64,000 bases of DNA, taken from Polytrichum commune (taxonomy: Eukaryota; Streptophyta; Polytrichopsida; Polytrichales; Polytrichaceae). The DNA is taken from positions 18,571,666 through 18,635,665 of the forward strand of contig OX485807.1 in the NCBI GenBank assembly GCA_950295325.1. Direction: 5' to 3'. A model generated the notes under the pieces. The model was given only the letters and a program-made list of their open reading frames with translations, was not told where the DNA came from and did not search any database. Numbering within the stretch: position 1 is the first letter of the stretch; each line of letters begins with the position of its first letter. Positions 1 to 64,000 of the stretch are shown one piece after another. A program made the position numbers and the translations under genes.

Positions 1-3000
1 TCAAAGATCTCACAGACATTTTGAAAAGGAGGTTATACAAGAAGAGAGTTGTGCGGAAGATGCTTCTGACTGTGACAAGCGGAATTGACATAGCAATAAG
101 GACGTATGCTATGATAAGGCCTTCAGTTCCATGTAACTTCTGGATTGCCTTATGGTGTTGTGATGATTTGTGTTTTGGTAGATTTTCAGTCAGCCAACTA
201 AATAGTATCTATTGTAAAAATTGCTCACATGAACATGTTGTAGGTGATTACAATGGAGTGAACAGGTTTTCCAAGGGAAGTCACTTGTAGTTCCGAAGGC
301 TCAGCAAAGGAGACTCAGTTGAGACTCTCACTAAAGCAGAATCGTTCATAGTTTATGAACCTGATTAGTGTCTGCTGTGATTTTGTCGTCTTGCAGCCTC
401 CCATATGTTTGTGGATTCTCGGAACAATCAGCCTCTAAAGGTTCGTCCTATATTCTCCTTCATTTCTATTACTTGCCTCTCAAGGTGAAGGACTAAATGC
501 ATTTTAGGAAGAGTCTGATTATTGTAAAGAGCTAGTTCATGATCTGAAAATCAGATGAATTGCTGCAGACCGACAGGAGTTACATCTGCTCCGACACTGG
601 GGCAATCATGTACGAGCCTCTGAAGAGATTTGAGGAATATCAAGGGTAAGTAGAGACTGTGCTGCTCCTTGTAGGAAAGTTTCAATATTCGTAGAGTACT
701 AGCAGATATTTGGTAAGTGATCATGAGATTTTGAGTGTGCAAACAGCTTTGCATGTTTGTCTTCTTCACCCATCCTTAACAATGTACACATTGCAGGAAG
801 AGAGTTGTCTTCACACTGGATGAGGTATCACAAATTAAGACTTTAACAGATGTACAACTACGACTTTTGGGGTTTAAGCCTTTGGATTGCTTACAACATT
901 ACCACAACTTGCGGCCCCCTACTTTCATATATCCTGACGAAGAGGTACAGTTTCTCTGGCTCTACAAAAAGTATAGTATTAGTCTTGTTGCCAAAATTCT
1001 AGTATATATTAGTTGAGAATGCTGGTTATGTCTCATCATCGCTTGAGGGAAGCACAAGAATCAGTTTATGCTAGTTGGAGTTTCTGATGAAGAATTGTTT
1101 TGAATTGTATCAATACAGGCTGTGAAGGGAAGTACTTGTGCATTTATTGCCTTGTACAGAGCCATGCTGCGTCTAAAGAAGTAAGCATTGACCATTCTTC
1201 ATCTGGTTTTCAAGTTCAAGTTCCACATTGTCACAACTCTTTGAACATTTAGTTCACTAAACCTGAGCTTTGTCCTGGACAAACCATAGTGGTGTACAAC
1301 AACATTCAGGTCTTATAGATGGCATGTTTGTACTCTACAGATATGCTGTTGCTTTTCATGGCACACGAACTTCATCTCAGTTGGTTGCATTGGTCCCACA
1401 GGTAATTTGGAGGCCATTTTCTCCTCTCAATACATAGGAAGTCTGCATCTATCTTGTGGTTGTAGTTTGAAGAAACAAGTTAAGAGTACTCATCCTCCTC
1501 CAATGATGGTGAGAGGGATTTCTCTTGTCCTTATTACTTAGTCTTGAATCCCTGTCGAAGGAATCAGGTTTACGTAATCAGTTTATCTTGTCCTATTATC
1601 TATATGGCACATACTGCTGCTCATGAGCAGGAGTTATCTTTTTGCAGCTTCACTCAAAAATATATACTTTTGTCACCTAGTATGGTGGTAGAGCTGTTGA
1701 AAACAAATATGATTGTTCTGGTTTGGACAGGAAGAAATGTTTGACGAGGATGGGAATCAAAAACAGACAAATGGCATGAACATGATATACTTGCCTTACG
1801 CAGATGATATACGCCCTGCAGAGAAGGTTGGTAGAGGAAAACAACTCTCAGTTTACATTTTTTCTTTCACAAGTAGGATGGTCAAATATGAAAGGCTTTA
1901 AACTGTTGCTCCAATGCACTATTGAGTTTTAATACCTACACATGAACACACTCAGGCTTCATTCAATAATTTCTTGTAGTATCAATCATGTAGGGCTGCA
2001 ACCTGAATGCAGTGTCACACTGGCATTACTCTGTATCCAGTCATCAGAATACAAAGCGGAATGAATAATGCAGTGACACATTTTCTGAGTTGTATGTCTC
2101 ACATAGGAATGCTGATCTCTTATTGTCACGTCTTAATCTGAATTGTAGCTTTGCAACCTAAATGCAGTATCATATAAGCACATCTCCGGTCCCAAAGGCA
2201 TCAGATGAGCAAGTGCAGAAGGCAGCAGCACTGATGAGGCGCATTCATCTAAAAGACTTCTCAGTTCTTAGTATACCTGATCCAGGTACAGGGAAAGCAC
2301 CAGTTGACGTCTATATAGTAGAGATCAGAATGAGTTGTCACTTTATTATTTGGTGTATCTAACCAAAATAGGAAACCCATGCAGTAGAGGAGTTTGTTCA
2401 AATGCTCTACGTCTGGACATTATTCAGAAGAAAGTGATTTGAGAAGTTGTTATATGGCAATACATTGTTGAGACAGTATTCATATCACATGTAAGTTCAT
2501 TTGTCTGAAAGTATCTGTTTTTCTTTTTCACCTGGGATACTGTTGAGGTTCGAGCAAGAGGAATCTGCATACAGTTTTGAGACCACCTAGACTTCCATCT
2601 AATGATTTGTTAAATTTATCACGTGCTGTTTTAGAAGGGAGAAATAATCATGGTTGTGTTGTCTTCTGTTAGCGTTACAGAGGCATTATGCAACGTTACA
2701 GGCAGTGGCACTCGATCAGGATGAGGATAATTTACCAGAAATCAAAGATGACACACTTCCAGATGTTGATGGCATAGCAAAGTATGTTATGCTGCCCTTG
2801 AATGATATCCTTAGTCTTCGTAAATTCCCCTTATGCTATTCTGTCCTTCATAGCATGCGGATCAAAAAAATCAAATGCTCTTTCTTTTCCTGGAGACCTA
2901 ATTGGGATTGGCAATGCAGGGCGGATTCCCATGCAAAGGCTTTCAAAGATGCTGTCTATGGGGCGAATCATGATGAAGATGAAGCTGAAGCTGCTGCTGC

Positions 3001-3592
3001 AAAAGCCAGGGGCAGTGTTGCAACACAGAAACGCAAAGCAGCTGCCGACCTGGCTGTCACAGAGGCCCAGGAGTACAATTGGGCACAACTTGCGGACACT
3101 GGAAAGGTGCACACTTTTGTTTGCATTCAGGATTTAAAAAGCAGAGTTGAATGGTTTCAGGCATTTCAATTATCATGAATACCAATCTTGATGGTATCTC
3201 CATTGAGCTCAATTTAGAAAGTTTTATAAGGAAGTTGAGAAGGTTAAATTGTAGGCCTTTCTTGGGTGCAAGTTGTATGGATAATTGTCCTGACTACTCC
3301 CTAACAACAGGACATCCTTGAGAATCCTGAAGCAGAGGAAAATCCTATCACACAGTAAATTTTTTTGAAACATCATTACTAAATATTACCTTAAGCCATT
3401 CCCTATGCAATTACAGAGGTTGTGGTTTTCTGTAGGTTCATATGTATTTAAATGGCTTCTGTTTTGTACGTTTTGCAGCTGAAGGAACTTACTGCAGAGC
3501 AGCTCAAAATCTATTTGAGAGCGAATAGACTACCTGTGGCAGGCAAGAAGGATGTTCTTCTGAATCGTATTCTCACACATCTAGGCAAATGA
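1..3592 (+). CDS. KU70: Ku70 (XRCC6-type) DNA end-binding subunit, 3' part
   Basis: Ku70 pairs with Ku80 to form the ring that loads on DNA double-strand ends for non-homologous end joining and telomere protection in the nucleus. I read eleven exons with GT-AG borders and consistent phase: <1-132, 397-440, 569-645, 797-944, 1119-1180, 1341-1401, 1731-1826, 2168-2285, 2673-2781, 2920-3106, 3479-3592. They give about 381 residues. Landmarks are the beta-barrel segment LRLLGFKPLDCLQHYHNL (exon 4), NMIYLPYADDIRP (exon 7), ALMRRIHLKDFSV (exon 8) and LQRHYATLQAVALD (exon 9). A charged, Ala-rich linker follows (exon 10), and the last exon is a SAP motif, LKELTAEQLKIYLRANRLPV, ending ILTHLGK-stop, as in plant Ku70. 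Plant Ku70 is about 620 residues, so the vWA domain and start lie left of the window. No break is seen. Confidence 0.95.
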
Positions 3593-6500
3593 GGTTGATG
3601 TTCTCAATACTCAGGTCAAGGTTCAGAATTTTGGCAGCAAGTTACCTGAAGAGCTTAGGGTGTGGAAAAGCTGCAATTGTAGTGCTGGGAAGAAACATGT
3701 AGGTGATTTCACCTATAGGAAGTTACTTAAGGGAAAAAGTCTGTTTTGTTGTTTTAGTGGCCTACTCAGGAGGCAGTAATGGCCCCCCACAATCAGGACC
3801 CATCAACTAACTTCGAAAGGACTTTCAGGCTTCACAAGTTCAAACTTTTTCTAAAGCTATCGAAGCATTTTAAGCAAGCCCAGCTGTGAGGCACCCCACC
3901 CTGCAGCATTTTTTCAATTTTTTCAATTTTCTTTTCTTCAATCCTTAGCGCCAGGGGGTTCCTGGAATTTGGTTTTCTCAACCAGAAATTGGGAGTTACA
4001 AAACTCTCTTGATACTTTGACTGGCGGAACCAAAAAGTTGTATCATGTGATTTTTAATGCATTTAGGTATATATGAAGGCTCTATCATTATGTTTGTCAT
4101 TTATTTTGTATAGTGTCAGGACATTATTTTAACTGTAGAAGAGGCAGGGAATGAAATGGAGACTTTTGAGTACTATTATAGGCATTGCTTCCACTCGGTG
4201 CTGCTAGTCTTCAAGATGTCTAGACGGCATAGAGATTTTCTACATATATATTCAAGGTTCATGGGACTGTACACTGAAGGTAATGTAAGGTGATTCTAAA
4301 AATCCAAGGCAGGAAAGTACTCTAAGCACCACTTCATGTCATACAACGATCCGCTTACGCTGCATATAGATTCTTTTATGCTTCAAGAATACAGTAAGTT
4401 GCGATGAGTCTTGGCAAAGCATGTCATGAAATTAACAATTTTGAAGATTTCACACAGGATTTAATAGCTTTTGACCACTTTCAACATGCCACATGGTGCT
4501 TAGACATTTAGGCATTGCGGATAGAAATAATTATGTCCAAAACTGACATGCACATGCAAGTCCTTTTAGATTTCATTTTATTTGAACGAGAATGGTGCTC
4601 AGAAGTGCATATGACACTCTTTGACAGTCACTAAGATTTTAAGCAAGGAGCTTTACTTGCTTGTGGGTGTAGCTTGTTGTGAATATCAATCATCTTTGGT
4701 AGTTTGAGCAACACCTCAAACTAAACATCTCAAACTAAACATGCTTCATAAATGGCATTCAAGTTCAATATGAGAGACATGGTCCATCAATTTGTTCAAT
4801 GAACTTTGACACAATTTTGACCACCTCTAAAATAGGTAGGTGTATGAACTCCAAATGGAAATTCAACTATTCACAAGAATGTGAATTGAGTATACACAAC
4901 AATTACCTTATGTTTTTAAGAATCTACTCACATCATCAAGCATGGTATGAAACACCAAGTTCATATGAATGCACCTGGGTGCAATTAAGGCTTAACCCTT
5001 AAGCATATGAGAAGCCCTATCTAAGCCTCTCAATGGGCAAAGAAATGTCTTTGAGCTACAAATTTTGACATTAAGCAGATTATGTGAAAGATATTAGAGT
5101 TATTCATTAACTCAACCGGAGCTTTAGTAGGGAGTTGGTTGTTTCGCATGCATAACTTTCCGTGTTCGGTAAGTTTTGGGTGCATGCTTGGAGTCAATTT
5201 GGAGGTTTGAACGAAGGACATTCCATATTGGTTCATTGGGTACCAAACTCATTTTGGCATGCCAAGAGATGCCAAAATGACAAAATGACATTTAGTAGGG
5301 AGTTGGTTGTCATTTTGGCATTTTGGCATCTCGTTAATGGATAACTCTATTGTATCCAAAATGAACTCATTCACAAAGTGTGATTGTTAATACCATTAAA
5401 AGCCTTAATGGTATTGAAGATTTGGGTGCAAAAATCCTTCTTACATGCCCTTGTATGCAAGATTATACTTGGTACTATATTGATCATCTCTATCCCATAT
5501 GTGTATATACTTATTTTGTTTTCTCCTTGACATAAGATAAAACATATAAATATTAAAAAATATAGTTTAAGACTCAACAAGGACTATTAGACTTTGTATG
5601 TACATAGGTCATACATCATTAAAGCTTCACCCCCAAAAGTTTGCATGGGCCAATTTGGATTCTACATTTCTGTATATTGGGATTGTTAAGCCAATGGGAA
5701 TTGTGTTTGAAATCTATCCTTTTGAAAAAAATCTCAACACAAGTGCCACTTGTCATCCCAATTATTGTAGTACAATTTTTATTGTTCCTAACCCCAAAGC
5801 CTTCTAAAAATTGGTATTGTGCGTGTGGTGGTTGGATTACATCTCAAACATTGTTATATTTTATAGACACATGATGGTCTCTTGCACACCAACTATGTAC
5901 AATGATTGCCCTAGTCAACAAGTTCATCATTAGGTGACATTCACTTCCCTTGCTAGTAGGTGATATGCAACCTAGTCTATTGGTATACATGGCCTCTTTG
6001 TGTACCATGTCCTCAATTTATGTACCTATATGTCAATGTCAACAATGCACAATAATTTGAAAGTCCTTTTGCATACAAGCCTTGTGGTAGATAAAAATGC
6101 AAGCAAGAAATCTTATAATGACCCTTAAGTTTCTATGTTTGTGATAGTGCATATGGTTAGTTGTTTGGTGGTCACAATACAAATAACAAAACGAACCAAC
6201 CCCATGCAAATGTGTCAAACCCTATGGATATGCAACCACAACCCCATACAAACCCATTGAAACCTTTAGAGGTTAAGAAGTGTCCCTCATGCAAATTTCT
6301 CACATTTGAAAGCCATAGGTTAACCACCTATACATGTCGAAACATTGGGATGGTCACATGGTAACTAAGTTTTAGACATGTTAATAGTCTCAAGTATATA
6401 CTTTGACACTTTGAGCATTTGAGATTGTTAACATGTTTAAAACCATCTTATTTTTCAAGAAATTAGAACATCTATAAGGAGGCTTATGCACTTAAGTCCA

Positions 6501-7660
6501 TCAAATTTTGATATCATGCGAGTTAGATATGATTAATGAAAATCACTATTCTTTTACATCCCAAAGTAGTTAGTTGCATAGCCCTTTCCCTTCCCAAAAA
6601 AGTGGATAATGTTGATTATTGACATTTTATTCCTTTCAACCAATGAGCTACACTTTTAGTTCTTAAAGTAATATCATTAATGTTCAACTTGAATAATGCA
6701 GCTTGACTTTGGGATAAAATATGTAAGGTTGAGGCAAGTTAACCGATGAAAATAAGAGAGTTTCCATTTGTTTAGGAAGAGTAACGGCATGGAATTATGT
6801 TTCTTGCGAAGAGAAACAAATTCTAAGGAGAGTGCAATTTTTTTAATTTTTTTTTAAATTTACGAATATGGAAATTGCTACAAAATTTGAAGCATTCAAG
6901 TTAGGGTAACACATAGTCGACCTATAGATTAACCCATAACTGCTCATCTAAATGCTAATGCTTGGCTACAACAATAGTCAAAACTCTCATGAAGGTAATC
7001 AATCACAAGCCACCATCACATAAACCTTAACTCCATCCACCTAAAAAAATACAGATCTCATCCATGTCGGCATTACATCAATGATTTTTAATCCGGCTAC
7101 GTGCCGGTGATTTGCGATTCTAAAAACAAGAATAACATATTCTATATCTATCCCATGTATTTGTGTGGATAAAATAGCAAAAAACATCCGTAAAGTTTAT
7201 AAAATGTGGATGAGATCACCAACTTCTGGACGAATGTGTACAAATTCCAATGAAAATTGGTATAATCATCCATATGTGGCTGCGCCGTTCCAATCGTTAT
7301 AGCCAATGCTTCTCTCCTCTAAACTTGAAATAAAAATCACTGCATTACATGACCCTAGTGAACGGTTAAATGGCCCTGGTCAACTATAGATGCCTCAACC
7401 TTATAGGTGTTGGAATTGGTGCCATTGACGGAATTGGGCGCTTCTACTTTATGGTAACATGTTGAGAGAAACACGTTCCTCAATTGACACGTGTCAACCT
7501 TGACAAGTGGCGTCTTTTCACCGTGAGGTGGCTCCCACCATGACATATCCGGCCACATTAAATCATGTGTGAACGCGTGGCCTGTCAAGTGAGACATTTC
7601 GAGACAGCCTTCGGGGTCCCTGCTACCTATCTTGTTCGGGCCCGCCTTCCTATCTGCGAT
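3593..7660. other. Intergenic AT-rich DNA between Ku70 and DAWDLE
   Basis: No convincing gene. The first few hundred bases are probably the Ku70 3' UTR. At 5265-5332 two arms of about 24 bases (ATGCCAAAATGAC type) face each other across a short spacer, and a 20-base stretch starting TTTAGTAGGG occurs at 5123 and again at 5291. About 5395-5600 is one copy of a dispersed repeat also seen near 16150-16400, 39875-39985 and, inverted, 47385-47560. Short reading frames here lack codon bias or recognisable motifs. Confidence 0.6.
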
Positions 7661-7664
7661 CTTT

Positions 7665-7673
7665 AAACCCTAA
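7665..7673 (+). promoter_or_regulatory. Telo-box (AAACCCTAA) upstream of DAWDLE
   Basis: The sequence AAACCCTAA lies about 230 bp before the DAWDLE ATG and just after a GGGCCC motif. Telo-boxes and nearby GGCCCA/TGGGCC-type elements are common in plant promoters or leaders of genes expressed in dividing cells. Its role here is inferred from position only. Confidence 0.4.
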
Positions 7674-7897
7674 TCGATCCCTCCTCGATTGATCGACGCG
7701 GGACCGAAACGCATACGAAACAAAGACGACGATATCCGTGGCGCACCTTCAACAGGACCAGTTGTAACTATTTTCTCTGTGTTTCCTTTTTCCTGCCACA
7801 TTTTTTGCCCGGTTTATATCACGGTTTGTTTGGAACTCGGTTTTCCGGTGTGACTCGGTTTCATGTGATTGTTTTTGGTGCGAGGGATTTGACCTCC

Positions 7898-10800
7898 ATG
7901 TCGAGAAGCCGACACGAGCGGGATTACGAGAGAGGGCGGGGCCGAGAGTTCGAGCGGGATAGAGATAGGGACCGGGAGAGGGCCAGGAGCCGCGACAAGG
8001 GTAGGGACAGGGATAGAGAGAGAGATAGAGAGAGAGATAGGGAGAGAGAGAGAGGTGTGAGCAGGGAGAGAGAAGGCGGGCGGCACCGCAGAGATCGAGA
8101 TGGTAGACATGGCGACGTGGAGACAGTCCCTGGAAGACGCTCTAGGTCGAACTCCCCAAAGCCAGGACCAAGAGGAGATGGAGGAGGAGGTCAGGGTATA
8201 CGTCATCCGAATCCTGACCGACGAGACTCGACGACGAGCCCTCACCACGTAGCAGGCGCTGCAGGGAACGAGGTGTCTGGTGAAATCCACCCCTTTTTTC
8301 TCGACTTTGTTGATGACAAGTTCTGTTCGATGTTTGCTTGTGGTTTGTAGTTATTATGGATCCCCTTCACGCCCTATTCATGCACAAGAATGCGTTTCTA
8401 TTATGCTGTGGAAGCACATAATCCATGACATGCATCATTGGTCTAGGGCTTCTTCCCCTTCTCACCTATTTTAATCCTCCCCATTAAGGACCTTTCTTTA
8501 TCAGCAATGCACTGTGGGTTAGGATATATCATGTTTTTAGGTCTGTGAAATCCAACGTCATTTCTCGAATTTTATGATAGTTTCTGAACAATGATGAATG
8601 TTTGCTTGTGGTTAATAATACATCACGCATCCTCTTCACGCCCTATTTACCCACAAGAACGTGTTTCCATCATGCTGTAGAAGCAAAAACTCCATGACAT
8701 TGATTGTTGTCCTATTTGAGTTTTCTTCCCCTTCTCACTTATTTTAGTCCTCCCGATTCAGGACCTATCTTTATTAGCAACACTTCAAATGTGTGCACAT
8801 TGAGTTAGGGCATGTCATGGTTTTAGGTCTTCATCCCTTTTTCTCGGGTTTGTTGATGATAAGTTCTGTACAATGATTGATGTTTACTTGTGGTTAGTAT
8901 TCATCATGCATCGTCTTCACGCCCTATTGACGCACAAGAATACGTTTATATCATGCTGTGGAAGCAACAAACTCCATGAATACATCATTGTCCTAGGGCT
9001 TTTGCTGGTCTCACCTATTTTAGTCCTCCCCATTCTGGACCTTTCTTATCAGCAACACACTATGGGGCAGGGTATGTCATGGTTTTAGGTCTAAATTCCA
9101 CCCCCTTTTCCTCAAATTTCCTGATAAGATCTGAACAATAAGCGATGTTTTTTTGTGGTCAGTAATTTATCATACTTCCTCTGCTCTATTCACGTGCAAA
9201 AAGGTGTTTTCTGGTGCGTTGGAAGAAAAATAAATTTATGACATACATTGTCTTAGGGCTTCCCCTTACCTATTTTAGTCCTTCCCATTAAGAATCTTTT
9301 GCATCAGCAATGTGCTTGAAAAGATTGCACCATGAGTTAAGAGTATCCATGGCTTTAGGTCTGTGAATCCACCCCTAATTCCTGGAATTTGTTGATCTTT
9401 GACAAATGCTCCCTCATAATTAATAATATATCATGCATCCTCTTCCCTATTCACACAGAAAATTGTGTTTCTCATACTTTGGAAGCAAACAATCCATGAC
9501 ATACATTGTCGTAGTGCTCCCCCTGCTTTCACCTATATTAGTCCTCCACAAGCAGGACCTTTCTTATCAGCAATGCACTTCAAAAGATTGCACTATGAGT
9601 TAGGGAATCTCATGGTTTTAGGTCTATGATTAAAGATATCGTTCAATCCTGAAATTCTTTCTATTCTTTATTCAAGTTGTTGTCAAATTCTTCCCAGGGA
9701 TGTTTTAGCATATAACTAGAAGACATGTCTTAATAGGCATTTACAGTGAGCTTTTCTATCAAGGATGAATTCACCAAATAGTCCCTGTACCTTCTTATTT
9801 GGGGAGCTTGAGAACGTTTTGACGAATTTTGGTTTAGAGGTTTTGCAAATATCCTTTATTACTTGCAAGGAGTCAGCTTGAGGAAAAATTTCCTGCAGGA
9901 TCCTTTTAGGTCAATGTCTAATATGTAGCAGGGTTAAGCAGCGTTGTAATCATGATGCAATGTGATTCTGACAATTATGTAGAGACATGGTGGTGGCATG
10001 CGTGAACCTCTTTAAGGCTTTAGAGCATGGAGAGTACCATCGGGTTGTTGAACTCATTATTAGGAACCAGAAATCAAATTTAGCTCCTGCTCTTCACTGG
10101 CAGTATTCTAATGGCATTTTGTGTTTGTGTTTTGCAGGACCCTATGGATGTTACTGTTAATCCAGCAAGGTAATTTTTAAAAACACTCTGATAATTTTTT
10201 GCAATGTGTAGGTTTGGATGATGATTAAGCTTTCTGCTGGTAATTTTCATCAGAAACCTTTGCATATTTAGAACTGGATTAGCTTCATTATGACCAAGCT
10301 ACTGCTACAAGAAATTTAAATATATTCAGCTGTGAAGTGGGATATTTGGTTTAAGAGAGTTCGGTTATCACAATGTTGGCAGTGAGGAAGATCCTGTTTC
10401 CAGGATGGAAGCTGCTCAAGCAGCTCTTGAAGCTAAAGCAAAAGAGAAGGTAATACTCATACATGACCTGCAGCCCAGGGGATTTGGAGATTTTAAGGAT
10501 ATTGATTTTGGATCTGCCACTTCTTTTGGTGGGTTAGCACGAGGGATGGGGAGGCAATTACTTTATTTGTGAATTGTCATTGTCATGTGTTTATTTGATG
10601 TGTATCTACTTCATAGAAATGTTTTTGTAGCACCTCTGGTAGGTGACAATTATCCTTGTCTAGTTTGTGGTATACTTTGGTGATTTGATGCTCTTTTTGG
10701 GGCAGGCGCAACCGACCTTTGAGTACTCAGGGAAGCTTGCTGCGGAGACCAACAAAGTGAGAGGTGAGATACTTGAACCTTGACCAAAGCTTCTATTCGA

Positions 10801-13191
10801 AGTGAGGGATGTTTTATTACAGGGTTGGTTGTGCATTGGCAGCTGATGATCAATTGTACAATTGGATTGTGCACATATCGGATGGTTGGTGGGCAGAATT
10901 ACGATGTTCTTTACGATGTTGAATGTTATGTGAAATGGTATCCTTCTGGCATTGGCAGGTGTCACACTTGCCTTTACAGAGCCTCCAGAAGCACGCAAGC
11001 CTTCAACAAGGTGGCGTCTCTATGTTTTCAAAGATGGGGAACCTCTAAATGGTGAGATTTGTTCTACAACAGTTTTTGACCTCTTATTGTTGTCTGGAAA
11101 AATGTCCCCTTCAAGTATGACTTCTGTTTGACTTCTGTGTGACTCAGGTTGTATGCATGATTATGGATTAGAATCTACAATTGTATTGGGCATGGGCACT
11201 TCTCAGCAGAAGTTGCCAAGGAAGTCTGGCGCATTTTAATTTTCAGAGAGTTCTTTGCAAGAGTGTCTAATAGCAAGCTCATGCACATGCACACTTTCAC
11301 TTGGCTTTGTTATTTTTAGTTTGATCCAACATATAAGAAAGTCAGATAGTTAGGTTTTAGAGTGCTACAAACTGTATGAAAACTCACTACTGTAGTATGT
11401 ACAAGCTTTAGTAAAGTGATTGCTGGGGCATGTTTGGGATACTAAGATTTCTTACAGATGGTGATTGTTTTACAGCTTCAGAATGTGAGATACCTGTTCA
11501 GAGCTCACCTCTTCATTATTTTGTTATCTTCAGAAATGTTGAAGTGTTGATGTCATCTAAGTTCCCGTTTTAAGGAAGAGCGCTTACACGGCAAGCTGGT
11601 TCTTATACAGAGCCACTGTACATTCACCGCCAAACGTGCTATTTGTTTGGACGAGAGCGGAGAGTGGCGGATGTTCCAACTGACCATCCTTCCTGCAGCA
11701 AGCAGCATGCAGTCATTCAATACCGGTACTGCTCTGCACATTATCAGAACCTCTAATTTCAACTCTTAAATCATTGTCCTCGGTCCTTCAAGTACTATTT
11801 TTTCTTTGACCTTCCTTTATTATGTTCCACATCAAAGCGCTCAGCTCTTTCTTGAGCGATGACCATTGCATCTGTGTGTTGTGAGCCGCATATAATATGT
11901 AAAAGTGTCAGGTAATTCCAAACCCAAGCATCAACCATTGATGGGATCATGTGCTTAAGTTGGACATTCTATGGAAGTTAACAAATTAGACCAACAAAAT
12001 TAGTCAAGGTCATTGTATTACAAATAGTCCACTGCCCTGCAGAACTTCTATTATCCCTTGAAGCAATACATTGAAAGGAACTTCTGGACAGCAATATTCT
12101 CAAGCTCTCCAGAGTTTTGTTTCTATGCTAATCTTCCAACTTGCACTCAAGGAGGGCTAAACTTACTCTTATCTGAAAAAGCAGGCAGTAATTCAAGCCC
12201 AAACTCTGCCCAAACTACACAAAGCAGAGAGGTTTACTTTTAAGCTTTGGAGTCCACCTCCATCCACAAGCTGACAGATGAAAGGTTCCTTAAATGCAAC
12301 AGACCTCAGTAACTACTGCAGGGTACACAGGAGCTATTGTACTACATTTCCTCTAGTCACTACCAATTTTGTAGGCAGGGGTTGATATGTTGTCCTTGGT
12401 GGCTTCCTTCTGACATGCTGCAATGGAGACATCTGTACTTAATTTGAAAATATATTTTTTCATAGTTTGGCTTCATTTGGCTTGGTTTGTACAGATTGAC
12501 CGAGAAAGAAGGTCCTGATGGTATGATGCAGAGCAAAGTAAGGTGAGAACTTATACTAATACAATACTCATGCATAATGAGGATTGTTCCCGGGGTAATT
12601 ATCAGCATTTGTTCTATTTAACCTACAGTGCTTGTACCATTTCAAACTTTGTGACCTCTCGGATGGGTGGTGGGGATTTCTGATAGGCCTTACGTCATGG
12701 ATTTAGGAGCCACAAATGGAACCTTTCTGAATGTAAGTCATCTGCACAATTTTTTATTTTCTTGCTGGATTGTAAATTATTCCTCAGTTTTACTTGCTGG
12801 AATGTATCATACAACTCTTAGTGCAGCTTTATATGCTACCTAAATGGACTAGGAATAGTTTTACCAAGTGAAAATTTCTTGCATTGATGACATGGTGAGA
12901 TATTTGTACAGGGTAATCGTATTGAAGCCCAACGATTCTATGAGCTAATGGAAAAAGACACCTTGAAGTTTGGGAACAGCAGGTGAGGTTTCTTGCCACT
13001 CACTGAAAGCAAGGAAGCAATGTGCATCTGGTGTGATGAGAGAAGAAACAAATGAGTTCTCAGACGTGAAAATTTACAGTGCTGTGAGTGTTATTGAGGC
13101 CAGCTCTTGCATAGGAACCCACAATTTTTTTTGTTTGTGTGTGTGCAGCCGAGAGTATGTGTTGCTGCATGAGAACTCAGCTGCATCATAG
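7898..13191 (+). CDS. DDL: DAWDLE/SNIP1-type FHA-domain protein
   Basis: DAWDLE binds DCL1 and RNA and promotes pri-miRNA processing in the nucleus; SNIP1 and yeast Pml1 are the animal and fungal relatives. Ten exons in consistent phase: 7898-8272, 10138-10169, 10383-10449, 10706-10763, 10959-11051, 11611-11725, 12495-12542, 12687-12732, 12912-12982, 13149-13191. They encode 315 residues, close to the ~314 of the Arabidopsis protein. Residues 1-125 (exon 1) are an Arg/Asp/Glu/Ser-rich low-complexity arm. Residues ~193-300 form the FHA domain, with CYLFGRERRVADVPTDHPS and SKQHAVIQYR in the phosphopeptide-binding loops, then RPYVMDLGATNGTFLN and EKDTLKFGNSSREYVLLHEN near the end. The start is the first ATG of the frame at MSRSRHERD; an upstream in-frame extension has no ATG. 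Intron 1 (about 1.9 kb) is largely a tandem repeat. The gene looks intact. Confidence 0.95.
8273..9640. repeat. About five tandem ~270-bp units in DAWDLE intron 1
   Basis: Diverged units begin near 8275, 8540, 8825, 9088 and 9358. Each has a GTCTGTGAAATCCACCCC-like lead, TTCTCG...TTTGTTGATGA, a GTTTGCTTGTGGTTA block, CTTCACGCCCTATTCA and TTTTAGTCCTCCCCATT, and ends GGTTTTAGGTCT. The first unit starts at the 5' splice site of exon 1. Units differ by many substitutions and small indels, so the array is old. Confidence 0.85.
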
Positions 13192-16100
13192 CATGCTAAA
13201 AATATTCAAGCAAGCATACTTGCTGAACTCAAGTTCTATGCAAACCAGCAAAGTGAGCTGTGTGGGTTATGCAACTTGTGAGGAGGGCCCATATCCTTAA
13301 GTGATGAGGTAGCAGATGATGATCATTGGGTTTTTTTAATGCAGTCATCAGGATTGAAGAATTTGTGTACTTCGCCTCTGGTTCAATGTCAACAACCTTG
13401 GACAACGGCAGTTCCATCTTTTCTGGTCACACTTTTTGTGAACATGAGAACTCGTATCAAATGTTTAACATAACAACTCTTGTCAGCACTCACAGGGTGG
13501 AGATTTTTTATTTATTTTTGGTATAGAATAATCAAATTTGTGGTTGAAAACGTGATGGCCAAAGCTTGCACTTCCCACAGATGCACGATCTCCAGCTTCC
13601 ACACGGGAAATAGCTCCCCACTTCTCATGGACAAGTGAGTGACTTTTGCAACCATTCCATAGGTTGGTTCAAAGGATAGCTTTTTGGAGAAATGTGAAGG
13701 CTGTGGAAGTGATTATCTTGCTCAATACCCTTGTGGAAAGTGGTCATGACATTGTGGTGTCAAGGAACTGAACAATGTCTGGTTTTTCTGGAGGAAGACA
13801 ATTATGTTTTGGAGATGAGATGGTTCTAGTAGTGGGCGAGTGAGTGAACTACTAGGGTAAATGTGCCTTAAGTTGGTGTTCGAGCTTAAACAGACACCTA
13901 CCTTGACAAGATATCCGTTCAAATTACACTACGGTAGATGATGCTTAAACAAGCACGTAAAGCAATTTGGCCTATTTTTGTGGTCCATTTAGTTTAGTGG
14001 TATGCATGATTGGTTTAGTGAATTGGCTTAGACAAAGTAGAAACAAAATAAAAATAGATAGGGTAGACCCACTCTTTTTCTACTACAAACAGCTTCCAAA
14101 CTCATCTTGCCACTTGCCCAAAATCAATGTTTTTTTGTCTCAAACCAATCCTACTTTCATCTAAAATTGCCCCCACCTTTTGCCCAAAACGCCAGTGCAC
14201 TAAAACCAATAGTCCACCCAATAGAAAATTTGACCCATTGGAACTTTTGCACACATGGGATCCTAATAAAACAAAGAAGTAAACCAAGTCTAGCTATGTT
14301 CCAACGCTTGCTCAAATTCAATCCCACTTTTGGCACCACCCTATTGACAAGTGGGATGTATTTGCTTTGTTTCAAAAGAATCCCAATGTTGCATTCTTTT
14401 GAAACCACCCTATTTTTCACCCAAATTTGCCTCCGCTTTGTGTTGGAAACATTTGGATAGTTTAAGGTGTGCTCTCAATATGGGATTAGGAGGTGTGCAT
14501 AGGTGTTGGTTATAATAACCTCTACTTGAGGTATGTGTGATTTAGTGTGGCCCACACTATTCAACATTGGCCCATGTTGTTTATTATCTTGAAATCATTG
14601 GGTGTCAACCAAAGAAAGTGACACTTGGTGCTAAGGTACTGAGGCCTTAAAGTAACATCCTCCTTTTGTTGTCACCTATTTTTTATCCTTAAGTTGTCAA
14701 CAATTGAGTGCAACGGTGTCATCGAGTAAGTCATTGTTAGAAGTGATTGATCATATGCAACATTAAGTACAAAATAGCTCCACTTTGGCCATTATAGTAA
14801 TTGTGTAAGAAGGATGCAAAAATGCTTTTAGAAGAGCACTAACGTTGACCAATCACAATGGCTACTCGGGAATCTTTCCACTCAATGACGCGTTGTAAGA
14901 AGTGACCCACAAAAGGGGGACAACACCTTCATTTACTAGAGGATCCTCATCCGCAATAGGGTGATTTTGTGGTGATTCTCACCTAGCAAGCCAACAACAA
15001 TAGACCCCTCTAGTGGAGAATAAAAGGCTCTTTGCTAAAGACGACTTTGCGACATAACATTACTCATTGACATGAGCCTTCAAAATGTAACAGTGGGATG
15101 CTAGGAGCTCAGTCTGAATCTAAATCTCCTAGCACAATATTTCAAGAATCCTATTGTAATATTTTGAGGGCCCATAGAGTGAGAGCTAAACATTGAGTGA
15201 TATTATGGAATTTTGTTATGTTGCATATGAATTGACTATCTTTTACCTTTTTAAAACTTTGTATAGATTTGCTAATCTATGAAAAAAATTAAGACTTTTC
15301 CAAGCCATTTAACATGCATGAAATAGAACTTTTTTTTTAAACTGTTGCTTTTGAGCCTCAATACCTTACATGACAAAGCCATGAAGACCACTCTAATTAA
15401 TATGACAAACCAAATTTGATGCCACACAAAATTAGTGTTAACTGTAGTCTACACCTAATAGTTATTATCGATTATCAACTACTTATTGAGCAACAAAAGT
15501 CATGTATTGTACACCTTCCAAAATAGCACTCCTCAAACTTTGAATTATTAATCACTTATGAGAAGTGAGACACAATGTGTTTTATAGGAGTAAGAATTAT
15601 TGCATATGAGCGTACCTCTCATTCACCCAACATAAAAGCCTTGAAATAGTATGCAATCTGAAAGTTATTTCTTTTTTGTTTAAGAAACACCTTAATTGGT
15701 TTTAAGGACCCCGATTTAGTGTAGTGCAAGGCATTTGAGATGAATTGGCCACAAACCTTTAGAGGGTCAAGTTATTATGTTGGATGGCTAAGAGGTATGC
15801 TCATAAGCGATATTTCCCTCACTTTGTTCTAACAAGCACTTAGTCCCAATGTGCTAGAGGTGAGTGTTGAGTATGGTATCACTCTACTAGAGGGGTCTAT
15901 GGATATACTAAAAAATTGACATTATTTGTCATTGGTTCAGTGTCATGTGAGCTTCAAGATTGGACCACATGTTTTCATTTGGTATGTGTTATGCACCATG
16001 CAAGAACCTTAACCCCTCAACGTCTAAGAGGCCCCAACTGGGCCTCTTCAAGCGAAATATACCATGTTTGAGCTACATACTTTCATTTTCAGCTAATCAT

Positions 16101-19100
16101 GTCAAAAATGGCCCCATCTTAATCCAACTTATTCTTGAAGTGCATTATTTGAAAGAGCTGAACACTTTGATGTTATTGAAGATTTAAGTTTGAATACGCA
16201 ACACACAGATGCCCTTCGATGCAAATACATATGATACATTTTCATCATCCATGTCTAGTATGAGCATATGTTTATTTTCCCCTTGATATAAGAAAATGTA
16301 TATAATAAGGTTCTAACCACATGATAATATAAAATGTGAGTTTTGAACTTGGTGAAGCCCGTATAAAAATGTATATGACTATATGTTATCCTTTAAGGGC
16401 TTAAGAAACAATTTGACTCCGATGTTGCCATTGGCACGCATTATGGTGTTCCTTCATCTTTGATTGAATGTTATTTTACATGTAATCCCGAAACGCACTT
16501 TACAACTTCTACATGGGAGTTTTTTGGACATGATCCGAACATTCTCTTCAATCTTGATACATAAATTGCGAGTGCAAAATAAATAAATCAAGAGCTGCAA
16601 ATTGGAACCCCTTGGCATTGTTATGAGAAGAGTGGCCAATTAACAACCGGTATAGATGTGGTGCCTTCTCAAATCTCGGTTAACCCCTAATTTAGGACGA
16701 GGGGGCATAACGTGACTTGGCCTAATGGCTCCGCTCCCTTTGTTTAACTCCTAACTTTCTAAGCCTATAAAAGGGTTGTTTAGAGTGCATTTCACTCAAT
16801 GTTGGTTGTAGAATATTCATGGACAAGTTTATGAGGTTAAAGTGGGATTTATTTGTAGAGAAATTGGTCCATGAACTATTTTTAGAGATAAAACATGCAT
16901 GCAATATTCTATGGGTTCTCAAATTATAAAAATTGAAGGGAAAGGCTTATAAGAAGTTGTCATGATTTACTCCTCCTCCCCCCCCCCCCCCCAACCCACC
17001 AAAGATAAAGACCTTTGAACCATTGAATTCACATGGAAAGTGGGTGGAATGCTTGTGGAATCCACTAGGTGGGAGCAACTAAACAACTGAGCACCTTCAC
17101 AAATCCTTAGGTCAAAATGTGCAGACCGTAATGGACTAGCCACCTTGCAATCGGAGTATGTGAATTGTCCCACATTTCTTACTACATATATGTAAAGGAG
17201 TCCTTAAAATAAGAGCGTGGTTAGAAGTTTAATTGAACAATTGATGTGAGCAAGAAGGCCTTATTTACAACAACATAAAGAACGATAAGCCAAGATATAC
17301 ATCATTGGTGTTCAAGCAAAGTTTGTATTGGAGTGGCAACCATTGATTGGAATCAACACCTCACATGAGCTCCCAACACAACAAAAATATGACCACCACT
17401 TCCCATTTTTTTTTTTTTTTTCACGTTCTAACCATCTCCAAATTATGTGGGGTTAAGTGTCTATCAGTAGATATCCATGTTGACTTCATTCTTAGCATGC
17501 GGGTGAATTTTAGCTTGCAGATCAATGATGTAGATTAGTTAATGTAGGGCCAAAAACATCCATCAACCAAAAAAATAGTTGTTGGGAGTTAAAGAAAAGA
17601 GGAGAAGTTGGACGTAGGTGGATCCCCAACATGTAAGCATGATTCTCGAAATCTTACAACTACATGTAAAAAAAATTATACGAGACTTGCCTGGTAGGTA
17701 AGTAGTGGACGGAGGAGATCAGGGGAGGAGGGTTACATCGGTCAAATCCGATGGTCGAGAAAGCACAGGCAACGTGGCCTCACTAGAAGCCAAAAGTTGC
17801 TTTCATCGCCCATAGACTTCTTCTCGATAATATTATGTTTATTTATTAATTTGACGCTAGATTAGTCCACACAGAACATGCGACCTTGCAAAGTAGTGAT
17901 TCAAATCAATATTCCCATAGTGATGGGAACATGTCAGTTTAGGCAATGAACAACGCGCAGGCTAAGTATACCCGAAATGTAGGGGAACTCTAATAAAAAT
18001 TGCAATAATTCAAGAGATTCTCGAGCCTTTCGAGAATTGATACACAACCGAGTAATGTTTATGGGGTTCATATATGATTTCAAAGATATGCTATAAAGTT
18101 TGGCCAAGTGACCTAATTTGGAGCTGAACATGCTAAAGGTTTGTTGATAAGGGAGCTTTTTACACTACTTCTATATGGTTGGAGTCAAGACAACCATGCA
18201 TCATTCTCTAAAAATAAATTCAATAGCACTTTCTCAAAAATGATGAAGAATCTATATATCATCAAAATCAAAAGAAATGTGTTTTGATTGGTTGAAACCA
18301 TGGGATCTATCATATGGTGGAACATGACAAGAAACATGAAGTCAATAGCCTTATTACGTTTCTCAAATAATAAATTCTGCAACAAAAAAACAAAAAAATA
18401 AATTGATGTTTGAGCACTTCAAAACCCATAGAGGAAATGTTGGACATAATAAAATACTACAAACCAAATGTATCTTGAAACTTTAATAGCTATGAGTGAG
18501 TGGGGGAGAAAGGGGATTTTTAAATATAATAATAATAATAATAATGGACTTGTTCAATACCTTTGAAGTGGCTTCAAAAAACACATGCAACCCACTAAAC
18601 TGGGTGAATAACCTACACTAAATATTGTATTCAATGTCACTTACTATTTGGAGTTATATAATGTTATATATATATAATTTTATTGTGATTTTTTTACCAA
18701 GTACAGATCTTGATTCTCTATAATGTCCAAACAACTAATTTGACCTTTGTTGGCAAACAATTAGATATACAACATTGTGTAATTCTAAATAATAAATGAC
18801 ACTAAATTCAATATTTAGTGTAGTCCTTCAAGGGTTAATACACATGTGTCGTTGACAAATTAAGGTAGATGACCCATTCCCAACCACCACCCTATTTTTG
18901 TAGCTTAAGCCAACCTATTTCCGTGCAACACAATATTAATCTCTAATCATTGCTGACATGTAGTGGTCAAAACCCAACTTAACTAAATGTAAGTGGCTAA
19001 GTTGACAACTAGGTTTAGCTTGCAATCATATTTAGGTGCCACAATCATCGATTATGGGAATCAAGCACTCTCCATTTTATAAATGATCGGTGATTGGAAA

Positions 19101-19150
19101 GAGGGTAGCCTATATCGCAAGTCTAGACCAAAGAGAATATCCACTTAGAG
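13192..19150. other. Intergenic AT-rich DNA after DAWDLE
   Basis: No gene supported. The first ~300 bases are likely the DAWDLE 3' UTR. A poly-C run sits at about 16979-16992 and a short TAA/AAT microsatellite at about 18526-18545. About 16150-16400 is a copy of the dispersed repeat also seen at 5395-5600. The remaining reading frames are short and lack recognisable domains. Confidence 0.55.
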
Positions 19151-19159
19151 AATTCAAAA

Positions 19160-20262
19160 CAAGTTGGTTCTTATGAAAAAACATGAGAAAATTATGAATT
19201 TTTTCTTATGTCTATTTCCCTACACGAGTAATTCTCTTCTCTGATCATGCCTAAACCGTGTATATGCTAAATTGCTTAACTGATCGGATAAGGGTTAGCT
19301 ACCTTATATATATTGGCCACACCACCGGTTGCTATGAACTAACAAGTATCTTGAGAGTCATCTTTGCTTCTATTGCTTTCCCTTTCACCACAAATTATGA
19401 TTTTCTAGGCCTTCACCGGAGGCCCGCCAATAATTTACATTTTGGAGAGAGAGATTTTATCGCATACTATGAGCGTAGCCCTCATCCATCCAACATGATA
19501 ACTTGACCTCCTATGTATAGGTTTGTGGTTGATTCATCTTAGATGACCTCAACTAGACTAATTTGGGGTCTTTAAAGGTAATTCCGATGTCACATTAGCT
19601 AGGATAAGTAACCTCAGGGCTGCATATTTCACTATTTCAGAGCTTATATATTGGATGAATGGGAGGTACGCTCATATACAATGATTCCCTCTCTCTCCCT
19701 TTGCTTTGCTCTCGTTTCAAATTTTGATATATTTGTTTGCCACTCTTTGTGAAGCTCCGCAACATATTACTATGTGTAATGACTGAATTGCTTGATGGAC
19801 ATAGAGAACTATCGCATACAAGCATACCTCTCATCCATCCAACATATTAACTTGATCCCCTATAGGTTTGTGGTTGATTCATCTCCGATGACTTTGACTA
19901 GACTAAGTCGGGGTCTTTAAAGCTAAATCTAGTGTCAAATTAACTGTAAAATAATAATCACCTGGATGCATTTTATTTCATGGCTTACATATTGGATGAA
20001 TGAGAGGTACACTCGTACACAATAATTCCCTCTCTCTTGCTCTCGTTTCAGACTCTAGTTGGTATGTTTGCTACTTTTTGTAAAGCTCCGCAACAAATTT
20101 CTCCGTGTAATGACTGAACATGCTTGAAGAGAGAGAGAGAAAATTATCATATATGAGGATACCTCTCATCCATCCAAAATAATAACTTGATCCCTTATAG
20201 GTGTGTGGCCGATTCGTCTCAAATGACTTGGACTACTATTTCGAGATCTTAAGAATTGATCC
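19160..20262. repeat. Tandem array of a ~335-bp unit, about three copies
   Basis: The module ATATTGGATGAATG-GAGGTAC, followed by CCCTCTCTC, AAGCTCCGCAACA, TGTAATGACTGAA, ACCTCTCATCCATCCAA, CTTGATCCC-TATAGG and GATTCATCTC, recurs with starts near 19648 and 19985. A more diverged copy precedes them (its ATCCATCCAACAT block is at ~19487). The equivalent blocks at ~19487, 19829 and 20166 are spaced about 340 bp. Confidence 0.75.
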
Positions 20263-20274
20263 TTGTATTCCAAT

Positions 20275-20440
20275 TGCTTCACACCATGGCCGTCCAAGTC
20301 AAGAGGCCGTGGGATAGAATGGCCAAACTTTGTTGAGGATCCAAAGAAATGGGTTGAAAATAGCCAATAAAAATACAAGAATTGGAGCCTTTGGCCAGGC
20401 ATAGTGTGAAGCCTCCAAAGCCCCAAGTCCAAAGTCCAAA

Positions 20441-20501
<61 letters not shown>

Positions 20502-20790
20502 AAAACAACCCCTCCAATCTAACGCCAAGAACTTGTCAGATTATGATATTTTTATGAAAAGGAAATTGATAGCCTCCCAACCATAGTTTGGGTTTTCATT
20601 CCTGTCCGACCCAAACTTTCTTCGAAGGTCCGTGACCTTGATCAAAAAGTAATGCGATGTAAGTGTTTTAGAGAGTGTCGGCCTCTGAACTTTGGCCTCT
20701 AGTGTGAAGGGTCAAGAGGCCAAATTCTTGATTTCTTGCAATCTGATTGGTGAAAATCGACGGCCTCTCGACCTTCGGCCATAGTGTGAA
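20275..20790. mobile_element. Non-autonomous element with ~40-bp TIRs (GCTTCACAC...)
   Basis: The left end reads GCTTCACACCATGGCCG and the right end is its near-complement, CGGCCATAGTGTGAAGC. Similarity continues inward for about 40 bases (AGTCAAGAGGCCGT against GGTCGAGAGGCCGT). A (GA)28 microsatellite lies inside at 20443-20498. The right part (about 20500-20790) is found again in opposite orientation at 51640-51975. No transposase is present and I could not define a target duplication. The TIR pattern suggests a hAT- or Mutator-like origin, but this is not certain. Confidence 0.7.
20443..20498. repeat. (AG)28 microsatellite
   Basis: Twenty-eight uninterrupted AG units. The long Ser-Leu reading frames through it are artefacts of the dinucleotide repeat. 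Confidence 0.98.
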
Positions 20791-21202
20791 GCGATCCTTC
20801 GATAAACTCAAAATGTTAACATCCAAGTTGCATACTATTTGAGGGCTTTTATATTGGATGAATCAGAGGCTCACTCGTATACGGTAATGCCCTCTCTCCT
20901 TCAATTTCTAACCGTTTCTATTCGGGGGCAGCGTTCAAAGAGCGTGGGATCGAAAGTGGGAACAAGCATGGGAACAAGGGGAACAGAAGGGGATGGTGGG
21001 GACCACATGAGCCAGGTTTATGAAATGAGCATCCAATGGGGGAGGCTTAAAAACAAAAGCAGAAAAAGGCACTGCAGTGGGCCTTCACAGACGACACGTG
21101 GCACTTCGTTGACCACAAACTACATAGTCCATGTCATCACTGACTTAGGGAATTCTCATTGGTCAATCATAATTTATGGGCTTTTTATTCTTATCATTTC
21201 AG

Positions 21203-21646
21203 GGCCACTTCGCACATGAGACTGAGAGCCCTTGACCATTACACTTCAAGCACTCTCATTGGTCGAAAAGGCGGGGCCAGTCCAAGTTCACTTCACACCA
21301 CGCTTGAGGGACCAACGGAGATCATGTCCACGGTCACTTGGATTATTTTCAAAAGCCACCTCTTGGAGGTAGGCCTAACACAAAAACCGGGAGACCGTGG
21401 CACTTTGAACACTCATAATCGTTGTTTTATTCTATTTTATCATGTGTGAGGACCTACATGAATAGAAATTATTTGAAATAGCATTTGGTTGAGGGTCCAG
21501 TCACACATGACTTCACACTATACTTGAGGGTTTGTGACCACACTACGTGATTTTGGAAGTGTCTTGGGGCAGCCTTTGGACATTGTCTTTTGGGCTCTCA
21601 CAATTTCATGGTCATGGCTCTTGGCTCGTGTGTGAAGTGGCCCTCA
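21203..21646. mobile_element. TIR element, AGGGCCACTTC...GAAGTGGCCCT
   Basis: The left end AGGGCCACTTCGCACATGAG is mirrored at the right end by CTCGTGTGTGAAGTGGCCCT. The spacer is about 400 bp and has no transposase. The termini resemble those of the 20275-20790 element (both contain a CTTC-CAC core), so the two may belong to related families. No clear target duplication is visible. Confidence 0.6.
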
Positions 21647-22092
21647 GTTCCCTTTGTGAGTGTCATGATCCGAGGAACATTCTAACATATGTCATAAGAT
21701 AGCCTATTAAATGTGATACACATCACCATTGTGAAAATCCATACAAAGCATCACCAAGTTACAAGAGGATGTAAGGTAGACGTGGTTAACTCAATTATGT
21801 GTGTTAATCTGACACCTATTTTTGAGCGGTATGTGGTTAGGTGTGGCTCCAAGAACGGATATCAAAAGACATGTGTTGACAAGATACTGGACTACATGCC
21901 CAACTTATGATAACCATTCTACGCTCAATAATCAACATAATTGGGGGGACCTAGAGTAGAGCCACTTATTCCCAACCAAGACCCCATTGGGAACCTATAG
22001 GGTGCTATAATTTCAATCAAGTTGAGACTGATTTCAGTAATTTCTTTTCGTGTGTGGTTAAAATAAGGTTCCACATTTCACGGTTTTTGAGG

Positions 22093-22210
22093 GTTAGTTT
22101 CCATGTAGGCCAGTCGTCCACCAGATTCTAGTGGAAATGTAGATGCCGCCAAGTGGAACCATTAATTCCACTAGAATCTGGTGGGCGAAGCGGCCTACAC
22201 GGAAACTAAC
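22093..22210. mobile_element. 118-bp foldback (MITE-like) hairpin
   Basis: An arm starting GTTAGTTTCCATGTAGGCC and running through CACCAGATTCTAGTGGA (about 42 bases) is mirrored by TCCACTAGAATCTGGTG through GGCCTACACGGAAACTAAC, with about 32 bases between. Near-perfect arms and no coding capacity indicate a foldback MITE. Confidence 0.8.
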
Positions 22211-24148
22211 GCTAAGTCTCCAACTTCGGTTATGGTGTCACCAAGGAATCGATAGTGCCATGACACAAGTCCCCGGTTTTGAGTGCTAAAGTGAGGAGGA
22301 ATTCATCTCATAATGAGCAATTATGACAGACTCTAGACATTGGTACCGTGTTCAGGCCAACTTTTGGCTTCAAAAGTTCAAAGTAAAATCAATTGAAGGA
22401 ATCAAATTACCAAAAAAAATCAGTCCTCTTGACTTCTATCTTCCTACATGGGAAAAAAATTGCACCGCCTTATACTTCTCCACATTTGATACAAAATCTC
22501 TTAAGTGATCGGTTATGGGCGCCTCTACTCTACATGACCATTTAATGAGCACAAAATCTTCACTTTGAGAATCGATAAGACATTCATATGAGCTCCGAAA
22601 ATTATGAAAACAGTGGATGCGGCCTCAAAATGAGATTGGTGAACTATCTCATACTAAACGGGCACTAAACGCATGTTTCATATCCTAGAAGAGGTGGGCT
22701 AGTCGGAAAAAAAAAGGTGACCATTTAAGACCCATCTACTTTACTTATGCAATACGTGTTATACATGTTACACTAAAGTCCTCATGGAGTATGAGCTCGA
22801 GAATATGGGCAACACATATGTGTCTTACACCAGTTGGGACTTCTCGGCATGTGTCAGCCCAAGAAGCATCTCAGGTTACGTGCACCGTAGGAGGACTACA
22901 TTCAAGTTATCCTTTAAAAGGTAAGGGTAGAGGGTGAAACACAAGGGTAAAAAGGCCCTAGAGTTTCATAGAACATATATTCTTGTATAGCTTGCAGCCT
23001 CTCTTGACTTAGGACCTATAAATAAACATAAGGTCAAAGAGTTTTTCCCTTTTTAGCCGTGGTTTCAGTCCCAAGTTTGATCCTTTTTCGGGGGGGGGGG
23101 GGGGGGACATGTGAATTAGGGTTGGAGTTTTTGGGGAGCTGTCAGGTTGGTGAGTATAACATGTCTATATCTGGAGTAGTTGTTAAAGCTGGAGAGTTTT
23201 GGTTAGACACATCAAAGGCAAGGTGCAACTCCAAACACTAGGTGGTTGTTCCCGGCCTTTCAAAAAATTATCTATGATATTAAATATAACTTACTGTATG
23301 TAGTTATGTAATGTCACAGTAATAATTTAAAATTCATTATGTATAAATTTGACCACAATATCAGGAACACAAGGCTTGTTTTTCATTGTGATTGTGATTT
23401 TTGTATGGATTAAACAAAAAAACTACAAGTATTTGTAATTTAATTTGGACCAAAGGCAAGTTGCATGGATAAAGAGGCAGCATGTTCGCATAGGCAACAT
23501 TATTTCACATATCAATGTGTGTGTGTGTGTGTGTGTGTGTATTCATGATTTAGTGTGGTATCAGAATTAATGTGCCAGATTAATATTCAAACTTTGCAAA
23601 ACTCATGTGTTGGAGTCTTACTACATATGAAATACATAAATAAACTGTCACAATAAAAACTTATTTATTTTCTTACTTATGATAGTGTTTTCATGATACA
23701 TCATGTGGCCCACAATAATAAATATTCATGAGAAAAGGCGTTACTAGAATATTGATATGGCCCACTTTAATAAATTCAATGTGAATTGTTGTGGATCAAT
23801 GACCAAATAGTGTGGTCCCATTGCACCTTATGCAAAGGTAGACAAGCATATTGTTACGATCTCTACCATGAGGTGTGGCCTCTTCCGATGTCCAATAAAT
23901 TGTAGGGAGAAAGGACCATTCAATTACAAATCTTGCACGAATCCAATGTCATAAGAAGAAGGTTGAGTTTATAAGATGTCAATCTAGGATGGAATTCTCA
24001 AACAAGGATACATGCAATCTTTCTTCGAGTTGTTATATAGGTGTGCATCTCCTCAACACCCGCTCATTGCTAATCATTTTAACCCCAAATGTATGTTGCT
24101 CTGATAAGGCCCGTGTTTGAATAACCCTTGATGGCGTAAACATCCATA

Positions 24149-24233
24149 CATAACATTATTTAGATCCATAATAGTGTTATGTGGAAGATTGTCAATCCCA
24201 CATAACACTGTTATGGATCTAAATAATGTTATG
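24149..24233. mobile_element. Short MITE, CATAACATTATTTAG family, copy 1
   Basis: An 85-bp palindrome. CATAACATTATTTAGATCC at the left is mirrored by GGATCTAAATAATGTTATG at the right, and the inner arms (GTGTTATGTGG / CCACATAACAC) also pair. TA flanks both sides, which would fit a mariner/Stowaway-type TA duplication. A longer relative lies at 36518-36664. Confidence 0.75.
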
Positions 24234-25260
24234 TAACCAAGTTTGGATTTGAGAAGATTGGGTCTTGGTGAAGAGAATGTATTTTGTGGCAAGTGGTTTC
24301 CCAAATGTAGCGATAGTTTGAAGTTGCCCATCACCTCCAAAAGCTCGATCATGAAATTCTCTAAGTAGTTACCATGTATACCTCCTAATATCCTCACATG
24401 TCAAGAGATATTTTGCAAATTTGATCAATTTAAGACCACATTACGCTTCGGGTTTTTCAGCAATGCATTGTATTTACTATTTCAACCAATCTTATCAAGT
24501 TTCTCATCAAAACAATGAGATTGTAATTGTGAAGAATTTTCGAGATCTTACTTCTAACATTATTTTGAAAGGACCTGAATTAGCAATCAAATAGAGGGTG
24601 CCTACAATCCATTGGAGGTCCTCGGAGGGTCCAAGAAACTTGGGGGTCCACAACCTCCCTTCATGGACCTTGCTTTCGGACGCGAGAATGGATCCAAGCT
24701 GGAAGATTGGTATCTCAAATTTGGAAACTTTCCTTGCCTTGGGACTGACGAGAGTTGTTAGAAAAGTGATCCCACGATAGCACCACTTCATTTTATTATT
24801 TCCTCATACCTTCAACCCAGACCTTGACGTAAACTCCTTGGGTCCAAAACTATGCTCATGACCAACACAATCACTCGATTTCGGAGTTTCTTCAGTCTCG
24901 GACCCTAGTGTAAACTCGCCCATCGGGGGCACTTTAGATGGGGGTTCCACAATCCAAGAACATAGGGACCAGTTTCAGCCAAATTGAACCCTTGCACCCC
25001 GAGTCCGGACCCTACCATGACCCCTACCTTCCAAAATGATCCTCCAAAAAAAACATGAGCTCTCCTTTGAGCTTCAATTTTAGGTTCGGACCGTTAGTGT
25101 TCCCCTCCAAAATAACGCTATGTAAAAGACACCTCACTTTGCTTCTTCTTGGTCTTGGAGCCTCATATAAAAGGTGTTTGGTCCAATTGACACGTATCAG
25201 CTAATAGAATTGCTCCATTTTGTTGGACCCTCCCCCTTGGACCCCATCTAAAGCGCCCCC

Positions 25261-25310
25261 TAGTGTAGTGTAGTGTAGGCCCTTAGTGTAGTGTAGTGTA
25301 GTGTAGTGTG
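25261..25310. repeat. (TAGTG)n pentamer repeat upstream of PRK
   Basis: Two runs of TAGTG, at 25261-25277 and 25284-25310, separated by a few bases, about 440 bp before the PRK ATG. It may lie in the promoter or leader; no function is inferred. Confidence 0.9.
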
Positions 25311-25751
25311 GATGCGGGTGAGTGTGGGCATTAAGCAAGTGAAGTGGCTCATCGGACGGTGACGGAGGAGGCCGATGGCGGTAAGAGAAGTGCGTCCGGA
25401 GATGTCTGGCGAGGAGTGGGGCGAGCTGGGGAGAAAATGGTGGCAGGAGGCGAGTGAGTAACTTTGGGAATTGGCGATGGCGATGGCGATGGTGCGAGGG
25501 GCGGGCATTACGGGGCGGGAGGGGGAGGAAGGAGGGAGCCACACAATGGAGGGGGGGAGCTTGCAGATAAGGGGAGTGGCGATGGAGGGCCATATCCGTC
25601 CCACCATGGCCGATCCCTGCCTGCGAGCGAGCGGCTCAGGATAAGGCCCTCCCTGCACTAGTCTAAGGCAGCCGCTGCTGCTACATACTCGCAAATCCCC
25701 CACTCCATTGCCGCTGCTGTTGCCATTCCCCACCAATTCATCGCACCAGCA

Positions 25752-28718
25752 ATGGCAGCGATGGCAGCAACCGCGGCAACCGCGTCGACAGCCACCACGA
25801 CGCCCCGCCTGGGCCTCAACGCCTCCGTCAAGAGCCACAGGTCGTCGAGCAGCTTGCAGCTCGCATCCGCCTTCCATGGACAAAGCATGAGGGTGGAGTC
25901 GTCGACCTCCATCCTGTCCTCATCTCGAGCGGCACCCAAGAGCAAAGGCCAAAGGGCTGTGGTGGTGTGCAAGGCGGGGGATGGAAAGACGGTGGTGATT
26001 GGGCTCGCGGCTGATTCAGGATGCGGCAAGTCCACGTTCATGCGGAGGTTGACGTCGGTGTTCGGAGGAGCAGCCACCCCACCCAAGGGAGGTAACCCTG
26101 ACTCCAACACGTTGATTAGTGACACCACCACCGTCATCTGCCTTGATGATTACCACTCTTTGGATCGGTACGGTCGTAAGGAGAAGGCTGTCACGGCCCT
26201 TGACCCCCGTGCCAACAATTTTGACCTCATGTATGAGCAGGTGAAGGCGTTGAAGGAGGGCAGGTCGGTGGAGAAGCCCATTTACAACCATGTCTCAGGC
26301 CTGTTGGATGCCCCAGAGACCATTCACCCCCCGAAGATCCTCGTCATCGAGGGGCTTCACCCAATGTGAGTGAGATTGCTTGCTTATATTCAACCTCTGG
26401 AACAACAATAACCTTCCTTGTGCAGAATGGAAGAGAATGTAAGAGAATGCATCACATTGTAGTTAACGTGTGCCTTTAGCTGCAGCGAGAATTCTGGCTT
26501 AGGGAGAATTCGCAAATTCTCCGTATTCTGCTTTACCTATTTATCTATCTATTTACCCATCCGTTTAGCCACCCTGTCTCGAAGAATCTGAAATGCGGGA
26601 GGATTTCGGGAATTTAATAAAAAAATTGGGATGTAGTAGTTCCGAGAGCTGGATACGTTGTGGACAGTGATGGGGGCGGGCGTTTCATTCGATAAATTCT
26701 GAATTGCGCGTTGTAGTTAAGTTTTTTGTCGAATTGGAGAGGTTTAGAGTTGAATTCGGTATGGCATTGGCAAGGCCGTGAAGAGCATTTAGGAACTGTG
26801 TGTTGTGAATCGGGGTTCCGATTGCAGTGCACTTAATGCGGGGTATGACTGAACCTTGTATGGTTGGTTGGCCATTCCGCTACTGCAACAGGTACGACGA
26901 GAGGGTGAGGGATTTGTTGGACTTCAGTATCTACCTGGACATCAGTGACGATGTTAAGTTCGCCTGGAAGATTCAGGTTTGGCGTCTCCTTTCCTCCCCT
27001 CCTGTCCCACCGATCTGCGGGATCTTAGCTGTTGCCAAATTCGATGAATTGCAAACCTTATCCAATTGTTGTTGCCATTTGAATTTGCCAGTGCACACCA
27101 ACCCCAAAGAGTGTTCGTATACTCACCTCTAAGAACAGTTATCGAGGTCGACGTCAACTTTGTAATTTGTCTAGTCTGTTGCTAGAACAGAGTTATTTAT
27201 AGCCGAATCTATCATTTAAAAATCCAAAACATCTGCGTCGAGAAATGGAACGACCTGCCATTCCTTAACATGCAGGGATTACTAATGCCTTTAAACTTCA
27301 CGCTCCATAAGCTTGCGATGAGAAAAAAAATTGTGTAAAAAGTGAATGATCACTGTGTTTGAGCTTCATAAATTCTCTTTAATTCTTTTCAAATCTTCTA
27401 ATATCCATGATGTCATGGATGACCCTCCAGCGTGATATGGCGGAGAGAGGCCACAGTTTGGAGAGCATCAAGGCTAGCATTGCTGCTCGCAAACCAGACT
27501 TCGACGCCTACATTGGTACGTCTCTTCTAACCTACATCATGCTCACCAAGTTTTGAATTGTGTTGTGTTTGACGAGACTCACTCTAATTGTCTCTTAGTT
27601 GTGGAATTCATGTCGCTGTTATTGCGGCATACTCTCGGCTAGACAGACATGATGTTGCAAGTGTGATGATGATGATGATTTGGAGTTTCGGTGTAATCGA
27701 CAGACCCCCAGAAGCAGTACGCCGATGCCGTCATCCAAGTGTTGCCAACGCAGCTCATCCCCGATGACAACGAAGGCAAGGTCTTGAGGGTGCGCATGAT
27801 CATGAAGGAGGGCGTGCCATTCTTCGAGCCTGTCTACCTTTTCGACGAGGGTTCCACCATCTCGTGGATTCCTTGCGGCCGCAAGCTCACTTGCTCATAC
27901 CCCGGAATTAAGTTCTTCTACGGCCCAGACACCTACTACGGCAACGAGGTACTCACCATCCCTCTCTCCCATTTGCTTAGTCGTCTCGTTACCTTTAGAG
28001 ATCAGCAAGAGAATTTTAGTACAAAATTTTATCCACCAAGAAGGTTTCAACAGTGGGCATTATGTCGTCGAAGGCGGCTTCTTTCATGCAGATTGTTGCC
28101 AAATGATCTGCCACCATTCGACTGTTGCCATATGCATGATTTGCTTCATATGTCATTCTAGCTCTTGATTGCTTCCTTTTCATTTCTTTGCAGTAAGTAG
28201 CTCTTAAACGCTTCGGTGTAACTATTTTGATTCATGTTTTGTGGATTACCAGTTGAGATATATTTTTTCCCCTCCCACATTGCAGCAACAAGTTCTAGCA
28301 CAATTTTATTGTCCTGCGAGGGAGGAGACTATAGGACGCGAGAACCTCATTTATGTCTATGAATGCAGGAACTTTTTCCCTGACAACCTTCTTTGTAAGG
28401 GTTGTTCACAGCATTGCATCTGAGATTCTTGAAACCCTAGTGCTGATCATAACTTGAACGTTGAAACAGGTTTCCGTCTTGGAGATGGACGGCCAATTCG
28501 ACAAGCTTGATGAACTGATTTACGTCGAGTCACATTTGAGCAACATCTCCACCAAGTTCTACGGAGAGATCACGCAACAGATGTTGAAGCACGCCGACTT
28601 CCCCGGAAGCAACAACGGGACCGGACTGTTCCAAACCATCTGCGGGCTCAAGATCCGCAACGTGTACGAGAGAATCATTGCCAAGGACTCCGCCGCATTG
28701 GAAGGTGCCAAGGTGTAA
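25752..28718 (+). CDS. PRK: Chloroplast phosphoribulokinase
   Basis: PRK makes ribulose 1,5-bisphosphate from ribulose 5-phosphate and ATP in the Calvin cycle, in the chloroplast stroma. Five exons in consistent phase: 25752-26365, 26892-26976, 27431-27515, 27704-27948, 28470-28718, giving 425 residues. Residues 1 to about 75 are an Ala/Ser/Thr-rich transit peptide. The P-loop GLAADSGCGKST is at 84-95. Cys91 and Cys130 (in CLDDYHS) are 39 residues apart, matching the thioredoxin-regulated Cys16/Cys55 pair of the mature plant enzyme. The C-terminal Cys pair is also present (PCGRKLTC), as is the EGLHPMYDERVRDLLDFS region, split by intron 1. Light activation through thioredoxin and GAPDH/CP12 complexing follow from the family. 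The first ATG (MAAMAAT) is taken as the start. No disruption is seen. Confidence 0.97.
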
Positions 28719-31027
28719 AACAACAACAACAACACCACCAAACAATCACTGTATCATGAAGAAATTTGTGTGAGACCTACCCTTGAATTTGTGAATGTGT
28801 ATGCAGCCATTGCACGTCCCGCCGGCCCCCTTTTCCATATTTCTCCCAACACCAGGTTCGGTGAGTTCTGTAGATTTATTCGTTGACTAGTCTTCAGGCT
28901 AGAGTTCATCCTCTGTCTGAGCAGCAGGTGTATACAACCGACAAAGCTTTTGAATGAGCAAGCTCGCTGTAATCGGAAAGAGCCACTGTCCACGAATCTC
29001 AACACGCAGTGACAATGCGAAATTTGTATGGATTTTTCCCCTACTCATTATGTAGCAATTTCTACAGTTACTGCTGCTGTATATTGTTATCTGATGATCC
29101 ACATGCATTTTGAACCTCAGAAACATTTGCTGTGAATGTAAGTAAAGTAAAGAAACCCTCAATTTTTGTTGTATTCCATGATCACTCACAAACACGTACT
29201 TACTGCAGTGCCACAGCTATAAACTTAACCTTATTTGGAGGAAGTAGTTGGGGTTTATCAATTCAATCGTAGTTATGTGCTGGTGATGAGTTATGTGAAC
29301 TTAGATGATAGTGAATGTTGTGCAATTTTGACAGATTTGAGGTGATGCTCAGCATTTCCACTGTTGCTGCTGTATGCTTTCATCTAGTACACAGACATTT
29401 TGAACTTCCCACAATCTACTGCTAATGTCAAAATAATCCCAATTTTTTTGTTGTCTCCACTTCCAGATGTATAATATTTATCACATTTATCATCAAAGTG
29501 CCACAGCTATAACTTCACCCTGTAGAAAGAGGCTGGGTGTTTCAGTTCTGGTCAGTGTATACTTCGTAGTTCAATTCTGTGCAATTCCCAATGACGTTGG
29601 TGACTTCCCAAGTAAATGTGCTACTTCCTGGATATGATGTGGAGATATGAAATTGGCATCAAATAGAATATGTGCATTTTTTACAGTACTCTCTACTCAC
29701 ATTTAATCCACTTGTATTTGGAACCTTTGAATGAACAGGGAGAACCAACCAGTAGTTATAGATGAAGCAGTTGAGTTTGATAAATAACCGATTGAAGTTG
29801 AAGACTTCAGGAAAATTAGCAATCATTTTAGAAGAATCTATAAATTATACCCCAAAAATATTATAGAAAAACCGAAAGATCAGAACCCATCACCGGTTCA
29901 ACCTGTAAACATTAGTATGTTGACTGATTATGGTCAAAAGCTACCCAGGACATTTGAGACCTTTAATAATCTGTCGGAAGTGAGTACACCCGCCAATTTT
30001 ATTCTTGTCATTGTTAATATATTGTCACAAGCTAATATTTATTAACCATGGACAAAGAAGTGGGGTTGTTTCAATCCTAGTCATCTTTTCATTAACTCTG
30101 TAAACTTCGCTGGCAATATAGGTACATAATATCTGGAAAAAATTGCCACGTTGATTTCATATTCTTCAAAACTCTGTTGATTCCAATGTCCAAATTACTT
30201 TTGGGTCAATGTTGGACCACTGGACATTACTCCCACGTATATGATAGTATCATTTCTAGAAATCATGACACGCACTGTGCTCATATCACCGTCTGCCTGA
30301 GCAGCAAGTGTATACAACAGACGTTTTTTGAACAAGACAGCTCTCTGTAATTGGAAAGGCTGCTCATGATGTCCACAAGTTTCAAAAAACTGACTAGAAA
30401 TTTGTACAAGTTCCCTCTCATCATGTAAAATTCTACAGCTGCTGCTGTATATCAACATGATGCAATTTCATTTTGAAAATTCAGAATTTCTGCTGTGTAT
30501 GAGAAAACCCCTCATGTGGTGGGGCACCATCGTCCGTAACACTGCTGGGCAACCACCATGCATCGACATAGACTCGCAAACAGTCAGTAGGATACATGAA
30601 CAAGTCAACACCTACTGCTACTGCTACTGCTACTGCTACTGCTACTGTGCCACCAATCTTCAACAAACCATAAAACAATGTCATACTTGGGAAATACCTA
30701 TAAGAAAAATCCATTCTCTTGTTCAGGACAACAGATCTCATAAAAATGATGTGCAACGTACAACAGATTCCTCCAGTTGTAGCTTTGCCTCATAAGCAGC
30801 TCAGATTTTGAGCTAAGAATGCTACACCAGACTCAAGAGGCCTGTGACCATGATAGCTGACCCCTACAAAGACGAACTGGAAATATTTACCTGTGACACA
30901 TCCTTTGTAGAGCACCTCCTTACCCAGCAGTTGAAGTCTATCTAATTAAATAGTAAGAGGGTCTCTGAATCCCAATCCAAACTGTTAGGGTGTGAATGTA
31001 CTGGAAGACTATGGATGCTGTGTGTAC
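28719..31027. repeat. PRK 3' flank with three diverged copies of one segment
   Basis: Downstream of PRK a segment recurs. Copy A (about 28905-29230) has GAGCAGCAGGTGTATACAAC, a GCTGCTGTAT block and TGCCACAGCTATAA. Copy B (about 29340-29520) repeats the second half, again ending TGCCACAGCTATAA. Copy C (about 30285-30485) repeats the first half (GAGCAGCAAGTGTATACAAC, GCTGCTGTATAT). Between B and C, 29740-29965 is a dispersed repeat also present at 38795-39010. A (CTACTG)6 run is at 30612-30647. No gene is supported in this interval. Confidence 0.7.
30612..30647. repeat. (CTACTG)6 hexanucleotide repeat
   Basis: Six exact hexamer units between PRK and the CDPK. Confidence 0.97.
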
Positions 31028-32743
31028 CTATTCAATCATCAAGGCATCATTTAGGTTCAGGCTCAAGCTGTTCCGTAATGTGGAGCGGCCCACCGCATTA
31101 CCCTTACGCATCATGGTGACAAACTCATTGTAGTCAATGCGTCCGTCATTGTTCTGGTCAACCTCACGGATCAAATCATCAACAGACATGTCACCCATAT
31201 TGAACTCCTCTATAGCTTGCTGCAGCTCATCTATCGTAAGGTACCCACTGTTGTCCTTATCTAAATAAGAGAAGGCTGCATACATGTTTTCCTCCCGTTC
31301 AATTTTGTTCAAGTGGAGGGTGGCAGCGAGGAATTCCCCATAATCAATTGTTCCATTACCATCGACATCTGCAGCATCCATCAACTGACGGACATCCTCT
31401 TCCATGAGATTCGACCCCACTTTCTTCAGACCCGCTTTGAGCTCCTCAAAGCTGATGGAGCCTGAACCGTCTGTGTCCATCATCATAAACATCTCCTTCA
31501 GACCTGCTATTTCTTCTTCAGAGAGGGACTCAGCTATGACTCTGATGGCAATTTTCTTCAGTTTGTTCATTGCTGAAAACTGTTTGAGCCGAGTCTGCAC
31601 AGCAGAATCAATAGGCTTATCTGGCGCTACCCCATCCTCGCAAATCCAGGGGTGGCACAACACTTGATGGGCTTTCAGCCTCTTACTAGCTTGAGGATTG
31701 AGCATACTGCGGATCAGATCCTTGGCACTTCCAGATATCTTTGGCCATGGATCCGAGGCGAAATCTAACTCTGCTTTCAACACCTGTTCAAAAATGCCCT
31801 GCTCTGTTTCCGCCCAGAAAGGTGGAACTCCACTAAGCAGGATATAAAGAATCACTCCTGCACTCCAGACATCGGCTTCAGGGCCATAGTGCTTTCTCAA
31901 AACTTCAGGCGCCACATAGTATGGGCTTCCAACCACATCGGTGAATATTTGACCTGGCTTGAAGAAAACAGAGAGACCGAAATCGGTGGTTTTCAAATCC
32001 GCATCCTCCTGGGTGCTCGAAAACAGAAAATTTTCTGGCTTCAAGTCTCTGTGCATCACCCCTAGCGAGTGACATGTCTCAACGACACCAACAATAGTGC
32101 GGGTGAGTTCAGCAGCCTTGGCTTCGGAGTAATGGCCTCTTTGAATAATGCGGTCAAAAAGCTCACCCCCTGCACAAAGCTCCATCACTAAGTGCACTGA
32201 GGAGACATCCTCGTACGCCCCTTTGATCATGACAATGTTGGGATGCCCAGACAAATGGTGCATTATGTGAAGCTCACGACGCACATCTTCCACATCTTCT
32301 CTTGAAATGAGCTTCCTCTTTGCAATGGACTTGCACGCATACTCCCTCCCAGTGGCCTTCTCAATGCACAAGTAGGTGGTGCCAAATTGACCCTGACCCA
32401 GTTTCTTTCCGAGTGTGTACAAATCGCGGACATTTTCAGTCTCTCGCTGCAACACAGAGTGCGTCAAGCTCATACCTGGAACATTCCTCTTCTCATTTAC
32501 TTTCTGCATAGCTTCAATCACCTCCTTGAACTGGTGGTCGTTGTCCACTGCTAATTGCACAGGAGGAATGCGGTGTTGTTGTGGAGGCTTCTGCTGGGTT
32601 ACAATTGGTTCCACCTGGACTCCCTGAGGATATTGCTCAGGTTGGGCTGCAGTGGCCGACCTTTGGCTTGTGGATGCGGAGATTGAGCTCGGGTAGTGAA
32701 AGAACCCGGTCTTACCGACCGCCCCTATACATGTGTTGCCCAT
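31028..32743 (-). CDS. Calcium-dependent protein kinase, intronless coding region
   Basis: A 571-residue Ser/Thr kinase of the plant CDPK family, which turns Ca2+ signals into phosphorylation. Met-Gly-Asn-Thr-Cys at the start gives a myristoylation Gly2 and a palmitoylation-type Cys5, so membrane attachment is likely. The N-terminal variable region spans 1-108. The kinase domain spans ~109-367, with GQGQFG at 116-121, ATP-binding Lys138, HRDLKPEN (Asp233) and DFG (Asp254). The autoinhibitory junction spans ~368-408. Four canonical EF hands begin at 423 ([12 protein letters not shown]), 459 ([12 protein letters not shown]), 495 ([12 protein letters not shown]) and 529 ([12 protein letters not shown]). 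The GNTC start and the overall order resemble the CPK1/2-like group. The reading frame is uninterrupted, whereas most plant CDPK genes have several introns in the coding part. The next upstream splice-like borders are at 34145 and 34704, perhaps a 5' leader. Confidence 0.97.
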
Positions 32744-33460
32744 TTAGTCCCAAGGTGTAACATACTTCCACGAGGAAAGTAATAGACCCTTTCTTCCTGC
32801 CTGCCTTACCCCAACCTACACAGCATGTTCAGAAACAAAGAGCTTTTCATATTAGCATGCTCATGCCGCTCAAGGAGTGCTCGTAACAACAGAAAATAAA
32901 GAAAATGTCCACAATCTCTGCAATAGCCAGTCCACATGTGCAGTTCAATTGACATTCAAACCACGAAAAAGATTGCCTGCCACAAGCATTCAACAATCTC
33001 TGGAAAGCGCAAGTCAAGCCACCTCTACTGTTTGAGTGGAATCTGCAATTAACGGACGCCGAACGGTGTATTACTCCGATCTAAGAGTGTGCATATTCCA
33101 GAAGTAAGCTAAAGAGCAGCACAACATCTGACTCAATAATAGAAAACACAAGTCTATTCTATGTCCCTTAGATAATGATGTGCGCGGTAAAAGGATGGAT
33201 TCTACAACGGCCGACTTGCCCAAAAGTCAAAGTTCATCAGCTTTGCATAGCTTTCATCAGTTACCGACAGCAAACATAACAAGCACAACTGAGTATCCCA
33301 CCTCCTTAAGACGTAACACAAGACGCAATGTCCACCAATCAGATATCTAGCCATGGTTCCCAAGACCGATTGCGGAGCATAGGTAAATAGACAATTTTGC
33401 TAAGCGTTACAGATTGTGGCGCTCGTATTTGTGCTTTAGTTCCAACACGAATGATTCTAG
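32744..33460. other. CDPK upstream region
   Basis: Probable 5' UTR and promoter-proximal DNA of the CDPK on the minus strand. No coding motif or clear core promoter was recognised. Confidence 0.4.
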
Positions 33461-33844
33461 CTAGTGCACTCTGTTCTCTTTCAAGGATACCGTAATTTTT
33501 TGTTCAGAGTGCAGAACTAGGATTGCCAAAATATACAAGATGACTTGGTCCGCGTATCTGCAAGTGCCTTTGCGTAGGCGGAAAAGGCACCATTTCAATT
33601 GTACCTTCGTGTTCTCGTGATTAAATCTCCAACCGAGGTCCGTGCACGTAATCATCAAAAACGACTTTCTCATGCTCCGAAGGATGAGAGCACTTATTGC
33701 TAACAATGAAGCGTCGGGAAGTATCATCGAGACTCGTAAGCTTCCTCTAATAATAACTTGGCCATGTCTCTCTTTGAGGACGCTTGCGAACTCCACAATG
33801 TTAGCAGTGTTTTCGAGCTCCAATGAGTTCGTGGCTACAGTGTT
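33461..33844 (-). other. Open frame of ~120 codons, unrecognised
   Basis: A minus-strand stretch stays open from just after an in-frame TAG near 33850 down to 33461. It includes VLKERHGQVIIRGSL and RKGTCRYADQVILYI. It has no in-frame ATG near its start and matches no family I know. It could be an exon of the same transcript as the 33876-35120 exons, or chance. No function assigned. Confidence 0.2.
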
Positions 33845-33875
33845 GGAACCCTAGGTATCAAACGAAGGGATTTTA

Positions 33876-35120
33876 TTAGATTCCATTCTCCTTGTGCAAC
33901 ATCCCAAGTCTAACGAGTCCGTTTTTAAACCAGACCTGCTCTTGGTTGCTTGGTTGCTTGCATACTGCTGAATGGGGAAGTCTAGACGACACATTTTCAG
34001 ATGATCCACGAGTACTCCTCAGTGCAATCCGGCATTTTCCACATTGAAATTCTAGAAAGATAGGACCAGAAATGTGCAGCTCTAGTGTATCCTCGACAAT
34101 CCTCTGCGTACCACAGCAGCGGTAAGCCTCAGAACCAAGACGAACCTGAAAAGTGAAACACAAGGGAAGACTTCAAAGATGTTCAGGTGCACAGTAAATT
34201 TTGTTAAGCTTCTAGACCACTCCCAAAACGCACCTCCACAATGCTTGCACGGGTTTTTCCCACCTTGCGTGCATAATGTCAGAATCCAAAAACTGCACCC
34301 TCAGCGTTTAAGCTCCACAAACTCACGCCTCTAGCAAAAGAGAAGAAAGAAAAAAGAGAGGGGGGGGGGAAGGGGGGAGGGAGAAGAAGCCTATACTAGT
34401 AAGAGAGGAACCCGGCTAAGCCGGATACTAGAACCCTCTCACAATCTTGCTCACTTCACCGAACGAGCTTAACACTACACGACCAGCGTCACTTCAGCAC
34501 AATCCTCCCCCTCTCTCATTTCCATCACGCACGGCTGCACCACCGGAAGCTTGCGGCCGTTGGAAGCGAGCCAGGAGACAGACAAAGGAAAGTCTTCCTC
34601 AGCTGTGAAACATGTGGAAAAAAGCAGGCAAAAATCCTCCCAAAAATTCCCAAAACAAAATTTATAACAAGTGTGAGAGACAGCACGTTGGAGACATGCT
34701 TACCTTGAGCATGTGATGGTCGAGCGAAATTTGCGCGAATTGGAAGAGCTCGAGGCTGTGGGGGCAGCTATGGCGAGCGATGGCGCAGCGCGCTGCAATG
34801 AACTGCGCACTCACGTTGAGCGAGACGACCAAAAGATGGACTCCGTCTTTCCGAATATAGAAAGACGAGAGACTACGTCGCTGTATCGCAGCCGTCCATC
34901 GTGGCGCCCATCTTTCTAGACAAAAGATGAGCGTGGGATTGTTCGTTTCCAAGTCCACGATTCCACTACCCTTTCTCACCTGCAATCTCGGCCGATGGGC
35001 CTCGCCTACCAAAATGGAATCTGGGCCGTCGGTTCGCGGGGAGCTACTAAATGGCTCCCGGGTAAGTTGTGCCTTCACAAAACGTGGCTGCCCACACCAA
35101 GCCCGTCCATTAAATGACAC
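33876..35120 (-). other. Possible two-exon ORF or CDPK 5' leader exons
   Basis: An ATG at 35120 opens about 139 codons to a good donor (AAG|GTAAGCATG) at 34704. A matching acceptor (TTTTCAG|GTTCG) begins the next segment at 34145, which continues in the same phase to a stop at 33876. The joined frame has HHMLKVRLGSEAYRCCG across the junction. I recognise no domain. Either it is a short lineage-specific protein, or the exons are untranslated leader of the downstream CDPK and the in-phase join is chance. The spacer 34320-34420 is purine-rich (GAGAGGGGGGGG). Confidence 0.3.
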
Positions 35121-35203
35121 TCCTCTTTAATACCATTATTATCAGCTCTACAATGTGTTCCATTCCAAAAATACATCGTCATTGCATAAGTTAGTAAAAA
35201 TTG

Positions 35204-35957
35204 GGAGGGTTTACCGGCCTCCATGGTTGCATAAGAAAATGAAGAAAAATACAAGTATCGTCAATGGCTTGCAACTTCATGAAGGCACAAGACAACAAAA
35301 GGTATCATGGAGGGTATAGTTCTAGAATTTTATTTGTCATATTCCCAGCCCCATCCACCCTATGTATGCAGCTAATAATGCTATGTTGTAAATCCCCATG
35401 AGCACAAACCGTTTTCTTACTTTGTTGAGGTATAATACATTTGGAATTTCATTGTGTGAGGGTTTACTGCCCTCCATGGATGCACAAGAAAATGAAGAAA
35501 AATACAAGTAACATCAGTGGCTTGCAGCTTCATGAAGGCACAAGACAAAAGGTATCATGATGGTATAGTTCTAGAATTTTATTTGTCATATCCCCAGCCC
35601 CACCCACCCTATGTATGCAGCTAATGACGTTATGTTGCAAATCCCCATGAGCACAACCATTTCCTTTCTTTGTTGAGGTATAATACATTTGGAATTTCAT
35701 TGTGTGAGGATTTTTACTACCCTTCATGGTTGCATAAGAAAATGAAGAAAAATAGAAGTATCGTCGGTGGTTTGCAGCTTCATGAAGTCACAAGGCAAAA
35801 AGCACCATGAAGGTATGGTTCTAGAATTTCATTTGTCATATTCCCAGCCCCACGCACCCTATGTATGTAGCTAAATAATGTTATGTTGCAAATCCCAATG
35901 AGCATGACCGTTTTCTTTCTTAGCTAAGGTATAATACACTTGGAATTCATTGTGTGA
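35204..35957. repeat. Three tandem ~250-bp units
   Basis: Units start near 35204, 35457 and 35706. Each has GGTTTAC-GCCTCCATGG, GCATAAGAAAATGAAGAAAA, GGCTTGCAGCTTCATGAAGG, TAGTTCTAGAATTTTATTTG, CACCCTATGTATG and GAGGTATAATACATTTGG, and ends TTCATTGTGTGA. Units are roughly 90% alike by eye. No coding capacity. Confidence 0.9.
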
Positions 35958-37526
35958 TCTACCATTTTCTAATCAAAACTTCGTAGTTTGTAACCTTCAC
36001 CTAGTACTCAACCCATCATAGAACATGGAAGTCTAAACTTACACGGTCCTATTGTGGTCACTTCCAACTCCACAAATCCATTTGGATGTTAGATTGAACA
36101 AGAATTGTTTTATCCAATCAATATATAATTATGCATCACAAAGATTATCAATTCAGATTTTAGAATCAAAGTTGAGATGCAAAAGTTATCAAAATCCAAA
36201 ACAAGATTCTCTTACTCCATTGATGATCATCGACCTTCTCAGTTATCTTCATTATATATCATAGTCAAGACATGGATGTGTTTATCTTCTTTTTTCCAAA
36301 TAAATGATTAGCCTAGACTAGCTAACATATTTAGGACAAGCAAGAACTTGGTAAAGTAGATTCAACCCTATTGTGTATGAAATAGACCCATTTATAAGTA
36401 CTTGGTGCATCGAGTTTAAATTCCTCATCATCTAGAGGTGGGCCTCATAAGAGGCTCATTGACAATGTTATGTATTGAACCTAGACTAGTTAATTTACTT
36501 TGTGCACATACTCCACTCATAACATTATTTAGAACCATGACAATATTCCGTGGGACTGACCATATTATATGGAATATTCCTCGTATTCCATATGAATACA
36601 TGAAATATTCTATGAAATATTGTCAGTCTCGCAAAACATTGTTATGGATATGAATAATGTTATGCTCTCATTGTAACACATGTCTTTTTGGTGTCCACTC
36701 TTAATTACAGGCTTTGCCATCCCATTGCCATATATCACTTAAATATAGTCCAATCATGAAATCTATTGACCAAATTAGTCCTACATACCTTAGCTTAGCT
36801 TAATCTTGCTTTCAACAATTTGTACCTCTATCCAACTCAACATATGAGAATCTCATAGGTTCCTAGCTACTTCGCGCTACACCTACTAGTGCATGTGCTT
36901 CATCTTTTGGAGGTACACTTTTGCTCTAATTTTATTTACTAAGAATATCATTTTTTTGCCAGGTAAGCTATGTTATGTTCCTTGATGTGCATACTATCTA
37001 TTCACATTGTCTAGGTTAAATTTTTTTAAACAATAAATTGTTAGAGCAATATGTGACTCCAAATCGGTGAACCACAATAGGATTAGGTGTAAAAAGTGTA
37101 GTTTGAAATTTATAATAACAAGATATCATTAGGAAATTAATGAAGTCAAGAAGGGACTACCGTATCTCACACTTGCCCAACTATTTAAAAAACAATAATG
37201 GGTGTAGAACTCCCGCTATAAAAAATGGGCCGGGTTATGCTCTTCTTGGATTACGTGTCTTCTTGGAAAGCTCTCTTGCCGCTCAAGTCACCGGCGAGGC
37301 AAGACCGGGTGTACAATTCAAAAATGGGTTGCAATCCTCCAAGAGCCCTTATTGGTAGCGGACCCCTCGTGTTTTATGACCTTGTGGTTCATTAGACATC
37401 ATGCCTTGCCGAGTTCCCCCTTTTTTATTTCTTGAATACCAATACCTTCTCAAACTCGGGGCCCCTACCTAAGCTCATTATGTCTATAATGATAGATAAT
37501 AAAGCACATAGCATACCTTAGCCAAC
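35958..37526. other. Intergenic AT-rich DNA with a MITE
   Basis: No gene supported. It contains the MITE at 36518-36664; otherwise short meaningless frames only. Confidence 0.5.
36518..36664. mobile_element. MITE, CATAACATTATTTAG family, copy 2
   Basis: A 147-bp element whose left end CATAACATTATTTAGAACC is mirrored by GGATATGAATAATGTTATG at the right. Inner arms around ATATTCCGTGGGACTGAC also face GTCAGTCTCGCAAAACAT. It shares its termini with the 85-bp element at 24149, so the two are size variants of one family. Confidence 0.7.
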
Positions 37527-37529
37527 TAA

Positions 37530-38050
37530 TGCCCCCTTCCCACCTGACTTTAGCTAAGACTAAAATTTGGTTCTAACAACCCAGCCTTCACACCATCGAC
37601 ATTATCTAGTGTTGAGCCTAGTTGGCAAATGACGTGGCATGGCTTAAAAGTGGAGGTCTTAAGCCTCGAGCATCGACCCTCCCATCGGTATCTAAACATG
37701 AAGCAAGAATATAGGACCTTCAAAAGTGTCGCCTCCCGCCCTTATGATTGGTTGCTTTTTAGTCTTAGCTATGAGGGCACAAGGAGCTCCATTAACAACA
37801 ACCGATGGTAAGATAGGTGAGTAGTAAGGCATTTGGGGATGGGACAAAAGCTACCCAACATGCATTGCTTGGTAGATAAAATAATGAATATGTGTGAAAG
37901 CTACTTAACTAAAACCTACTTGAAAATATCCAAAGCAAGTTCTTGTAGGTGCATTGGGATAGCATGATGCCTCTGCTATAACCGAGGGAGCTTTACCCGG
38001 TTTTTAGGAATGACTTTTAGTCTTAGCTAAAGTCAGGTGGGAAGGGGGCA
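37530..38050. mobile_element. PIF/Harbinger-like MITE with 36-bp perfect TIRs
   Basis: The left terminus TGCCCCCTTCCCACCTGACT continues TTAGCTAAGACTAAAA. The right terminus is its exact reverse complement, giving 36 paired bases. The 521-bp element is flanked by TAA at 37527-37529 and 38051-38053, a three-base TWA-type duplication as produced by PIF/Harbinger transposases. It has no transposase. Identical TIRs suggest a recent insertion. Confidence 0.85.
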
Positions 38051-38053
38051 TAA

Positions 38054-41000
38054 GCATGTTATGTAGGCCATGGAATAAAACAGTGAGATTTGGGAACAAA
38101 TCAATGAGATCCTTGACGTGTTAGAGGTTTTAGTTTGAATGTGAGTTTAGCATAGAGATATCAATGACGGCTATTCATTTGATAACGTAGAGCATGGAGG
38201 CCATACCCAATATTAGAATAGAGAACAAGACCCCACCTCTCAGGTCCACTTTATACTTGGGGTTGGATTGAGGGCCAACCCAAACTCTAAAAATTTGGCC
38301 CAATAGGATTTCCCAATCTCATCAAATCTATCCCAAGGGCTTTATTCTAGGGTTAGGCTTGAACACTCACTCATCCCATGTGTCACAAATTTGGCGCCAA
38401 ACGTTCGGGCGAGCTCGAAGAAACCGGGACAAGCTTTTCCTTGGCCCGAACTCTCAACATGGGCTGGATTGGGTTCACTTGTTGAATAACGAACACATCT
38501 CTACTATCGGTCCATGGAAGATTGATTCCCTTTACTGCACTTGCCCTGAAGAACATCGGGACCTAAAATCAGGCCTCATCACTTTACATGTGACAAGGTT
38601 GGGCCTGCAAAACTTTGATGAAGTTAGGTTAGGATTGAGCATACCATAATGAAGTTCATGTGGGTCTTGAGAATGTAAACATGAATTTGCACTAGCTGCG
38701 GCATCCCATGGTTATATTATGAGGGCTCACGTAAACAAAATGTTACGATGGCATAATGCGCATGGATGGGGCGGGTGCTCAGGCCCTATGATCGCGGAGA
38801 ACCGGCAATTAGTTACAGATGAACCGGTTGAGTTTGAGAAACAACCGGTTGAAGTTCAAGACTGCAGGAAAATTACCGGTCATTCTAGAATAATGTATAG
38901 AATATACCCCAATTTAATAAAGAAAAACCGAAGGATGTCAACATGTCACCGGTTGGACTTGTAAACCCTAGGATCTCAACCGATTATGCCCAAAAATCTC
39001 CCGGATCACTGCTTGGGCCGGTAGAAAGTGGGCCTGAGTAAAGTTATGAAGAGAGTGTCACCACTGCTACTGGGGCTTGAATGCTATGACTTAGTTGCTT
39101 ATGGGAGGCGGCATTTGTTTCTGGGATTCTTCCCTGGAGATAAATTAGGTCAAGGGTACTACTTAATAAGTGCGGGAAAAACACAAAACACCTGCTCGTG
39201 GTAAAGCCCTTCTCCGGGTGGGAAATACTACTAAAGATGGACGGGGTACCCACTACCCTAGTAAGTAACACGTTATGAGAGGGCGGCATTATGACTATGG
39301 TGTTGAGCGACCCCCCCCCCTCAAGAGATTACGTCATAGAGAGTGTTGCTTTAATTTGGACTCTAAAATTAGAGACTTCATGTATCCTTATTTGGTTACT
39401 TTTTTCTTATTTGAACACCTTATATTTGAGTGGTTTGGTGTGGTTTCAGGAACATGTGTCAAGAAGACATGTGTTTAGAAGAGATTGGACTACATGTGTT
39501 GAAGATATGATTACTATTTTAGGTTTCATGGTTCATTAGTTAGCATGATTGGGTGGGACCTTTATGACCATTTAATGAGCACGAGATTTTTTTTTAGTAA
39601 TGAAAGAGATATACATGTGAACTCTGAAAATTGTGACGAAAGTAGCTATGGCCTCGTTTTGGATTTGCTAACCATCTCGTAGTAATGATGACAGGGTTCA
39701 TATCCCAAGAGAATGGGGCTAATTGGAGAAGCAATGCATTCAAGAGCCCCTCTACCTTACTTGTAAGTTCCTATGTGTAGTTACAACACAATATCAACTT
39801 TGTGGACGATGTAAGTTACACACTCTATATGTCTTTGGTTGTAAGGTGTGTGGGCCTTATGTGGGCCTTAACACAAGGCAATGTATATAATAAAGTTTCA
39901 AACACAATAAATATATAACATTCGGTTCTGAACTTGCTGACGCCCATATAAATTGTGTATATGGCCGTATATTGGGACTCCATGTTTATTAAGGTTTAAA
40001 GAGAATGAAAATCTTCCCTTTGATCTCTTGTAGCTTTTGCATTTGATCTTAACCACTAATTGCCTCCAGGTGCATACCAATGAATTTGAAACTTTCGTAC
40101 TAACCTTGATGTTGAGGGCAATTTAGTCCCCTTTCATCAACGTATTCTAAGATGTATGTGAAAACCAACTGCAATATGAAGATACACGAAAAAAACCCTC
40201 TTCATTTCAACAAGATTTGAGAAGGTTTGACAATCACAAGTTGAAGTTCTCAAGTTAGGATAGTTAGTGAAAATGTTGTGTATATTTTCTCTTCATTAAA
40301 CTAGGATGACAAGACGGATGAGAAAGTCCAATTAAAATGGAAGCTAATGTATATGTATATAGGATTTGAACTCTCGAATTTGGAGTCATATGCCTATTGT
40401 AGTGATGGTCAAAGTTCAAGGTTGACCAGATGATGAGTGTCTCTCACAAATGAGCTTGATTGCCAATCATGAAACATGTTTGGTTCTGGGTGTTGCCCAC
40501 ACTGCCAAATTTGATTAGTATTTACACGAGCTACACCCACATGCAAGTAAAGCTTGTCACCGGGTTCCAAGTCTTAGTAACAAATGCACTTCCAAACACC
40601 ATTCTCCTTAAAATAAAGGGACTTGCACGTATCTATACTTGAAACATTAAAGAATCTCCATGCCAAGTGGGAGCCTGGATGAAGACATGAAGTGGTTCCA
40701 TGGTGACTTCTCTTTTTGGGGAGAGAGAGAGACTCTCAGGGAGCCATAAAAGATTAAATTCTGAATCTTGAAATGCCACGAAATGTGACTCTCGAATTTG
40801 CAATTGCCAACAGGATGAGACAATTTCCGATTTGCTCCAACAGTGAAATGTTTTGGAGGTTGAAGTGCCTTGGGACACTTGGTACTACAAAATAGTTATG
40901 AAGGCCGATTTAAATAACATGGCACATCAATTCAGATTCACAGTATATGAACACTCAGTGTATGATACACTCAGCGTATCCCTCAGCTATGAACACTTCC

Positions 41001-41362
41001 TCAGGAACACAACCCAGAGCTTCCTCTCTGTCTAGATGCGGAGATAGACATTTGTGACAAGGACGGATCTAAGCCACTGCTCTATTACGAAGGACTATCC
41101 TGAAGATTTCTGGCTCACCGTCTTGTCACCTTTTCAAACCATGAACCTCTATCAGCTTCTGGCCGTCATCAAAAATCTCAACATTGCATGCCCCTTTCGA
41201 GAGTACCCAACATTTGTAGAGGACATATGTACTCCAAACACCTGCCATGTTCCATGGCAGTATGCAGGTTGTAATAATCTAAGGAGCTCTTTATGTACAA
41301 ATCCTACTCAAAATCCCGTGGAATGCAGGGTGACTGGCCACACATTTTGAGGCATCAGGGAG
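38054..41362. other. Intergenic repeats; 3' flank of the SAP-like gene
   Basis: No gene supported. About 38795-39010 is the second copy of the ACCGGTT-rich dispersed repeat at 29740-29965. About 39410-39730 is related to the foldback and flank at 45231-45730 and to 21780-22720. About 39875-39985 is a partial copy of the 5395/16150 repeat. The last few hundred bases are probably the 3' UTR of the minus-strand gene ending at 41363. Confidence 0.5.
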
Positions 41363-44300
41363 CTATCTAGGAGTCCGAGTAGTTGGAGTATTTGGGGCTC
41401 GGTCTCTCAAAACTGCATCTTTGCGGTCCTGCAACCCCAGAACAAAAGTGAAAATAATTCAGTAATTCCACCGAACATATTATACATGCAAAGCCTGCAA
41501 AGGAGTCTCTGCACATAGGTATGATCTCATCAAATCTGGTCAAATAAATCAGTAATGTAGAGGCCTATGCTGCAGATTCAAATGACGTACCAGTTCGGTC
41601 CCTTTCCCAGCAAGATTGCTTGGAATGTTCTGTGACCTTATTGTTTTGCAAGGACTTGATTGAACATGATTTTCCTTGTCCATAGCAGCTTGTCTCGAAA
41701 GTTGCTGCTCCCTTGCTTCATATAGCTGCATTTGAGTGGAGAAACTCTGAACACTGCCATCTATGCTCATTGACTTCCATTGTGCAAACTTTTCAAGCAT
41801 GCTGGTGGCTCGGTCGATAGCTGCATCCACGTTCGATCTGATTCGAAAGAGTGGACTGAGGCCTCGTCGTGCTACACCTTGGGGACACATATTCATTTTG
41901 GACATATCTGGATCTCAATAGAAAAGACGGTTAGAGGTGCACGTGACAATTAAAGATGTCGTAAGCCTGTTCCATATCGAACCTGTTCCGTATCAAACTC
42001 AACTAATATTTCTAAACAGAAGACCTCACAACGTACCAAAAAGGTGCTCTCAGACAGGAGCCAGGAGCCATATGTACCATGTAACTTAGCCCCAATTACC
42101 TTGATTTTCTATAACAATAGCAACATCATGAGGGGCAGGTCCAAGAGGTGCTTCGTCTTTCACCACTGTCCCAACAGACAATGTGATACCTTGCAGAGAA
42201 GGACTGATGTCATTCGACGACCCTGATAGCACACATAGATGTCACGTTCGTGTAGGATCAGACACACACGGCTTGACTTCAAAGAATCACACATGAACAG
42301 GAGGAATCTACGTGTTTATTGGAGGCATCACATCACTTGTCCATTCAGAAAAAACCTTGTTAACAATACTGTTAAGGATGCACAATAGGTCAAGAAAAGA
42401 CTGGTCAAGAAAAGACTAATGTTCATACAGACAAAACTTCCGAGCAATGCAAGTAAAGGGGAGGCTTACCTTGAACTTCTTTGCAAATTTTGTTGTCATC
42501 ACATGTTGGCATGCAGACTTCGGTTGGCTTTGCCTTCCTCCGAATTGGGGTTGATTTGGGTAGTGGAATGCCACCCTTTTTGCTGGTGGACGGAGGGGCA
42601 GCAAGAGCCTCAGCATTTAATGCGTTCGGAGCCCAATTTTCCCTAGTGTTCCTTGCAGTGAGAGCGTTGCATGAACTAGGACGAGCCTTGTATGGTGACA
42701 ATATGAGAGCTGCCAAAGACGTCTCGACCTTCTCCACCTTAGCTCTGACTTTCTTTGCAGTCGAGGTAGGGGGTGCAACTTGCACAGGTGCTGCTGCCGG
42801 GGGAGATGTGATGTGGCTCTGAAAGAGCACCACAAGATTCAGGATATCAGGACATGTTAAATCGATGACGACAGCAACGGAAGAATGAACTACATCACAA
42901 AATTCCGGGAGGCAGATTTATCCTCTAGAAACAATTTTATTTTTTTAAATAACATCATAAACTCATGATTGATATGTCATAGTTGCATTATTTTCTTATT
43001 TTCTTCAAAACATGTGCCTCATTATGCTACCACGAAGCAGATTGCCACATAAAAATCATCCATACATTATAAGATAATTGCATTGTACACCACTAGGTAA
43101 AAATTTAATGTAACAATCACATAATACACTGTCCACTGGAAATTTAGATGTACTGCTAACAGACACTAATGTAGAAAATTGATCCCGGAGGACAGAGAAA
43201 GTGTTTCCTTTTGTCAGGACGAGGGAGAAAAGCTACAATGTCTTTGAAGGACGTACGCGTCATGAAAACTTTGATCGATTGTCGTGCCTGAGGACACTTA
43301 ATGAGAGCTCTCAATCAATGTTCAAGATTTGGAGGAGGAGAAGGAAGGAGAAATTGGAAAGGAATCCATGGCTCACAAAGTAGACGGACAACAAAATTTG
43401 TTTAGTCTTCGATCCCCTCACGTTCCTGGAATGACCCGCTGTGATGACCCCCTACACAGCCTTCAGCATTTGAATCATTACATTGCAGAATTTGAACAGA
43501 GTGGACACTTCGTTAGCATCATCATCCTCTCAAGGTCACCTCTATCCTATCCTACAGCTGAAGGACACCAGTAGCATCACACGGCATCATTCTTCAAGGT
43601 ACTCTCGCTGATGCGATCAAGGCATTTTGTGAGGCAGATCACAGAGGTCCATATCGCCAACTATGTGTCCTACTTAAAAAAAAAACGGATCGCAGTCCTA
43701 AGAACACAAATTGGTGACCGCGGGGACAATTCTCTTCAATCGCTACTGAGTCTCGATTCCAAGGGGGGGGGCTTAAACCCAATACCTTAATCCGGATCTC
43801 AATGGAAACTCCAAGCTTAAATCGCCTAAGACATGGGTGACCTTCCTAGCAATTGATTTCCGGTGCATCCTACCACCTGTATTCCACCCATAATTGTTGG
43901 GTGCGTGTCTTGATTTCCAAATCAATCATATGGTGACCTAGAGGCTTGTTGTTTGAAGGTGATAGATGCAGGTCAGCTTGTCCCTTGGGGGCCCTCTAAT
44001 TCTCTTGATGCCCTTTTCGAAATTACATATAGACTTAGAGAACAACTCGAAGATGAAGCATGAGAGACCATAATTCACTCCGGTGGCAACATCGGAATCA
44101 TTCCGGTTCCAAGGAAATTGGGAATAGGAAAACAGTTTTTGACAAGCCCCGACAGAGAATCTGTCTATACCAATGTCGTCAAGGAGTCGGCCATGGCGAC
44201 ACTACGCACGTAAATTCCTCAGATACCACGGATTGCACCTAATTAGGGTTGAATTGCGACGAGATGGAGAAATGGACTCGGCAAGAGAGAAGAATTGAAA

Positions 44301-44430
44301 CATTGCTTACCGAGGAGGAGAGGAGGGCCGTCAAGGAATCGGCCATGGCGACATTGGATTTGTTGGCGGGAAGTTTGTGCTCCTTGCAGAGCGCCTGGAG
44401 CTCGCGGCGACTGAGACAGTGATAATTCAT
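41363..44430 (-). CDS. Conserved plant protein: SAP-like N-terminus, KEN box
   Basis: Four minus-strand exons join in consistent phase: 44430-44311, 42818-42470, 41907-41591 and 41428-41363, giving about 283 residues. Small phase-neutral exons in the 1.5-kb first intron cannot be excluded. The start MNYHCLSRRELQALCKEHKL, then PANKSNVAMADSLTALL, matches from memory the beginning of a plant-specific family of unknown biochemical role (MDFHS-RKELQALCK...PAN-TN--MADAL). It resembles a SAP helix pair. Exon 2 is Lys/Ala/Pro-rich (PLPKSTPIRRKAK), suggesting nuclear location. Exon 3 holds RRGLSPLF (an RxxL destruction-box pattern) and DKEN (a KEN box), so APC/C-controlled turnover is possible. The end is TPTTRTPR-stop. 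A 27-bp imperfect copy of part of exon 1 (CAAGGA-TCGGCCATGGCGAC) lies in intron 1 near 44178-44204. Confidence 0.65.
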
Positions 44431-46581
44431 TGCGATTGCCGTAGTGAGCTACATGATTCTTCATATCATCATGCGATCGAAAAGCCTAAGTCACGGCAGC
44501 ATGAGACAAAATGGTGAAGACGTCGAATAGGTCACAAAACGACGACGAAGAAGAAGAAGAAAGGTTGCCGTTAAGGGTTTGAATCTGGATGGATGAGGAT
44601 GCCTATGGATGAAGCCTCTCCCATTGCCCAATTGCATGTGGAGTGTGACAAATGTAAGGTAGATGGTCTTAAATGGTTACTTTTTTTACAATTAGCCACT
44701 TTCTCCTAGATATGAACCAAACGATTAGTACGAGATGGTTAGCAAGTCCAAATTGAGGCTGTAGTCACTTCCCTCATGATTTTGGGAGCTCATATGAATA
44801 TCTTGTTTCATATCAAAGTGACGATTCTCATGCTCATTAGATGGTCATATAAGTCTCCCCCAACTATGTTGACTATTGAGCCTAGAATGGTTACACTCGA
44901 ACCCCCCCTGATATCATGCATGTGACAACCAAAGTGCATGTGATATTAAGAAGGTGTGTATTGTCAACATGGATGCGTGATAATAGAGAATTAGTGTAGT
45001 GTGTGACATAACACAAAGTCAACATTGCAACCATGACAACGTGATGTGTGCAAGTGTGTGGTTTGAATTCTTTGGTGGATTATTTTAATATTAAAAACAT
45101 GTGATATATGAGAGGGAAATGTGATAACAAGGAGAGAGATTTAAATTGAGCAGAGCCGTTCCCTAGGGTTTCAAGATATACGAGAGGAAGTAATTACAAA
45201 GGGTGACATTACAAAGGTTAGGGTGTATCATATTTTGAGCAAACAACCCAATTTCTTTTGAACACGTGTCTTCTTGGTATTTGTTCTTGGAGTACCACCA
45301 AACCACATAGCGCTCAAATATAGGTGTCCGTTAAGATGAGTAACCGAATTAGGCACGTCTACCTTAAGGTAGACAACCCTTACTTGGTTACTTTTTTTAA
45401 TCGGACACCATGTATTTGAGTGGTACCTATGTGGTTTCCAAGAACAAATATCAAAAAGACATGTGTCCATGAAAGATTGGACTACTTGCTCAAAATAAGT
45501 AGGCGATTGTTCTATGTTCTATAGTCAACATAATTGAGAGGACTTATATGACCTATTAAAGAGCACAAGAATCTTCTATATGATTTTGAATAAGATATGC
45601 AAATAAGCTCCAAAAAGTGTGAGGAAAGGGACTACAGCATCGATTTGAATCTGCTAACCATCTTGTACTAATCGCGTGTTTCATGTTTTACAAGAAGTGG
45701 GCTAGTCAGATTAAGTAACCTTTTAAGACCCAGCTACCTTAGCATTGAGCCAGTATCCAGTGATTGTAATTGCTCCATTCAAGCTAATGGGATACATAAG
45801 TGTGTCCAGCTTATGTCCCCAACTATCTTAACTACGCCTAATTTTGAGCTTTACTCAAAAGCGATCCCCTATAGATTCTTGCCTAAAATGAATGGAATGT
45901 ATTGATAGAGACTACGCTCAAATGCTTAAAAAGAGAATTACAGGTAAACTTACCATTAGCAATCATTACATAAAAAAATTGGATGATTTATGGTGTCATT
46001 CAAAGATCTTGAGATTCAAGTAGTCGCTGTTGGTGATTCCATCTTGCAAATACAAAGTCAGTAATAACAACATTTTGAACGTAACTTTCATCTTCAGAGT
46101 TTCATGCCCAGTCATCTTGTGATGGAGTACATTACCATGTTTTTGTACGTACAAGACTTATAAAATATGAGAGAGACAGAGAGAGAGAGAGTCTGTCAAC
46201 AAAGTAACTACATTTCACATCCCACACTTCACATTGTTGTCAGAGGTAGCAAATTGGTACTCTAATGGAACCTTTCATTTGAGCCAATTTGACCTATGTA
46301 ACTCCTTGTGACTAAAGCTCAATTTGATGCAGTTCTTATATACAGAGAACTACAGTATGACGCATGAAATGATGAGCCATATCTGGATAATTGTGACTCT
46401 TGTGTTGATGTTTTACCGTTGCAGGATGTAGGGTCTCCTGAGGCACGAGTTTTTTTTGTTGTGCCTCACGAATCCACAAACTTGACAACCACTATCACCA
46501 ATTCCATTGCGTAGGATGCCTCATCAAAGTACATGACAAAATTTCTGTAATCTCTTCAAACACTACCGTAGTTTGGCTGTT
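44431..46581. other. Intergenic DNA between two minus-strand genes
   Basis: Begins with the probable leader and promoter of the SAP-like gene (a GAC/GAAGAA-rich stretch near 44540). It then holds an inverted dispersed repeat copy (44690-44870), the 267-bp foldback at 45231 and another repeat copy (45530-45730). No gene supported. Confidence 0.5.
45231..45497. mobile_element. Foldback element with ~110-bp arms
   Basis: The left arm TATTTTGAGCAAACAACCCA, then CACGTGTCTTCTTGGTATTT and GTTCTTGG, is mirrored at the right by CCAAGAACAAATATCAAAAA, GACATGTG and TGGACTACTTGCTCAAAATA. The centre is about 45330-45390. Related single-arm sequence appears near 39440-39510 and 21830-21900. No coding capacity; MITE-like. 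Confidence 0.75.
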
Positions 46582-49500
46582 CTACGAAGCAACTTCTGCA
46601 TTAGGAGGATCAAATATTTGCTCAATCTTCACCTTGAAAACTACAGGTTTGACGAGGATGCGCATAACGGTGCCACTGGGGTGGACCTCCTGTCGTGTAG
46701 GCAACGCAACAAGTCGTTCTAAGACACGCCAACTTGAATCACCAACTACCTGAACTCATACATCAATAACATCACAAACTTCCGGAGGCAACAATATTAT
46801 GTAAAAATATCAAAATGCTGAATTAACATCATAAATTTCAGTTGATGTCATGATTATCACAACACTTTGTTATTCTCTTTTACTGTGTGCCACATTGTTC
46901 TTTTACAAAGCAACTTGTTACATAAGGTTAGTTACATAGATTATAGGATAATTATGTTTTACACCACTAGCTGCAATAATTGACTTATACACCACCCTTT
47001 GGAAAATTGTGATGAATGACATCCTGAGACGCCATGTACATAATGCAAGGTATGACTTGCACCAGCTATGTTATTGAGTGATTGGAAATTTGGAGGGTTT
47101 CAATAGATGCAAATTCTAAATCAATAATTACACTAATAGATGGAGATTATCTACCTTTCCAAACACTGAGAAGCTGCCGTCCCATTCATGGTGATCCTCG
47201 AGACTGAAGAAGAACTCGCTTGTACCCTGCCCATTCATCAACATCTCACAATTTACTGATTTGTTGTTGTCCCAGGCAAAATGCATACTTGTCTTGTCAG
47301 CTTTTTAACACTCAAAGGAGCAACGTGCTCAATGTTTAACCTATATACACAATTTCTATGAGCCTCATCAAGTCTGAGAATCATATATTTATATTGTTGG
47401 GTTTGAACCTTTATTCAGCACATTATCTTATGTCAAAGGAGAAAATGAAAATATACTCATACATGACATTGATGATCAAATGACTAAGTATATATTTGCA
47501 TCCAAGGACACCCAGGCTGTGTGCTCGAACCCCAAATCTTCAAGGTATTCAACCAACTTGAAAAGTGCACTTGAAGATTGAATTATTTTCACATTAGATC
47601 ACTTTTGATATGATTACCTTAAAATGGAAGTATGTAGTTCAAATGCACAATTAGGGTTAACAGTTGTGTCCAGACAATTCAAGGACAGCATCTAGGTTTG
47701 AGTCCATTGTTTGATGAATTTTGTGATAAGAAGAGTCCAGTTCTGGAAAAACCTTGCCACTACAACTAATTGACATCGACTTCATCGTATTTCATTTAAA
47801 ACCTCACCAGAAATATGATACGACAGAGACTTACTGTGATTAATGATACGGTTCCTTTGCTGTTACTCAGTTTGGTTTCAAGAGGGAGCTCCTTGTTTTC
47901 TTGGCGCCCACATGAGTACAGACCACCTTGAAGCAATGCATACCTGACACCACATTTTGCCAAACAAAATCACAGGATTGCACATATACCAGAAAAGGAA
48001 GCATCACAGAACTGAAACAAAAATTAGATGGCCACATGTTATCTACTACACATACTGGAACTTTGGAACAGCGAGGGCACATGGGCATTGACGTAGTCGC
48101 CACTCCAAAGTTCCAAAACGGCCAGCCATCAACGGCAGCATGTTGAGTGGACAGTGTGGGGATGCCCGGGACATTATTTCATAAGCATGGGTGCAAATGG
48201 GACAGGACGAGTGTTGGACTAGTACTGTCTTCTGCTGATACCATAATGATACCAGTAGGGTATGGGTCCTTGGTGGTATGTTTTTTTTATTGACACCATT
48301 CGAGTCTATATACCATGCAAGAACTTTCATGCAGAGGTAAATCATCCTAATTTGAATATGGTTAGAATGGTAATAACTCAAGTAATAACTTGGATATACA
48401 AAGATTCTCTCACCTAGACATACCCACCAAATATCGATATTCAACTGGAATTACATTTTTGATACTCACAGGTACATTCTCCGATACCATTATTGATGTT
48501 GATTATTGATACCCATGCATTCACATATATACTGGCCCAACATCGGAGCTGATGCAGTCACCATTCCAAAGTTTCAAAATGGGCGGCAGTCAACATCGGC
48601 ATGTTGTGAGGATAGTGTGGGGATGTTCCGGGACAACCATTCATATGCACAGATGCCACATGCTAGGATGGCATGGGCCCAAACTAAGTTTGTTTTACAT
48701 TTAAGATTACCATTCTGAAATTTGAGAAAAGAACAAATCCTTCTGGAAGTCTGCACTAAGGGTTATAAATTAAGGAGATGGAATTAAAAAACAAGAGGGG
48801 TAAAGCACATGTATAATTGAATTACCCTTTGCGAGGTTCAGAGCTGCCTTCATCAAGAGTTGGACCTGGAGGCTCCGCACGGTACCAACCACATCCATCA
48901 AAGAGACCTCGAGTGACCAAGCTCTGTATTCATCAAAATTCCTGGCAAACGTCAACGAGAGGCTTTGAAAGTCTGGAGGTAAGGTGACCAAAAGTGTTAA
49001 AAATGATATTAATTTCTCGATTGATATTCAATTTCCTAAGAATACAATATTAAAGCCTTGAGAAATTGAATAATGTAACGTCGTAACTCTTTGGGTATGT
49101 AAGTCATTCTTCATCACTTTTCTGGAAGTATCTCTTGCTCTAGGATTGAACATAATATACATGCACAATATAACAAGTCATAGATAGAAGAAAGAGTAAA
49201 CAACCTTCACATAACGAACAGTCTTGGGTGCCTTGACTCTCTCAAGCTCCACTGTGATGTCCTGTTACACACATGGAGCTTTCGTCAGTTTCACCACCTT
49301 GCCCATCTCCAAGTTTTTGTTAGGAGATTATAAGCGATGTCATTGTAGATACACTGGGTTAAAGGTAAACCAACGTCATCGAAGAGATGTCTCGACCTTG
49401 TGAATCTTTAAATACAGGCACATAAAGCACAAGAGATACCTAGACAAAATCAAGATATTAAGTACAACGTTGACGAAAAGGTGTTGGAAGCTTCTAATAA

Positions 49501-50564
49501 CCTTGCGGTTTGTGGTTTATTGGTGGTGTTTAGGCTAAGAAAATGAGCATATATTTTTTACATGCCTATACTGCCTCATAATCACAATAATGGGACTGTG
49601 GTGCACAAGTCACCAAAAAATCGGTTTTATGAACACATTGTGTCAGGAAGTGTAATGACATACCCCATACTTACTTGCAAACATAAGATGCTCCTTTGGT
49701 CTTTCTGGAAAACCTGTTATAATACCCACCACCTGAGTCCCTTCAGAATTCCATTCATCTTGAATAGACAACACACAAACTGACAAATCCCCTCAAAACG
49801 CCCATGTAAACAGTCCATTTTTCCAGCTTTTAGTCAATTGAAAAATGGTGGCATGTAATCCATGTACAAACTTCTGACACTTTTTTGGAAGTACAAATAC
49901 TGGATTTTTTTTTAAAGTTTTGACATGTGCCTCTTGAAGGGAGTTGAAAATTCCAGCCGCGCACACGACTTCTGGACAGCTTATACAATTTCACACCGTT
50001 ATCTGCCCAATTGCAGGAAAACCAAGAGACATAGAAAACATCGATCATAGAGGTTTGGATAGAGTGTACATTGAGCACCAACGTGTACTAGTGGTTGAAA
50101 AACTTATAGATTATTAATAGCTGCATGTATCAACAGAAGAAGTGAAGAGATACTTGATTTTATGTGCTCCATGTGACAAACCGAACCAAAGGAAGAACAT
50201 ACAGAAAGCCAAAACCAGGAGACTCGAGCAAACACAACACAAGATAGTATACATGAATTACAGAGGTTGCACTTTTTAATATGAGGATGGTCATAGCTTT
50301 GTACTAATAAACAGTAATTCACCAAAAGGAAACCCTACGTTATGAATATGTGAAAAGAATTAATGTAGGGTTGGAAAGGCAGAGAAAGGATGAGAGGAGA
50401 CCATGGTAGTACTGAGTTGTGAATGGCCGCTCGCTGTAGCCCAAAAATGCGCCGTCTCTCGATGCTCCGAGAATTGATTCAGCCATCAGAATGAGTAAGA
50501 GGCCCAGCAACTTGGCATTTTTGCAGCATCGAAAGCTTGGATTTGAGTTTCTCCCTTTGTCCAT
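46582..50564 (-). CDS. Divergent cyclophilin-like protein (PPIase fold)
   Basis: Five minus-strand exons join in perfect phase: 49261-49205, 48923-48826, 47943-47835, 47226-47155 and 46749-46582 (stop). They spell DITVELERVKAPKTV, CGWYRAEPPG, YALLQGGLYSCGRQ, KGTVSLITGTSEFFFSLEDH, EWDGSFSVFGKV and ILVKPVVFKVKI, which is the order of a cyclophilin barrel. Equivalents of the catalytic Arg (YRAE), Gln (LLQGG), Phe (EFFF) and Trp (HEW) are present. The His near the end of the active site (WLDGKH in cyclophilin A) is replaced by Ser. The fold is clear; prolyl isomerase activity is uncertain. An upstream ATG exon from 50564 (MDKGRNSNP, then the hydrophobic stretch LLGLLLILMAESILG) could be a signal or anchor segment, but I could not place its donor or any middle exon. 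The N-terminus is therefore tentative. Confidence 0.75.
48055..48680. repeat. Diverged direct duplication inside a cyclophilin-like intron
   Basis: About 48090-48215 (TCCAAAGTTCCAAAACGGCC, GGCAGCATGTTGAGTGGACA, GTGTGGGGATG-CCGGGACA) recurs at about 48560-48680 (TCCAAAGTTTCAAAATGGGC, CGGCATGTTGTGAGGATAGT, GTGGGGATGTTCCGGGACA). Both lie in the intron between 47943 and 48826. Confidence 0.75.
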
Positions 50565-51639
50565 TTTTTCTTTCTGGTAATATGTGACAGCAATGACCTA
50601 AATAAGAAAACTTCTTCCAGGTTGAACAATCCGGACTCACACACAACATCAAATCTACGTGAAGGTGAATTACAAATCCAAGGACACCTACGATGCGCGT
50701 TGTGTGACAGCTTTGTCAAATCTAAGGCTATAAATGCACCTCAAAATGCAAGTGACCAACAACTTTTAATGTTGAGTGGGTGTCGTCGAGCATCTTTGCA
50801 GTGCTAATTCAACATTGAGGTAATGATTCATTCAACATTGATTCAACTCACATTTCATCTTTATAGATCTTGCAACTACAAAATATAGAAACAAATGTTT
50901 AAAATTGCATCCCTATGTTTGGTAGACATTGATTCAATGTTGTAACTCGATGTGATTGAATCAATTTCACATCAGTGTTGAATAAGGATGATATAAGGAT
51001 CCAGAGGTTTGTGATGTGTGGAATAACATTGATCTTCACTTTGCCGGATTCTTCAAAATGGTTTTTCCAATACACCCTTATGATCGAGACGTTTGTTTGC
51101 TGATTTCCAAGCAGAGCAATTGAGATGCGCAGGACCAACAATTTGGTAGGAAGGCGCACAACGTATACGAACTTATTGCAATCTCAACCCTGATGAAAAA
51201 AGGGTAGCGTCACTCTGGGAACAATTTATTCCCCAAACCCTGAAGAACTGACGCTCACGAAGATTTTTATTTATTACTCAAGGCATTCATCGGCTGCACT
51301 TCCATTTTCAATATAGATGAAAATTAAAGCAAATTTTCTGCCAGGAAACGCAACAAGTCGAGAGACAGAGTGTCCATTGTGTGAGTTTCAGATTCGGGAT
51401 TCCGATCGTACCAGGTTTCTAGGTCTGTAAAATCACCATGTGCATCAGCCGTGGTTGCCTTGATGGTTCAGATTGTCGAAATCGATCAGGATCACATTCG
51501 TTTCGAATTCTTGCGAAGCTGGAAATCCCGGTACCCAATTTACAAGTACCAAACAGGTCAACAATTACAGAGGTTCGTAGAAATAGGTTTCTCTCACAAA
51601 AACACCCGATGGTTAACGAATTAGCACAAGTAACTTAGG
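50565..51639. other. Upstream of the cyclophilin-like gene
   Basis: Probable promoter or leader of the minus-strand gene. A minus-strand open stretch near 51177-51000 (VVRLPTKLLVLRISIALLGN) is not recognised and may be chance. Around 51640 an inverted copy of the 20275-20790 element begins. Confidence 0.4.
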
Positions 51640-51975
51640 GCCGCTTCACACTATGGCCGAAGGTCAAGAGGCCTTGGATTTTAACCGATCAGATTGCTAA
51701 GAAACCAAGAATACGGCGTCTCCACCCTTCATACAAGAGGCCAAAGTTCAGAGGCCGTCGCTTTCCAAAATGCTTATATGGCAGTATTTTTTGACCAAGG
51801 AGACTCACTTTCGAAGGAAGTTTGGGTCAGCCATGAATGAAAACCCAAACTATGGTCGAGAGGTCGTCTATTTTTTTTCATAAAAAAATTAAAAAATTGA
51901 CAAGATCTTGGCCATTAGATTGGAGGGGTTGTTATGGACAGGGAATAAAGTGGCTCTCTCTCTTTCTCGCTCTCT
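51640..51975. mobile_element. Second copy of the GCTTCACACTATGGCC element
   Basis: From GGGCCGCTTCACACTATGGC through AAGTTTGGGTC, GAAAACCCAAACTATGGT and TTAGATTGGAGGGGTTGTT, this matches the reverse complement of about 20790-20500, with point changes and small indels. It ends in a CTCTCT tract, just as the first copy ends in its AG tract. No right TIR was found. Confidence 0.75.
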
Positions 51976-52018
51976 CTTGAAATCTTTGATCTAAATATTC
52001 TCTCACAGGCTGCCCGGC

Positions 52019-52039
52019 GGGGGGGGGGGGGGGGGGGGG
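52019..52039. repeat. Poly-G run (~21 bases)
   Basis: An uninterrupted G tract. Its length is liable to sequencing or assembly error. Confidence 0.9.
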
Positions 52040-52129
52040 AAATATCAGGATGAAGAAACAAAGCAATAAAGGGATATGAACACTGGTGAGTCTTTGGGAC
52101 TTCCGGTAGCACAATGTGGTTTTTAAGTA

Positions 52130-52318
52130 CCTGCTCAGATAGTTTTCAGTGTCTGAACCTCTCCGGCAACGAAGTTTGGTTTTGGCATGCTCAGATAGCT
52201 CTTAGCGCCTGAAACTCTCAGGCAACGTAGTCTGATTCTTACCTGCTCAGATAATTCTCAACGTTTGAAACTCTCCAGCAGTGCAGTCTAGTTCTTACCT
52301 GCTCAGATAGTTCTCGGA
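52130..52318. repeat. Minisatellite, about 3.3 units of ~57 bp
   Basis: Units begin ACCTGCTCAGATAGTT and continue with TCTGAACCTCTCCGGCAACG and TAGTCTGATTCTT. They start near 52130, 52187, 52241 and 52298 and differ by substitutions. Confidence 0.8.
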
Positions 52319-52494
52319 AATCTATTGCTGACATTTACAGAGTTCAAGCACTTATAGTAGCAACAAATCAAGCTCAACCACTAATAATTTCAAGGTGTAA
52401 AACTAAATCTAGTATGCGGACATACTACACTTGGAATGTAGCTACAAATTTGAGTTAGTACACGTCTTGTTCAAGTTGCATGTTTATTTGTCAA

Positions 52495-53517
52495 TGTCAC
52501 GGTATGCGGTGTCGGCGGCCGCACCTTATCCGTTGGGCTTCATCCATTTAGGTTTGGATGGATGAATCTAGATGTGGAGAGGAAGGCTTTTAAGTGAGGA
52601 GCCTCCTCCTTGGCTTGGCATTCTTGCCAAGTCAAGTCTTGTGAGTGAGTGTGTGGAGAGAGCTTGTGTGAGGTGAAGATTGCATGTTTTTGCAATAAAT
52701 CTTGAGTTCTTCTTCCCCTACTTACACTCTTGGAAAATTAAATTAATTAAATTAATTATTTTATGTTTCCTTTCAACTTCTAATTTTTTCTTTTCTCTCT
52801 AAGAGATTAATTTCTTGGGGATTGAGAAAGACGGATTTTGGCGGAAACTTTGTTTTCATTAATCAAGAATACAAGATGAAACCCAAACCTCTTATGAAAT
52901 ATTAAGGTAATTGGGATTTCTTTTAGGGGTTGTGTTGCACAAAATTTCCGAGGGGGTATCGTTGGAGATTGGGTGGCATGTGGAATTTCCGTTCGGTCTA
53001 AAATAAATTATTATTAGGGTCGAATTGTGTTTGTCAACACATATTCCCGACATTGTTATAAGGAGGGATTCTTAGGTAGTAGTGGGGAGCCGAGAGATGT
53101 GCATAGGTGGCATTTCATTTCCCTACGCAACAGGGGCTCTTCATTTTGACCACCAACTGCAGGCAGGTGCCAGTTGGTTGCGGTCGCTTTCAATTTCTGC
53201 TTAAGTGTTGTTTTGGGGAAGAGGATTCAGTGCTGTTATTGCATTGTTCCTTGTATTTTGTTTTGGTACCTTCCCCTGTGGCGGGCTGTAGTGCTGGAGT
53301 GTTCCAACACTGCCCCATTTTTGTGTTGTCCTAGATTGTGATAAGGTATTGTAGGGGTGAGGTCGGAGTAATGATCGACGGGATCCTTGTGTATGCACAA
53401 AGTGGGCGGTGCTTGTATTCCCTTATGGTGAGGTTGGATTGATGATTAACAGACCATAAGTTTGGTGGTGTTTGCAGGTGCAGGTTGCCTTTCATATTTT
53501 GACACTTTACCTTGACA
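52495..53517 (+). repeat. Candidate 5' LTR of the methyltransferase-bearing element
   Basis: TGTCACGG at 52495 and CCTTGACA at 53517 form a short TGTCA...TGACA terminal inverted repeat just before gag. Inside, near 52695, GCAATAAATCTTGAG resembles a polyadenylation signal. TGGCTCCAGTGA, shortly after the proposed end (about 53536), could be a primer-binding site because it begins TGG. No 3' LTR is in the window to confirm the borders, so they are provisional. Confidence 0.4.
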
Positions 53518-53567
53518 CCACATTAGTTTAGATTGTTGGCTCCAGTGACTTAACCCATTTCGGGTTT

Positions 53568-56500
53568 ATGGTTACAACTCGGAGCCAACATTATCGTTAT
53601 CCATCTCGGGTATCATCGGAAGGTCGATCCTCGGACCTCTTAGACGTTGAACCAGTGGTAGCACCCGACGAGGCTTTTCAGCCTATTTCGGCGTGGGAGA
53701 CTGCCATTCGGTCTCACGTCTTTTGAGTGGGATCCTTTGACGAGTTGGAGGAGGAGACGCGAGACGGCATCCGAGACCGATTTTCTAGTTGAGCGGGGAC
53801 CATTTCCCTACAAGATTGGAAAATTCGGTTCAAGATATGGATGAGGGAGAAACGTCAACGCAATATCAGTTTCAATGACTAATATGCGTTTGATCTACTG
53901 CCCCAACATTTGGAGCACGAGGCTCTCCAAAGTTATGAACAGTGGACAGAGGCTCATTGGATGGAACTGCACCAGGTGGAGCGGTACTGGTACACATCTT
54001 CTAGTTTGATGGCCGTCCCTGAGGTTAAATCGGAGGTGTTGGAGGGAGTATATGTGGTGGATGTCGAGAAAGCTTCTCCTAATGAACCCAAGGATAAGGG
54101 TTCTGCTCCCGCTGCGGTGTCGTGATGTGGGCGGTCTATTAGTTAGAATTTAGATATTTTATTTGTTTTCGTTATTTTTAAGTTGATCTTAGTTAGGTAA
54201 AAACCGGTCTTAAGTTGAAGACCGGATGAATTGGTAGATGGATGTGGTAGGTAGGATTGGATTTACCGGCGGGCCAATAGCTAACCACCTAGGAGTTTTA
54301 GAAGGTTTTTACTTTAAATTCCTATTGGCTTACCGGATTAGCCTTTAGCCCCAAACGCCCTATTTCTAGCGGGATTAAGGTTCTAGAAACCTTTAACCCC
54401 ATATCTTTCCTATTTCTAGTAGGATAAGGATTCTAGAAACCTTTAACCCCAAAGGTCATCCATTAGCAAGCTACTTGGAGGGGTTCTAGAGGACCTTACC
54501 TCGATGGTTTCCTATTGGCCGAAGGGGGGCAAGGTGGAAGACTATTTAAGGGGTGTTAGAAGAGTGTTTAGGGGGGACCATTAGTATTTTGGAGTTGTTA
54601 CTTGTGTTGGATTGAGGGAGCTTAGAGCATCTTGAGAGGGATAAGTGCTTAGGAGGCTCATCTACACAAGAGGGTGTGGAGGTGTGGCATTTAGAGTGAC
54701 TAGATTGTACTAGGTGCACTACTTGTAGTGTTTTATTGGTTATGAACTTGAGCAGAACTTTATAGTGAGAGATTTGTCAATTATGGATGATCAGAGTGTT
54801 CAATGGATATGAAAATTTGAGGGATTGTTTATTATGAGTTATGGAAGTTGTGGTAAAAATTTGAGAGCTTCAGTCATTGGCATAAAAAATTTATTAAGAG
54901 TTGAAGGGAAGGGTGTCTAGGAACAAAGCCAACTAAACTAGCAAGGTTTGAAAATATGTATCTTTTAGAGGGTTATAGATATGGATACCAAAATTTGACA
55001 CCACCTTTTGAACTTACATATCTATCTTGTGTTAAAATATGAGATTTATTGGACATAAGAGTAGGAAGTTATTAAGGTTTTAGAGACCGGGTGTTTTATC
55101 ACAGCATTCATGCTAGGTAGTTAGAGTTAGAAAATAATGCATAACTTTTGCATATGAACTCTGATTGTGCTCAAATTTGGTGGGAATGTTTTTGATAAGA
55201 TACTTAATAAGTGTACCAAATTTTACTTGAAGAAGATGATTTGGTTTTGAGTTATACTATTCTGAAGTTTAGAGGGACCACATTGAGAGAAATTTACATC
55301 AAGAATATAGGAGAAGGAAAGCTACTATATTTTTTTCTAAACACTACCATAAAATAGAAGCCCGGCGCTTACCGGATAGTGTATATTTTCCTTGACAGCG
55401 GTAAATACGTCGAGCCCCATTCTTCCACTCTCTCGTTATGCCCAGGCTACTCAAGCGGCTTTAGCCTCTTTGGGGGCTCCGCCAGTTTTTGAGCCGTTAC
55501 GGGCATTTGAGCTGCATCTACAGGAGGAATACGGAGGTTTCCGTCGGGACCAAATGCAGCGGATATAAGATTTTAGACGGGAGAAAGACGATACACCTCG
55601 TACCATGTATACGAGGTTGGCGAGGTTTGCCAGAGAATATGGAGGTGTGTTTGTGGAAAGTCAATTGGTAAAGGTATTTTTGTCCAAGATTGACAAACGC
55701 CTCCTTGATTTGACGCTACCCAAGATCAACATGGAGTTTGGTGGTCGGGCGACACTCGTACAGACATTCGCCATTGTGGAGCAGTGTGATCGTGCATTGT
55801 GTCAGCACGATGCCACTAATTTGGTGTCCTTGCTAGTGGATTCTAGCAAATCTTGGAAGGCTCCGATCGCGATTACAGGATTGGCGGAGGCGGAGGCGGA
55901 CAAGACCTTGCATTGTTGGTCTTGTGGGCAGGCGGGCCACGCTAAGAAGGATTGTCCTTCGAAGCATAGGCAAGCCCAGACCGTAGGTAATCCGAAGCGG
56001 AAACAATTTGTTTCCGTGAAGGATTCGACGAAGGAGGCGGGTAAACATTTACCCAAGCAGTTGACGTGTTCCCATTGTGGGCGGAACAATCACGCGGTGA
56101 AGAACTACTTCGCTCTCCATGCAGAGAAACGTCCTTCTTCCGATTGGGAGAAGGCGTTGGAGGCGAAGATTAGAGCATTGGAGGAGAGGTTCAAAAGTTT
56201 GGCGTCATTCGGCCAAATCTTGGACTCACCGTCCTCCTCCGCCGCTAAGGCTAGTTCTTCCACTCCGGATTATTATATGTTCGGAGCCTCGGGAGAAATG
56301 GTGAGTTCCGCAGCGGTGACACGGGCTTAATCCGTGTCACGAGCCACGCCCTCGACCACAAGGGAGTCTGTGGATAGCTTACGAGCTCGGGATAATAATC
56401 CCGCAGATCAGAATGGCCAGGCTCGTCTGCCATTATCTTTTGGATTGGCGGATGCCGTCCAATCTGTAAGTGCTCGTCATTCGAGCTTGGAGGGTTCTAA

Positions 56501-56807
56501 CCCGGCGACTGGCGTGGTGCACACTTTGGCATCCAAAGTGTTGCACACCCCTTTGTTCACGGCGATGGAGTGGTCGTCGCCAGAGTTCCAACCTGCTAAG
56601 GTTTTCCACTTAGCGGGTAGGATTTTGGAAGGGAAGGCATCATCACCTTCTCTGACCGTGACCCAAGCCACCACGGACATCCCTACTTCTGAAGACCCTG
56701 ATGAAGTGGCCAAACAGCGAGCGAGACTTGCCGCAGAGACCATTGCGTCTTTTGACGCACACACCTCAAATGACAGGGGGCCGACCACGTCTTATGACTC
56801 ACCATAA
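53568..56807 (+). pseudogene. gag of the methyltransferase-bearing element, interrupted
   Basis: From ATG 53568 (MVTTRSQHYRYPSRVSS) one frame runs to the insertion at 54118, with stops at 53724, 53790 and 53880. After the insertion (55398) the same protein resumes in phase (NTSSPILPLSRYAQATQAAL), with a stop at 55566. It continues through a capsid-like region (MYTRLARFAREYGG, LVKVFLSKIDKRLLDL) to zinc knuckles. The first, CWSCGQAGHAKKDC, is a complete CX2CX4HX4C. In the second, CSHCGRNNHAVKNY, the final Cys is Tyr. Further stops lie at 56328 and 56805. Gag packages the element RNA. Each stop is of the TAA/TGA kind that one C-to-T change from CAA or CGA would make. Confidence 0.8.
54118..55397. 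mobile_element. 1280-bp solo-LTR-like insertion in gag
   Basis: Begins TGTCGTGATGTGGGC, ends TTTTCCTTGACA and has no coding potential. It is flanked by GCGG (54114-54117 and 55398-55401; GCGGT if the first element base is shared). Removing it would restore the gag frame across Ala-Ala-Val-Asn-Thr. Termini and size suggest a solo LTR. Its TGTC...GACA ends resemble those of the candidate host LTR. Confidence 0.75.
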
Positions 56808-56882
56808 TCCGCGGGAGTAGCTTATCTATCTGATGTAACTGCTAGACCTGCTCACGAGCGCCGCGGCATTCGACCCGGTGTC

Positions 56883-57477
56883 GTGCGTATGGTGAATGAT
56901 ACCGATATTTTGGTAGTCAGTCGGACTAGAGGCAATGCCACTCGGGTTGCTCCCCGTTGTGTGATGATGGATTCATGGGCACAACCGGTTATGATCGGCA
57001 AGAGGCTTGCCCATGAGTTGGGATTGGTGGCCGAGGACTTGGCTCCCTGTCCATTCACCATTGTCACATCTGTTGGTCACGTGGAGCAGGCAACGAGTTA
57101 TACTCGGGAGCCATTAATTACAGCTTAGCCTCCGAGTGAAACCTGGAGATCCACCCGCACCTCTTCTTCTTAGGTGTGCGGTGACGGATGCGACCAACTA
57201 TGACATTTTAGTTGGTCAGCAAGCACTTTACCCTATTGGCTTTGGTTTGGACAACTGGACTAAGGAGGCGTGGATCCGACCAGGTTGGTCGGCTGGGGAC
57301 GGCCGCAGGGAGCTTATTCCTGTGGCATTCGCAGCGGCCGCGACCATAGCACCATTATCCATGGTCTTTGGATGTGATGCTATTGTGGATACTTTGCCTT
57401 ATGGTTCCGCATTGTTAGAGGAGTCACTGGCATTCATGGCCGGGGAGTACAAACGATCAACGGGATATGGCACCTAA
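56883..57477 (+). pseudogene. Retropepsin-like protease segment
   Basis: The frame continues from gag: NDTDILVVSRTRGNATRVAP, then MMDSWAQPVMIGKRLAHELG, then a stop at 57126. A +1 shifted frame carries VTDATNYDILVGQQALYPIG and EAWIRPGW, to 57477. In this family the active site reads DSG or DTG; here the position reads DSW, so the Gly is gone. It would cleave the polyprotein if intact. Assignment rests on its position between gag and pol and on the VMIG context. Confidence 0.6.
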
Positions 57478-58739
57478 GGGTGCATTGGTGCGCCATCCCA
57501 AGGATCCCCTTCCTCCCTGGCGCGATTCCGCCGATCTATTCCGGCGATGTGAGGACATTGTCCTCTTTCTCGCCTCTACGACACCGGTCATACTTGATAG
57601 TCCATCAGCGTTGGCACACCCTATTATGTGGCGCCCGCCAGACGCGGGGCTCACTTTGGTGGAACTATTTGGAGGCATCGGCACGGGCTTAGCAGTCGTA
57701 TTAGAGGCTGGCCTCACGGTCAGACGGTATGTCTATGTGGACAACTCTCCAGTGTCCACCCGTGTGGCTTATCACCATCTTCACCAGTTGATGGTATTGT
57801 ACCTCCAGCAGTTACACCCAACTGCCATTCGTGGGTGTTTTTCATGTCTCCCTCGTGATGTCACACTCATCAGTGAGGCCGATTTACGACACTTGGGTCC
57901 AGTGGATATGGTGATTGCGGGATGGCCATGCCAAGGCCACTCACGTGCTGGAGCAGGCCGAGGTTTAAAGGATCCCAGGTCTAGCCTTTTCTGGGACCTC
58001 ATCCGGCTTATGCAGTGGTGGTTTACCCACCAACCTTCCCCTCCAAGGTATATCTTCGAGAATGTACATTTGTTGGGAGACTCTTGGGACAAGGTGTTGG
58101 AAGGCGGTCATTATGTTCGTCAACACCTTGGAGATCCCATTTTTGTGGATGCTGCGAGCATTGGTTCTTATGCCCACCGGCCTCGGTGGATTTGGACCAA
58201 CCTTGCACCGTCATCTACCTTAGCTACAACATTTTCTGCAGTGCCTCCACCTTTTTATCAGAAGGCGGATGACATCTTGGATCCAAACCGGACCTCTTTG
58301 CCAGTTGTTCGAGATGATTTACCCCCGTTGGCATTGGTCAACAAAGTGGGGGCACCACGGCGGGCATTTCCCACCTTTATGATGTTTCCACGTACAGTCA
58401 TTCGCATTCCGCGATCGGGGCCCGGGTATAGTGTGGGATATTCATACCAAAACCCACACCGAACCATTGGCTAACGAATGGGAGCGGGCCATGGGATTCT
58501 GCACTGGCACCACCGCAGCTCCTAGCCTTTCTGAGGGCCAACAACGCTTCGTGTTGGGCCAAGTCATGGATCTTTATACCATGGTGTGGACTATTGGTTT
58601 ATGCCTTGCATTGCAACGGCATCATGGTGACCAGTTGTTGTCTCTGGGGGTAGAGGATTCTGGTCAAAGGGCAAAGCAGTCCACATCCATGGAGGAAGGA
58701 ATTGAGGTCATGGTTGGAGAAGCCGAACGAATCTTTTGA
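57467..58739 (+). CDS. C5 cytosine DNA methyltransferase domain (DNMT3-like) in pol
   Basis: Transfers a methyl group from SAM to cytosine C5. An open stretch of 335 codons (57467-58474) has the C5-MTase motifs in order: motif I ELFGGIGTG (residues 66-74), an acidic residue at strand 2 (YVYVDNS, 88-94), motif IV AGWPCQGHS with catalytic Cys155, motif VI IFENV (196-200) and a motif VIII-like AHRPRWIWTNL (236-246). Phe-Glu-Asn-Val and the AHR-R pattern are closest to DNMT3/DRM enzymes. The C-terminal part lies in another frame from about 58420 (VWDIHTKTHTEPLANEWERA, then GQQRFVLGQVMDLY, like motifs IX-X) and stops at 58739. One frameshift in the G/C run near 58418 therefore splits the domain. 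The N-terminus overlaps the protease frame by 11 bases in a different phase, so it was probably part of a polyprotein. Known analogues are the retrotransposon DNMTs of charophytes and dinoflagellates. In this copy it is probably inactive. Confidence 0.85.
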
Positions 58740-59664
58740 TTCGAGCAGCAGGTCATGGAGGAGCTCCGAGCTCAACGGGTTTATACTGCTTTGGTTTCTT
58801 CACCTCTGGTGGTGACTTCATCATTACATATTGGTGGTGATGAAGAGGGGATGGACTCTATTGCTAGCACAGAGGTTGGGGGCATGGTTAATACCCCCTC
58901 CTCTCATTAGCAGTTAGAGTCCGTGCCAGCACCAAGTGACTCTCTTCTAGTGGAGAGGGAGACCACATAGTTTGATGATTGGCCATTGGAATTGGGCCCT
59001 CATCTCACTGGTGCTGAGGCACGGAAAGTACGAGCATTTCTTCGCTCGTACCGTAGGTGTTTTGCTTTTAGCCTTCAAGATCTTGAAGGTTATAAAGGAA
59101 AACCCATCCACATTCAGTTGGAGGACGATCATCCCATTTTTCGGAGACCTTATAGGCTCAGTGTTTCCGAACGGATTGGCGTTCAGACTTGTTGCCGAGA
59201 GCTCCAACGGGGAGTATGCTTGTGCTACAGTTATGCCATCAAAGAAGGATATATTTGCTAATTGGACGGAGAAGCGGATGTGCGGGGATTACCGTCCAGT
59301 TAACCGGAAGACCAAGTCGGATCGGTATCCCATGCCAATCCCGGGGGAGTTGTTCGATGCCCTCGGATTTGCTCGAGTTTTTAGCACATTGGACTTGAGA
59401 TCCGGCTATCACCAGCTCCCATTACTTGTGGGAGACCGGGTGAAGACTGCATTCTGGGAAGTTGATCATGATGCGAAGGATCAACTGTACCATTGGAAGT
59501 TTCTTCCATTTGGCCTCAAGAATACACCTACTGAGTTTCAGAGAGTGATGGACCAGGCCTCTCTGGCTTGCTATTTTCTCGGTGTTACATTGATGACGTG
59601 ATCATATTCAGCAAGACACCACAGGAGCATGTTAGGCACCTGCAAGCCGTTTTTGAACACTTGC
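58740..59664 (+). pseudogene. Reverse transcriptase, N-terminal and palm part
   Basis: After a linker with stops (58908, 58968) comes ELGPHLTGAEARKVRAFLRS, YRRCFAFSLQDLEGYKGKP, then a frameshift near 59205. Next come SNGEYACATVMPSKKD, MCGDYRPVNRKTKSDRYPMP, STLDLRSGYHQLP and FLPFGLKNTPTEFQRVMDQ, then a second shift near 59575, and the catalytic RCYIDDVIIFSKTPQEHVRH. It copies element RNA into DNA if intact. The protein breaks off at HLQAVFEHL, where a 2.5-kb element is inserted. At the first shift several residues expected between CREL and SNGEY are missing, a small deletion. Confidence 0.85.
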
Positions 59665-62174
59665 TATGAGCCCAAAATGAGTGCTCATATTTGTTTTATG
59701 TTTAGAACCTACTTAAAATTGCATTTGGAGTGTGTTAAAACAATCAAAAGTATAAAAAGAATGAGGCTTGGTGTGGATTTATGTTTAGGCCTTAAGCCAT
59801 TTTGTGTGGTGAATTAGAAGCTTAGTGACATTAGGGAATATTTTGATTAGAGGAGTAGTGCTTGATGAGGCAAAGGGAAGTGCCTTTGATTTAAATGTTT
59901 GAATTAGAACATGTTCTTGTTGGTTTAGGGGGTGAGGGTTTAATGGATAGGATAAGGTCCTACTAAGTAGGAGAGGATTATAAGGTTGTGGTCTTGGGTG
60001 CACCTTCCTTCACTCCTATCCTCTCACCCTCCTCCTCTCTCTCCCTCATTCAATTTCTCTCTTCTCTTCCTCTTCCTCCTCCTCTCTTCACTTCTCTTTC
60101 TCTTCTCCTCTCTCTCTCTTCTCTAGGAAGTTGAGCTCTTAGAGCTCGGGAAAAAATGTGGAATTAGGTAGGGGACTTAGTGGGATTAGTGGAATTAGGT
60201 AGGTGAATTAGGGGGAGGCCTTGGAGAAGCTCTTTTGTGTTCATTTTCTAGTTTTTGTGGTTGAGGGTTGTCGCAACCCTTGCTAGCCCCCCCTTGACCA
60301 TCTTGCCAATTTTCAATTCTAGCAAAGGTTACGAACGCTAACCCTTCGCATTCCGCCATGCTAATGGATAGCTCCTCTTACCCCGGACCAATAATTCATA
60401 AGAGGGAACCAACCCTCCTACTTTACTTTCGGGACTCACCCCTTAATCGGTAACCCATTTCCCCAATGTGGACTTCCATCCATGGAAGTCCAATCCTATG
60501 TTGATCATCGCATTGCCGGAGCAACACTACAACAACCCGAACCATACTAGGCAACTATGGCCTCACAATAGGCCAAAGCCCATGGAGGCCTTGCCGTTCG
60601 GCCTCGGGTGGGTGAGGCCACACCACCTCACCCATATAAGCCTCTAGGACTCTACACGGAGCCCCTATCCCACCGCCAACCAACCTCTTGTCTCTCTACC
60701 AAGAGTTGGGGCCAAGTGGACATTTTCCCTTAGCTGCTGGGCCTAGAACCCCCCCAGCAGCTTCAGACCATCATAACTTCCTTGTATGATGTCTGATCAT
60801 AACAACCAACCACTCCATCCTCATCTACGCTTCACGTAGATGCCGATGGACTCCTCGCTTGCCCCATTCGGGCAAGGCTTGAGGAAGTTATGCCTGTTTG
60901 AACCTTGGCAGTCCCGGGAATCACTCCCAGGCACTGCTGTACCAGGGCGCTGTCCCGGGACAGCACCCCACTCAAATGGCCATAACTCCTAGCTCACACC
61001 TCCGATTGAGGTGTTCTTGAGCATTCTAGAATCACCACGCCATGAGCTACGCATAGCTCATGGCCTTACCCTTGTGCCTCCTAGTCTCCGTGGGTGGGAG
61101 GCGTTCCCAACGCCCGGGCCCTCACCCACACTAGGATCACTTGGGCCCTCTCACCAATGGCGCCACAAGTCCCGGGTGTCACTCCGGGGTCCCCCTTGTG
61201 CCCATGGTGTTTCGGGCACTCCTCATGGAGAGGTGCGCGACAAGGGTGGAGAAACTTAGTTAGAAGTAGCCGCAGCTAAGGAGCTGGGTTTATTTAATTA
61301 GAAGTAAGGAGCTGGGTTTATGAAGGAGCTGGGTTTATTTAATTAGAAGTAAGGAGCTGGGTTTATGAAGGAGCTGGGTTTATTTAGTTAGAAGTAGGGA
61401 GCTGGGTTTATGAAGGAGCTGGGTTTATTTAGTTAGAAGTAAGGAGCTGGGTTTATGAAGGAGCTGGGTTTATTTAGTTAGAAATAGCCGCAACTAAGAG
61501 CTGGGTTTATTAGTTAATTAGTGCCTACTAGCCTAATTAGCCTCCCAGTTAATTAGTCTTTGGTTAGTTCAAACTACACCCTACCTTAGATTGTTGGTTA
61601 AGTGTGTGGCTACATGGTGGCATTAAGATACAAAGTTGGTGCTGAGCTACGGGGTTGACATTAAACGTGGAGTTGACACTAAGCTGCGGAGCGGGCATCA
61701 AGTGCGGGGTTGCTATCAAGCTGAGGAGTTGGCCATTAATTCATGGATTCAACAAGTGAAAGTTTTGCTAAGACCAAAAGCTCAAGAGGAATATCGGCAA
61801 GGGCATGTGTGGCAAAGACTATGACTTGGGAGCTTGAGTCGGCTAAGGAAGTAACCATACACGATACTAATGGTATCGAGGCATCATTGTCTCAAGCAAA
61901 GTGTGAAGCTAAGAAGGTTTCAAAATAAATGAAAATCATTAAAAATGAGAAGTAGTGAGCTAGTCACTCTCACATGGAGAGTGGAACACGCTCTAAGGGG
62001 TAAGTAGGAGGAAGGGTGCTTGTGAACTCTTGGAAGAAGTTAATAAAGACTAGCACGACTAGTGCATTGGTGGAGAGTTGAATTTCATGTTTCTACGATT
62101 ATCGACATAAGACATGTGATTCTCAAACCCATACCCGGACTAGGACGCTTAAAGGTGGTGGGTTTGGCCTCACA
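59665..62174. mobile_element. 2510-bp LTR-like insertion in the RT, TSD CTTGC
   Basis: Begins TATGAGCCCAAAATGAG and ends GGCCTCACA. CTTGC is duplicated at 59660-59664 and 62175-62179, and the RT resumes in phase after it. The related copy at 62618 begins TGTGAGCCC, so the original ends were TGTGAG...CTCACA. It has a TATAAAAAG box about 85 bp in, a pyrimidine tract (about 60000-60125), a GC-rich middle (60600-61230) and the minisatellite at 61276-61490. There is no protein-coding region and no second internal LTR, so it is a long solo LTR or a non-autonomous element. Confidence 0.75.
61276..61490. repeat. Composite 45-bp minisatellite, ~4.5 units
   Basis: Alternating GGAGCTGGGTTTATTTAATT-type (28 bp) and GGAGCTGGGTTTATGAA (17 bp) modules form a higher-order 45-bp unit, nearly identical between copies. 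Confidence 0.93.
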
Positions 62175-62179
62175 CTTGC

Positions 62180-62617
62180 ATCGGTGGGGATTGCGCTTAC
62201 ACCATAGCAAGTGCAATTTTTTCTATGACCAATTGGCATACCTAGGTCATATGATTATTCCGGAAGGTGTTGGGGTGCAACAAGCTAAGGTGGATGCCTT
62301 GCAGAAGATCCCGGGACCGGTCGATGTGCCGAGACTTCGTGCTTTCTTGGGCTTGGCGAATTACTACGGACGATTCGTCAAGAACTTTAGCTTGATCGCC
62401 AAGCCTCTCACCATTCTCACGAGCAAGGACCAACCTTGGATTTGGGATCGTGAGCAACAACAGGCATTTGAAACGTTGAAACAGAGACTGGGTACGGCTC
62501 CAGTGCTTCGACGTCCAGATGTTTTCAAATCTTTCCAATTGCATACGGATTGGAGCTCATTGGGCTTGGAAGCAATTCTCACTCAAAAGGACAATGTTGG
62601 TCGGGAGTATGTTGTTG
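62180..62617 (+). pseudogene. Reverse transcriptase end and RNase H start
   Basis: Continues the RT after the insertion: RWGLRLHHSKCNFFYDQLAY, LGHMIIPEGVGVQQAKVDAL, FLGLANYYGRFVKNFSLIAK (RT connection), then the RNase H start APVLRRPDVFKSFQLHTDWS, in which the usual TDAS is TDWS, and REYVVV. The frame is open but is cut by another insertion at 62618, where YASRS is expected. Confidence 0.85.
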
Positions 62618-64000
62618 TGTGAGCCCAAAATGGTGCCCACATGTGGTGATTAACTCTTCGAAACCAATTTTAGTTTGACTTTGATGTGTTATGATTATTC
62701 ACAAAACATAAAAAGAGTGAAGTGTGGTGTGGATTTAAGTTTAGGCATTAGAATGTGTGGTGTAGTTATTTCAAGGTTTGATTTCAATAAGAGGATGCCT
62801 TGATTATGGGAGTAGTGGGTAAGGTGAAGCAAGGTGAGCTCCGCGGGTTAAATGCCCACTTTTGGATCCACCTTGGTAGTTTAGGAAGAAGGAAGCTTGG
62901 TGGTTGGGGATTAGTCCCTACTTTGGAGGAGAGGGTTAAAGGATTGTGATTGGAGGTGCTAATCCTCTCACCCTATCCTCACCTCTCTCTCCCTCTTTGC
63001 TACTTAAGGTGCTTTCTCTCTCATTTACAACTCTCTCCATCAAGCGCTCTCAAGGGAGCAAGCTCTTAAGAGCTTGAGCCACGTGTGTGGGTCATTAGTT
63101 TTAGTGAAGTTAAGTAGTTAAGCTCTCCCTCTCAAATCCTCTCAAGGGGAGCGAGCTCTTAGAGTTTGAGGCTTATGTGTGGATTAGTTAGTTATAGTGA
63201 AGTTAGGAAGTTAATCCCTCTTATGAGTAGGGGAAGCTTAGAGTCATTGGACTAAGCTCATGAGTAGTGGTTAGATTGGATTAATTTAGTGGGAGGTGTG
63301 CATTCATTAGTTAAGAGGCTTAGATGAGCAATTGATTAAGCACTAGAGTTGAAATTAGTTTGGTGTTGATTTCATCAACTGCTGCTGGGACTGCTGGTCC
63401 AGGGGCCTCCCAAGGCTCAACTGCTGCCGGGACTGCTAGTCCAGGGGCCTCCCAAGGCTCAACTGCTGCCGGGACTGCTAGTCCAGGGGCCTCCCAAGGC
63501 TCGTTATCTCAGTAGCCGAAAGGGCCGAGACCAGCTCATTGAAGTGGTGAAAGCGAAGGTCAACTTTAAGGGAACTTGGATGGTTGGTTTAAGCTGGGTT
63601 ACCGAGGAATGGGTTTAGGGGCCTAAAGCTTAGCCCAAATCGAACATTATCACTAAAACTAAGCATAGGGCAAGTTATGCATTTTATATTATTCTAGTGC
63701 ATATGTAAGTTTTAGACTTATTAGGCTAGGTAGTGTGAGGTGTGGTTTGCTAGTAAATGTAATTGGGGTGGACTAGTAAGAACAGTGTTTTTGAACGCTC
63801 GCATCTTATTGGGCAAATAAATCACTTGCATTATTAATGGAGAAGGTGGATGACCCCCGCGATGACGAGACAAAGGAGGTTAGGCCAAAGGTTGCGAGGG
63901 GGATGTCTTTAAAGGCATGTGTGACCACGGCCGCGGGTTGGACTCTTGAGAAAGCCAACTCTAGCACAAGCCAAGAGGCCAACATTAATAAAGTACAATG
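62618..64000. mobile_element. Second LTR-like insertion, same family, runs off the window
   Basis: Begins TGTGAGCCCAAAATGGTG and matches the 59665 element over its first ~150 bp (ATAAAAAGA box, TGTGGTGTGGATTTA-GTTTAGGC), again in a CTCTCTCC tract and in an AGCTCTTA-AGAGCTTGAG motif. It cuts the RNase H frame after Val-Val-Val. The 42-bp minisatellite at 63377-63502 lies inside. Its right end is outside the window. Confidence 0.7.
63377..63502. repeat. 42-bp minisatellite, exactly three units
   Basis: Three units of AACTGCTGCCGGGACTGCTA, GTCCAGGGGCCTCCCAAGGC and TC. Units 2 and 3 are identical and unit 1 differs at two sites. It sits in the second LTR-like insertion. Confidence 0.95.

Follow-up and report, generated by a model that had tools for sequence, protein, structure and literature searches.

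A DNMT3-class methyltransferase as a fixed polyprotein domain of a Ty3/gypsy retrotransposon family in the moss Polytrichum commune

We found that a DNMT3-class cytosine methyltransferase (MTase) is a fixed polyprotein domain of a Ty3/gypsy retrotransposon in the moss Polytrichum commune. The full layout of this element comprises a repeat termed A, a frame encoding gag, protease (PR) and MTase, a UAG codon, a second coding region for reverse transcriptase (RT), RNase H (RH), integrase and a PHD finger, and then the repeats B, A and B. One copy lies on the forward strand of the window, i.e. the whole stretch of 64,000 nucleotides of contig OX485807.1 that was analyzed. An earlier note had placed a DNMT3-like domain at 57467..58739 of this stretch, between the protease and RT of a single Ty3/gypsy-type element, with motifs I, IV (PCQ), VI (FENV) and a VIII-like AHRPRW in order. 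These coordinates agree with the MTase domain as delimited here (57419..58739, i.e. 57.4-58.7 kb): the ORF 57419-58474 matches the Pfam profile PF00145 (E 1.1e-11) and, among solved structures, DNMT3A and DNMT3B, with the match to human DNMT3A (2qrv) at E 1.8e-11. The motifs were all located within 57656-58189 in the order claimed, namely motif I (LVELFGGIGTG, 57656-57688), the PCQ of motif IV within GWPCQGHS (57920-57943), FENV of motif VI (58055-58066) and AHRPRW of motif VIII (58172-58189). The later MTase motifs ERAMGF (58482-58499) and LGQVMDL (58554-58574) are in a frame differing from that of motifs I-VIII, the domain being split over two frames (57419-58474 and 58383-58739), and hence the window copy cannot produce the whole domain. 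The MTase is preceded by a gag zinc knuckle (CCHC) and a segment of retropepsin, and is followed by RT.

The window copy, which is 86-92% identical to the copy L020 across its coding pieces, is old, frame-broken and split by insertions. Its 5' A repeat (52495..52734) starts with TGTCACGG, keeps its first ~240 bp and is ~95% identical to the A repeat of L020. This is followed by a broken gag region (53500..56807, the start being approximate and taken from the L020 alignment), with the zinc knuckle in the ORF 55569-56330, and by the retropepsin-like segment in two frames (56808..57477), whose protease motif at 56970 is changed to DSWAQP, as against DSGAQP in the copy L012. Downstream of the MTase lie a TAG-CAG-TTA motif at the border of the two ORFs (58908..58916), the first part of the RT (58951..59664), and the end of the RT with the start of the RNase H (62176..62617), the last two pieces being recognized by Pfam matches and alignment to the element. 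Three stretches inside the window are foreign to the element: a presumed insertion in the gag region that does not align to it (54113-55405), a nested insertion of 2.5 kb that cuts the RT (59665..62175, with ends near GAGCCCAAAA and TTTGGCCTCA), and a second nested insertion that cuts the RNase H region (62618..64000, continuing to ~64133), the latter two being delimited by alignment. The ends of the two nested insertions are similar (GAGCCCAAAA and TTGGCCTCA), and they probably represent one DNA-transposon family; the first contains a 45-bp tandem array (61278-61483). The remainder of the copy lies beyond the window end, where B1 ends at ~66457 and a further insertion (~66457-66870, whose ends are TACACGGGGGG and CCCCCCGTG, next to a repeated GACAGC) is present between B1 and A2 (locus L029). 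A tandem repeat with a 56-bp spacing (52128-52314) lies directly upstream of the element, and frames resembling a CDPK and a phosphoribulokinase, both named by eye, are also found within the window.

A PF00145 profile search of the whole genome (408 Mb in 64 contigs; C1-C7 make up 406 Mb and are thus probably the seven chromosomes, with the window on C5) recovered at least 123 scored matches among 353 candidates, many of them in frames of more than 1000 aa; this count is a lower bound and includes at least one host DRM gene. Twenty copies were fetched, picked for a PF00145 match and long open frames, a choice that favors intact copies. In 18 of them the MTase is whole within an open gag-PR-MTase frame of 1356-1386 aa, which bears out its placement between protease and RT, and in L027 and L028 this frame is broken within the MTase. 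The fetched copies form three clades: A (L012 type), B (L020 type, including the window copy) and C (L028). ORF1 of L012 has the CCHC knuckle at aa 375, the protease motif at aa 727 (with a weak Pfam match to PF13650, E 0.0012, below the curated cut-off) and the MTase at ~aa 955-1273, followed by the UAG. The MTase has motifs I to X in unrearranged order and belongs to the DNMT3 class in sequence and fold; no Pfam match to ADD or PWWP was found in this ORF1 at E 0.1. ORF2 (1047 aa), in the same frame as ORF1, encodes RT, RNase H, a DDE-type integrase and a PHD finger (PF00628, E 2e-10), the RT-RH-integrase order being that of Ty3/gypsy elements. In L012 no Pfam match to a chromodomain was recovered after the integrase at E 0.1, and none to a tyrosine recombinase.

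In each of the 20 fetched copies a TAG stands at the border between ORF1 and ORF2, with CAATCA, CAATTA, CAACCA or CAGCCA directly after it. Along with the TAG-CAG-TTA of the window copy, which is of the same class, they fit the pattern UAG-CAR-YYA, which we take to be the readthrough signal, or leaky stop, of the tobacco mosaic virus (TMV) type. ORF1 runs in frame into this TAG in 17 of the 20 copies (the frame 5' of it is broken in L022, L027 and L028), and in 11 of the 20 the TAG is the sole break before at least 1045 open codons; the sequence flanking the signal varies between clades. Given the location of this signal after the MTase, the latter is predicted to be made at the level of Gag, above that of RT, in the moss branch. 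In P0003-P0015, metagenomic relatives of 1330-1451 aa read at the protein level, ORF1 likewise ends no more than ~150 aa past the MTase, and in P0027, P0028, P0031, P0154 and P0238 the MTase and RT are in one uninterrupted frame.

The 12-16 nt adjoining the A repeat have a complement within A in all 19 of 19 copies, with sequences that differ among the three clades. In 300 shuffles of A per copy the longest match was 8-12 nt, a shuffle of L024 tying its 12 nt. This complementary stretch of A was judged by eye to be in or beside a hairpin. The element ends are TGTC...GACA, and exact 4-bp target duplications (TSDs) flank all 18 copies with both ends resolved among the 20 fetched (L026 and L027 being outside this set). 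Fifteen of the 18 have the full A-coding-B-A-B form; the other three (L009, L011 and L019) are A-coding-B insertions, likewise with perfect 4-bp duplications, a form that could also come from B1-B2 recombination. An ordinary LTR pair was ruled out, as the 5' end has A only and the 3' end B-A-B. The identity of the A repeats ends at the primer site, B begins directly after a G-rich tract, and the 14-nt sequence preceding the primer site is found again immediately ahead of B2 in 13 of 14 copies (with one substitution each in L022 and L024; the joint of L028 was read by eye). Eight of the 14 copies scored are free of substitutions in both A and B (L012 and L018 with gaps), indicating recent movement of the family. 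At the B1/A2 joint lies the palindrome GACA-GC-TGTC, with one terminus of the element on each side. When the best 40 of 804 A-repeat candidates were scored, 22 formed by position 11 pairs ~9.2-9.6 kb apart. One of the 18 unpaired repeats belongs to L011, and the other 17, which were fetched, comprise 11 cases of A1 with the primer site, three solo A-B (two with exact duplications and one with three of the four bases), one A2 whose joint differs by a single base, and two of no settled form.

These repeat joints suggest an unusual, non-standard integration route. One possible, if somewhat doubtful, alternative is a DIRS/PAT-like route for copying the split repeats, with RNA as the template of A2-B2 and neither an LTR-LTR joint nor an integrase-opened circle involved. 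The A-coding-B-A-B arrangement is the DIRS-like repeat order named for Klebsormidium nitens in the available part of PMC5890265, and the permuted mirror form, A-B-A-coding-B, was not encountered, B preceding A1 in none of 30 A1 ends (19 + 11). If a circle were opened at random between two equal joints the mirror form would be expected half the time; its absence therefore counts against the simplest circle model, which does not explain the one-sidedness. Set against a DIRS/PAT-like route are the DDE integrase without a tyrosine-recombinase match in L012, the 4-bp duplications, the points at which A stops and B starts, and the three A-coding-B insertions, subject to the recombination mentioned above. 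A further point against it comes from L018, in which 21 nt are absent exactly at the A2|B2 joint, with a CTTG microhomology and repeats without substitution, as is expected from end joining.

To place the element among its relatives we used two protein searches, both of which scored ~8000 candidates sharing most words. The search with the MTase recovered at least 34 proteins, including those of Marchantia polymorpha and Sphagnum fallax, with bryophytes as the closest named relatives, and the alignment-based search at least 106, including a K. nitens protein labelled as a retrotransposon (P0125). Among 261 proteins, two domain orders were called mechanically from profile matches, many of the proteins being partial: type I, with the MTase before the RT (15 proteins), and type II, with the order RT, RH, MTase, integrase (21 proteins, metagenomic; e.g. 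P0188, P0196-P0198, P0225, P0240 and P0251). In 23 further proteins the MTase precedes the integrase and no RT is present in the protein. The best 120 of 406 matches listed include a PHD finger in 117 and an MTase in 46; a Haematococcus protein (P0144) has the integrase and PHD finger with no MTase match, and one of Volvox reticuliferus (P0193, among the 23 without RT) has the integrase-PHD unit and an MTase-like stretch lacking PCQ. Trees of the MTase and the RT for 23 shared rows (nine type I and 14 type II) separate the two orders with 100/99 support each and share 11 of 20 splits, as compared to at most three in 500 label shuffles. As there are only two groups, the branch between them is silent on the ancestral order. 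In a rooted 37-row tree, which is poorly resolved in this respect, type II forms one group (98/88, together with two metagenomic MTases of unassigned order) among several type I lines. The simplest reading of this picture would be a single capture followed by relocation of the MTase within the polyprotein.

The motif in these relatives bears on whether the MTase is kept as an enzyme. By a simple pattern, type II proteins (n=21) have ECQ in 10, PCQ in six and no recognized motif in five; the 23 without RT have ECQ in nine, SCQ or VCQ in two and none in 12; and type I proteins (n=15, several partial) have PCQ in five, ECQ in two, PCV in one and none in seven. Such altered or unrecognized motifs suggest that some members of the family have lost catalysis. 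It is thus conceivable, albeit unlikely, that the MTase is kept for DNA or RNA binding or for particle structure, with catalysis being dispensable; the motif counts led us to raise slightly the probability given to this alternative and to lower marginally that of the preferred explanation given below. In favor of a structural role, constraint on the MTase is also weaker than that on the RT. The dN/dS values between clades A and B (Nei-Gojobori; 10 + 8 copies for ORF1 and 7 + 4 for ORF2, with synonymous sites near saturation at 0.66-0.73, or 0.56 for the linker) are 0.10 for the MTase, 0.026 for RT-RH, 0.025 for the integrase, 0.115 for the PHD finger and 0.63 for the linker after the MTase, those of gag and PR not being computable due to synonymous saturation. 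Within clade A the MTase has 0.57 against 0.10 for RT, and within clade B 0.23 against 0.07, with the linker up to 1.06; the choice of copies for PF00145 and long frames favors signs of constraint. CpG content points the same way, the observed/expected ratios of the window copy (0.74) and of a further eight copies (0.66-0.74) being above the 0.50 of window positions 1-50000, so that no CpG-loss footprint of extra self-methylation is seen in the eight copies against this background. Among pairwise differences, CpG transitions account for 479 out of 2798 (clade A) and 1153 out of 6506 (clade B), as raw counts. Against dispensable catalysis, a 23-row alignment (A2, of hand-chosen rows) shows no variation at the catalytic Cys or at the Glu of motif VI, and the moss copies, along with most of the Marchantia proteins examined, retain PCQ and the later motifs.

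With regard to descent, the earlier note had offered a shared clade with Klebsormidium elements as the sign of common descent, and nesting in the host's own DNMT3 as that of fresh capture. In the 37-row maximum-likelihood tree all 33 retrotransposon MTases, including those of K. nitens and Marchantia, form one clade (99/99), which adjoins human DNMT3A and the host DRM (98/90); the tree contains only part of human DNMT3A, a long-branched DRM and no bryophyte DNMT3, and P0125 fills 48% of the kept columns. P0125, here taken to come from the KnitGypsy-Dnmt3 element, groups with P0031, P0033, P0040, P0041 and P0043 (100/100), and the moss, Marchantia and metagenomic (P0003, P0012 and P0047) rows form another group (100/98). 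This single clade supports shared descent, and the element thereby extends the known set of DNMT-carrying retrotransposons, as the earlier note had supposed it might. Fresh capture of the host's own DNMT3, independent of Klebsormidium, is accordingly very improbable: the DNMT3 class of the element MTase in sequence and fold would fit it, and the K. nitens capture is called an independent acquisition relative to dinoflagellates in the available part of PMC5890265, but the K. nitens, Marchantia and moss MTases stand together apart from DNMT3A and the host DRM, and the MTase and RT trees are partly congruent. A host DNMT3, PpDNMT3b, is named in the accessible portion of PMC6453930, and that of PMC3286476 is the source of one gene name. 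The host DRM gene (L044, C2:4702000-4705500; DRM2 match, E 5.6e-52) was ruled out as the donor, being multi-exon and having, by eye, a rearranged motif order. The protein P0036, labelled 'Candidatus Obscuribacterales', groups with the plant retrotransposon MTases and is 90% identical to P0037; it is likely plant DNA binned as bacterial. A scan of viral contigs with the MTase gave no match in a set from which records close to the window's genome may be absent. That the MTase is a separate host gene or a nested insertion beside the RT by chance, as the fragmented window copy with its nested insertions might suggest, is scarcely credible, its place and frame being identical in 18 of the 20 fetched copies and found also in bryophyte and metagenomic relatives.

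The explanation that we favor, and hold as a whole to be somewhat more probable than its negation, is that an old green-plant Ty3/gypsy family captured a DNMT3-class MTase and kept it as a polyprotein domain. Most ribosomes would end at the UAG, such that the MTase would be produced together with Gag and enter particles in larger amounts than RT. The element would then methylate its own cDNA, the MTase acting on cytosines of the new copy in the particle prior to integration. The closest solved relatives of the PHD finger include CHD4, PHF12, PHF21A, UHRF1 and AIRE, several of whose PHD fingers read unmodified H3; by analogy, it might steer the integrase to silent chromatin unmethylated at H3K4. 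A copy methylated on landing would be treated as resident heterochromatin and thereby do less harm. The cDNA is probably self-primed, given the complementarity of the primer site to the hairpin region in A, and the internal palindrome GACA^GC^TGTC is probably where the integrase opens a circular or joined cDNA. To our knowledge, opening of circular cDNA at a palindrome by a DDE integrase is not an established route for LTR elements. We suggest more tentatively, and with reservation, that there might be a green-plant-wide gypsy lineage that has had one captured DNMT3 since before the chlorophyte/streptophyte split. In this lineage the domain would have been moved from one to the other of two polyprotein positions, would be joined by a PHD integrase that reads H3 and dosed with Gag through the leaky UAG, and a DDE integrase would open circular cDNA at a built-in palindrome. 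What had been described from one green alga would in this manner become a long-held feature of a plant element family that includes young copies in a bryophyte, and the question of why a transposon carries an enzyme of the type used in host silencing becomes testable: the leaky stop predicts how much MTase is made, the PHD finger which chromatin is targeted, and the repeat joints which form of cDNA direct sequencing should reveal.

Among known systems, KnitGypsy-Dnmt3 of K. nitens (de Mendoza et al. 2018, PMC5890265) has, in the available part of that paper, an intron-less DNMT3-class MTase in a Ty3/gypsy polyprotein and, according to a figure legend, the DIRS-like repeat order, as in the moss element. 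The MTases of the two are in one clade, yet the moss element has the conserved, putatively leaky UAG between MTase and RT, whereas P0031, of the MTase clade of P0125, has one frame; and the moss integrase has a PHD finger, the word PHD being absent from the text of PMC5890265. The same available part proposes cDNA methylation for DNMT-carrying retrotransposons, and reports no detectable methylation by the K. nitens enzyme in yeast, a result judged inconclusive. It also describes the dinoflagellate retrotransposons SymbioDIRS-Dnmt3 and SymbioLINE-Dnmt, which likewise carry a cytosine MTase, with two domain orders in SymbioDIRS as in the family of the moss element; these are tyrosine-recombinase or LINE elements, unlike the DDE-integrase gypsy described here. 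The occurrence of DNMT3s in streptophyte and dinoflagellate retrotransposons is likewise noted in the accessible portion of PMC12344493. Among the literature matches listed for retrotransposon DNMTs, PHD fingers of LTR elements and split direct repeats, in a coverage that leaves most subscription journals outside, there was no bryophyte or chlorophyte DNMT3-gypsy element and no PHD integrase in such elements. Animal DNMT3A and DNMT3B lie outside the retrotransposon clade, ORF1 of the moss element lacking an ADD or PWWP match, and the rearranged motif order of DRM differs from the I to X order of the element. Chromoviruses have a chromodomain after the integrase, where the moss element has the PHD finger. 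DIRS/PAT elements use a tyrosine recombinase and generate no target duplication, as opposed to the DDE integrase and 4-bp duplications (18 of 18) seen here. Tf1-type elements are self-primed through a primer site complementary to their own 5' repeat; the moss element resembles them in the sequence complementarity of its primer site and differs in its split repeats. By these comparisons the moss element represents a bryophyte-type branch of the DNMT3-gypsy family, in which the stop between the ORFs is putatively leaky, the integrase has a PHD finger, the primer site is complementary to the element itself and the arrangement of the repeats appears to call for non-standard integration.
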